42,589 nucleotides of DNA. Source: an uncultured Pseudomonadota bacterium. Lineage in GTDB: Bacteria > Pseudomonadota > Gammaproteobacteria > Methylococcales > Methylomonadaceae. Where the stretch lies: the NCBI GenBank assembly GCA_903876445.1, contig CAIQZX010000101.1, forward strand, positions 1 through 42,589, written 5' to 3'. Under the pieces are notes generated by a model, which saw only the letters and a list, made by a program, of their open reading frames with translations, did not search any database and was not told the origin of the DNA. Shown here piece after piece: positions 1-42,589 of the stretch. A program made the translations under genes and the position numbers. Numbering within the stretch: position 1 is the stretch's first letter; every line of letters starts with the position of its first letter.

Positions 1-90
1 TCAGGAGCAGGCGTATATCGCTATTACCTGCTGGTTTCTGCTGCTGACGGCATTACCACACCGTTCACTTCACAGACTAGCCCCCGATAG
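1..90 (+). CDS. C-terminal end of an unidentified protein (partial)
   Basis: An open frame enters from the left edge and stops at TAG 88-90, giving 29 residues that begin SGAGVYRYYLLVSAADG. The alternation of aromatic and hydrophobic residues followed by a short polar tail looks like the last strands of a beta-sandwich or surface domain, but this is too little to assign a family. The following 350 bp hold no convincing gene: only a 65-codon TTG-started frame (99-296) with no recognisable family, the transposon-end-like hairpin described separately, and AT-rich sequence up to the end of the aminopeptidase gene. Confidence 0.4.
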   Translation, partial: SGAGVYRYYLLVSAADGITTPFTSQTSPR

Positions 91-280
91 ACCTCGGGTT
101 GTTTTTGATTTTTGTGGCGAATCCTAACACTGTTCTCTTGGTTTTCGATGAATGTGTTTTATTGGTCTCGAGCCTAAAACAGCTATGTCACCATGGTACT
201 AACACTCGCTACTGGTCACATTTTGAGTGGATTTTAACACAGGATAGATTTTTTGCAGACTATGAAAAATTTGAAATTGA

Positions 281-320
281 GCCGCTTACATCCTAGCCCT
301 GAACGGCGAGGTTTTTCGCT
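281..320 (+). mobile_element. IS200/IS605-like right-end remnant (TnpB 3' end / omega-RNA-like hairpin)
   Basis: CCTAGCC (292-298) and GGCGAGG (305-311) form a seven-pair stem with one mismatch around the loop CTGAAC, followed by TTTTTCGC. Preceded by GCCGCTTACAT, this matches from memory the stereotyped 3' end of IS200/IS605 tnpB elements, where a hairpin closed by CTGAAC and followed by a short T-run marks the right end and the scaffold of the guide RNA. A frame ending exactly here (99-296, tail EPLTS) fits a decayed TnpB tail, but no TnpB zinc finger or RuvC motif survives. No left end was identified, so this is at most a relic. Confidence 0.45.
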
Positions 321-441
321 ACTAGAGCGATAAAAAACTAATACTTTGTTTATATTGGTTTAATTTTTAAATTCATCTAAAAACTATCCCATCATAAGTG
401 GTAAAAAATAACGACGAGATGTAAGCATTTACTTTATTTTG

Positions 442-1749
442 CTACGCTACAAAAAATTGTTTCATAACGCGAATCATCGAAGAATGATCAAAAACACCCG
501 CACTTTCACGACAACTGTGCATTGCCCACATCGGATTTCCAACGTCAACGCTTTTTACGCCTAATTTCGCCGAAACAATCGAACCAATTGTGCTTCCACA
601 AGGAAAATCGTTTCGGTGAGAATACATTTGATAGGGAACTTTAGCTTGTTCGCACCACTGTATAAACATCGCTTCCGAGATTCCGTCAGACGCATAACGC
701 TGATTCACATTCACTTTAATGACCACGCCTTGATTGACGTGAACGGTATGTTGACCATCGTAACATTGCGGGAAATTTGGATGATAAGCGTGTGCCATAT
801 CCGCGCTAATAATAAAACTTTTCGCTAATGCTCTTGAAAAATCTTGCGAATTTTGGGTAGTCGCTGTGCTAATTCGTTGCAAAATATCGGTTAAAAAATT
901 TCCAGACGCACCACAGTGACTTTCGCTACCCACTTCTTCATGGTCAAAAAAAGCACAAACTAACGTGCTGTTATCGTTTTTTAAAACCTCTTCATTCAGC
1001 AATGCGCTAATTGCAGCATGACATGATGCTAAATTATCAATTTGTCTATTAGCAAAAAACTCGTTGTTTGCACCCCAAAAATTCCCTTTTTGCGTATCGA
1101 AAACATTTAAATCCCACGCTAAAATTCGTTCGGCATCATGAGGTAATTTTGATTTTAATAGCGTTTCAAATTGTGACGGTAATTGGGCAGAAACATTTGC
1201 CAAAATTAACGCTAATTCATTTTGTTTTTGAAATTTTAAACCCTCTTCGTTCACACCACGGTTTAAATGAATTGCCAAATTTGGCAAACGCATTAACGGC
1301 TTTGGAAAATTTACCAAACAGTGCGACAAATTACCGGCAAAATTTTGATAATTCACACGACCTGCCAAACTCAATTCACGATCAGAAAATGTCGCTAAAA
1401 TTGCGCCGCCGTAAATTTCAACATGAAGCCTTTCAAGTTTTGAGACGTTAGTGACAGGATTTGGTTTAACGCGCAAACTTGGCGAATCGGTGTGTGCGCC
1501 GATAATTTTAAAGCCACTTTCAGCGACAGATTTTTCACCATGTATAAAAATAATAATCGATGAATCGCCGCGTATAACGTAATAACGCCCACCTGCTTTT
1601 AATGTCCAGATTTCTGTTTCATATAAACGTTCAAATTGAAATGAAGTGAGTTGCGCTTCAAGTGTTGTAACAACATGCCATGGACTTGGACTGTTATCAA
1701 TAAAATCAAGTAGTGACTGAGCATTTTCTTGTTGAAAATTTACATTCAT
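442..1749 (-). CDS. apeB: M18-family aminopeptidase (aspartyl aminopeptidase type)
   Basis: Cytosolic metallo-aminopeptidase of family M18, probably trimming N-terminal acidic residues from peptides. The 435-residue length is usual for the bacterial family. The expected metal-ligand positions are all visible: H86 in GAHTDSPSLRVKP, D238 in NRQIDNLA, the glutamate pair E271/E272 in DHEEVGSESHCGAS, D317 in SADMAHAYHPN, and H411 in MWAMHSCRESAG near the C-terminus. It starts at an ATG only 167 bp from the pckA start, so the two genes are divergent and share the intervening promoter region. It is a stand-alone gene. The family is certain; the precise substrate is not. Confidence 0.93.
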   Translation of the reverse strand: MNVNFQQENAQSLLDFIDNSPSPWHVVTTLEAQLTSFQFERLYETEIWTLKAGGRYYVIRGDSSIIIFIHGEKSVAESGFKIIGAHTDSPSLRVKPNPVTNVSKLERLHVEIYGGAILATFSDRELSLAGRVNYQNFAGNLSHCLVNFPKPLMRLPNLAIHLNRGVNEEGLKFQKQNELALILANVSAQLPSQFETLLKSKLPHDAERILAWDLNVFDTQKGNFWGANNEFFANRQIDNLASCHAAISALLNEEVLKNDNSTLVCAFFDHEEVGSESHCGASGNFLTDILQRISTATTQNSQDFSRALAKSFIISADMAHAYHPNFPQCYDGQHTVHVNQGVVIKVNVNQRYASDGISEAMFIQWCEQAKVPYQMYSHRNDFPCGSTIGSIVSAKLGVKSVDVGNPMWAMHSCRESAGVFDHSSMIRVMKQFFVA

Positions 1750-1916
1750 AGATTGGCGTTTTTAGTTTTAGTTGAAAAATGAAAGTGAATAATAACGCAT
1801 TCATATCATCAATAAAACGCAAATCCTTGTCTAAAAATCTAATATCGGCTACATTTACAAATACGGTTAAAAACCGCGAAAATAAACGTTTTATAATAAC
1901 TTTTGGAGCGATAGAA

Positions 1917-3494
1917 ATGAGTGAGTTGAGTGCAGAAAAATTGGGACTTCACAACGTGGGTCAGGTTTATCACAATTTAAATTATGATGACCTTTTTAAT
2001 CACGAAGTCGCCAACAAAGAAGGACAAGTGTTAAGCAATGACACAATGACTGTAGACACAGGGAAATTCACCGGTCGCTCGCCGAAAGATAAATTTTTTG
2101 TTCAACAAGAACCGTCAAACTCACACATTGCATGGGGAAATGTAAATAAACCGGTTTCAGTCGCTGTTTTTGACGAACTTTATGCCGATGTTATCGATTA
2201 TTTATCAGGCAAAGATATTTATGTCACGGATGGCTTTAGCGGCGACGGAACGACACGAAAATCGGTGCGTTTTATTACCGAATTCGCATGGCAATCGCAT
2301 TTTGTGAAAAATATGTTTATTCGCCCAAATGAAACAGAATTAGCCAGTTTTGCACCTAATTTTCGCGTTTATAATGCCAGCAATTTCACTAACGAAAAAT
2401 GGCAAAAACATGGCTTAAATTCGGAAGTTTTTTGTATTTTCAACGTTGAAAAAAATGTTGCGATTATCGGTGGCACTTGGTACGGCGGCGAAATGAAAAA
2501 AGGCATTTTTACCATGATGAATTACTGGTTGCCGTTAGACGGTATTTTATCGATGCACTGTAGCGCAAACGTTGGAAAATCTGGCGATGTTGCCTTATTT
2601 TTTGGTTTATCTGGAACAGGAAAAACCACGCTTTCCACGGATGCACATCGTAAATTGATTGGTGACGATGAACACGGTTGGGATGATAAAGGCGTATTTA
2701 ATTTCGAAGGCGGCTGCTACGCAAAATGTATTGGTTTGGCAGAAGAAAATGAACCTGAAATTTTTGGCGCAATTCGTCGTGACGCACTATTAGAAAACGT
2801 GGTTTATGACGAAAATGGCGTTCCTGACTACAACGATAGCTCAAAAACTGAAAATACGCGCGTTTCTTATCCAATTCAACATATCGAAAATCATGAGCCA
2901 AATTTACGCGCTGGAATGCCACAAAATGTTATTTTCTTAACGTGTGATGCGTTTGGGATATTACCGCCGGTATCGAAATTATCAAAAGAACAAGCGATGT
3001 ATTATTTTCTATCGGGCTATACCGCAAAAGTAGCCGGTACGGAACGCGGTGTGACCGAACCACAAGCTACTTTTTCCTCTTGTTTTGGCGAAGCATTTTT
3101 GCCTTTGCAGCCAACCGTTTATGCTACCTTGTTAGGAAAAAAATTAGAACAGCACGGTGTTCATGCTTATCTGGTTAACACAGGCTGGACGGGTGGCGGT
3201 TATGGCGTAGGAAAACGTATGAGCATCAAAGGTACTCGCGCCTGTGTTAATGCTATTTTGGACGGCAGTATCAATCATTGCGAATTTGAAACAATGCCGT
3301 ATTTCAATTTAAGCATTCCAACAACATTGGACGGCGTTGAAACCAGTTTATTAAATCCGCGAAATGCGTGGGAAGACAAAGCCAGTTTTGATGAAAACGC
3401 GCAAAAGTTAGCGGGCATGTTTGTAACAAATTTCAAAAAATATACCTCTGAAAATCATGATTTTGATTTTACAAAAGCAGGACCGCAGATTTAA
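1917..3494 (+). CDS. pckA: Phosphoenolpyruvate carboxykinase (ATP)
   Basis: Converts oxaloacetate plus ATP to phosphoenolpyruvate, ADP and CO2 in the cytosol, the entry to gluconeogenesis (or the reverse, anaplerotic, direction). Seen: the ATP-type P-loop GLSGTGKTT near residue 230, the second kinase motif GDDEHGW near 249, and the substrate-site segment [10 protein letters not shown] in the N-terminal domain. I place the start at ATG 1917 ([10 protein letters not shown]) because GGAG lies just upstream and the resulting 525 residues fit the family; an upstream in-frame ATG at 1779 would add 46 lysine/asparagine-rich residues with no counterpart in known PEPCKs. Divergent from the M18 aminopeptidase gene. 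Followed by the inverted-repeat element at 3506-3623. Confidence 0.95.
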
Positions 3495-3505
3495 TTTCAT
3501 CAATT

Positions 3506-3623
3506 AGGATACGGTCAAATATAACGTCCCGATTTTAATTTTTTAAGTTGTGGAAGCCATGTTTTATGTGGCATTCAAATGTAATACAAATTCAAAAAGG
3601 GAACTTGTTTTTGACCGTATCCT
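3506..3623. repeat. 118-bp element bounded by a perfect 14-bp inverted repeat (MITE-like)
   Basis: AGGATACGGTCAAA (3506-3519) recurs exactly inverted as TTTGACCGTATCCT (3610-3623), with 90 bp of AT-rich sequence between. It fills the gap between pckA and the hydroxyacid dehydrogenase gene. The arms are too far apart and there is no T-run, so it is not an ordinary terminator; a MITE-like insertion or paired regulator sites are both possible. No clear target-site duplication is visible and no second copy occurs in the window. Confidence 0.5.
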
Positions 3624-3670
3624 TACGGTAACGCAATTTACGTTTTGAATTTGAATTTTTTGGAGTTTTT

Positions 3671-4639
3671 ATGAAGAAAAAAGTGTTTATAACCCGCCGC
3701 TGGACAGAATCGGTCGAAACGAAACTGCGTAATTTGTACGACGTAACATTAAATGAATCTGACCGACCATTAACGCCTGATGAATTCAAAGTTGCATTGC
3801 AAAATTACGATGCCGTTTGCCCAACCGTTTGTGATTCGTTTCCCGCCGATGTTTTAAATGTTGAAAATAAGCGATGCAAAATTTTGGCAAATTTTGGCGT
3901 TGGTTATAACCATATTGATATTGCGGCGGCAAAAGAAAATGGTTTGATTGTGACAAATACACCCAATGTTTTAACGCAAAGCACTGCTGATATTGCGATG
4001 ACTTTATTGTTAATGACGGCGCGACGCGGTGCAGAAGGCGATCGATTAGTGCGAGCAAAAAAATGGACGGGATGGTGTCCAACCAGTATGTTGAGTTCAA
4101 ATGTAACGGGTGCTACGCTGGGGCTAATTGGTTTTGGGCGTATTGGGCAAGCGATGGCACGCAAAGCCCATCACGGTTTTGACATGAATATCATTTATTT
4201 CAATCCGAGTGCTGCCGACGAATATGTCATACAAGATTTAAATGCTAAACGCTGCAATACGCTAGAGGAGTTATTACGGCAAGCGGATTTTGTTTCCCTA
4301 CATTGCCCTGCTGGTGCAAACACAAAACATTTAATCAATGCCGAAACGTTAAAATTCATGAAACCAACCGCACATTTAATCAATACAGCACGCGGTGATG
4401 TTGTGGACAGTTTAGCGTTAATTGATGCGTTAAAAACGAAGAAAATTGCGGGTGCAGGTTTAGATGTTTATGAAAATGAACCGAATTTAAATGCCGGTTT
4501 TTTAGAACTGGAAAATGCCGCATTATTACCACATTTAGGCAGCGCAACATTGGAAACACGCACCGCAATGGGCGAAAAAGTATTGGCAAATTTAGCCGCT
4601 TATTTTGCTGGGACGGCTTTGCCGGACTTGGTTGTTTAA
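3671..4639 (+). CDS. D-2-hydroxyacid dehydrogenase (glyoxylate/hydroxypyruvate reductase type)
   Basis: NAD(P)-dependent cytosolic reductase of the D-2-hydroxyacid dehydrogenase family; the closest functional guess is reduction of glyoxylate or hydroxypyruvate. Seen in 322 residues: N-terminal catalytic half with ANFGVGYNHID around residue 74, the dinucleotide-binding motif GLIGFGRIG at 151-159, catalytic R241 in NTARGDVVD, E270 in DVYENEP, and H288 in PHLGSAT. TGGAG sits 7 bp before ATG. It is monocistronic, starting just after the inverted-repeat element and ending at the hairpin-rich patch. The substrate cannot be read from sequence; phosphoglycerate dehydrogenase is less likely because there is no C-terminal ACT domain. 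Confidence 0.85.
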   Translation: MKKKVFITRRWTESVETKLRNLYDVTLNESDRPLTPDEFKVALQNYDAVCPTVCDSFPADVLNVENKRCKILANFGVGYNHIDIAAAKENGLIVTNTPNVLTQSTADIAMTLLLMTARRGAEGDRLVRAKKWTGWCPTSMLSSNVTGATLGLIGFGRIGQAMARKAHHGFDMNIIYFNPSAADEYVIQDLNAKRCNTLEELLRQADFVSLHCPAGANTKHLINAETLKFMKPTAHLINTARGDVVDSLALIDALKTKKIAGAGLDVYENEPNLNAGFLELENAALLPHLGSATLETRTAMGEKVLANLAAYFAGTALPDLVV

Positions 4640-4640
4640 C

Positions 4641-4733
4641 TTACCGTGCGAAATTTTCCACCCAGAGCTGATAGGCTTGGGTGGGGATGGATAGCATTCC
4701 TTCCGCGAAGCGGCTTTTGACTTTCTTATTCAT
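4641..4733 (-). CDS. Possible 30-residue ORF in a hairpin-rich intergenic patch
   Basis: A short frame starting at ATG 4733 with GGA about 12 bp upstream encodes 30 residues (MNKKVKSRFAEGMLSIP, then an aromatic tail ending in NFAR) and stops at TAA 4641, one base past the dehydrogenase stop. It may be a small gene or the decayed start of a larger one. The same DNA holds two hairpins: CCACCCA/TGGGTGG (4658-4684, extended by AGC/GCT with one bulge) and CCGC-GAA-GCGG (4703-4713) followed on the plus strand by CTTTTGACTTTCTT, which could terminate the dehydrogenase transcript. I recognise no family, so coding is doubtful. Confidence 0.2.
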   Translation of the reverse strand: MNKKVKSRFAEGMLSIPTQAYQLWVENFAR

Positions 4734-4752
4734 GCTGTAAAATTCCTATGCG

Positions 4753-5004
4753 CTTACATTGTTGGTCATTGAAAACCAAGAGACTAACAATGTATGGAAA
4801 AGCAAACCTATTTGCAATCTAAACCAATCATAGTCGGATTGTGCAACCAATTTGAGAAAGCAGGTTCTGTCGTGACTGTAAAGCGTTGCCCATCTTCTAA
4901 ACGGGTCAAAGCTCGTGTAGATGTGAAAGGTGCTGATATTGTTCTCAGTTCGGGTCAATCGAAGCCACTAATAGAACGCGACAGCTTTTAGTGGTTGGTA
5001 TTTC
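4753..5004 (+). mobile_element. Probable IS200/IS605-type remnant with hairpin ends
   Basis: TTAC (4753-4756) is followed at once by an 11-bp stem, CATTGTTGGTC (4757-4767) and GACTAACAATG (4782-4792), that pairs fully if one G-U is allowed. At the other side CCACTAA (4965-4971) pairs with TTAGTGG (4988-4994), followed by TTGGTATTTCAC. Subterminal hairpins at both ends, a TTAC-like tetranucleotide at the left and a right hairpin followed by a TTCAC-type tail are the layout of IS200/IS605 ends. The interior holds only a 65-codon frame (4794-4991) with no recognisable transposase, so this would be a non-autonomous relic. The assignment is by resemblance only. Confidence 0.35.
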
Positions 5005-5044
5005 ACTGATGACTCAACGTCTGCCAATAAAAACGCAATACCGG

Positions 5045-6046
5045 CTAAAACTTATACTCAAAACCAAGCCAAAGGTTATTATTTTTTACGTTTATCATTT
5101 CCGTATTTAACTTTCTATTTCCGTGTTGCCAGCCTAATTTCAGTTGTGTCGCCTCTGTCAATTCATATTCCAATTCAAGTTCACCTTGATAGATATTTTC
5201 ATTTGCCCCGAACCGTTCATCTTCTTTGATATGACTCATTGACGCATTATGTTCATAGTCAAAAATTAAATTTGTAGTTAATTTTTCAAGTAATTTTACT
5301 TTAAATTCGGCTGAAGCGTAATGATTTGTGTAAGACAAATCATCGGCAAAATGGGTTACGCGATGATGTTCTGCGCTACCTTTTTCGTAGTGATACCCGA
5401 TTAAAAATTCAACGTCTTCACTTATATTCCATTCAAGATGCGGTCCAATTGTCCAAAATTGCGTATCACGATGAATAAAAGGCTGATTGTAATTCCGTAA
5501 GCCGTAACGGCTAAGTAATCGAAATGTAAAATCTTCATTCAACTTCTGGTCAATGTGAAACGACCAATAATGACTTGTTAATGTTTCGTCGTGTTCCGCT
5601 TCTTCACCTGTTGACTGAATAAACGTATTTTTGCCTAAAAATAAATCGGGAACGAAGTTGTAATGTAAACTCAATTTTGTATTGGTTTCAAATGATTGCG
5701 CTAATTCAAAATCGAATAATCCATGTGTAAATGCGGTTTTATTTTTAAAAACATAGCCACCGGCATCTGCAGAAAAACTAATTTCACCAAACGAATTATG
5801 CTCAGTCCATTCAGTTTCTAAACTTGGTTCGTAGACAAAATCACTTCCCTGTCCTATTTTATCGATATTTGGCTGTGTTGGATCATCTTTAAGCGAAAGA
5901 CGGCGCGTTGCCGAAAAAAGCGCAACGTCATCGGTGTAATACAGTGCATTATCCGTTTTAAACGTCCATTCCGCTAAAACAAACGAACTTTTCGCCAAAA
6001 CAAAACAGATTACCAAAAATCTGAAAATTGGCTTTATCAATGCCAA
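5045..6046 (-). CDS. Outer-membrane beta-barrel protein of unknown function, last gene of the sulfide/cytochrome bd block
   Basis: The 333-residue product begins with a signal peptide (hydrophobic stretch to about residue 25, FVLA followed by EWTFK) and then consists of alternating hydrophobic and polar strands with many aromatic girdle residues. It ends in YKF, the C-terminal aromatic expected of an outer-membrane barrel. I do not recognise the family; it has no plug domain and no TonB box. The gene overlaps the preceding lipoprotein gene by 10 bp and lies downstream of cydX on the same strand, so it is probably co-transcribed with the sulfide-oxidation and cytochrome bd genes. A role as an envelope channel for a sulfur compound or product is inference from position only. 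Confidence 0.7.
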   Translation of the reverse strand: MALIKPIFRFLVICFVLAKSSFVLAEWTFKTDNALYYTDDVALFSATRRLSLKDDPTQPNIDKIGQGSDFVYEPSLETEWTEHNSFGEISFSADAGGYVFKNKTAFTHGLFDFELAQSFETNTKLSLHYNFVPDLFLGKNTFIQSTGEEAEHDETLTSHYWSFHIDQKLNEDFTFRLLSRYGLRNYNQPFIHRDTQFWTIGPHLEWNISEDVEFLIGYHYEKGSAEHHRVTHFADDLSYTNHYASAEFKVKLLEKLTTNLIFDYEHNASMSHIKEDERFGANENIYQGELELEYELTEATQLKLGWQHGNRKLNTEMINVKNNNLWLGFEYKF

Positions 6047-6525
6047 CCACCATATTGTGACGTTGGATCACCACGAAAACCGGTGCTGGTTTTATTCGCA
6101 TCTGGCGTGTTGACACTGTTACTTGCCGCTACAATCATATTTTGGCGCGTGTAACCACCCAACAATTTTGCCTTCACAGCTATATTGGTCGTTAGTGAAT
6201 TGATGTCGTAATTTGTTACTTCTGCGTCAATTACAACCGAAATTAAATTATCAGAACGCAACACAATCGGCAATTTTGTTTGAGCAGGAATTTCTAATTG
6301 ATAACGTCCATTTTCAACATTTGCCGAAGCAATCACATTTTCATCGTCTAACGCTTCAACATTGCCCGTTTTATTTTCAACTTTCCCAGAAATTAAAATA
6401 GATGTTGCGGTGTATTTCGTCACAGATTGCGTTGCGGGTTTTGATTGTTGCATTTCGTTGCACGCGCTTAATAAAAACGTATTAAACAAACCAAGTAGTA
6501 ATAATTTTTTGTTAAAAATCTGCAT
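6037..6525 (-). CDS. Small lipoprotein of unknown function
   Basis: The N-terminus reads MQIFNKKLLLLGLF and continues to a lipobox LLSAC at about residues 18-22, so the protein should be lipidated and periplasm-facing. The mature part (about 140 residues) has a beta-rich core resembling a carboxypeptidase-regulatory or transthyretin-like sandwich (ISGKVENKTG, GRYQLEIPA), and a distinctive tail, GFRGDPTSQYGGWH. I chose ATG 6525 rather than the upstream ATGs because GGAG lies 9 bp before it and because it overlaps the cydX stop by 14 bp, suggesting coupled translation. Overlaps the beta-barrel gene by 10 bp. The family is not recognised; lipoprotein plus barrel could form one envelope complex. 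Confidence 0.7.
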   Translation of the reverse strand: MQIFNKKLLLLGLFNTFLLSACNEMQQSKPATQSVTKYTATSILISGKVENKTGNVEALDDENVIASANVENGRYQLEIPAQTKLPIVLRSDNLISVVIDAEVTNYDINSLTTNIAVKAKLLGGYTRQNMIVAASNSVNTPDANKTSTGFRGDPTSQYGGWH

Positions 6526-6616
6526 TTGCATCTTCTCCAATTTCAAGCCACATTGAATTTATAATTGCCAATGCTGCCGCCAAACTTACTCCTAAAATCC
6601 ACGCAAAATACCACAT
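6512..6616 (-). CDS. cydX: Cytochrome bd oxidase small subunit CydX
   Basis: A 34-residue single-span protein starting MWYFAWILGVSLAAALA and continuing through INSMWLEIGED. The start (W-Y-F-A-W-hydrophobic-G), the transmembrane helix and the acidic C-terminal half are typical of the CydX/CbdX family, which sits beside CydA and stabilises the haems of cytochrome bd. GGAG lies 8 bp before the ATG. In most genomes cydX directly follows cydB; here a rhodanese gene lies between, yet the strand and 40-bp spacing keep it in the operon. Its 3' end overlaps the lipoprotein gene. Confidence 0.85.
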   Translation of the reverse strand: MWYFAWILGVSLAAALAIINSMWLEIGEDANADF

Positions 6617-6656
6617 AATTTTTCTCCGAGTTTAAAATGTACTCACGGCGTTGAGG

Positions 6657-7010
6657 TTACTTATTTTGCCATGCACGGTAGGCTTTCAATCCGCCTTCGA
6701 GATAGCGCACATTACTATATCCTATAGCACGCAAGCTATCTGCTGACAATGCGCCACGGTAATTCACATTGCAATAAGTGATGATGGGCGTATCTAAATT
6801 GGGGATTTCCTCTTCGATGTTCATTTCCAATTTGCCACGGCTAATATGTTTAGAGCCTGCAATATGATTGGCATCGTGTTCTTCTTTGTCACGAATATCC
6901 AACGCTAACACGCCGTCTGCCAAAAGAGCATCGACTTCATGCGGTTGTACAGGTGAAATTCGTGCGCGGGCGGCTTCGCCCATTTGAATAAACTTCTCGG
7001 AATAAGCCAT
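6657..7010 (-). CDS. Single-domain rhodanese-like sulfurtransferase
   Basis: A 117-residue rhodanese domain without signal peptide, so cytosolic. LALDIRDKEEHDANHIAGSKHI is the usual N-terminal signature, and the active-site loop is YCNVNYRG with catalytic Cys80 and the arginine at the sixth loop position. The loop is less glycine-rich than the common CxxGxRS form, which may affect substrate choice. The start is supported by GAGGAAAG just before ATG. It lies between cydB and cydX, 44 and 40 bp away, and probably handles sulfane sulfur (persulfide to glutathione, sulfite or another acceptor) produced by the upstream sulfide oxidoreductase; that role is inferred from context. Confidence 0.88.
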   Translation of the reverse strand: MAYSEKFIQMGEAARARISPVQPHEVDALLADGVLALDIRDKEEHDANHIAGSKHISRGKLEMNIEEEIPNLDTPIITYCNVNYRGALSADSLRAIGYSNVRYLEGGLKAYRAWQNK

Positions 7011-7054
7011 TTTCTTTCCTCATTATTGATGTTGATGATTATTTTTATCAGTTG

Positions 7055-8194
7055 TTAATACATCGTATGTTCATTAGCTTGAACTTGCTCAACCGTTACT
7101 TTGCCACGCATGATGCGATAAACCCAGCTCGTATAAAGTATCACAATCGGCATAAATACAATCGTCGCGGCGAGTAACATTTTCATTGTGTAATGACTTG
7201 CGCTAGCATCCCAAATCGTCAAACTGCTGGTGATTGAAAGCGTCGAAGGCAAAATAAACGGGAACATCGAACCGCCCGCCGTCACAATCGCGCCAATCAT
7301 TGCCAAACTGCTCAACACAAACGCCGTGGCGGAATGCTGTTTAGCGGTAAAAAATGGCGCGGATAAAGCTGAAATAACAGTCATAATAGGCGCAAGTAAA
7401 AGCAATGGATAAATACTGTAATTTGCAAGCCATAAACCTGTGCTTTTCTCGACTGTTTTGTGTAACGGATTTGCCGTAATCGTTGTGTCGATGGCAGACG
7501 TAATTTTATAACCGTCCAAACCAAAAGCCACCCAAACACCCGCCAATAAAAACAACATTACAAACAAAATGCTACTCCAACGAATCACAGCTTGAGCGCG
7601 TTCCGCAATAAAACTTTCGGTTTTCCAATGTAAATAAACTGCACCGTGCATCACGCATAACGACACACCAACTAATACGCAAAGAATTGGGAATAATTGA
7701 AACAAATCAAATAATCCGCCTGTGTAAGTTGAACGCATATCGGCATCGAGTTCAAACGGCAACCCGACCATTAAATTTCCGGCCGCCAAACTTAATACGA
7801 CTGCGGGAACAGTTCCGCCTACAAACAAACCCCAATCCCAGAAACTACGCCATTCCGGATTTGCTAATTTACTGCGATAATCGAAACCGACGGGACGTAA
7901 AAACAAGGCAAACAAAAGTAAAAGCAATCCTGAATAAACGCCTGAAAATAACACCGCATAAACAATTGACCACGCGCCAAACGTAATGCCGCCCAATGTG
8001 ACTAACCACGTTTGATTACCTTCCCATGTTGGACCAACGGTATTGAGCATGACGCGCCGTTCATCATCGGTTTTACCTAAAAACGGCAACAAAATTGCAA
8101 TGCCAAAATCAAAGCCATCCATCACCGCAAAACCGCAAATTAAGAAAACTAAAATTGCCCACCAAATAATGCGTAACGATTCATAATCAAACAT
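7055..8194 (-). CDS. cydB: Cytochrome bd ubiquinol oxidase subunit II
   Basis: Integral membrane subunit that supports CydA in quinol oxidation and oxygen reduction. The 379-residue protein begins MFDYESLRIIWWAILVFL and carries the family segment GFAVMDGFDFGIAILLPFLG, then WEGNQTWLVTLGG, with about eight to nine membrane helices. I choose ATG 8194 because GGAG stands 6 bp upstream and because it overlaps the cydA stop by 8 bp, the usual coupled arrangement; an upstream ATG at 8215 would add seven residues lying wholly inside cydA. Followed by the rhodanese gene after 44 bp. Confidence 0.95.
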   Translation of the reverse strand: MFDYESLRIIWWAILVFLICGFAVMDGFDFGIAILLPFLGKTDDERRVMLNTVGPTWEGNQTWLVTLGGITFGAWSIVYAVLFSGVYSGLLLLLFALFLRPVGFDYRSKLANPEWRSFWDWGLFVGGTVPAVVLSLAAGNLMVGLPFELDADMRSTYTGGLFDLFQLFPILCVLVGVSLCVMHGAVYLHWKTESFIAERAQAVIRWSSILFVMLFLLAGVWVAFGLDGYKITSAIDTTITANPLHKTVEKSTGLWLANYSIYPLLLLAPIMTVISALSAPFFTAKQHSATAFVLSSLAMIGAIVTAGGSMFPFILPSTLSITSSLTIWDASASHYTMKMLLAATIVFMPIVILYTSWVYRIMRGKVTVEQVQANEHTMY

Positions 8195-9752
8195 GACCGG
8201 CTCCTTGTTTTTCAAAGTGATAATTACCTGTATGCAAACTGCTTGCGCCTAAACGAATATATTTCACCATTAAAAATAATTCGATAATTAGCAATGCGGT
8301 GTACATCACAACAAAGCCTGTAATACTACCCATAAGCTGACCACTGCTTAAACTTGATGTACTTAAATGCGTGGGCAAAATGTTAGCAATTGTCCAAGGT
8401 TGACGACCATATTCAGCCACTACCCAACCTAATTCGCTCGCAATCCAAGGAAGTGGAATTCCCCAAAATGCCATTTTTAACAACCAGCGTTGATTATGTG
8501 CATCGCGCTTAACATTGAAATAAAACGAAGCGACAAAAATGAATAACATCAGCACACCACAAAACACCATGCCGCGAAATGTCCAAAACATCGGCGCAAC
8601 TTTGGGAATCGAATCTTTAATCGCAGATTCAATTTGAGCTGGTGTCGCATCAACGACATTTTCCGTATATTTTTTGAGTAACAAACCGTGACCTAAATCT
8701 TTTTTATGTTGCTCAAAAATCGCTTTGGCAACGTCGTTAGTTTTGTCTTCGCGCAAAATTTGCAAATTTTCATAAGCAATCATGCCGTTTTCAATGCGAT
8801 GACGTTTGCGTTCTCGAATCGTATCAAGCCCATCAATTTTTTCGTCAATCGAGCGGGTTGCAATTAACCCAAGTAAATAGGGAATCGTAACGGCATAATC
8901 CGTTTTTCTTGTTTCTTCATTTGGAAAACCAATTAACGTAAAAGAGGCGGGAGCTTCTTCGGTTTCCCATTCTGCTTCAATCGCCGCAAGTTTTGCACGT
9001 TGTACTTCGCCAACGGTGTAACCACTTTCATCACCTAAAACAATTACCGATAAAATGGCGGCTAAACCGAAACCTGATGCAATCCGGAATGAACGTCGTG
9101 CAAATGGAACGTCTTGATTTTTTAATAAATAGAATGCGCTGATACCCAGCACAAACATCGAACCTGTCACATAACCGGCGGCGACTGTGTGAACAAATTT
9201 CACTTGAGCGACAGGATTAAAGAAAATTTCAGAAAAACTGGTCAATTCCATTCGCATCGTGTTGTAATTGAATTCTGCACCAACCGGATTTTGCATCCAC
9301 GCATTCGCAATTAAAATCCATAACGCCGATAAATTTGTTCCAAGCGCAAGCAACCATGTTGTTGATAAATGCTGCATTTTGCTCATTCTGTCCCAACCGA
9401 AAAAGAAGAGACCAACAAATGTAGATTCTAAAAAGAATGCCATCATGCCTTCGATAGCTAATGGAACGCCGAAAATATCGCCAACATAATGCGAGTAATA
9501 TGCCCAATTTGTGCCGAACTGAAATTCCATCGTCAAACCGGTCGTTACACCCATCGCAAAGTTAATACCGAACAACTTACCCCAAAAGCGCGTCATGTCT
9601 TTGTAAATTTGCTTATTTGTCATCACATAAAGCGACTCCATAATCGCCAAAATAAATGACAATCCCAGCGTCAACGGCACAAATAAAAAGTGATACATCG
9701 CAGTAATGGCGAATTGCATCCTTGATAAATCTACAACTTCATTGGTAATCAT
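8187..9752 (-). CDS. cydA: Cytochrome bd ubiquinol oxidase subunit I
   Basis: Catalytic subunit of cytochrome bd, carrying haems b558, b595 and d in the inner membrane. The 521 residues match the long-Q-loop (E. coli-like) form. Seen: MQFAITAMYHFLFVPLTLG with H21 as the first haem ligand, VKFVHTVAAGYVTGS with the second histidine, the Q-loop region from about 250 to 380, TFRGMVFCG with the axial methionine, and the conserved GRQPW. Start and stop overlap cydP and cydB (ATGA and 8 bp), implying one translation unit. Cytochrome bd resists sulfide inhibition, which fits placement behind a sulfide:quinone oxidoreductase. Confidence 0.96.
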   Translation of the reverse strand: MITNEVVDLSRMQFAITAMYHFLFVPLTLGLSFILAIMESLYVMTNKQIYKDMTRFWGKLFGINFAMGVTTGLTMEFQFGTNWAYYSHYVGDIFGVPLAIEGMMAFFLESTFVGLFFFGWDRMSKMQHLSTTWLLALGTNLSALWILIANAWMQNPVGAEFNYNTMRMELTSFSEIFFNPVAQVKFVHTVAAGYVTGSMFVLGISAFYLLKNQDVPFARRSFRIASGFGLAAILSVIVLGDESGYTVGEVQRAKLAAIEAEWETEEAPASFTLIGFPNEETRKTDYAVTIPYLLGLIATRSIDEKIDGLDTIRERKRHRIENGMIAYENLQILREDKTNDVAKAIFEQHKKDLGHGLLLKKYTENVVDATPAQIESAIKDSIPKVAPMFWTFRGMVFCGVLMLFIFVASFYFNVKRDAHNQRWLLKMAFWGIPLPWIASELGWVVAEYGRQPWTIANILPTHLSTSSLSSGQLMGSITGFVVMYTALLIIELFLMVKYIRLGASSLHTGNYHFEKQGAGHV

Positions 9753-9925
9753 TTTAATTTTTCCTCTTTTGATATTGAGTCGCCTAGCAACCGATTAGCA
9801 AGATGCTGTTCATCAATGTGGATTTTTTGTCCAGCGAAGCAAAACCACCACACAAGTCCAAACAATGTAAATTTGATGATGATGGCGAATGTCATTTCCC
9901 AGCGAAAACGGTTAATTGCTTTCAT
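9749..9925 (-). CDS. cydP: Small membrane protein upstream of cydA, CydP-like
   Basis: A 58-residue frame joined by ATGA overlaps to sulP (9922-9925) and to cydA (9749-9752). It reads MKAINRFRWEMTFAIIIKFT, then a single transmembrane helix ending in GLVWWFCFAG, then a polar tail with HLANRLLG. A basic N-terminus, one helix with a WW(F) end and position directly upstream of cydA match the family annotated as cytochrome oxidase putative small subunit CydP. The exact double overlap makes a real gene very likely; the family name rests on recall of the pattern. Confidence 0.78.
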   Translation of the reverse strand: MKAINRFRWEMTFAIIIKFTLFGLVWWFCFAGQKIHIDEQHLANRLLGDSISKEEKLK

Positions 9926-11616
9926 AGCGTATTCAATTTGTTAACGGCTTCGTTCGTATCAAAAAATACCTGACCACTCAATTGTGTTAACAAATGACCT
10001 CTTTCCAATTTAACCTGTACAAAATGTTTGACTTCTGCAAGATTCAACGAAATTTTTGTCTCTTTTAAATTCGAATTCAATTGTTCTAAGGCTTCTAATG
10101 CTGTCATATCTATATCGCTTACCGATGTAAAAACCAACACGATATGTTTTATGCTTGGAGCTAATTTTAGTTCGCTATCAATAAACTCTTCGATAAAATT
10201 GATGTTTGCAAAAGTGATACTTTCATCGATGCGTAATAACAGCAAGTTGTCCCATTTTTCTAAACAATCAATGCAATGGTTTTTCACATTTCGATAATAA
10301 GGCGTATTTGGAATGCGTCCGAGTACAGCAATGTGTGGATGACTTGTTTTGCGTAAATGGCTAATAAATGTAAGAAAAATCCCTAGCGTTAATCCTTCTT
10401 CAATACCCAAAACCAACACGCCAATCAACGTCATGGCTTCTGCAATACCGTCACCTTTATCGTAATTCCAAGTATGACGAACGCTAGAAAATTTCACCAA
10501 CGGGACAATAGCAACCAAAATAATGACCGCTAAGGCTGCTTTAGGGATTTGACTAAATAATGCACTGAAAAATACAACGGCAAAAGCTAAAAGCATCGCT
10601 GCAATAACCATTGAAATTTGTGAGCGTGCGCCAGCCGAAAAATTTACCATTGTTCGACTAAAACCACCGGCGACAGGCATCCCACCAGAAATTGCCGCCG
10701 CAAAATTTGCCACGCCTAATGCAATCAATTCTTGATTTGGCTCAATTTTTTCGCCACGCAAATTTGCCATGACTTTCGCAATCGCGACACTTTCAACATA
10801 AGCAATCAATGCGATAAATGTGGCGGAAGACAATAAAACGCGCCATTTTTCTACATCAATAAAATCAACGTTTAACGATGGTAAACCCGCTGGAACATTA
10901 CCGACAACAGATACATTCAGCGACCATTTTGTGACAATCAATGTCGTTATTAAAACCGTGAAAATCGCGCCGCATTTAGTAAATGAATTCACAAAAGAAG
11001 GCGGAACTCCCATTTTTTTCAATAAAGATGACAGCGGTTTGTTGAAAAATAAAAGAATGGCTAAAGCAATAAGACTGATAACCAATGTGGCGAAATTCGT
11101 ATTTTGAAAATAGGATTCATAACAGTTTAAATCGATGCCGCAAACGGGCGATTTTAAACCTAACGTTTGCGGTAATTGACTTCCAATAATCAGTAACGCC
11201 GCGCCACTCGTAAAACCAGTGAGAACAGGATGACTAATAAAATTCACCAACCCCCCCATTCTAAACATCGACATCAGCACCATAATCGCGCCACTTTCTG
11301 CCGATAAAATCACCGCACTTTGCAACGGATTTCCGAGTTCACTAACAGCTGGAGACGTTAATGCACTAGCAATCATAATCGCCGCAATCGAAACAGGACC
11401 AACTGAAAGCGTACGACTTGTTCCTAAAACAGCGTAAAAAAGTGGTGGCAAAATACTCGCATACAACCCAAACTCTGGCGGCAAACCGGACAAGAGTGCG
11501 TAAGCAATACCCTGCGGAACGAGTAAAATTGCAGTGATAATGCCTGCAAATAAATCGCCATTAAAATCTTCGCGGCGATAGGTTTTTAACCAGCTGAAAA
11601 TTGGAAAGAAAGACAT
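9922..11616 (-). CDS. SulP-family anion transporter with C-terminal STAS domain
   Basis: A 564-residue inner-membrane transporter of the SulP/SLC26 family. Seen: the N-terminal signature LLVPQGIAYALLSGLPPEFGLYAS, the GTSRTLSVGPVS segment, about 10-14 membrane helices, EPNQELIALGVANFAAA in the core, and a cytosolic STAS domain from about residue 435 containing DIDMTALEAL. It begins 3 bp after the stop of the sulfide oxidoreductase gene and its TGA overlaps the cydP ATG. SulP proteins carry sulfate, bicarbonate and other anions; given the operon, export of the oxidised sulfur product or exchange of sulfate/sulfite is attractive but cannot be told from sequence. Confidence 0.9.
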   Translation of the reverse strand: MSFFPIFSWLKTYRREDFNGDLFAGIITAILLVPQGIAYALLSGLPPEFGLYASILPPLFYAVLGTSRTLSVGPVSIAAIMIASALTSPAVSELGNPLQSAVILSAESGAIMVLMSMFRMGGLVNFISHPVLTGFTSGAALLIIGSQLPQTLGLKSPVCGIDLNCYESYFQNTNFATLVISLIALAILLFFNKPLSSLLKKMGVPPSFVNSFTKCGAIFTVLITTLIVTKWSLNVSVVGNVPAGLPSLNVDFIDVEKWRVLLSSATFIALIAYVESVAIAKVMANLRGEKIEPNQELIALGVANFAAAISGGMPVAGGFSRTMVNFSAGARSQISMVIAAMLLAFAVVFFSALFSQIPKAALAVIILVAIVPLVKFSSVRHTWNYDKGDGIAEAMTLIGVLVLGIEEGLTLGIFLTFISHLRKTSHPHIAVLGRIPNTPYYRNVKNHCIDCLEKWDNLLLLRIDESITFANINFIEEFIDSELKLAPSIKHIVLVFTSVSDIDMTALEALEQLNSNLKETKISLNLAEVKHFVQVKLERGHLLTQLSGQVFFDTNEAVNKLNTL

Positions 11617-11619
11617 GGT

Positions 11620-12870
11620 TTAATCGTTATCAACAAACTTTTTAGCGTAATCCGACTTGTGTGGAATATCGAAACGAATGCCTTTCAACATTAAATCCCA
11701 ATACATCCACGGGAAGCCCCATTTTTTACCAATCCACCAAATCCAACGTGGCACGCGCGGATCTAAAAATGGGAAAGAAGGTGTTATTTTTCCATCGTAA
11801 CTAAATTCCGCCAAAATAACGCTATCAAGCGAAGTTACTAACGGACAAGAACCGTAACCGTCATATTTAGGCGATAAACTTTCTGCTTTCATAAGATGCA
11901 AAATGTTATCGACAACAACAGGAACTTGTTTGCGAACAGCGGCGGCTGTTTTTGCATTAGTTGTTGAAGCCGCGTCACCTAAACCAAAAATGTTGGCGTA
12001 TTTATTGTGTTGCAACGTATTAGGATGCACATCAACACGCCCATCCACATTTGCAAGCGGACTAGTTTTGATAAAATCCGGTGCGCTTTGTGGTGGAGAG
12101 ATATGAATCATGTCGAATTTTTCAACTGTTTGCTGTTTGTTGCCATTCGCGTCAGTAAATTCAAAGGTCGCTGTTTTTGCTTCACCATCAACGGCGATTA
12201 AGTTGTGAGCAAAGTGCGTTTTAATGCCGTAACTGTCCACAATTTTTGCAAGTGCTTTGGCAAAAAATGGAATACCAAACATTGCCGCGCCAACATTGAA
12301 AAACTCAACGCTGATTTTGTCGGAAATCCCTTTTTTACGGAATCTATCCGCCGCCATATACATCACTTTTTGTGGTGCTCCAGCACATTTAATTGGCATA
12401 GCTGGCATGGTAAATAATGCACGCCCTGCTCCCAAATTTTTAATACATTCCCAAGTGTATTCAACCGTTTCAGGGGAATAATTGCTGCATACGCCATTTT
12501 TGTTTAATGCTTCTTTTGCACCGGCAATTTTGTGCCAATCCAATTGAAAACCGGGACAAACGACTAAATAATCGTAACTGATTACGTCCCCATTTTTTAA
12601 CGTTACCGTGTTGTTATCGGGTTGAAAGGTGTCAGCAAATTCTTTAATCCATGTCACACTAGATGGAATTAAATCCGCTTCGTTTCGTGTGTGGTCGGCT
12701 AATTTTGATTCACCGCCACCAATAATCGTGAATGCCGCTTGGTAATAATGTTTTTCGCTTGGTTCGATAACGGCAATATCGATTTCTCCATTTACGCGAC
12801 GCATATTGTTAGCCACTGAAACGCCTGCTGCGCCTCCACCAACAATTAACAAAGTATGATGTTGTGTCAT
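11620..12870 (-). CDS. sqr: Sulfide:quinone oxidoreductase, type II (mitochondrial SQOR-like)
   Basis: FAD-dependent, peripheral membrane oxidoreductase that oxidises sulfide to sulfane sulfur and passes electrons to quinone. Seen in 416 residues: N-terminal FAD site LLIVGGGAAGVSVA, the first redox cysteine C162 in PIKCAGAPQKVMYM, the second flavin segment GLGDAASTTNAKTAAAV, the second redox cysteine C342 in YDGYGSCPLVTS, and a hydrophobic C-terminus (WIWWIGKKWGFPWMYWDLML) for membrane contact. The KCAGAPQK and YDGYxSCPLVT motifs are those of human SQOR, placing it in type II rather than flavocytochrome c. Its partner genes are the persulfide dioxygenase upstream and cytochrome bd downstream. 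Confidence 0.92.
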   Translation of the reverse strand: MTQHHTLLIVGGGAAGVSVANNMRRVNGEIDIAVIEPSEKHYYQAAFTIIGGGESKLADHTRNEADLIPSSVTWIKEFADTFQPDNNTVTLKNGDVISYDYLVVCPGFQLDWHKIAGAKEALNKNGVCSNYSPETVEYTWECIKNLGAGRALFTMPAMPIKCAGAPQKVMYMAADRFRKKGISDKISVEFFNVGAAMFGIPFFAKALAKIVDSYGIKTHFAHNLIAVDGEAKTATFEFTDANGNKQQTVEKFDMIHISPPQSAPDFIKTSPLANVDGRVDVHPNTLQHNKYANIFGLGDAASTTNAKTAAAVRKQVPVVVDNILHLMKAESLSPKYDGYGSCPLVTSLDSVILAEFSYDGKITPSFPFLDPRVPRWIWWIGKKWGFPWMYWDLMLKGIRFDIPHKSDYAKKFVDND

Positions 12871-12909
12871 GTTTTAAATCCTCAGTTTTATAGTTATTTT
12901 CACTGCGTT

Positions 12910-12930
12910 GAGCGCGAACGAATCGCGCTC
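12910..12930 (-). other. Strong intercistronic hairpin between the persulfide dioxygenase and SQR genes
   Basis: GAGCGCGA (12910-12917) pairs perfectly with TCGCGCTC (12923-12930) around a five-base loop, inside the 69-bp gap. There is no T-run on the minus strand after it, so it is not a classic terminator. It could stabilise the upstream message, partly attenuate transcription, or be a REP-like unit. Confidence 0.5.
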
Positions 12931-12939
12931 CTATTTTAC

Positions 12940-14031
12940 TTATTTATTCCAACCTTCAAAACCACCTGCTAACGATAAAACATTCGTATAACCAAGTAGT
13001 TGCAATGTTTGCGCGGCAAGAGCTGAACGTCCACCGGTGCGGCAATAAATTAACACGGCTTTCGTTTTATCTGCCAATTCTGGAATCGTATTTAATTTAA
13101 ATTCCAACACGCCGCGTGGTAACAAAATTGCATTATTGATATGACCTGCTGCAAATTCGCTTTCTTCGCGGGTATCGATTAGCGTGATATTTTCTTCTGC
13201 TAATAATTTCCGTGCCATTTCAGCATTCACTTCAACGATATTTTGTTTTGCTAAAGCAACTAAATCTTGTCCTGTTGTGCCGCCTTGAACTTGCATCACA
13301 CAAACTGGAGCTTCAGCGTCACGAGTTTTAACAGCTTGAGTGCGTTCATTTTCATCTAAACCGCAATAACGATTCGCTGGCACCGCTTGATCAATCAAAC
13401 GTGGCGCAGGTAAGTTTAAATTGTTCATAATTTCAATGAACTGGTCACGAGTTTTATGCGCCAAACGTGGATTTGTGGTGCGTTCTTGAATGATGTTGCT
13501 CACATACCGCTGTTGATAATCGTGTCCTGGATAAACAAGCGTGTCGTCTGGCAGTGTAAATAAACGTTGCGTAATCGCATCGTATAAAGAACCAGCATCT
13601 CCACCTTGGAAATCTGTACGACCACAACCACCAATGAAAAGTGAATCACCACTAAATAAACGCCCGCACCATAAAAAAGAGGTGCAACCGGGTGTATGAC
13701 CAGGTGTTGCAATCGCTTTGATTTGTTCGCTACCTAACATGAAAACATGACCATCTTGAATGGCAACATCGACTAATTTTGCGCCACCGTGTTGACTTAC
13801 ACAGGTTTTCGCTCCTGTGTGTTGGCGTAACAAACCGCTCGCTGTAATGTGATCCGCGTGAACGTGTGTTTCAAAAGAAAAGATTAACTTCAAATCGTGT
13901 TGTTTCAACAAATCTAAATAGGTGTCTAAATGTGTGTTGACAGGATCGATAAATGCCGCTTCTTTACTAGCATCATCAGCAATCAGATAAGTGTAAGTCC
14001 ATGTTGCAGGATCGAATAATTGTTTAAACAT
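12940..14031 (-). CDS. Persulfide dioxygenase-rhodanese fusion (ETHE1-like)
   Basis: A two-domain cytosolic enzyme of 363 residues. The N-terminal metallo-beta-lactamase domain (about 1-235) has THVHADH (H56, H58, D60, H61), H112 in TPGHTPG, D129 in SGDS and H170 in YPGHDY; in ETHE1 enzymes the iron is held by two His and one Asp corresponding to H56, H112 and D129. The C-terminal rhodanese domain (about 265-363) has active-site C330 in YCRTGGRS. Such fusions oxidise glutathione persulfide to sulfite and can transfer sulfur between sulfite, thiosulfate and glutathione. First gene of the minus-strand block; sqr starts 69 bp downstream across a hairpin. A sigma54-type control region lies upstream. 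Confidence 0.92.
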   Translation of the reverse strand: MFKQLFDPATWTYTYLIADDASKEAAFIDPVNTHLDTYLDLLKQHDLKLIFSFETHVHADHITASGLLRQHTGAKTCVSQHGGAKLVDVAIQDGHVFMLGSEQIKAIATPGHTPGCTSFLWCGRLFSGDSLFIGGCGRTDFQGGDAGSLYDAITQRLFTLPDDTLVYPGHDYQQRYVSNIIQERTTNPRLAHKTRDQFIEIMNNLNLPAPRLIDQAVPANRYCGLDENERTQAVKTRDAEAPVCVMQVQGGTTGQDLVALAKQNIVEVNAEMARKLLAEENITLIDTREESEFAAGHINNAILLPRGVLEFKLNTIPELADKTKAVLIYCRTGGRSALAAQTLQLLGYTNVLSLAGGFEGWNK

Positions 14032-14116
14032 AATTGTTACTCCGAATTTTTAAATGTAAGTTGGATTGAAGTTGTACATTTGCTTTTGCCACTTCTGAAG
14101 AAAGTCAACTAAAGCA

Positions 14117-14135
14117 TTTGCAGTGTTTATGCCAA
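14117..14135 (-). promoter_or_regulatory. Sigma54 (RpoN) promoter for the sulfide-oxidation operon
   Basis: Read on the minus strand, TTGGCATAAACACTGCAAA has GG and GC separated by exactly 10 bp and matches the -24/-12 consensus (TGGCA ... TGCA). It predicts transcription from about 14108, some 77 bp before the persulfide dioxygenase ATG, in the gap behind mrdA. The paired palindromes upstream support the call. Confidence 0.65.
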
Positions 14136-14199
14136 TTTTAACAAACCAATAACAACGCGCTTTCAGGGTCTTTATTGTCGTTATATTTTGTGTGTCTCA

Positions 14200-14235
14200 T
14201 GTTTCAATGAAACAAAAAAATCGTTTCTTTGAAAC
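14200..14235 (-). promoter_or_regulatory. Tandem palindromic activator sites (enhancer-like)
   Basis: TGTTTCAATGAAACA (14200-14214) and GTTTCTTTGAAAC (14223-14235) are two near-identical palindromes whose centres are 22 bp apart, two helical turns. They lie about 100 and 120 bp upstream of the start predicted for the sigma54 promoter, the usual place for sites of a bacterial enhancer-binding protein. FisR, a sigma54 activator of sqr-pdo operons, is the obvious candidate family, but no regulator gene is in the window. Confidence 0.6.
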
Positions 14236-14275
14236 AATTTACAGAGAGGAGCCGCATCAAATCGGCGAGATTATA

Positions 14276-16123
14276 TTAACGCTGGATTTCAAAATTAGCT
14301 AAGTATTGTTCAATTACTTTTCCGGCAATTGGCGCAGCAATTGAACCGCCATGTCCACCATTTTCAACAACAACAGCCACAGCAATTTTAGGATTTTCCG
14401 CTGGCGCAAAGGCAATAAACAGTGCGTGATCTCTTAATTTGAAATCAATCGCCTCTTCGTTATATTTTGCTTCTTGTTTGATATTGAATACTTGTGCCGT
14501 TCCTGTTTTGCCGGCGATATGATAGGTAATTTTTTTACCGATATTTTTAGCTGTTCCATGCGAATCATGCACCACATTTACCATCGATTCCGTTATGTGT
14601 TGTACATTTTCTGTTTTCAATGGAATCACTTTATTATTTGTTTCTGACATCACTCGCGTTTCGGTTGCTGAAACAATTTTATCCACCAAAAATGGTGTAA
14701 CTACTTTTCCACCATTTGCTAAAGTTGCGGTCGCTCGAGCTAATTGAATTGGTGTAACTTGTAAATAACCTTGACCAATTCCTGTAATTAACGTTTCACC
14801 GGGATACCAATTTTGATTTTTCTTTTCTTTTTTCCATTCGCGTGACGGCAATAAACCACTTTTTTCGCCAACTAAATCAATGCCCGTTTTTTCGCCAAAA
14901 CCAAATTGCTGTAAAAATTGGTGCATATTATCAATGCCTAAAATCGATGCGAGACTATAAAAATACACGTCACACGATTCTGTAATTGCCTCACTCATAT
15001 TAACTGCGCCGTGACCACTATGTTTCCAATCACGATATTTATGAGGTGCGTTCGGTAACTGATAAAAACCCGGACAAAAATGCTTTTGTTCAAAACTGAT
15101 TGCATTAAATTCCAATCACGCTAAACCGATAAAGGGTTTCATCGTTGAGCCGGGCGGATATAAACCTCGCAAGGCGCGATTATAAAGTGGCTGATTTTCA
15201 GACGATTGCAAGGCTTGATAAGCCTCATAATCAATTCCCACCACAAATGGATTGGGATCAAAACCGGGACGACTTGAAAAAACTAACACGCCACCTGTTT
15301 GCACATCGAGAGCAACGACCGCACCGTTATAACCTTCAAGCGCATCATAAGCCGTTTTTTGTAAATCAATATCGAGTGTTAAATAAAGATTCGTGCCTGC
15401 AACAGGCGGTGTGGTGTTAAATGTATTGATGGCGCGTGACTGAACATTCGTTTCTATTTCTGCATAACCCGTTTTGCCGTGCAATTGCGTTTCGTAAAAA
15501 CTTTCAATTCCTAATTTTCCAACATGACTTGAGCCGCGATATTCCGACATGGATAATGTTTTCATTTCCGCTTCATTGATTCGGCTTACATAACCCACAA
15601 CATGAGCCGCTAAATCGCCATAAGGATAATGACGAACAAGACGTGATTGAATATCAACACCAGTAAAATAAGGACGCATAACGGCAAATTTTGCAATTTC
15701 TTCATCGGTCATACTAAGTAAAAGCGGTGTGCTAACAAATCGTTTTTGCCTTTTACGTTGTTTTTGAAATTGTTCAATTTTTTCATTTGGAATGTTTAAT
15801 AATTCTTGTAATCGTAACAATGTACCATCCAAATCGCTGATTTTTTCCGGCATCAATTCCAGACTAAATGATTGCGTATTTTCAGCGAGAATTTTTCCGT
15901 TACGATCATAAATCATGCCGCGCGTTGGAACGAGTGGCTGGATTTTTACGCTATTTTCTTTCGCTAGCGTAGCGTAATGTTCATGTCCAACAATTTGCAA
16001 ATAAACTAATCTAACAATTAGCCCTAAAGTTAGTAATACAACAATACAAAAGGCGGCAATAATTCGATTAACAAAAACTTGATTTTCGACTGAATTGTCT
16101 TTTAGAGAATAAAGACGAGGCAT
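14276..16123 (-). pseudogene. mrdA: Penicillin-binding protein 2 gene interrupted by an in-frame TGA
   Basis: Together the two halves form a 615-codon PBP2, the elongasome transpeptidase of lateral-wall synthesis. The start is ATG 16123 (MPRLYSLKDN), 2 bp after the mreD stop. Seen: N-terminal membrane helix (about 25-45), a pedestal domain with TRGMIYDRNGK, the active-site serine motif PPGSTMKPF, the SCD motif in ESCDVYFY, and AGKTGTAQV. Codon 336 is TGA (15116-15118) within GLA-stop-LEFN, where homologues have glycine (AGL), so one G-to-T change from GGA explains it. Everything after it is intact, in frame and conserved. The upstream fragment keeps the serine but lacks SxN and KTG; the downstream piece lacks the serine. 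Either a recent nonsense mutation or a sequencing error. rodA does not follow. Confidence 0.85.
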
Positions 16124-16125
16124 GG

Positions 16126-16596
16126 CTAGAAACGTCGAACAAAACGCATAACATGATAAACAACAAACCAACTCGCTGTACCGCTCAACACGGGCAGCCA
16201 AAATGCACCGTGTAATTGAGCGGGAACTTTCAAATTCTCAAACCAAAACAACAATAATTGCGAAATCAATAAACACCCAAATACAAACACACTCTGTTGC
16301 AAAAGTGGGTATTGGCGTAATTGGCGATGCCAAATTAAAATTAAATAAACAATCAACGAATACGATAAGGCGTACTGCCCTAAAAACCGCCCCATTAAAA
16401 CGTCTGTCAAAATACCAAAAAACCACGCATAACTAATACCTACACGTTCTGGAAGTGCCAAACTCCAATAAATTAACACTAACAAAACCCAATCGGGATT
16501 AAATATGGCTAAACTTTCTGGCAAAAATAAAATCCGTAAACACATTGCGAGAATCAATGTTACAAAAATCCGAACGAAACCGTGTTCGTTATTCAT
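16126..16596 (-). CDS. mreD: Rod shape-determining protein MreD
   Basis: Small polytopic inner-membrane protein of the elongasome, 156 residues with about five to six membrane helices. The recognisable segment is FNPDWVLLVLIYWSLALPERVGISYAW (cut here to its start PDWVLLVLIYWSLALP), followed by FGILTDVLMGRFLGQYALSY, both typical of MreD. It overlaps the end of mreC by 8 bp and stops 2 bp before mrdA, so it is translated as part of the mreBCD-mrdA unit. Confidence 0.9.
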   Translation of the reverse strand: MNNEHGFVRIFVTLILAMCLRILFLPESLAIFNPDWVLLVLIYWSLALPERVGISYAWFFGILTDVLMGRFLGQYALSYSLIVYLILIWHRQLRQYPLLQQSVFVFGCLLISQLLLFWFENLKVPAQLHGAFWLPVLSGTASWFVVYHVMRFVRRF

Positions 16597-17425
16597 TTGG
16601 AGCGGGCGTTTTAACTAGAGGTGTTATCAATGGAATTGACACATTATTTGTCCAAACAATCAATAATTCACGATTGCGGTCAAGCTGTGCTTTTGGCGTA
16701 GCCGTGATGTGAGTAATCGATTTATTAGATGTTTGAGGGAAATTATCCACGACAGCAACCGGATAACCGGCTGGAAAAGTGCCACCCAAGCCAGAAGTAA
16801 TCAATAAATCACCGGCTTGAATATCGGCATTATTAGGTAAATAAGGTAAGTTAAGTTGATTTGAAACGCCACTACCCACTGCAATAGTGAGCAAACCATT
16901 CCGATTAACTTGCACAGGAATCGCGTGATTTGGATCTGTAATTAACATAATTTCAGACGAAAACGGTAACGCTCGAAAGACTTGTCCGACTACACCATTT
17001 GTATCTAAAACAGGCTGTTGTTGATGAACACCAAAGCGCGTGCCTTTGTTAACGACCATGATATGTTCGTAGGGCGTAAGATTGATAGATAACAATTCTG
17101 CAATTAAAACTTGTTCGCCAAGTTTAAACGAATTTTCAAGCAACGCGCGAAGACGGATATTTTCCTTTTCGAGTGCTTCAAATTTAAGCAATTGCATTTT
17201 GTTAATGAGTTGTTCACGCCGTAAATTTGTATTTTCATCTTTAAGCATCTCGTAACTGGTTAACGTTTCTGAAATGGATTCAAATAAACTAACTGGTAAA
17301 TCAACGCCATATTTCAGCGTATCCGTGAATAACGATAACGTCGCGCGTAATGGCATTAAGCGTTCACTACGATATTCAGTAATTAGTAATATAACAGCCG
17401 CAATAATCGCAATCAGCAAACGCAC
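16589..17425 (-). CDS. mreC: Rod shape-determining protein MreC
   Basis: Bitopic protein that links MreB to the periplasmic wall-synthesis enzymes. Seen: membrane helix at the very N-terminus (RLLIAIIAAVILLI), a coiled coil at about 60-100 (LKDENTNLRREQLINKMQ), and the double beta-barrel domain with VVNKGTRFGVHQQQPVL, LITDPNHAIPVQVNRNG and DLLITSGLGGTFPAGYPVA. The only conventional start is GTG 17425, which has no good ribosome-binding site and cuts off the usual first dozen residues. Extending 12 codons to ATT 17461 restores an N-terminus of the E. coli form, with AGG 8 bp ahead; the true start may therefore be 17461. Overlaps mreD by 8 bp. Confidence 0.9.
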   Translation of the reverse strand: MRLLIAIIAAVILLITEYRSERLMPLRATLSLFTDTLKYGVDLPVSLFESISETLTSYEMLKDENTNLRREQLINKMQLLKFEALEKENIRLRALLENSFKLGEQVLIAELLSINLTPYEHIMVVNKGTRFGVHQQQPVLDTNGVVGQVFRALPFSSEIMLITDPNHAIPVQVNRNGLLTIAVGSGVSNQLNLPYLPNNADIQAGDLLITSGLGGTFPAGYPVAVVDNFPQTSNKSITHITATPKAQLDRNRELLIVWTNNVSIPLITPLVKTPAPNE

Positions 17426-17494
17426 GTTAATCGAAGAACTCGTGGCAAATAAGAGTTTAATAAAAAAGACCTGTGAACGTTTTAGACACTAAGA

Positions 17495-18649
<1,155 letters not shown>

Positions 18650-18667
18650 TCAGTGGAGTTAAAGCAA

Positions 18668-18952
18668 ATGTTATCTACAGTAGAAGTAAAAAAAATCGCC
18701 CATTTAGCACGATTAGGAATTGAAGAACAAAATGTTGATGCCTATGCAAATGATTTGAATAATATATTGGCGTTAATGACACAAATGTCAGAGCTAAATA
18801 CAAAAGGGATTAAACCAATGGCGCATCCAATGGATCAAGTCCAACGATTGCGTATGGATTTTGTGACCGAAACAAATTTTCGGGATTACGTCCAAACTAT
18901 CGCACCACAAACCGAAGATGGTCTGTATTTAGTGCCGAAAGTTATAGGCTGA
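18668..18952 (+). CDS. gatC: Asp-tRNA(Asn)/Glu-tRNA(Gln) amidotransferase subunit C
   Basis: Small structural subunit (94 residues) of the GatCAB amidotransferase that converts misacylated Glu-tRNA(Gln) or Asp-tRNA(Asn). The segment VEVKKIAHLARLGIEE and the end TEDGLYLVPKVIG are diagnostic. The start is ATG 18668 with TGGAG 12 bp upstream; an ATG 15 bp earlier lies inside the ribosome-binding site. gatA and gatB normally follow in an operon, but here the gene is followed by AT-rich sequence and two tRNA genes, so the catalytic subunits must lie elsewhere or be lost. Confidence 0.92.
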   Translation: MLSTVEVKKIAHLARLGIEEQNVDAYANDLNNILALMTQMSELNTKGIKPMAHPMDQVQRLRMDFVTETNFRDYVQTIAPQTEDGLYLVPKVIG

Positions 18953-19028
18953 TTTTCTATAATTGTTTGATTTTATTTTATTTATGTTTATTTTCTATGC
19001 GTTAACGTTAGATTTTATAAATTTTTGT

Positions 19029-19057
19029 TTGACAAAAATTCAATTAAAAATGATAAT
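19029..19057 (+). promoter_or_regulatory. Strong sigma70 promoter for the two tRNA genes
   Basis: TTGACA (19029-19034) and GATAAT (19052-19057) are separated by exactly 17 bp of AT-rich DNA. Transcription should begin at about 19064, nine bases before tRNA-Arg. A perfect -35 and optimal spacing fit a stable-RNA promoter. Confidence 0.75.
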
Positions 19058-19072
19058 AATGTCTTTAGCGAC

Positions 19073-19149
19073 GCGCTCGTGGCTCAGCTGGATAGAGTAA
19101 TCGGCTACGAACCGATTGGTCGGGAGTTCGAATCTCTCCGAGCGCACCA
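19073..19149 (+). tRNA. tRNA-Arg (anticodon ACG)
   Basis: Seven-pair acceptor stem GCGCTCG/CGAGCGC, anticodon stem ATCGG/CCGAT around the loop CTACGAA with anticodon ACG, T-arm GGGAG-TTCGAAT-CTCTC, and an encoded CCA at 19147-19149. The first anticodon base is normally edited to inosine to read CGU, CGC and CGA. Shares a promoter and terminator with tRNA-Asn 9 bp downstream. Confidence 0.97.
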
Positions 19150-19158
19150 CAAGTTTAT

Positions 19159-19234
19159 TCCCCTGTAGCTCAGCCGGTAGAGCAAATGACTGTTAATCAT
19201 TGGGTCGGCGGTTCGAATCCGTCCGGGGGAGCCA
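19159..19234 (+). tRNA. tRNA-Asn (anticodon GTT)
   Basis: Acceptor stem TCCCCTG/CGGGGGA (one T-G pair), anticodon stem AATGA/TCATT around CTGTTAA with anticodon GTT, T-arm GGCGG-TTCGAAT-CCGTC, encoded CCA at 19232-19234. Being next to gatC is suggestive, since GatCAB can make Asn-tRNA(Asn), but the two are separately promoted. Confidence 0.97.
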
Positions 19235-19244
19235 GATAATAAAA

Positions 19245-19276
19245 AAACCTTGTAACAGTGTTACAAGGTTTTTTTT
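19245..19276 (+). terminator. Rho-independent terminator (bidirectional)
   Basis: CCTTGTAAC (19248-19256) pairs with GTTACAAGG (19260-19268) around the loop AGT, flanked by A-run and T-run on either side. It ends the tRNA transcript and can also end the minus-strand DksA-like gene converging on it. Confidence 0.9.
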
Positions 19277-19293
19277 ATGCTCAAAATAAATTA

Positions 19294-19638
19294 CTAAATT
19301 TTTTCATTCAAGCTCGCACATTTAATACACTGTACAGAATAAGGCACCGCTTTTAATCTTTCTGGATTGATTACCTCATCACAAGTTTGACAAATATGAT
19401 ATTCACCAGAATCAATACGGGCGATGGCGTTCCTAATTGCCGCAATTTCTACTCGGGCGGAATTTCCTAAAAAATCTTGTACTTCATTGTTTTCATTTTG
19501 TGTTGCCATTTCTTCAAAATCTTTTTCCACGTCTCCATCGGCATGACGAATATCATTCGTAATCGTCGTTAAACGTTCATCTAACTCCTCTAACATTGAA
19601 ATCAAATTTTGGCGCACATCATCATAATTTGTACTCAT
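19294..19638 (-). CDS. TraR/DksA-family zinc-finger protein
   Basis: A 114-residue protein with an N-terminal helical hairpin (about 5-75, MLEELDERLTTITNDI) and a C-terminal four-cysteine zinc finger (C83 and C86 in HICQTCDEVI, C104 and C107 in VQCIKCASL). Members bind in the secondary channel of RNA polymerase, but this one is shorter than classical DksA (about 150) and lacks an obvious DxxDxA tip motif, so it may be a DksA-like paralogue rather than DksA itself. ATG 19638 is chosen because AGGAG lies just upstream; the frame's upstream extension overlaps the SPOR gene and is cysteine-rich noise. Cytosolic. Confidence 0.82.
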   Translation of the reverse strand: MSTNYDDVRQNLISMLEELDERLTTITNDIRHADGDVEKDFEEMATQNENNEVQDFLGNSARVEIAAIRNAIARIDSGEYHICQTCDEVINPERLKAVPYSVQCIKCASLNEKI

Positions 19639-19723
19639 TTTACATCTCCTTTTAGTTTTTAATTTATAATTTGACACGACGTTTATTACGCCGTGCCATA
19701 ATTTATAATTACATTTTTTGCAT

Positions 19724-20407
19724 TCAGCGCACACCCGTTTCGGTGACAATGACGTCAATACCATTTTGTCGTAACCGCGCTCGAATCGCACTTACACTAC
19801 TCATTTGCGTGTAAGGACCCATTTTGATTCGATGCCAAACCACTTCCCCAACTTTTGCTCGCTCTACCCTAGATTCAATTCCCATTGACGCTAGATTTGA
19901 CCTCAATTTCTCGGCATCAACCGCATCTTTGAACGAGCCGGCTTGCATCATGTAAGCAATCGTCGGTTTCGTTTGCGTATCTGTTGTAACAGAATCAACG
20001 GGTGGGGCTGCGACACGTTCTTCACGAGTTCGAGTGATAATTTCATGATCCGGTACGACAACATCTTTATCTGGCAAAATCGTATAAAAATCAAACTGCG
20101 GGGCATCATGTTCTAATTCATTTACCGCTTCTGGCGACAACGTAACATCAGGTTGTTGCTCTAGCTGCCTTGCCATTTCTGATGACAATCCTTGCGGTAA
20201 AACAGATTGCACCACGGGAGTTGTAATCGGATGCTGTTCTAATTGACGCTTGATTTTTTTCAAACCCGTACCTTTCAAATAGACAGCAAAAACCACTAAT
20301 CCAATGACTAATCCAGTAATTAACATCCACTTAAACGCACTTCCTGATTTTTGAGATGGACGTTTTCGCGTATTTTTGTTGCGGCTTTTATAATCTTGAC
20401 TAGCCAT
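19724..20407 (-). CDS. SPOR-domain membrane protein (FtsN-like)
   Basis: A bitopic inner-membrane protein of 227 residues: basic cytosolic N-terminus (to about 25), one membrane helix (FKWMLITGLVIGLVVFAVYL), a glutamine/proline-rich periplasmic linker, and a C-terminal SPOR domain (about 147-227, YMMQAGSFKDAVDAEKLRSNL). SPOR domains bind denuded peptidoglycan at the septum. Its ATG lies directly after the argS stop with no spacer, and the argS-SPOR pair is a common gammaproteobacterial arrangement, often annotated as ftsN. Division function is inferred from the domain and context. Confidence 0.85.
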   Translation of the reverse strand: MASQDYKSRNKNTRKRPSQKSGSAFKWMLITGLVIGLVVFAVYLKGTGLKKIKRQLEQHPITTPVVQSVLPQGLSSEMARQLEQQPDVTLSPEAVNELEHDAPQFDFYTILPDKDVVVPDHEIITRTREERVAAPPVDSVTTDTQTKPTIAYMMQAGSFKDAVDAEKLRSNLASMGIESRVERAKVGEVVWHRIKMGPYTQMSSVSAIRARLRQNGIDVIVTETGVR

Positions 20408-22165
20408 TTACATCGCTTCTGGTGCGCTAATACCTAGCAACGTCAATCCATTAACTAAAACTTGCTGAACAGCAATAATTAAATTTAACCGCGCATTTCG
20501 TAATTTATCATCTTCAACTAAAAATTGATGCGCGTTGTAATAAGTATGAAAATCTGTTGCCAATTCACGCAAATAGTTAATTAACAAATGCGGTTCGTAT
20601 TGCGTAGCGGCTCGTTCAATGACTTCTGGATAACGTGCCAACGTTGTTAATAACGCGGTTTCATGTTCAGTGTTAAGTTCGCTTAAATTTGCCATTCCTA
20701 GCACAGCATTTTTGGTAAAACCTTTTTCTTGTAATTGTCTGAGAACGCTACAAACTCTGGCATGGGCGTATTGGACATAAAAAACCGGATTTTCATTCGA
20801 TTTTGATTTAGCAAGTTCCAAATCAAAATCCATGTGCTGTTCAGAACGGCGCATAACATAGAAAAACCGTGCGGCATCTCTACCAACTTCATCACGCAAT
20901 TCTCGTAATGTGACAAATTCTCCCGAACGAGTAGACATTGATACTTTTTCTTCGCCGCGCCACAAACTTGCGAATTGAACTAATAATACATTTAATTTTT
21001 TTTCGTCAGCCCCTAAAGCGGTTAAAGCGGCTTTCACGCGAGGAATATAACCGTGATGATCAGCTCCCCAAATATCAATTAACGTATCAAAACCACGTTC
21101 TAATTTATTCCAATGATAAGCAATATCCGAAGCAAAATAGGTATGTTGTCCATTATCACGAATAACAACCCGATCTTTTTCGTCGCCTAATTCGCTGGAT
21201 TTAAACCAAATCGCGCCGTCTTTTTCGTACAAATAATTATTGGATTTTAAAACAGCTAGAGCTTTATCAATTGAGCCGTCGTCCATAAGCGAACGTTCTG
21301 AAAACCATTGATCGTAGGTCGTACCAAATTCTATTAAATCCTCTTTAATGTCTTCTAAAATATCATTCAGTCCCATATCGAAAACGATTCGATAATCTTT
21401 ATTTAATAATTCTTTAGCGCGGGAAATTACAGTGTCAATGTAAATTTCTTTATCGCCGCCTTTAGGTTCATCTAAAGGTAAATTTGCAAAAACAGTTTCC
21501 GCAGTATGCACAAAATTTTTGCCATACTGATTAAATAATTTTTGTGAAATTCCTCGTACATAATCGCCGCGATAAGCATTACTTGGAAAAACAAACGTTT
21601 CGCCAGAGATTTCTAAATAACGCAACCACACACTCGTGGCTAAAATATCCATTTGCCGCCCCGCATCATTAACATAATACTCACGATGCACATAAAAACC
21701 AGTCGCCGTTAATAAATTTCCAACGACTGAACCGTAAGCGGCTCCACGACCGTGACCAACGTGTAATGGACCGGTTGGATTTGCAGAAACAAATTCAATT
21801 TGGATTTTTTTACCTTCACCACGATTGCTTTTTCCAAAATTTTCACCAGTGGCATGAATATCAACAATAACTTGATATTGTGCGTTTGGATTTATAAAAA
21901 AATTGATAAAACCCGCCCCTGCAATTTCGACTTTCAAAACAGCCTCGTTAGTCGGCAAAGCAGCAATAATATTTTCTGCAAGTTGACGTGGATTTTTCTT
22001 TGCCGTTTTTGCCAGTATTAACGCGATATTTGTTGCAAAATCACCGTGTGCAACATCACGAGTACGTTCAACGTGAATAACGGGATTTAAATCATCGGTT
22101 AAAATACTTTGTGTTTTTAAAGTCAGTAAAGCTTCGGAAATAAGGGTTTCGAGTTGTTTTTTCAT
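20408..22165 (-). CDS. argS: Arginyl-tRNA synthetase
   Basis: Class I aminoacyl-tRNA synthetase charging tRNA-Arg in the cytosol. Seen in 585 residues: N-terminal Add-1 domain, the HIGH-type motif HVGH at 135-138 in [13 protein letters not shown], the catalytic-fold segment [28 protein letters not shown], the KMSKS-like loop [12 protein letters not shown], and the C-terminal anticodon-binding domain with HARVCSVLR and an LLGI end. It lies between tsaB (22 bp upstream) and the SPOR gene (no spacer), all on the minus strand. Confidence 0.96.
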
Positions 22166-22187
22166 GATGTCACAAATAGTCTAAAAA

Positions 22188-22913
22188 TTAAGGCGCATTA
22201 TCCATTAAAGCCGCCGATTTATCCATTTTTGCCTGAGTCCGTTCAGTTTCAGTTTGCGCTACTTTATCACGCAAATAAACAGGTTGAGCATGTTCAGCGG
22301 CTACAGCTAAACCGCATTGAAAACCATAAACACCTAATTTGGCAATTAGGCTAGATTGTGGCAAAACATCGCTTTCGATTTCGGAAACAAAATTGTCTGT
22401 ACGAGCAAGTAATTCATCTTTATAAACGCGCCATCCCGAACCAATACCTAGTGCAGACTGGGTTGGAAATTCAATATGTGAAACGGGTAAAACCGCTTCT
22501 TTTCCAACTAATTCCATAAATCCATTGGTGTTGCGTTGATATACGCCCCAAAAAATTTCGCCAATTCGAGCGTCGGTCGCGACAAATGCAAGCGGCGGCA
22601 AAAACTGCTGCGCTAATGCCGCTAATGTTGAAACGGGAACAACAGGCAAATCTGCGCCAAATGCTAATCCTTGCACAACACCTGTTGCAATTCGCAAGCC
22701 CGTAAATGAACCGGGACCACAGCCAAACGCAAGTGCATGGAGTTGCGATAAGTTTAATTCTGCTTCGGCAAGTAACGAATCAATCATCGGTAATAATAAT
22801 TTTGTGTGCGCTTTCGGCGTAATTTCAAAGCGTTGACTAATTTCACCATCAATAAATAAGGCGGCTGAACAGGCTTCGGTAGATGTATCAAGAGCAAGTA
22901 ATTTCATTGTCAT
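22188..22913 (-). CDS. tsaB: tRNA threonylcarbamoyladenosine biosynthesis protein TsaB
   Basis: Non-catalytic partner of TsaD and TsaE in making t6A37 in tRNAs. Seen in 241 residues: ASKHA-type N-terminus LLALDTSTEACSAALF, HTKLLLPMIDSLLAEA, and FGCGPGSFTGLRIATGVVQGLA, the diagnostic TsaB stretch. The start is either ATG 22913 or ATG 22907 (MKLLALDT, better aligned with homologues); neither has a clear ribosome-binding site. Ends 22 bp before argS. Confidence 0.92.
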   Translation of the reverse strand: MTMKLLALDTSTEACSAALFIDGEISQRFEITPKAHTKLLLPMIDSLLAEAELNLSQLHALAFGCGPGSFTGLRIATGVVQGLAFGADLPVVPVSTLAALAQQFLPPLAFVATDARIGEIFWGVYQRNTNGFMELVGKEAVLPVSHIEFPTQSALGIGSGWRVYKDELLARTDNFVSEIESDVLPQSSLIAKLGVYGFQCGLAVAAEHAQPVYLRDKVAQTETERTQAKMDKSAALMDNAP

Positions 22914-23006
22914 TTAGTAAATAATGTTTAGCGATGCCGTTACAAAAATCGGCGATTATACTCTATACTAAGGATTACTATTTTTTTGAATTCGATGGAG
23001 TGTTTT

Positions 23007-23510
23007 ATGCGTTTATTTTTGTTACTGTTTAGTTTAATAGTTGCTTCTAATTTTGCATTTGCGAATGAAGGCGGTGGTGAAGGTGGTGGCGGTGAAGGAA
23101 AAGATGACGGTACAGGGGTCGAGTATTTAGAAATTGCACCCAAGTTTGTTGTTAATTTAACAGAACCTAAAAAGTATTTGTCTATCAATGTTCAATTATT
23201 AGTTGAAGGCAAGCCAATGGCTGAAAAAATTAAAAAACATCTGCCTGCTATCAAACATGAATTGATTATGCTGTTCAGTGATCATTCGATCGAAAGTTTG
23301 CAAACAATGGAACAACGCGAATCCTTGCGCCAAGCGGCAATTGAAACAATACATCAAACTATTGATAAAGCAGAAGGTGCTGAAGAAGCAGATGCTGAAG
23401 CGGCTCCTGCTGAAGCGAATCCGCACAAAAAAGATAAGAAAAAAGATTACTCAAAATTACCAAGTGCTGGATTCAAAGACGCTTTTTTCACAGAGTTTTT
23501 AATGCAGTAA
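23007..23510 (+). CDS. FliL-like protein with signal peptide (solitary)
   Basis: A 167-residue protein starting MRLFLLLFSLIVASNFAFAN (GGAG 7 bp before ATG 23007). A cleavable-looking signal or anchor is followed by a Gly/Glu linker (EGGGEGGGGEGK), then a FliL-type core: YLEIAPKFVVNLTEPKKYLSINVQLLVEG, a helical segment with IKHELIMLFSDHSIESL, and a C-terminal FKDAFFTEFLMQ. Between them sits an unusual Ala/Glu and Lys-rich insertion (about 125-150). FliL sits at the flagellar motor; orphan FliL-like proteins occur outside flagellar clusters, as here, and their role is unsettled. No flagellar gene is nearby. Confidence 0.75.
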   Translation: MRLFLLLFSLIVASNFAFANEGGGEGGGGEGKDDGTGVEYLEIAPKFVVNLTEPKKYLSINVQLLVEGKPMAEKIKKHLPAIKHELIMLFSDHSIESLQTMEQRESLRQAAIETIHQTIDKAEGAEEADAEAAPAEANPHKKDKKKDYSKLPSAGFKDAFFTEFLMQ

Positions 23511-23527
23511 ACTCAAAAACTTTTATG

Positions 23528-23557
23528 GCTACTGTTCTTTTTTTTGAGAACAGTAGC
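23528..23557. other. 11-bp hairpin in the convergent gap
   Basis: GCTACTGTTCT (23528-23538) pairs perfectly with AGAACAGTAGC (23547-23557) around an eight-base T-rich loop. It lies between the convergent ends of the FliL-like and lipoprotein genes, so it probably helps stop transcription, though no T-run follows the stem on either strand. Confidence 0.5.
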
Positions 23558-23584
23558 TGACTCCAGAATTGGATTTGTCACCTT

Positions 23585-23989
23585 TTATTTCACAAAACAA
23601 CTTTTTTCGGCGATTTCTTCGGCTTCTTTTAATAATTTGCGTAAATCTTTACTTTGTTTTGGATCTCGGAAAATTGAACCATTTTCACCCGCCGTTGATT
23701 TTAAATAAGAAAATGTTTTTGCCGCATCGTAATCGTTAAAACTCATTTTTTCCGCAATTTTATCTATTTTACAACCACACGCATATTGATTGATGTAACT
23801 CAAACCACCATGCTGTGCGACACAATTTAAAACGTATTCGACTCGATCACGAGTTGGATAATCATTTGCTAATGTTGTGGTTGTTGGCGTGGAAACATTC
23901 TCGACAACTTTTTCAGGATTATTTGCACAACCTGAGATAATTAACGCAAAACTTCCCGTTAAAAAAAGCGTTTTTAATGATTTTTTCAT
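23585..23989 (-). CDS. Cysteine-containing lipoprotein of unknown function
   Basis: A 134-residue precursor: signal peptide MKKSLKTLFLTGSFALIISG and lipobox cysteine C21, then a Thr-rich linker and a compact helical domain (about 48-134). The mature domain has four further cysteines (VLNCVAQ, YACGCK, EKSCF), enough for two disulfides or a metal or haem-independent fold; no CxxCH is present. Recurring phrases such as RDRVEYVLNCVAQHGG and IFRDPKQSKDL give the impression of a conserved family known from methylotroph-type gammaproteobacteria, but I cannot name it. Monocistronic, convergent with the FliL-like gene. Confidence 0.75.
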   Translation of the reverse strand: MKKSLKTLFLTGSFALIISGCANNPEKVVENVSTPTTTTLANDYPTRDRVEYVLNCVAQHGGLSYINQYACGCKIDKIAEKMSFNDYDAAKTFSYLKSTAGENGSIFRDPKQSKDLRKLLKEAEEIAEKSCFVK

Positions 23990-24041
23990 TTCAAATTTTT
24001 CCTTTTAATACAAATAAAAATACAACTTACAGCTTAACATT

Positions 24042-24653
24042 ATGACTTCACAAACAAAAGTAACTGGCGTGATTCTAGCGGGTGGTCAGGCGCGACGAAT
24101 GAATTTCAAAGATAAAGGATTACAAATTTTTAATGGGCAGACGTTAATTTCTTATTCGTTTAACGCGATACGTCCGATTGTTGATGAATTGATTATTAAC
24201 ACTAACCAAAATGTAAATGTTTACCAAAAATTTGGTGTTCCGATAATTTCGGATTTAACACAAAATTTTTCGGGCGCGTTAGCGGGAATTTTAGCGGCAA
24301 TGCACTATTCAAAAGAAGGGATTTTAATCGTTGCCCCGTGTGATGCGCCATTCATTTCGACTACGCAATTACAGTATTTGTTTTCTGAACATGAAAAAAA
24401 TGGCGCAGAAATTACCGTTGCTTGCACGGGCAATCAAATTCATGCTGTTTTTGTTGTTTTAAATGTAGAACCCAATTTGCGGGCGAGTTTAGAATCTTAT
24501 TTAGCAAATGGAAATCACAAAGTGCGCTTGTGGTTTACACAACATCATACGCACTTTGTCAATTTTGGTGAAAACACAAGCGGTTTTGAAAATATCAATA
24601 CGCTGGCGGAATTGAATGGCGACCACGCCATGCCAAAATGCACAAACCAATAA
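24042..24653 (+). CDS. mobA: Molybdenum cofactor guanylyltransferase
   Basis: Attaches GMP to molybdopterin to form the MGD cofactor used by DMSO-reductase-family enzymes. The 203-residue protein has the nucleotide-binding N-terminus GVILAGGQARRMNFKDKGLQ (the usual RMGG is RMNF here), ISDLTQNFSGALAGILAAM, and APCDAPFIS with the metal-binding aspartate. Its last 59 bp overlap the 3' end of lnt on the opposite strand, so the two messages are antisense over that stretch. Stand-alone; no molybdoenzyme gene is in the window. Confidence 0.9.
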   Translation: MTSQTKVTGVILAGGQARRMNFKDKGLQIFNGQTLISYSFNAIRPIVDELIINTNQNVNVYQKFGVPIISDLTQNFSGALAGILAAMHYSKEGILIVAPCDAPFISTTQLQYLFSEHEKNGAEITVACTGNQIHAVFVVLNVEPNLRASLESYLANGNHKVRLWFTQHHTHFVNFGENTSGFENINTLAELNGDHAMPKCTNQ

Positions 24654-26172
24654 AACTCATCCAAAACAAACACGGTAACAAATAAAACCATTGTTGATAG
24701 AAAGTTGGTTGTGGATTTTTTAAATACGGCACATGATAAACATCCGCCCACATTTCATGTATTGGTGAACGCTGTAAAATTTCTCCCGTCGCTAACACAA
24801 CTGAAGAAATTCCGGTATTTGTGACTCGTAAGACAGGGCGACGGAATTCAACGCCTCGCGCTAATGTCATATAAAAATGCTGATACGGCTGTTGCCATGT
24901 TCCATACCATGAATCATTTGTTACATTAACAATAATTTGTGCGCCTAAATTAGCTAAATCACGCGCAAAATACGCAAACAACCCTTCATAACAAATTTGT
25001 GGAGCCATTTTTAAACCGTGCAAATTAAACAAGGTTGTCGCGCCTTGACCTCTTGCAAAATGCCCAATTGGTGGCAACCAATCTCGAATTTGAGGAAACC
25101 ACTCTTCAAACGGAATGTATTCGCCGAATGCTAATAAAATTGTTTTACTGTAATGCGGTGGCAAAATTTCGCCTTTTTCATTTAACAAAAAAAGTGAATT
25201 TGTAAGTAATCTCTCAGGAAATTTTACACTGTAAGCCCCAGTCACTAAAGGCACGTTGTGTTCTTGTAGAAATTCTTGTAGCTGGCGTGGATAATCATTT
25301 TGCGGTGTTAGATTTTCACCTAAAAATGTTGGAAATGCTGTCTCTGCCCAAAACGCAAAATCGATTTTTTCAGTTTTATGTTTTTCTAAGGCTTCGTGCG
25401 TTAGTGACAAATAACGATTTAAAATCACCTGTCCGTAACCATCTCCAGTTTCTGCTGCCATTTTTTCCATGCTGCCGACATTTCCTTGTACCATCAATAC
25501 ATTAAATGCCGCATCAGGCACAGGCAAACGTTCTTTTAAAATTAAACCGCTGATATTTAATAACACGAAAATACCGATTACAGAGCCAAAAATGATTTTA
25601 CCTTGCCGCTCATTGCGGGCTTTCCAAGCTAAATACAACGGTAAATTAAACGCTAACGTAATTGCGCTCAATCCACTAAAACCAACGATTTCTGCAAGCT
25701 GATAAAAAGGAATTCCCGCACCAAACCATGAATAACCAAAATTCCAATCGAATAAAGTGAACGAATAGGCTTCGTTTAAAATTGTAATGTTGACCAACAA
25801 TCCCAACGATAATCGCGGTGAACATTTGAATTTTCGGTGAATATAAAACCACATCGCGCCCGCAATCGGAACATATAAATGAGCAAATAGCGCGTACAAA
25901 ATCATGCCAATAACTGCAATCGCCCACGGCAAATTAGCAAATTCATGGAGCAAATAAGTCATCCAATTAAAACCAATCAGCGTAAAAACAAACGCGGTGA
26001 CAACGCCACCTAAAATAACCGGTTTTAATTCTGTTTGGCGTTGCCAAAAAATCCATAACGGTACAAAACAAAATAATGCCGCCCACGGTGGAAACGGAAT
26101 ATAACTTGTACCAATAAAAATCCCCGAAAGAATTGGCAACCAATAATGCTTAACGACGGTGAATTTCAGCAT
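24595..26172 (-). CDS. lnt: Apolipoprotein N-acyltransferase
   Basis: Inner-membrane enzyme that adds the third acyl chain to lipoproteins in the periplasmic leaflet. From ATG 26172 the product is 525 residues: six to seven N-terminal helices, then a nitrilase domain (about 225-480) with the catalytic triad E277 (AFWAETAFP), K343 (HYSKTILLAFGEYIPFE) and C394 (APQICYEGLF), and a final membrane helix. The start overlaps the parA end by 23 bp; a GTG three codons earlier is the alternative. This genome encodes at least three lipoproteins or lipobox proteins in the window that would be substrates. Confidence 0.94.
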   Translation of the reverse strand: MLKFTVVKHYWLPILSGIFIGTSYIPFPPWAALFCFVPLWIFWQRQTELKPVILGGVVTAFVFTLIGFNWMTYLLHEFANLPWAIAVIGMILYALFAHLYVPIAGAMWFYIHRKFKCSPRLSLGLLVNITILNEAYSFTLFDWNFGYSWFGAGIPFYQLAEIVGFSGLSAITLAFNLPLYLAWKARNERQGKIIFGSVIGIFVLLNISGLILKERLPVPDAAFNVLMVQGNVGSMEKMAAETGDGYGQVILNRYLSLTHEALEKHKTEKIDFAFWAETAFPTFLGENLTPQNDYPRQLQEFLQEHNVPLVTGAYSVKFPERLLTNSLFLLNEKGEILPPHYSKTILLAFGEYIPFEEWFPQIRDWLPPIGHFARGQGATTLFNLHGLKMAPQICYEGLFAYFARDLANLGAQIIVNVTNDSWYGTWQQPYQHFYMTLARGVEFRRPVLRVTNTGISSVVLATGEILQRSPIHEMWADVYHVPYLKNPQPTFYQQWFYLLPCLFWMSFIGLCILAWRGRHSIPPAY

Positions 26173-26932
26173 GAAGCGCACGGAATTCGTCGGTTAATTT
26201 ATGAACAGGTACATAGTGAACAAGCGGTTTTGATTCGGAATGCGATTCGCGGACTTTTACAGATGTTGAAAGCATTGACGTTAAAACAGGCAAGCCTTCG
26301 GCAATCAATTCGTTGACTAATTGGCGGGGCAAGTTCGCTTGTTTTTGAAATTGATTTACTACAATTCCTTCAATTTCTAAAACCGGATTATGATCCGCTT
26401 TTACTTCCGTCAAAGTTTGCATTAACAAATACAACGCATCACGCGCAAATGTATCGCAGTCAAAGGGAATTAAACATTTATGGGCGGCGATTAAGGCGGA
26501 TTGACTGTAAAAATTTAAAATCGGCGGCGTATCCATGTAAATTTCATCGAAACCATCCAGTTTTTCGAGTGCTTCTTTCAATTTAAAAATTTTATAACGG
26601 GATTCCAAACGTCCTTGCAGCGGTTCAAGTTCAGGATGCGATGGCAACACAAATAAATTTGGAAATGGCGTAGCATGAATTAAATTTTCTAATCCAGAAC
26701 CACTTTTTCCACCTCCAAATAATGAAACGCTTAATGTGTCTTTGAAAAAATGCACAATTGTTTTATCGCTATCTGTTACTTTTTTACCCAGTAAGTATTG
26801 CGTGGAATTACCTTGAACATCTAAGTCTATAACCAGTGTTCGTTTTCCTTCTATCGCGCTAATCGCCGCTAGATTACAAGTGATGGTGGATTTTCCAACG
26901 CCACCTTTTTGATTGAAAATAACTCTACGCAT
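26150..26932 (-). CDS. ParA-family ATPase
   Basis: A 260-residue cytosolic ATPase with deviant Walker A NQKGGVGKSTITCNLA at the N-terminus, switch I VIDLDVQGNSTQ, and Walker B-like EIYMDTPP around residue 120. ATG 26932 is preferred because AGGAT lies 9 bp before it; ATG 26938 is too close. It has no adjacent parB and no N-terminal helix-turn-helix, so it is an orphan ParA/MinD-type positioning ATPase rather than the chromosome-partition ParA. Its end overlaps lnt by 23 bp, implying co-transcription. Cargo unknown. Confidence 0.88.
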   Translation of the reverse strand: MRRVIFNQKGGVGKSTITCNLAAISAIEGKRTLVIDLDVQGNSTQYLLGKKVTDSDKTIVHFFKDTLSVSLFGGGKSGSGLENLIHATPFPNLFVLPSHPELEPLQGRLESRYKIFKLKEALEKLDGFDEIYMDTPPILNFYSQSALIAAHKCLIPFDCDTFARDALYLLMQTLTEVKADHNPVLEIEGIVVNQFQKQANLPRQLVNELIAEGLPVLTSMLSTSVKVRESHSESKPLVHYVPVHKLTDEFRALHAEIHRR

Positions 26933-27013
26933 AATCATTTATCCTACAAAATTTAAGATTAAAAAAAATTGGTACGATTTTACACAGATTAAGCTGTGTC
27001 TGATTCAAGTAAT

Positions 27014-27304
27014 TTATTTTTGAGTTAATAACCGAGTTTGTAAGCGTTTAAGAGGTTGCTCACTTAACGGTGACAAGGCTGTCAAAATCGCTTCTTGATA
27101 AAAACGTAACTGAGATGACCACACCGCCGCATCAGTATAAAGTAACAACGTATCGTCATGAATTAAACAGTGCAAAGCGTGTTCAGCGAGATTTTCGGGT
27201 AATACACTTTTCACGACAACTAACAAATTTTTTTGCTGTTCAATTTGCACAATCAATTTATCAATCGTCGGATTGTGAAATTCAAAAATAGGCTTAAAAC
27301 TCAT
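27014..27304 (-). CDS. DUF721/DciA-like protein
   Basis: A 96-residue protein built around a DUF721 domain: LLVVVKSVLPENLAEHALHC, then LIHDDTLLLYTDAAVWSSQLRFY. DciA, the defining member, is the helicase loader or operator of bacteria lacking DnaC, and this protein corresponds to its core domain without an extended tail. It starts 6 bp before the end of the porin gene's neighbour region and lies between the porin and parA on the same strand. Function in replication is inferred from family. Confidence 0.78.
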   Translation of the reverse strand: MSFKPIFEFHNPTIDKLIVQIEQQKNLLVVVKSVLPENLAEHALHCLIHDDTLLLYTDAAVWSSQLRFYQEAILTALSPLSEQPLKRLQTRLLTQK

Positions 27305-27310
27305 ATCAAT

Positions 27311-28804
27311 TTAAAAACGCAAATCACTACTAACATAGAAAAAATCAGTATCTTTTTCGCCACCGACTGGCAAATCATTCGCAGGCGTGCCGGTTTTTGG
27401 CAAGCGTGAAAAATAATCCCCTTTGAACCAATGCTCATAACCTGCCGATAACGTTAGATTAGAACGTAAATCCCAACTTGTTGAAAGTTCAACATCTTGC
27501 CCTAAATAATTGCCCGCACTTCCTGTTTTATCTTGCAACGGTTTTTGATTTGGCATATTTGAGCCATTCATTGCATCCGCACCTTCCGCTAAATACCAAA
27601 CGTGATGTTTTAAATTTACTTTAACACTATCAATTGGTTGCGTTATTAAACGTAAACCGCCATATTCTAAATTGCTTTGAAACATAGGACCAAATAAGCT
27701 GGTAATAAATAGATTTGTGCGAATTCCATTCAATCTTTCAAATGTATTATTCATACGACCATCTGGATTTTCTGTACCGCTTGAATAATCATATTCCGCC
27801 ATCAATCTAGGAAGCCATGTTGTGTTAAAAGTGTAACCTACTTCAGCGTGGCTGTAATAAGCAAAAAAATCTTTCGCTCCTATTTCACCAACTTCGATTG
27901 CCGTTTCAACATCATAATCCAACGCCCCGAATTCTTGCTTTAATTTTTCTGTTTTAATCGGTTTTAAATAAGCGCGTGATCCAAAAATAGAAAACGTTTT
28001 ATGTGTGGTCGTTTTATTGTCATTTACGCCGATATAATAACCTTCTGTGTTTAGCCAATTGGCTAATTTTACATCTAAATGTGTTCCCCAGATTAAGCGA
28101 TTCCGACTGCTTTCATCTGCCTGATTTAAATAGCGTTGAACGGGTGACATAAAAAATGTTCGAAATCGCCATTGGTTTTCAGACATAAATGATAAATGTC
28201 CACCCTCAAAACTGTTCGTGGTGTTTTCAAAACCGTTGCGACCAATAAAACGTGACGAACCAATATCCATCGCAAAACGACCTAATTCAAAATCGCCGCG
28301 CACATTTGTTCCGGCTATATTTTTTAATGAAGCCGATGTAAATAATTGCAATACATCAAAAGTGTCAATTAAAGTCCCCCCCGCAAAATCTTTTGGTTCA
28401 TTAAAATTTGTGCGTGAATCTTGCCCCTCGAAAATAAAACCTAAATTTTCATTATTTGCCCCTAAACGAATCCGCGATAACATTGGAAGCTGTACATTTG
28501 TTTCGCTTGATTGACCTGAATGCCACGGATGAGAGCTAGTTTCAAATCGTGTTCGTTGATTTAAACTAAATTCCATCCAATCCGGTAAATTTAACGCGGA
28601 TTTTGCCAATCGATTCCATTTAACTTTGCTTTGATTTACCAACATTTCATCGGGAACTTCATGCCATTCGTTACTGTAAAAAGCCGTTTCAACGCGCTTC
28701 GTTAAATTTGAATCTTTAGCTTCTTCAATTTCATTAGCGTGAACCTTTGTTAAAAATCCACTGGCTATCGTAATCATAAACAATTGTTTGATAAGTTTTT
28801 TCAT
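27311..28804 (-). CDS. AlgE-type (alginate-export family) outer-membrane porin
   Basis: A 497-residue precursor with a signal peptide (to about residue 23, KVHA) and a barrel of about 18 amphipathic strands, ending in VSSDLRF with the C-terminal phenylalanine of outer-membrane proteins. Segments such as LNQRTRFETSSHPW, RLGRFAMDIGSSRFIGRNGFENT-like text (seen as ELGRFAMDIGSSRFIGRN), and VKLANWLNTEGYYIG are the hallmarks of the alginate-export barrel family, which forms anion-selective or general channels in many organisms that make no alginate. No alginate genes are nearby. The 267-bp gap to anmK carries no gene that I can see. Confidence 0.8.
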   Translation of the reverse strand: MKKLIKQLFMITIASGFLTKVHANEIEEAKDSNLTKRVETAFYSNEWHEVPDEMLVNQSKVKWNRLAKSALNLPDWMEFSLNQRTRFETSSHPWHSGQSSETNVQLPMLSRIRLGANNENLGFIFEGQDSRTNFNEPKDFAGGTLIDTFDVLQLFTSASLKNIAGTNVRGDFELGRFAMDIGSSRFIGRNGFENTTNSFEGGHLSFMSENQWRFRTFFMSPVQRYLNQADESSRNRLIWGTHLDVKLANWLNTEGYYIGVNDNKTTTHKTFSIFGSRAYLKPIKTEKLKQEFGALDYDVETAIEVGEIGAKDFFAYYSHAEVGYTFNTTWLPRLMAEYDYSSGTENPDGRMNNTFERLNGIRTNLFITSLFGPMFQSNLEYGGLRLITQPIDSVKVNLKHHVWYLAEGADAMNGSNMPNQKPLQDKTGSAGNYLGQDVELSTSWDLRSNLTLSAGYEHWFKGDYFSRLPKTGTPANDLPVGGEKDTDFFYVSSDLRF

Positions 28805-29071
28805 GCGTTAATCTGCGTTTTAAATTTTAAATAAAAAGTAAATTCTTTTTCCAACGCTTGTTTGGTTAAACAAATAAGGCTGAAAGCCGAAACAATCCTT
28901 AAATCCAAAACAGCAACAATCATGCCTGTCTCCAATCAAATAAAACAGACGTTATCAACATTTATAGGAAGAGAAAATTTACACATTTAAACGCTTCTTA
29001 TCAAAACTTGGATTTATTAGGCTATGATTACGGCATTTCCAATTCCCTTTTCCCTTTGATTTAATTTAAAA

Positions 29072-30199
29072 ATGCAACACTCAGAACTTTACATTGGATT
29101 GATGTCCGGCACGAGCCTCGATGGCATTGATGCCGCACTCGTAAATTTAAGCAACGATTCCGTTGAATTAGTTGCGTTTGAGTATTTGCCTTTTTCTATG
29201 GAAATTCAGCTTGAATTACAAAAAATAAGTGCGCCAAACGCACTAATCTCATTACAAGATTATGGTGAAATGGATGCCAGACTGGGACATTGGTTTGCAT
29301 TGGTTGTTAAAAATCTTTTAAAAAAGAAACAGTTGCAGGCAAATTCAATTACAGCGATTGGTAGCCATGGACAAACTGTTTATCATGCGCCTGCCGGAAA
29401 ATTTCCTTTTTCATTACAAATTGGCGATCCAAATTACATTGCGGAAAAAACCGGAATTACAACCGTTGCCGATTTTCGTCGCCGTGATATTGCCGCTGGT
29501 GGTCAAGGTGCGCCACTTGTTCCGGCATTTCATGAAGCTGTTTTTCATTGCGAAAACGAAACGCGCTGTATTGTAAATATCGGCGGCATTGCAAATGTGA
29601 CGGTTTTACCCGCGAATCCAAATGAAGCCGTTATTGGTTTTGATACCGGAACTGGAAATGTATTGTTAAATCAATGGATACAGCGACACTGTCAAGATTG
29701 TTATGATGCTGATGGCGCATGGGCGAATACCGGAAAAATTGATTTCAAACTGGTAGAAACGCTAAAAAAAGAACCGTATTTTGACGCGCCACCACCTAAA
29801 AGCACAGGCGTTGATTATTTTTCGTTAACATGGTTAGAAACACAATGCGATTTAAAAAGTTATTTGCCTGAAGATGTACAAGCGAGTTTGTGTTATTTGA
29901 CAGCCATTACGATTTGCGAAGCCATTGAGCGCGTCGCGCCAGAAACATCACGAATTTTGGTTTGTGGGGGTGGCGTACATAATCAGTATTTAATGAAATT
30001 ACTTGCCGAAAATGCACTCTGTGTCGTGCAATCGACGGCGGATTTTGGCTTACATCCAGACCATGTTGAAGCGATTGCATTTGCGTGGTTAGCAAAACAA
30101 ACACTCAATCACAAAGCCGGAAATTTAAAAACCGTTACCGGTGCAGAAAAATCCGTCATTTTGGGTGGAATTTACAGCAGTGGCTGCAATTCCGCATAA
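29072..30199 (+). CDS. anmK: Anhydro-N-acetylmuramic acid kinase
   Basis: Cytosolic enzyme that phosphorylates and opens 1,6-anhydro-MurNAc for cell-wall recycling. Seen in 375 residues: IGLMSGTSLDGIDAALV at the N-terminus, SHGQTVYHAPAGKFPFSLQIG, TVADFRRRDIAAGGQGAPLVP, VIGFDTGTGNVLLNQW, and the ASKHA adenosine motif ILVCGGGVHN. Monocistronic on the plus strand; its last 28 bp overlap the end of the convergent ABC ATPase gene. Confidence 0.95.
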   Translation: MQHSELYIGLMSGTSLDGIDAALVNLSNDSVELVAFEYLPFSMEIQLELQKISAPNALISLQDYGEMDARLGHWFALVVKNLLKKKQLQANSITAIGSHGQTVYHAPAGKFPFSLQIGDPNYIAEKTGITTVADFRRRDIAAGGQGAPLVPAFHEAVFHCENETRCIVNIGGIANVTVLPANPNEAVIGFDTGTGNVLLNQWIQRHCQDCYDADGAWANTGKIDFKLVETLKKEPYFDAPPPKSTGVDYFSLTWLETQCDLKSYLPEDVQASLCYLTAITICEAIERVAPETSRILVCGGGVHNQYLMKLLAENALCVVQSTADFGLHPDHVEAIAFAWLAKQTLNHKAGNLKTVTGAEKSVILGGIYSSGCNSA

Positions 30200-30903
30200 T
30201 TTTGAAATAATTGATTCCGGAAATTTTCAATCTCTTCTGAATTACGTTGATGCCGGTCAATAGGAATGTGAATTTCTTTTAAAACACGCATTGGACGACT
30301 GGTTAAAAAAACTAATCTGTCTGCTAATGCTATCGCTTCACGCAAATCATGTGTGACAAACAAAACGGTATGCGGGCGATTTTTCCAAAGTTGTTGCAAT
30401 AATTCGCGTACTTCCCGAGCCATCGGTGCATCGAGTGACACAAACGGCTCATCCATTAAAAGTAAATCTGGATTTATGGCAAATGCCCGAATAATTGAAA
30501 CACGCCGTTTCATCCCTTCGGATAATTGTTTTGGATAAGCATTTTCGTAAACTTTTAATTTCATGAAATCTAACAAATTATCAATTTGAGATTTCTGAAT
30601 CCTATTTTGATTAGCGAAAACTAATTCGATATTTTCTCGAACTGTTCGCCACGGTAATAAACAAGGTTGTTGAAAAACAAAGCCTATTTGTGGATTTTGC
30701 GTTTTATTACCTATTCGAATTTCACCTAAATAATTTGAATCTAAACCCGCGATACTGTTTAACAACGTCGTTTTCCCACAACCAGATTGACCCACCAAAC
30801 ACACAAACTCGCCGGCATTTAACGTCAAATCAAAATTTACGATAGTTGGATTTTTTGCGCCGTGATGAATTTTTTCGTGAATTTGTATATGAACTATTGT
30901 CAT
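30172..30903 (-). CDS. ABC transporter ATPase (nitrate/sulfonate/taurine type)
   Basis: Cytosolic nucleotide-binding subunit, 243 residues: Walker A GQSGCGKTTLL (38-48), Q-loop FVFQQPCLLPWRTVRENI, signature LSEGMKRRVSIIRA (127-140, SEGM in place of the usual SGGQ), Walker B LLLMDEPFVSLD, and the H-switch FVTHDLREAI. The QQPxLLPWxTVxxNI stretch is characteristic of the SsuB/TauB/NrtD group. It lies 1 bp after the permease gene. No periplasmic binding protein is encoded next to it, so the substrate is open. Confidence 0.88.
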   Translation of the reverse strand: MTIVHIQIHEKIHHGAKNPTIVNFDLTLNAGEFVCLVGQSGCGKTTLLNSIAGLDSNYLGEIRIGNKTQNPQIGFVFQQPCLLPWRTVRENIELVFANQNRIQKSQIDNLLDFMKLKVYENAYPKQLSEGMKRRVSIIRAFAINPDLLLMDEPFVSLDAPMAREVRELLQQLWKNRPHTVLFVTHDLREAIALADRLVFLTSRPMRVLKEIHIPIDRHQRNSEEIENFRNQLFQNYAELQPLL

Positions 30904-30904
30904 T

Positions 30905-31645
30905 TTATCGCCACCGCAAAGCTAAATTATCAAGGGGTTTTAAAACTAAAAATTCTAACAGTTGAATTACACCGACAAACGCCACGGTGTATGCCAAAAT
31001 ACTAGAAATATCAAACCATTGAAAAAATAATTGTAACTGATACCCCATGCCATCACTGCGTCCGAGCAATTCAACCATTAAAATAATTTTCCAAATTAAC
31101 GCTAAACCTGAACGGGTAGCGGACATTAAAAAAGGGTGTAATTGCGGCAAAATAACGTGGCGCAGCGTTTTCATTCGGGTAAAACCGTAACATTTCGCCA
31201 TATTAAGCAAACTTTTATCTAACGCACGAGTTCCTTCGCGTAACGTTACAATCACATTGGGGACTTTATTTAAAACTACCGCTAAGATCGCGGCGGATTC
31301 CGTTAATCCAAACCAAACGTAACATAAAATAACGGTAACGAGTGCGGGAACATTTAGAAAAATGACTAACCAATTATCGAAAAAAGCGTTTAATTTTTCA
31401 CTGATTCCTAACGCAATTCCGATAACGCAACCGAGCAACATTGAAATAGTAAAACTCATGATTAAACGTAAAAGCGTAACGCTTAAATGATGAGGTAATT
31501 CGCCAGATTGACAGTGCCGCCAAAATACTTGCGCTACGTTTTCAGGTGAAGGCAATAAAGGACTATGTAGAAACCACGCTAAAACGTACCAAAGACTTAA
31601 AAAAGAAACAATAGAAATACTTGGAAAAATTTTTGAAAAGACCAT
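30905..31645 (-). CDS. ABC transporter permease (SsuC/TauC/NrtB type)
   Basis: A 246-residue inner-membrane protein with six helices and the EAA loop EGTRALDKSLLNMAKCYGFT followed by HVILPQLHPFLMSATRSGLA, typical of binding-protein-dependent permeases in the nitrate/sulfonate/taurine group. The ATPase gene follows after 1 bp. It starts 21 bp downstream of the scpA stop, so the whole run yciO-M50-scpA-permease-ATPase may be one transcript, an odd mixture that suggests read-through or a shared promoter. Confidence 0.87.
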   Translation of the reverse strand: MVFSKIFPSISIVSFLSLWYVLAWFLHSPLLPSPENVAQVFWRHCQSGELPHHLSVTLLRLIMSFTISMLLGCVIGIALGISEKLNAFFDNWLVIFLNVPALVTVILCYVWFGLTESAAILAVVLNKVPNVIVTLREGTRALDKSLLNMAKCYGFTRMKTLRHVILPQLHPFLMSATRSGLALIWKIILMVELLGRSDGMGYQLQLFFQWFDISSILAYTVAFVGVIQLLEFLVLKPLDNLALRWR

Positions 31646-31666
31646 TTATCACTGCTCGTTTTGTAC

Positions 31667-32455
31667 TTATGCTATTCGACCGCGCACACGCAACTCAGCA
31701 AAGGGTTCAATTTGTAAGATTTCAATTAAACCTTCTTTGCTCAATTCCAAAATGGCCAAAAATGTAACCACTACGCCCTGTCGCCCTTCGTTAATCGTAA
31801 ATAATTGCGTAAAAAGTGATTCTTTAACGTCCATCAATCGCAATAAAATCAAACTCATTCTTTCTCGTACAGATAACGGTTCTTTGATAATTTGATGATG
31901 ACTATGTTGCTCGGTGCGTTTTAAAACTTGCTGTAGTGCGCGTAGTAATTCCGTCAGCGATACATCGGGTAAATTTTCCGGCAATACCAACGTTTCACAT
32001 TCAACATTCGGCAAAAAAATATCTCGTTCTAATCGTGGACATGAATCAATTTCTTGCGCGACCGCTTTAATAATTTCGTAGGCTTGTAAGCGACGAATTA
32101 ACGTGACTCTCGGATCTTCTTCATCTACTTTTTCCATTTCTCGTGGACGAGGCAATAACAACCGAGATTTTATTTCCGCTAATAATGCTGCCATCACCAA
32201 ATAATCTGCCGCAAGTTCGATATTTAATGCCGTCATCAAACGAATATATTCAATGTATTGACGTGTAATTTGAGCAATCGGAATGTTTAAAATATCGACA
32301 TTTTGCTTACGAATTAAATACAACAACAAATCAAGCGGTCCTTCAAACGTATCTAGTAATACTTCTAGCGCGTCCGGTGGAATGTATAAATCTTGCGGCA
32401 AATCATGAAATGGCGTGCCATTTAACGTTGCGATGACAGTGACTTCGTTACTCAA
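31667..32455 (-). CDS. scpA: Segregation and condensation protein A
   Basis: Kleisin subunit of the SMC-ScpAB chromosome condensin. Seen in 262 residues: LDTFEGPLDLLLYLIRKQNVDILNIPIAQITRQYIEYI at the N-terminal SMC-binding part (motif core EGPLDLLLYLI), AADYLVMAALLAEIKSRLLLP, and a C-terminal winged helix with FLAILELSKEGLIEI. Its ATG abuts the M50 protease gene with no spacer. scpB, usually adjacent, is not in the window. Confidence 0.93.
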   Translation of the reverse strand: MSNEVTVIATLNGTPFHDLPQDLYIPPDALEVLLDTFEGPLDLLLYLIRKQNVDILNIPIAQITRQYIEYIRLMTALNIELAADYLVMAALLAEIKSRLLLPRPREMEKVDEEDPRVTLIRRLQAYEIIKAVAQEIDSCPRLERDIFLPNVECETLVLPENLPDVSLTELLRALQQVLKRTEQHSHHQIIKEPLSVRERMSLILLRLMDVKESLFTQLFTINEGRQGVVVTFLAILELSKEGLIEILQIEPFAELRVRGRIA

Positions 32456-33112
32456 TTACAATCCCGCTAAAGTAAAAAACCATTGTTCAAGAATATATTT
32501 TGGATATGCCAAAATCACGTTCAACACATTGAAATAAAGCATTATTAACAAAATAAAAAATCCAAATCGTTCCAGTTTATTAAATTGCCACGCCCAATAA
32601 TTTGGCAAAACACCTGATAAAATTCGGCTCCCATCGAGTGGCGGAATCGGCAACATATTCAGCAACATCAAAATTAAGTTAATCGAAATACCCGCTACGC
32701 CTGAATAAATCAACGGCATTGCAATCGTTTCGTTTCCTGAACCAACCATCACACCGACTCTCGCAACTAATGCCCAAAAAATCGCCATTAACAAATTCGA
32801 AGCAGGTCCTGCGAGCGCAACAATTGCCATATTTTGACGCGGATTTTTAAAATTTCTGCTATCAACCGGAACCGGTTTCGCCCAACCAAAAACAAAACCC
32901 GTACCAGTTATAAGCAGCAATCCCGGTAAGATGATTGTTCCTAGTAAATCAATGTGTTTTATGGGATTTAACGTTAAACGCCCAAGATTTGATGCCGTGT
33001 TGTCACCGTATTTTTTTGCTACCCAACCATGCGCCACTTCATGCACGGTAATTGCAAAAATGACGGGCAAAATCCAAACAACAATCCGTTGTACTAACGA
33101 TAATTCATTCAT
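32456..33112 (-). CDS. Site-2-protease-family (M50) membrane metalloprotease
   Basis: A 218-residue polytopic zinc protease with HEVAHG (H24, E25, H28) in the first core helix and the second metal site NMLPIPPLDGSRIL (aspartate in PPLDG) near residue 155. This compact form without a PDZ domain is common between yciO and scpA in proteobacteria, exactly as here; its substrate is unknown. The ATG overlaps the yciO TGA by one base, and scpA follows without a gap. Confidence 0.88.
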   Translation of the reverse strand: MNELSLVQRIVVWILPVIFAITVHEVAHGWVAKKYGDNTASNLGRLTLNPIKHIDLLGTIILPGLLLITGTGFVFGWAKPVPVDSRNFKNPRQNMAIVALAGPASNLLMAIFWALVARVGVMVGSGNETIAMPLIYSGVAGISINLILMLLNMLPIPPLDGSRILSGVLPNYWAWQFNKLERFGFFILLIMLYFNVLNVILAYPKYILEQWFFTLAGL

Positions 33113-33741
33113 CAGCTATCTCCTTCTAACATTGCTGCAATGCCTTTTCCTTGACGAACAATTTCACAAGCACTGCCCGTGCAATCAATAATCGTGGTCG
33201 GTTGATATTCGATTTCACCGCCATCAATAATTAAATCCACTAAGTCATCCAGACGTTGTTTAATCTCATACGGTTCAGACAATGCGGTTTTGTCGGGGGG
33301 TAAAATTAACGTCGTCGTAAATAAAGGTTCGCCTAACTCTTCAACCAATTTTTGAGCAATTGAATTTTTTGGAATACAAATTCCAATCGTTTTTTTCTTT
33401 GGGTGTTGCAACCGGCGAGGAACTTCTTTAGTTGCTTCCAAAATAAATGTAAATGCGTCTGGCGTGAGCGATTTAATTAGTCTGAACGCTTCATTACCAA
33501 TTTTACTGAAACTAGAAACTTGCGCTAAATCTTTGCAAACTAACGTGAAATTATGATTATCATCGAGTTGGCGAATGCGGCGAATTCGATCTAATGCGTG
33601 TTTGTCATCTAAATTACAAGCTAATGCGTAAGCCGAATCCGTAGGATAAACAATAACTCCGCCGTTGCGAATAATTTCAATCGCACGGTGAATTAAACGG
33701 AGTTGCGGGTTTTGAGGATGAATTTCGAGATAATGAGCCAT
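33112..33741 (-). CDS. YciO/YrdC-domain protein (L-threonylcarbamoyladenylate synthase family)
   Basis: A 209-residue YrdC/Sua5-fold protein: GGVIVYPTDSAYALACNL (usual KxR/T-rich nucleotide site), RIRRIRQLDDNHNFTLVCKDLAQVS, and an SxPxTIIDCT end seen as YQPTTIIDCTG. It is the YciO subfamily, related to TsaC but with a different active-site pattern, so activity in t6A synthesis is uncertain. First gene of the yciO-M50-scpA run, a conserved gammaproteobacterial order. Confidence 0.85.
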   Translation of the reverse strand: MAHYLEIHPQNPQLRLIHRAIEIIRNGGVIVYPTDSAYALACNLDDKHALDRIRRIRQLDDNHNFTLVCKDLAQVSSFSKIGNEAFRLIKSLTPDAFTFILEATKEVPRRLQHPKKKTIGICIPKNSIAQKLVEELGEPLFTTTLILPPDKTALSEPYEIKQRLDDLVDLIIDGGEIEYQPTTIIDCTGSACEIVRQGKGIAAMLEGDS

Positions 33742-33898
33742 GATGTTTTAAAATAACAAGAAAAAGCGAAAGACAGGATTATAGCCTACTCAAGAAATAA
33801 CTTCTGTTACCAAAATGTGCTTGCTAGCGATAGCAGGGCGTAATGTCTATAATGGCGGAACTAAAAAATTGAACTTTAAACCTTAGAACCAATCGAAA

Positions 33899-34579
33899 AT
33901 GGCTGAATACATCACCCGCAATAACCCAAATAATGATGATGAAGACGATTATGAATATGATGCCGATGGCAACATCGTTTATTACGCCGTCCGTCCCAAT
34001 AAAACACAAATCAAAAAAGACATCGCAGTTTTATTAGCTTTAGGGGAAGAAATTTCAACTTTGCCATCTGCACAAATTACCGCGTTATCTTTACCTGTAA
34101 AATTAGAAACTGCAATTCGTGAAATCGCTAAAATGCCACACAAAAGCGCACGAAAACGCCAATTAAAATACGTCGCACAACAATTTTACAAAATGGAAAG
34201 TGAGATTGAACCAATTTTGGAGAAAGTGGCAAAGTTCAAAAACCAAAGTAGTCACGCTACGCGAGAACATCATATTGTCGAACGGTGGCGCGAACGATTA
34301 TTGAATGATGGACATGAAGCATTAACCAAATTATTAGATGATTATCCTCACGCAGATCGTCAACAATTACGCCAACTTGTGCGGAATGCCATCAAAGAAA
34401 AAGAAACCGCAAAACCACCAAAATCCTCGCGCCAACTGTATCGTCATTTGAAAACGTTATTCGCCATTGAAGGCGAATGGGATGAAGATGACATGAAAAA
34501 TGTTGTGGAATCCGATGAAGATTTTGATGACGAAATGGATGACGATGAAGATTTTGACGACGAAATGGATGACGACTGA
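33899..34579 (+). CDS. darP: Ribosome-associated protein DarP (YjgA)
   Basis: Member of the YjgA/DUF615 family, which binds late 50S precursors. The 226-residue protein has an acidic N-terminus with YEYDADGNIVYYAVRPNKTQIKKDI, a helical five-bundle core (KMPHKSARKRQLKYVAQQFYKMES, HIVERWRERLLNDG), and RQLYRHLKTLF. The usual family length is about 180; the extra C-terminus is an Asp/Glu-rich tail built from two copies of DEDFDDEMDD. Plus strand, 69 bp before the desaturase gene. Confidence 0.88.
   Translation: MAEYITRNNPNNDDEDDYEYDADGNIVYYAVRPNKTQIKKDIAVLLALGEEISTLPSAQITALSLPVKLETAIREIAKMPHKSARKRQLKYVAQQFYKMESEIEPILEKVAKFKNQSSHATREHHIVERWRERLLNDGHEALTKLLDDYPHADRQQLRQLVRNAIKEKETAKPPKSSRQLYRHLKTLFAIEGEWDEDDMKNVVESDEDFDDEMDDDEDFDDEMDDD
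34514..34573 (+). repeat. Two tandem 30-bp repeats inside darP
   Basis: Units 34514-34543 and 34544-34573 are identical except for one T/C difference and each encodes DEDFDDEMDD. The repeat produces the acidic tail of DarP and is a likely site of copy-number slippage. Confidence 0.9.
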
Positions 34580-34648
34580 AACGCTTTGCGCCAAAATACC
34601 CTGTTAAAATAAAAAACACCCTCAAATAACTAGAAAAGTGAGAATCCT

Positions 34649-35785
34649 TTGATCGTAGAAAAATATCATGCAGTTGATCGTGTACAACTTGCAAAAGACA
34701 TTGATGCCATTCAAAAAGAACTTGTCGGAAACACTAACATGAGAGACTTCGAACATCTTAAAAAAATCGAAAACTGGGGGCGAATCTGCACGGGTTTGGG
34801 TTATGCCACAGCATGGATTATTCCGAATCCTATTTCGGCATATTTAATCAGTCAAGGTAATTTCACACGCTGGACAACTGTAGCGCATCACGTTTTACAT
34901 CGCGGTTACGATAAAATCAGCGGTATTCCTGAACATTACACGAGCAAGGGTTTTGCAAAAGGTTGGCGACGTTATTTAGATTGGCTTGATTGGATGTATC
35001 CTGCAGCGTGGGATACCGAACATAATGATATTCATCATTATCATTTAGGTGAAGAAATCGATCCCGATCAAGTTGAATTCAACATGGAAACATTACGCAA
35101 ATCGAACATTCCAACATGGGGGCGTTATGCGTTATTGGCGTTAATGGCGGCGAGTTGGAAAATTATTTACTATGCGTCTTCGACTTTGACCGAATACCGT
35201 GCCATTCAAGCAAAAGAAGCCGGCGGTAAACGTAATCAAATTTCCCGCGCCGATATGTGGAATCCATTAAAACCCGCCGGTAAAGATTTGTGGTTAAGCT
35301 GTATGTTGCCTTATGGCATTGTGCAATTTGCCGTCATTCCTTTATTATTTTTGCCCATCAGCGCGATTGCCGCCACAAACGTTTTTATTAACGTCGTAAT
35401 GGCTGAAATAATTACTAATTTGCATTCATTTTTGGTTATTGGTCCAAATCATACTGGTGAAGACGTGATGATGTTTGAAGATAAAGCAAAAGGTAAAGGT
35501 GAATTTTATTTGCGTCAAATCGTTGGTTCAGTGAATTATCCAAACGGCACAAATTTATTGGATTTTTTACACGGTTGGTTAAATTATCAAATCGAACACC
35601 ACTTATTGCCCGATATGCCTGCTAGCCAGTATCAAAAAGCTCAACCATTGGTAAAAGCCATTTGTGAAAAACACGATATTCCTTACATTCAAGAATCTGT
35701 TTTCACTCGCTTGCGTAAAACACTGGATGTCATGGTCGGCAAAACATCGATGTTACGCGCTAAACCAATACTAGCCGCGCAATAA
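34649..35785 (+). CDS. Membrane fatty-acid desaturase
   Basis: A 378-residue di-iron membrane desaturase. The three histidine clusters are HHVLH (80-84), HNDIHHYH (125-132) and QIEHHLLPDMP (H317, H318), with hydrophobic spans between and GPNHTG as an extra histidine site. It should introduce a double bond into membrane acyl chains. The start is TTG 34649, with GTGAG about 8 bp upstream; no ATG gives a complete first box except one 90 bp downstream. Similar proteins are often annotated as fatty acid desaturase with cytochrome-b5-like electron partners; regiospecificity cannot be told. Confidence 0.87.
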   Translation: MIVEKYHAVDRVQLAKDIDAIQKELVGNTNMRDFEHLKKIENWGRICTGLGYATAWIIPNPISAYLISQGNFTRWTTVAHHVLHRGYDKISGIPEHYTSKGFAKGWRRYLDWLDWMYPAAWDTEHNDIHHYHLGEEIDPDQVEFNMETLRKSNIPTWGRYALLALMAASWKIIYYASSTLTEYRAIQAKEAGGKRNQISRADMWNPLKPAGKDLWLSCMLPYGIVQFAVIPLLFLPISAIAATNVFINVVMAEIITNLHSFLVIGPNHTGEDVMMFEDKAKGKGEFYLRQIVGSVNYPNGTNLLDFLHGWLNYQIEHHLLPDMPASQYQKAQPLVKAICEKHDIPYIQESVFTRLRKTLDVMVGKTSMLRAKPILAAQ

Positions 35786-35822
35786 TCACGCAAAGAACCA
35801 TCACCAAAACAAGGAAAAAACG

Positions 35823-37142
35823 ATGACAAAAAAAATAACATTCAAAGTTCATAACGGTGGTTCATTACGCGGCGAGGCGCGTGTAGCGGGTGACAAATCG
35901 ATTTCGCACCGTTCAATTATGCTTGGTTCCTTAGCTGACGGGGTTACACACGTCTCCGGATTTTTAGAAGCGGAAGACGCGCTAGCGACTTTACAAGCCT
36001 TCAGAGATATGGGCGTTGAAATTGAACGAACCGGCAATGGTTGTGTGACAATACATGGTGTTGGAAAACATGGTTTGAAAGCACCACAAGCCCCATTATA
36101 TTTAGGAAATTCAGGAACATCGATGCGCTTGTTAAGCGGATTGTTAGCCGGTCAGGAATTTAATTCTGTTTTAACTGGCGATGAATCTTTATCAAAACGC
36201 CCAATGAAACGTGTGACAGAACCCTTAGCAAAAATGGGTGCTGACATTAAAACAACGGAAAAAGGCACGTCACCATTAGAAATCACTGGCAAAGCTGGAA
36301 AACTAAACAGTATCGATTACGAAATGCCAATGGCAAGCGCACAAGTAAAATCGTGTTTATTGCTGGCTGGAATGTACGCACAAGGCGAAACAAAAGTCAC
36401 AGAACCCGCCCCAACTCGTGATCACACGGAAAGAATGTTAACGGGTTTTGGCTATCCTGTTGTACAAAACGGCAATGAAGCAAGTATCAATTCAAATGGC
36501 AAATTAACAGCAATGACAATTGATATTCCCAGTGATATTTCGTCAGCCGCCTTTTTCTTAGTTGGTGCATCAATTGCCGAAAATTCAGATGTATTACTAA
36601 AACACGTCGGCATCAATCCCACTCGAACCGGTGTGATTGATATTTTGCGTTTAATGGGTGCGAAAATTGAAGTCTTAAATGAGCGTAATGTTGGCGGTGA
36701 ACCCGTCGCAGATTTGCGCGTGACATCAAGTCAATTAAAAGGCATCGAAATTCCTGAACATCTCGTTCCATTGGCGATTGATGAATTTCCGGTTTTATTT
36801 ATCGCAGCGGCGTGTGCTGAAGGAATTACCCGTTTAACGGGCGCAGAAGAATTGCGTGTTAAAGAATCTGATCGCATTCAAGTTATGGCAGACGGTTTAA
36901 TCCTTTTAGGTGTAAATGCAGAACCAACGAAAGATGGCATGATTATTCATGGCGGGGAAATTGGCGGCGGAACAGTCGAATCACACGGTGATCACCGCAT
37001 TGCGATGGCTTTTGCAATTGCCGGTTTACGAGCGACGGCACCAATTGAAATTTTAGATTGCGCTAATGTAAATACCTCTTTTCCTGAATTTAAAAACATT
37101 GCCACAAATTTGGGCTTACAACTTAACAGCGAGGAAAGTTAA
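35823..37142 (+). CDS. aroA: 3-phosphoshikimate 1-carboxyvinyltransferase (EPSP synthase)
   Basis: Sixth step of the shikimate pathway, joining PEP to shikimate-3-phosphate. Seen in 439 residues: GDKSISHRSIMLGSLADG, the PEP-binding loop LGNSGTSMRLLSGLLAG, RDHTERMLTGFG, EFPVLFIAAACAEG, KESDRIQVMADGL and HGDHRIAMAFAIAGL. AAGGA precedes ATG. The order aroA-cmk-rpsA-ihfB is the standard gammaproteobacterial cluster, and aroA's TAA overlaps the cmk ATG (TAATG). The NSGTS motif is typical of the CP4-like class II type rather than the NAGTA of E. coli-type class I. Confidence 0.95.
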   Translation: MTKKITFKVHNGGSLRGEARVAGDKSISHRSIMLGSLADGVTHVSGFLEAEDALATLQAFRDMGVEIERTGNGCVTIHGVGKHGLKAPQAPLYLGNSGTSMRLLSGLLAGQEFNSVLTGDESLSKRPMKRVTEPLAKMGADIKTTEKGTSPLEITGKAGKLNSIDYEMPMASAQVKSCLLLAGMYAQGETKVTEPAPTRDHTERMLTGFGYPVVQNGNEASINSNGKLTAMTIDIPSDISSAAFFLVGASIAENSDVLLKHVGINPTRTGVIDILRLMGAKIEVLNERNVGGEPVADLRVTSSQLKGIEIPEHLVPLAIDEFPVLFIAAACAEGITRLTGAEELRVKESDRIQVMADGLILLGVNAEPTKDGMIIHGGEIGGGTVESHGDHRIAMAFAIAGLRATAPIEILDCANVNTSFPEFKNIATNLGLQLNSEES

Positions 37143-37798
37143 TGGACGTTCCAATTTTAACGCTTGATGGTCCAAGTGGCGCGGGGAAAGGCACGGTAAG
37201 TCGTTTAATCGCAAAACAATTAGGCTGGAATTATTTGGATAGCGGCGCGATTTATCGTGCATTGGCACTTGAAATTACAGAGAAAAAGATTTTACAAGAC
37301 AACATTTCTGAAATTGTAAAAGTCGCTCTTGCAATGGATTTACATTTTGAATGTGGTGACGATCGTTTAGTTAAACTTAATGGAAAAGATGTAACAAATT
37401 TATTGGGTTTAGAAAATACCGGAAATATCGCTTCGAAAATTGCAACGATTTCTGAGGTTCGAGCCGCGCTTTTACAAAAGCAACGCGATTTCAAACAGTC
37501 TTCAGGTTTAGTTGCCGATGGGCGTGATATGGGGACGATAGTTTTTCCCGATGCAAAATACAAAGTTTTTCTAACAGCTAGTGCATTGACGAGAGCAGAA
37601 AGACGCTATAAACAGTTGAAACAAAAAGGAATTGATGCTAACCTTTTAAAGATAACTGCCGATATACAAGAACGCGATCAACGCGACAGCGAGCGACAAT
37701 TTGCTCCTCTTGTTCCCGCCGTTGATGCCGTTTATATTGATTCTTCGACAATGAGTATTCAATCCGTTGTCGCAGAAGTGTTAAGTTTAGTCCACTAG
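37142..37798 (+). CDS. cmk: Cytidylate kinase
   Basis: Phosphorylates CMP and dCMP in the cytosol. Seen in 218 residues: P-loop LDGPSGAGKGTVSRLIA, DSGAIYRALAL, the substrate segment VADGRDMGTIVFPDAKYKVFLTAS, RAERRYKQLKQKG and the lid RDQRDSERQFAPL. Translationally coupled to aroA by a one-base overlap and followed by its own terminator before rpsA. Confidence 0.96.
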   Translation: MDVPILTLDGPSGAGKGTVSRLIAKQLGWNYLDSGAIYRALALEITEKKILQDNISEIVKVALAMDLHFECGDDRLVKLNGKDVTNLLGLENTGNIASKIATISEVRAALLQKQRDFKQSSGLVADGRDMGTIVFPDAKYKVFLTASALTRAERRYKQLKQKGIDANLLKITADIQERDQRDSERQFAPLVPAVDAVYIDSSTMSIQSVVAEVLSLVH

Positions 37799-37811
37799 GG
37801 ACATTTTTATG

Positions 37812-37838
37812 ACCGCTGCAAAAAGTTGCGGTTTTTTT
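37812..37838 (+). terminator. Rho-independent terminator after cmk
   Basis: ACCGC (37812-37816) pairs with GCGGT (37828-37832), with further partial pairing inside, followed by a T-run to 37838. It lies between cmk and rpsA and so partly separates rpsA expression from aroA-cmk. Confidence 0.75.
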
Positions 37839-37891
37839 ATTCACTACTAACATACAAAAAGATTGGTTTAAAAACTAATCTGGGAAAAAAA

Positions 37892-39589
37892 ATGAGCGAA
37901 AGTTTTGCTGCATTACTTGAAGAAAGTTTAACTAAGACCAAAATGAGTCCTGGTGCAATGTTGATCGGTACCGTCATCGACATTGAAAACGATATGATTA
38001 TCGTCAGTACCCATTCGAAATCGGAAGGTGTAATTCCAAAATGGCAGTTTTTGAATGCCAATGGTGAATTAGAAGTTTCAATTGGTGACGAAATCGAAGT
38101 TGCATTGGATTTGTTTGAAGATGGTTTAGGCGCAACGCTTCTTTCCCGCGATAAAGCGAAGAAAAACAAAGCATGGTTTGAACTTGAAACCGCATTTGAA
38201 AAAGACGCAACAATTATTGGTCGAATTAACGGCAAAGTACGCGGTGGCTTCACTGTTGAAGTGGGGGCTTTACGCGCCTTCTTGCCGGGTTCATTGGTCG
38301 ATGTTCGTCCTGTGCGTGATACCACCTTCTTAGAAGGTCGTGATTTAGAATTCAAAGTTATCAAAATTGATCAAAAACGCAACAACGTTGTGTTATCACG
38401 TCGTGCTGTAGTTGAAAAAGAATACAGTGCAGAACGCGAAGAATTGTTGAAAACACTTGAAGAAGGCGCAACAGTTGTCGGCGTAGTTAAAAACTTAACC
38501 GATTACGGCGCATTTATTGATTTAGGTGGCGTTGATGGCTTGTTACACATCACAGATATGGCGTGGAGACGTGTACGTCATCCGTCTGAATGTGTGGAAA
38601 TCGGTCAAGAAATCAAAGTTAAAGTATTAAAATACGACAAAGATAAAAACCGTGTTTCATTAGGCATGAAACAAATGGGTGAAGATCCATGGTTGAACAT
38701 TGCCCGTCGCTACCCAGCCGGTACGCGCGTATTTGGTAAAGTAAACAATTTAACTGATTACGGCTGTTTTGTTGAAATTGAAGAAGGCGTTGAAGGTTTA
38801 GTTCACGTTTCAGAAATGGATTGGACAAACAAAAATGTAAATCCATCTCGCTTAGTTCAATTAGGCGATGAAGTTGAAATCATGGTATTAGAAATCGACG
38901 AAGAACGTCGTCGTATTTCATTAGGCATGAAACAATGTAAATCAAACCCTTGGGATGAGTTCGCTGCAACGCATAACAAAGGCGATAAAATCTCTGGAAA
39001 AATCAAATCAATCACGGATTTCGGTATTTTCATTGGTTTAGACGGTGGTATTGATGGTTTAGTTCATATGTCTGATATTTCTTGGGCGGACGAAGGTGAA
39101 AATTCAGTTCGTGACTTCAAAAAAGGCGATGAACTCGAAACAATCATTTTAGCAGTTGATTCTGAACGGGAACGTATTTCACTTGGTATCAAACAATTAG
39201 CACAAGACCCATTCCAAAATTTCTTAGCAACCCATGAAAAAGGCAGTGCTGTTAAAGGCACAATCAAAGAAGTGGATGCAAAAGGCGCAACTGTAACATT
39301 GGAAGATGGCGTTGAAGGCTATTTAAGAGCCTCTGAAATTCAACGTGATCGCGTTGAAGATGCACGCACCATCTTAAAAGAAGGCGATAGCATCGAAGCA
39401 AAATTTATTGGCATCGATAAAAAATCAAAAAGCATTAGCTTGTCGATGAAACCAAAAGAAGAACGCGAATATCATCATCACGCCGAAAAAGAACACGTTG
39501 TTTCTGCAAAAGATTACTCTTCTTCAGCACAACAAAACGTTGCTTCACCAACTTTAGGTGATATTTTTAAGCAACAAATGGAAAAATAA
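37892..39589 (+). CDS. rpsA: 30S ribosomal protein S1
   Basis: Unwinds and captures mRNA on the 30S subunit. From ATG 37892 ([13 protein letters not shown]) the product is 565 residues with six S1 repeats at about 20-88, 105-172, 190-260, 277-347, 364-434 and 451-518; the repeats 3-5 carry the typical [23 protein letters not shown] core. An upstream frame extension (from 37826) runs through the terminator and is not real. The Shine-Dalgarno is weak (GGGAAAAAA), as for rpsA of E. coli, where translation is autoregulated by S1. Confidence 0.97.
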
Positions 39590-39605
39590 AATCGTAAGAT
39601 TTGAA

Positions 39606-39637
39606 AGGAGACGCGCCTTGTCGTGTCTCCTTTTTTT
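39606..39637 (+). terminator. Rho-independent terminator after rpsA
   Basis: AGGAGAC (39606-39612) pairs with GTCTCCT (39625-39631), then a T-run. Only 20 bp remain before the ihfB start, so ihfB must depend on read-through or on a promoter inside rpsA. Confidence 0.85.
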
Positions 39638-39656
39638 ATTTTTTACAGGAGCGCAG

Positions 39657-39962
39657 GTGACAAAATCAGAACTAATTGATATGCTGACAAAACAGCAAAA
39701 CCATCTCGCGTTAAAAGATGTCGAGTTGGCAGTCAAATGTATTATTGAACAGATGAATCAATCGTTAGCATCAGGTAAACGCATTGAAATTCGCGGTTTT
39801 GGTAGTTTTTCATTGCGTTTACGTCCGCCGCGTATGGGACGAAATCCTAAAACCGGCGAATCAGTCGCTTTAGCCAAAAAGCACGTTCCACACTTCAAAC
39901 CCGGCAAAGAATTACGGGATAGAGTGAATGAATCTGCAGACAAATATAAAATTATTGACTAA
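39657..39962 (+). CDS. ihfB: Integration host factor subunit beta
   Basis: DNA-bending HU/IHF-family protein of 101 residues. The GTG start at 39657 with AGGAG 5 bp upstream gives [21 protein letters not shown], the standard IHF-beta N-terminus; the longer frame from 39558 runs through the terminator. [27 protein letters not shown] contains the DNA-intercalating arm with the proline of GRNPKTG. IHF often assists sigma54 promoters, which is relevant to the one predicted at 14117. Confidence 0.95.
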
Positions 39963-39995
39963 GTACAATTTGTACAAAATAAGTTATTACATTTC

Positions 39996-40029
39996 AGCGC
40001 AGCTTTTTTAAGCCGCGCTATTTTTTTTG
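39996..40029 (+). terminator. Rho-independent terminator after ihfB
   Basis: AGCGC-AGC (39996-40003) pairs with GC-C-GCGCT (40012-40019) around a T-rich loop, followed by TATTTTTTTTG. Just upstream (39963-39975) is the palindrome GTACAATTTGTAC. Confidence 0.8.
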
Positions 40030-40034
40030 TTTTG

Positions 40035-40547
40035 TTATTTGGCAAAAAAATCATCCCGCAACGCTAAAACTGCTGCGCGTAAATACTCCGTTAATTCCAT
40101 AAAGTCATTTTCAGCGTCTTCGTCTTCTAATTCGATGTCAGTATCAAGTTTCGTGATTTCGGCAACATCTTTCAAAATTTCTTGTGTTTGTGCCGAAAAA
40201 TTTGTTGATGTGTTCGCAAAACCTACGCCTAATAAAAATCCTTTACACCATTGGCGCAATCCATCGACACGTTCAATTAGCGTTGAATCACTGTCATCGG
40301 GCAAGAACAAATCAAATTCAAATTCCTCCTCAATCAATACATCTTGCGTATCATCAAACAAACCAATTAACTCTACTTCATGTTCATCACTGATTGGCGA
40401 TGTATTTTGTAATAATTCATTTAGCCAGTTTTTGCTACTGAATTTCCCATTTAAAGCTAATAATCCACTCGCCATACCGTGTGCTTCAGCGGCGGATAAA
40501 TCTGCATCGTACTGCACTAAAATTGCGTCAATTGTTGCGTAACTCAT
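40035..40547 (-). CDS. YgfB family (UPF0149) protein
   Basis: A 170-residue acidic, helical protein: ATIDAILVQYDADLSAAEAHGMASGLL at the N-terminus, the family's LRQWCKGFLLGVG segment, and ending with MELTEYLRAAVLALRDDFFAK. YgfB proteins modulate anti-termination and stress responses in Pseudomonas; the biochemical role elsewhere is unknown. ATG 40547 has GGAG 5 bp upstream. It is divergent from the TIGR02449-zapA pair, the arrangement seen in many gammaproteobacteria. Confidence 0.88.
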   Translation of the reverse strand: MSYATIDAILVQYDADLSAAEAHGMASGLLALNGKFSSKNWLNELLQNTSPISDEHEVELIGLFDDTQDVLIEEEFEFDLFLPDDSDSTLIERVDGLRQWCKGFLLGVGFANTSTNFSAQTQEILKDVAEITKLDTDIELEDEDAENDFMELTEYLRAAVLALRDDFFAK

Positions 40548-40653
40548 TTTTTCTCCACTCAATAATGTAGGTTAATACCCGCTTATGCTACCATTGTTCA
40601 TTGTCGTAATGACCCATTTCTATACAGTTTTTACTAACCATTATAATGAAGCA

Positions 40654-40881
40654 ATGAAACCAAACGTATCCTATCCTACTGAGGAATTAAAATTCCTCGA
40701 AAACAAACTCGACGTACTGATTAGCGAATATAGTCATATTAAAGTCGAAAATGTTTCCCTAAAAATAAAACAAGACGCTTTAGTGCGCGAAAAAGCGAAA
40801 TTACTCGAAAAAACAACGCTAGCTCGCACTCAAGTTGAAGCTATGATTAACCGATTAAAAGCAATGGAGCAAAATTCATGA
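40654..40881 (+). CDS. TIGR02449-family coiled-coil protein
   Basis: A 75-residue protein that is almost one continuous coiled coil (LKFLENKLDVLISEYSHIK, then KIKQDALVREKAKLLEKTT), as in the TIGR02449 family found directly upstream of zapA. I use ATG 40654 (MKPNVSYPTEEL); the frame upstream to 40585 is hydrophobic and unlike the family. Its TGA overlaps the zapA ATG, so the pair is translationally coupled. A ZapB-like role at the divisome is inferred. Confidence 0.82.
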   Translation: MKPNVSYPTEELKFLENKLDVLISEYSHIKVENVSLKIKQDALVREKAKLLEKTTLARTQVEAMINRLKAMEQNS

Positions 40882-41180
40882 GTAATAAACAACCATCCGC
40901 CGTTTCACTAACTATTTTAGGTAAAGAATATAAAATTGCTTGTGATTTTGATGAGCAGGACTCTCTGATTGAATCTGCAAAACAATTAGACGACAAAATG
41001 AAAAAAATTCGCAACGCCGGCAAAATTAACGGCGATGACAGAATTGCAGTAATGGTAGCGTTAAATATGGCGCATGAACTGCAAATGCTGAAAGTTGAGA
41101 ACCTAAAATTAAACCAAAATCTTAACGACTGTTTATCAAATATGCGTCATAAAATAGAAAACGTTTTAGAAAATGATTAA
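40878..41180 (+). CDS. zapA: Cell division protein ZapA
   Basis: FtsZ-bundling protein of 100 residues: SAVSLTILGKEYKIACDFDEQDSLIESAKQLDDKM-type N-terminal domain (core VSLTILGKEYKIACDFDEQD), GDDRIAVMVALNMAHELQ, and a C-terminal coiled coil. ATGA overlap with the upstream coiled-coil gene and immediate downstream 6S RNA is the classic gammaproteobacterial order. Confidence 0.93.
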   Translation: MSNKQPSAVSLTILGKEYKIACDFDEQDSLIESAKQLDDKMKKIRNAGKINGDDRIAVMVALNMAHELQMLKVENLKLNQNLNDCLSNMRHKIENVLEND

Positions 41181-41197
41181 ATCTGATTAAACTATGC

Positions 41198-41384
41198 TGG
41201 TATTTCCTGCGGCGTTTGAGAGTGTGCTGGGTGTTTCCTGAACCTATATTACCCTCGGGAATGGGTGTTCAGTTATGGCGTGCAGGCTTATCTTCGTATA
41301 AGTAGCCCGATTAACCGACCTTGTTCCCCCTTGAACCTTCGGTTCATGGACGAAAGGACACGGCGGCGCAGGTGGGAAATACCA
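41198..41384 (+). ncRNA. ssrS: 6S RNA
   Basis: Regulatory RNA that binds sigma70 RNA polymerase. The ends pair to form the closing stem (TGGTATTTCCTGC at 41198 with GCAGGTGGGAAATACCA ending at 41384); an inner stem is built from CCTTGAACC/GGTTCATGG at 41330-41350, the CCTTGAACCxxxGGTTCA hairpin seen in E. coli 6S. Position directly after zapA is the canonical one. Exact 5' and 3' ends are estimated to within a few bases. Confidence 0.88.
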
Positions 41385-41403
41385 ATTGTTCTTTTAACAA
41401 TTG
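41383..41403 (+). other. Hairpin at the 3' side of 6S RNA
   Basis: CAATTGTT (41383-41390) pairs perfectly with AACAATTG (41396-41403) around CTTTT. It sits at the 3' boundary of 6S and may mark transcript end or processing; no T-run follows. The next gene starts 16 bp on. Confidence 0.5.
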
Positions 41404-41418
41404 CCTTCGTTGTTACTC

Positions 41419-42589
41419 ATGCCTTCACAAAATCGCTCTCTTTTTCTTATTGTCTTATTCGCTAGCACGTTATTTTCCAGTGCATTACTGATGTTTGTGT
41501 TACAACCACTGTTTGGAAAATTGCTTTTACCCTTACTTGGCGGCACGCCTGCTGTTTGGAATAGCTGCATGGTGTTTTATCAAAGTGTGTTGTTTTTGGG
41601 GTATTTGTACGCACATTTTCTTGGTACACGTTTAAAAGCTAATCATCAAATCATTGTTCATTTCACTGTTATTTCACTCAGTTGTTTAGCGTTGCCGGTC
41701 GGTTTACCCGAAAATTTAATCCCGCCAACAGAAAGCAATCCAACCTTTTGGTTATTTTCAACACTGGCTTTGGCGATTGGTTTACCATTTTTTGTGCTTT
41801 CAACGACAGCACCGTTAATTCAAAAATGGTTTTCACACGTTGGTCATCACGATAGTCACGATCCTTATTTTCTTTATGCCGCAAGTAATACAGGCAGTTT
41901 GGTTTCGTTATTGAGTTATCCTTTTTTGATTGAACCAAATTGGGGCTTGAACGCGCAACAATCCGATTGGACGTTAGGTTATGTAGGATTATGTTTATTG
42001 ATTTCGGGTTGTGGGTTTGCGTTGTGGAAAAATTATCAAAAAATTGAAAATGAACACGTTGAAACTTCTGCATCTCTCGCGCCAACACTTTCATTAAAAA
42101 CCAAACTTTATTGGGGCGCATTGGCATTTGTACCATCGAGTTTGTTGCTGGGTCTGACGAATTTCATCAGCACCGACATCGCGTCCGTGCCATTGCTTTG
42201 GATTATTCCGCTCACGGTTTATTTGTTGTCATTCGTCATTGTTTTTTCACGTTGGAACGATAAAAGTCACGTTTGGTTTGTGCGTTTGCAACCGATTTTC
42301 TTAATTTCTTTCGTCGCATACTCGTTTATCAATCCCGCAGATTTGCCGTATTGGATGTATTTGGTTTTTCATGTTATCGCGTTTTTCTTTGCGATTATGG
42401 TTTGTCATGGTGAACTCGCCGCGCAACGTCCACACAGTTCGCACCTCACAACGTTTTATTTGATTATGTCATTTGCAGGAATGCTCGGCGGTATGTTTAA
42501 CACGTTTGTTGCACCGTTTATTTTCAATGGCATTTACGAATATCCGTTAATGATTGTAGCGGCGTTATTGTTACGTCCGAGTTTGAAAA
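41419..42589 (+). CDS. Polytopic spermidine-synthase-like fusion protein (N-terminal part)
   Basis: An open frame from ATG 41419 (MPSQNRSLFLIVLFASTLFS) runs off the window after 390 codons. It has about ten hydrophobic spans: SSALLMFVLQPLFGKLLLPLLGGTPAVWNS, GLPFFVLSTTAPLIQKWFS, DPYFLYAASNTGSLVSLLSYP, LYWGALAFVPSSLLLGLTNFISTDIASVPLLWIIP and CHGELAAQRPHSSHLTTFYL are the recognisable phrases (each continuous stretch shown here only by its start and end in the gene). These are typical of the large bacterial fused MFS/spermidine synthase proteins, whose aminopropyltransferase-like domain would lie past the edge. Whether it makes spermidine is unknown. In enterobacteria the gene after 6S is a 5-formyltetrahydrofolate cyclo-ligase instead. 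Confidence 0.82.
   Translation, partial: MPSQNRSLFLIVLFASTLFSSALLMFVLQPLFGKLLLPLLGGTPAVWNSCMVFYQSVLFLGYLYAHFLGTRLKANHQIIVHFTVISLSCLALPVGLPENLIPPTESNPTFWLFSTLALAIGLPFFVLSTTAPLIQKWFSHVGHHDSHDPYFLYAASNTGSLVSLLSYPFLIEPNWGLNAQQSDWTLGYVGLCLLISGCGFALWKNYQKIENEHVETSASLAPTLSLKTKLYWGALAFVPSSLLLGLTNFISTDIASVPLLWIIPLTVYLLSFVIVFSRWNDKSHVWFVRLQPIFLISFVAYSFINPADLPYWMYLVFHVIAFFFAIMVCHGELAAQRPHSSHLTTFYLIMSFAGMLGGMFNTFVAPFIFNGIYEYPLMIVAALLLRPSLK

What the first reader, a model, noticed from the sequence alone, without database searches (positions are those of the whole stretch)
5045..14031. Ten-gene sulfide-oxidation plus cytochrome bd operon
In one minus-strand run with short gaps or overlaps lie a persulfide dioxygenase-rhodanese fusion, a type II SQR with both redox cysteines, a SulP transporter, CydP, CydA, CydB, a rhodanese, CydX, a lipoprotein and an outer-membrane barrel. 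SQR plus persulfide dioxygenase operons are known, and cytochrome bd is known to tolerate sulfide, but a physically coupled sulfide-to-quinone-to-oxygen chain with transporter and envelope genes as one unit reads as a complete detoxification and respiration module. The ATGA overlaps sulP/cydP/cydA show that transporter and oxidase are translationally tied.
Basis: partly seen in the sequence, partly recalled or inferred. Interest (0 to 1): 0.75.

Follow-up and report, generated by a model that had tools for sequence, protein, structure and literature searches.

The report
Sulfide-oxidation and cytochrome bd operon
In a methane-oxidizing bacterium, the genes that oxidize toxic sulfide sit in one run with the genes of an oxygen-using enzyme that sulfide is not expected to poison, apparently under one shared DNA control site, and the same pairing is seen in some other bacteria.

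Summary
The ten-gene minus-strand run is real: PDO-rhodanese, type II SQR, SulP, CydP-like, CydA, CydB, rhodanese, CydX, lipoprotein, weak barrel call; all gaps 69 nt or less. The host is a Methylococcales methanotroph. This element precedes pdo (or an exported rhodanese) in 30 of 41 family loci, 0 of 980 shuffles and 0 of 355 other ORFs. In four congeners with the cluster split, both the pdo and the cyd unit carry it, so joint control survives separation. Relatives encode a FisR-like sigma54 activator divergently beside it. Other CydA lineages are paired with SQR or PDO elsewhere in Methylococcales, in Alphaproteobacteria and in Bacteroidota. Counter-evidence: four near-complete congeners have SQR but no cydA, and 25 of 49 genomes with both genes do not have them together. 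The activator of this genus lacks the PAS domain found in most relatives, and in the window's genome it lies in a housekeeping cluster, so sulfide sensing is unexplained. Verdict: a sulfide-detoxifying respiratory operon of known parts in a new, jointly controlled combination. No expression or biochemical test was possible.

The parts
14223..14235 (-). UAS palindrome 1, GTTTCAAAGAAAC (starts 204 nt upstream of the pdo ATG)
   Evidence: the double palindrome occurs at one place in the 2.8 Mb genome, 0 for the reversed control
14201..14213 (-). UAS palindrome 2, GTTTCATTGAAAC
   Evidence: exact UAS+sigma54 pattern matches in 22 of 121 genomes, 0 control matches
14119..14135 (-). sigma54-type -24/-12 promoter TTGGCATAAACACTGCA (consensus recalled)
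   Evidence: one RpoN (PF04552) match in own genome
12940..14031 (-). pdo: persulfide dioxygenase-rhodanese fusion, 363 aa
   Evidence: (BpPRF, 211.8 bits over residues 1-362)
12910..12930 (-). strong hairpin between pdo and sqr; no T tract on the minus strand
   Evidence: z-score -3.42 for the 69-nt gap
11620..12870 (-). sqr: type II sulfide:quinone oxidoreductase, 416 aa, Cys162 and Cys342
9922..11616 (-). sulP: SLC26/SulP anion transporter with STAS domain, 564 aa
   Evidence: (TIGR00815 401.7 bits, cut-off 380.45)
9749..9925 (-). cydP-like small membrane protein, 58 aa
   Evidence: NF045611 28.2 bits, cut-off 29.6
8187..9752 (-). cydA: cytochrome bd subunit I, 521 aa
   Evidence: (only PF01654 match in own genome)
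7055..8194 (-). cydB: cytochrome bd subunit II, 379 aa
6657..7010 (-). single-domain rhodanese, 117 aa, Cys80
6512..6616 (-). cydX, 34 aa
   Evidence: TIGR02106 60.5 bits
6037..6525 (-). lipoprotein, 162 aa, conserved tail near QYGGWH
   Evidence: model mean pLDDT 66.1, no fold match at E<=0.001
5045..6046 (-). putative outer-membrane beta-barrel, 333 aa
   Evidence: below Pfam cut-offs; structure prediction unusable

Best explanation
It is one sigma54-dependent operon for sulfide detoxification by respiration in a methanotroph. An activator of the FisR kind binds the two GTTTC-N3-GAAAC sites and opens the -24/-12 promoter (inferred from sequence). SQR oxidizes sulfide through the Cys162/Cys342 pair and FAD and puts electrons into the quinone pool. 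The persulfide formed is oxidized to sulfite by the PDO domain, and the rhodanese domains make thiosulfate from it. SulP carries a sulfur oxyanion out, in the slot that TauE fills in the sister operon type. CydABX(P), a sulfide-insensitive oxidase, takes the electrons from quinol to O2, so the chain keeps running when heme-copper oxidases are poisoned. Shown here: gene content, order, the control element and its conservation, and the element before both halves of split clusters. From known families: the enzyme chemistry and the insensitivity of bd. Inferred: binding, induction, export and flux.
For: Gene identities. UAS+sigma54 element before pdo/xRhd in 30 of 41 family loci examined, 0 of 980 shuffles, 0 of 355 other ORF starts. 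Exact pattern: 33 rows, 32 distinct sites in 22 of 121 genomes, 0 control matches; by my comparison with gene coordinates 29 of 32 lie before sulfide/cyd genes. Both halves of split clusters carry the element in G012 and G004 and, on separate contigs, in G016 and G013. One further site at one mismatch, in a locus I had fetched as a control (L185, G055), precedes a SoxB-like gene. FisR-like activator divergent upstream of xRhd, pdo or sqr in 18 of 51 relatives' family loci, many cut by contig ends; 21 of 22 motif genomes have the activator (Fisher p 2.5e-5 over 121 genomes, 0.0075 within the family). Pairing with other CydA lineages and in other phyla. TauE (PF01925) in the transporter slot of two sister clusters. 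Published passages: A. baumannii FisR activates a pdo-sqr-tauE operon and sulfide induces cydAB (PMC7315123); E. coli bd oxidases are H2S-insensitive (PMC8657789); Methylobacter sp. S3L5C raises its three sqr genes and soxB with sulfide plus organic matter (PMC12211021).
Against: No transcript or enzyme data. 11 of 41 family loci lack the element at one mismatch per box (one of the 11, L053, has an exact site). G001, G005, G008 and G014 have SQR and no cydA match, and 25 of 49 genomes with both genes do not have them within 10 kb (some are on broken contigs). The lone cyd operons of G070, G067, G044 and G043 and the sister PDO-cyd clusters (L187, L194-L196, L198) show no such element. The cyd contigs of G009 and G002 show none either, but begin just before or inside sulP. 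G013 and G016 are fragmented assemblies (4% and 3% contamination), so their 'split' may be partly an assembly matter. The activator in this genus lacks a sensor domain and in the window's genome is not next to the operon. A stable hairpin between pdo and sqr could lower distal expression. The S3L5C paper does not mention cyd or cytochrome bd in its main text.
Confidence: 0.77

Rival explanations
1. The unit is a low-oxygen rather than a sulfide unit: the activator answers redox state or O2, bd serves high-affinity respiration at the oxycline, and sqr-pdo ride along because sulfide and low O2 coincide there.
For: bd is a high-affinity oxidase (recalled; also stated in a passage of PMC12810054); the activator in this genus has no sensor domain and the PAS domain of its relatives could sense redox; one exact site of the same motif in G014 precedes genes that are not sulfide or cyd genes, one with a weak multicopper-oxidase-type match; the only bd match of this genome lies in the unit.
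Against: The element marks the xRhd-pdo-sqr region even where no cydA is found (G008, G014), while lone cyd operons of other genera lack it (G070, G067, G044, G043). A FisR activator controls pdo-sqr in A. baumannii (PMC7315123). A site precedes a SoxB-like gene in G055.
Confidence: 0.17
2. Neighbourhood without joint function: cyd genes landed next to sqr and are transcribed by read-through, with no selected role in sulfide respiration.
For: Order is fluid within the genus (cyd upstream, downstream or absent), and the genes are apart in 25 of 49 genomes.
Against: Pairing with different CydA lineages: the SQR-linked label needs 8 gains or losses on the tree, at least 5 forced by supported branches. 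23 of 24 pairs are co-oriented. Split cyd units keep their own UAS+sigma54 element in four genomes.
Confidence: 0.06

Closest known systems
FisR/sigma54-controlled pdo-sqr-tauE operon of Acinetobacter baumannii (PMC7315123, passages seen; Cupriavidus FisR, Li et al. 2017, seen only as a citation)
   Same: PDO plus SQR plus an anion transporter, sigma54-type promoter, divergent AAA+/Fis activator (in relatives of the window)
   Different: Here SulP stands in place of TauE, cyd genes belong to the same operon, and the activator in this genus has no N-terminal regulatory domain and in the window's genome is encoded elsewhere
PDO-CydAB-CydX cluster with divergent FisR-like activator in other Methylococcales (L194-L196, L198, L187)
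   Same: activator, PDO and cyd genes in one cluster, with a TauE gene in the two clusters read (L196, L198)
   Different: no type II SQR match in the cluster, TauE in place of SulP, PAS-type N-terminus kept, this UAS+sigma54 element not found; a multicopper oxidase gene inserted in L196
SQR-CydAB clusters of Litorimonas/Hellea (L140, L127) and Bacteroidota (L146, L152, L157, L158, L160, L162)
   Same: SQR, PDO-like and CydAB genes co-oriented, CydA about 2-5 kb downstream of SQR
   Different: distant CydA lineages; in L140 an ArsR-type regulator and a peroxiredoxin gene stand at the head
Escherichia coli cytochrome bd-I
   Same: CydA 770.9 bits, CydX model met
   Different: E. coli cyd is not in a sulfide-oxidation operon (recalled)

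Membership tests
Type II sulfide:quinone oxidoreductase | closest to human SQOR rather than to type I enzymes; two redox cysteines | tested here: met
   341 bits to human SQOR against 76.7 (3hyv); Cys162 and Cys342 in aligned motifs. Against: the best NCBIfam hit is a type III selenoprotein-subtype model, 209.7 bits, far below its cut-off of 525. That the two cysteines are the redox pair, and the type labels, are recalled.
PDO-rhodanese fusion (BpPRF kind) | ETHE1-like MBL domain with HxHxDH plus C-terminal rhodanese with active-site Cys | tested here: met
   residues 1-362 match 5ve3, 211.8 bits; HVHADH at 56; Cys330. Not Blh: 118.5 bits against a cut-off of 625
Cytochrome bd-I-type oxidase | CydA, CydB and CydX matches | tested here: met
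CydP | NF045611 over its cut-off | tested here: inconclusive
   28.2 against 29.6 bits; a similar short gene precedes cydA in relatives
FisR-type sulfide regulon | sigma54 -24/-12 promoter with upstream activator sites before pdo/sqr | tested here: met
FisR-type sulfide regulon | activator gene divergent beside the operon | tested here: not met
   not met in the window's genome (gene on contig C76 between holC and aroC); met in 18 of 51 relatives' family loci laid out
FisR-type sulfide regulon | N-terminal regulatory domain on the activator | tested here: not met
   0 of 18 congeneric genomes at E<=0.01 with one PAS query, 26 of 58 other genomes; frames in the genus 311-350 aa;
FisR-type sulfide regulon | cysteines of the regulatory domain that react with sulfane sulfur | tested here: inconclusive
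   in the longer relatives one column is Cys in 14 of 20; no Cupriavidus sequence was available for comparison
FisR-type sulfide regulon | induction by sulfide | not testable with these tools
   no expression data

The most novel reading that the evidence does not exclude
In this methanotroph genus the FisR-like activator has lost its sensor domain, and in the window's organism it has moved into a housekeeping cluster (pepA-holC-activator-aroC), so the sulfide-to-oxygen chain would be permanently switched on, or switched by an unknown partner, as a standing adaptation to life at the sulfide/oxygen boundary.
Probability: 0.4. Interest if true: 0.62.

Novelty: new variant of a known kind. Interest (0 to 1): 0.52.

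Why it matters
Sulfide poisons heme-copper oxidases, and how methanotrophs keep respiring where sulfide meets oxygen is little known. A control element that ties SQR-PDO to a bd oxidase predicts which oxidase carries methanotroph respiration under sulfide and gives a DNA signature to look for in other genomes and metatranscriptomes. Pairing of SQR or PDO with different CydA lineages suggests that selection favours joining sulfide oxidation to a sulfide-proof quinol oxidase.

Tried and rejected
The structure of the barrel gave no usable model (mean pLDDT 28.6). The lipoprotein model (66.1) had no fold match at E<=0.001. Rfam at gathering thresholds found nothing in 4600-14400. Sigma70-like promoter and terminator scans gave no excess over shuffles. 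A search of plasmids for the PAS domain found nothing. SoxB (TIGR04486) has no match at E<=0.001 in the own genome. A Flavobacteriaceae survey could not be run.

In print: PMC searches and passages of the papers opened showed no report of a FisR-type operon that includes cydAB, nor of SQR-cyd operons in methanotrophs. The library is open-access PMC only; of the papers opened I saw passages, of the rest listings or the start of abstracts.
Full report
Observation. The two ATGA overlaps (sulP/cydP, cydP/cydA) are real. Identities are firm for PDO-rhodanese, SQR, SulP, CydA, CydB, the rhodanese and CydX, slightly under the cut-off for CydP, and weak for the barrel. Upstream lie a penicillin-binding-protein gene and mreD, mreC and mreB.

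Organism. A lake origin is recalled for some isolate codes, not tested. The window's genome has one PF02461 (pmoA-type) match, as have 15 of 18 genomes of the genus; two COX1-family matches, one cydA, one rpoN and no SoxB match.

Control region. 104 nt upstream of the pdo ATG begins TTGGCATAAACACTGCA, a -24/-12 type site (consensus recalled); two palindromes GTTTC-N3-GAAAC begin at -204 and -182. The double palindrome occurs at one place in the 2.8 Mb genome. Allowing one mismatch per box, the palindrome-plus-sigma54 arrangement lies within 450 nt upstream of pdo or of the exported rhodanese (xRhd) in 30 of the 41 family loci that had such a start with enough upstream sequence. It appears in 0 of 980 shuffled upstream regions and before 0 of 355 other ORFs of 150 aa or more in the same loci. 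The 11 misses are L053, L054, L065, L067, L074, L075, L078, L083, L086, L091 and L093; L053 has an exact site, before a rhodanese gene that the script did not count. An exact pattern search of 121 genomes gave 33 rows (32 distinct sites, 22 genomes) and no match for the reversed control. Comparing positions, I place 29 of 32 before xRhd, pdo, sqr or sulP-cyd; for G048:C111 and G071:C95 this rests on coordinates only. Of the other three, the sites in G014:C37 and G007:C200 lie close to contig ends and the one in G014:C71 precedes two genes of other kinds, one with a weak multicopper-oxidase-type match. At one mismatch per box one more site turned up in a locus fetched as a control, L185 of G055; it stands about 100 nt before a gene whose best model is SoxB, 160.2 bits against a cut-off of 550, so SoxB-like rather than a member. 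soxB was induced together with sqr in Methylobacter sp. S3L5C (PMC12211021, passages).

A natural experiment. In G012 and G004 the cyd genes have left the sqr side and follow xRhd, and both the xRhd-cyd unit and the pdo-sqr unit carry the element. In G016 and G013 a sulP-cydP-cydA unit on its own contig carries it before sulP, and so do their xRhd-pdo or pdo units. These two assemblies are fragmented (in G013 the contig ends inside cydA; in G016 the motif-bearing pdo contig ends inside pdo). This is the strongest evidence here for joint control. Against it, lone cyd operons of four other genera (G070, G067, G044, G043) have no such element, and the cyd contigs of G009 and G002 show none, though they begin just before or inside sulP.

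The activator. An AAA+/Fis sigma54 activator with GAFTGA lies divergently upstream of xRhd, pdo or sqr in 18 of the 51 relatives' family loci laid out; 32 of 69 genomes with it have it within 10 kb of SQR or CydA starts. Motif and activator co-occur: 21 of 22 motif genomes have the activator, 48 of the 99 others do (Fisher p 2.5e-5; within the family p 0.0075). The exception, G006, has a truncated copy at a contig end. Genomes are related, so these p values are generous. In most other genera the protein has about 130 extra N-terminal residues with a PAS match (E 5.5e-5). In the window's genus 15 of 18 genomes have it at E<=1e-90, with reading frames of 311-350 aa that start at the AAA+ domain. 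A search with one PAS domain found nothing at E<=0.01 in the 18 genomes of the genus (five weak hits of E 0.03-0.26 in very long frames) and 26 hits among 58 other genomes. Shortened frames also occur in G025, G051 and G069 (334-396 aa), so the loss is not confined to this genus. In the window's genome the gene lies between holC and aroC, behind pepA. How sulfide is sensed, if at all, is therefore open. A. baumannii FisR also lacks the cysteines known from Cupriavidus (PMC7315123, passage).

Spread of the coupling. Using coordinates typed, 49 of 121 genomes have both a type II SQR and a CydA; in 24 they are within 10 kb (21 within 5 kb), 23 of 24 co-oriented, where about 0.4 would be expected by a rough calculation. 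In the window's genus, 10 of 18 genomes have a full-length cydA, and 7 of these 10 have sqr within 10 kb; of the three others, two have sqr at or near a contig end. G001, G005, G008 and G014 (96-97% complete) have SQR and no cydA match, and G005 retains a cydP-like remnant behind sulP. In five genomes of family f6 SQR and CydA are 150-177 bp apart. In another branch the activator is divergent from PDO, which is followed by CydA, CydB and CydX, with a TauE gene between PDO and CydA in the two clusters read; the element described here was not found in those clusters. A CydA tree of 45 rows needs 8 changes (gains or losses) of the SQR-linked label, at least 5 forced by supported branches. The label is nevertheless clustered (1 of 500 shuffles as low), the root is a midpoint, one row is very long, and rows were chosen from loci in hand, so gains and losses cannot be told apart. 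Of 48 named loci outside Methylococcales, 9 show CydA within the held flank, 8 on the same strand: Litorimonas, a Hellea MAG, and six Bacteroidota (Kordia, Kriegella, Mesoflavibacter, Lacinutrix and two unnamed MAGs); the ninth is a cyanobacterium on the opposite strand. Many of these loci are cut by contig ends.

Mechanism. Sulfide is oxidized by SQR, persulfide by PDO, thiosulfate is made by rhodanese chemistry, an oxyanion leaves by SulP, and quinol is reoxidized by sulfide-insensitive bd. The chemistry is known for each family; its joint operation here is inferred. SulP as exporter is argued from position: TauE takes that slot in two sister clusters and in A. baumannii, where it is called a putative effluxer (PMC7315123). 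SulP proteins can also import (recalled), so direction is not shown. The lipoprotein seems tied to the sulP side (L049, L052 without cyd); its role and the barrel's are unknown.

Novelty. All enzymes, the FisR kind of control and the resistance of bd are known. New, as far as the searches named in Tried and rejected go, are the inclusion of the bd oxidase in such an operon in methanotrophs, the conserved element that ties both halves, the pairing with several CydA lineages, and the missing sensor domain of the activator.

Noticed in passing
window 14276-16201 (-): A penicillin-binding-protein gene (dimerisation plus transpeptidase domains) is split into two adjacent frames meeting at 15115/15116, apparently by one in-frame stop codon; sequencing error or real interruption not tested.
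   Followed up: no
window 12910-12930 (-): Stable hairpin between pdo and sqr (z-score -3.42 for the gap), followed by T-rich sequence only on the plus strand; unique in the window.
   Followed up: partly
   Followed up: partly
L191 7917-9485: In G014, which has no cydA match, the same UAS+sigma54 motif precedes two genes, one with a weak multicopper-oxidase-type match and, by recall, a PmoD-like look, hinting at a copper link.
   Followed up: partly
L167 8439-12439: In the window's genome the activator gene lies in a pepA-holC-activator-aroC cluster, away from its presumed target.
   Followed up: yes
L196 7007-8884: A multicopper-oxidase gene lies between the TauE gene and cydA in a PDO-TauE-CydAB cluster.
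   Followed up: partly
L140 7474-16982: Litorimonas cladophorae has peroxiredoxin, an ArsR-type regulator, PDO, SQR with an N-terminal extension, SulP, an MBL/rhodanese protein, CydA and CydB in one co-oriented run.
   Followed up: partly
L054 2868-5045: G005 has no cydA match but keeps an exported rhodanese and a CydP-like remnant behind an interrupted sulP match: apparent decay of the cyd part.
   Followed up: no
L179 4991-11750: G020 has a short-type CydA and CydB behind PDO-SQR and a partial SulP match, with the same control element before PDO: a further pairing with another CydA kind.
   Followed up: partly
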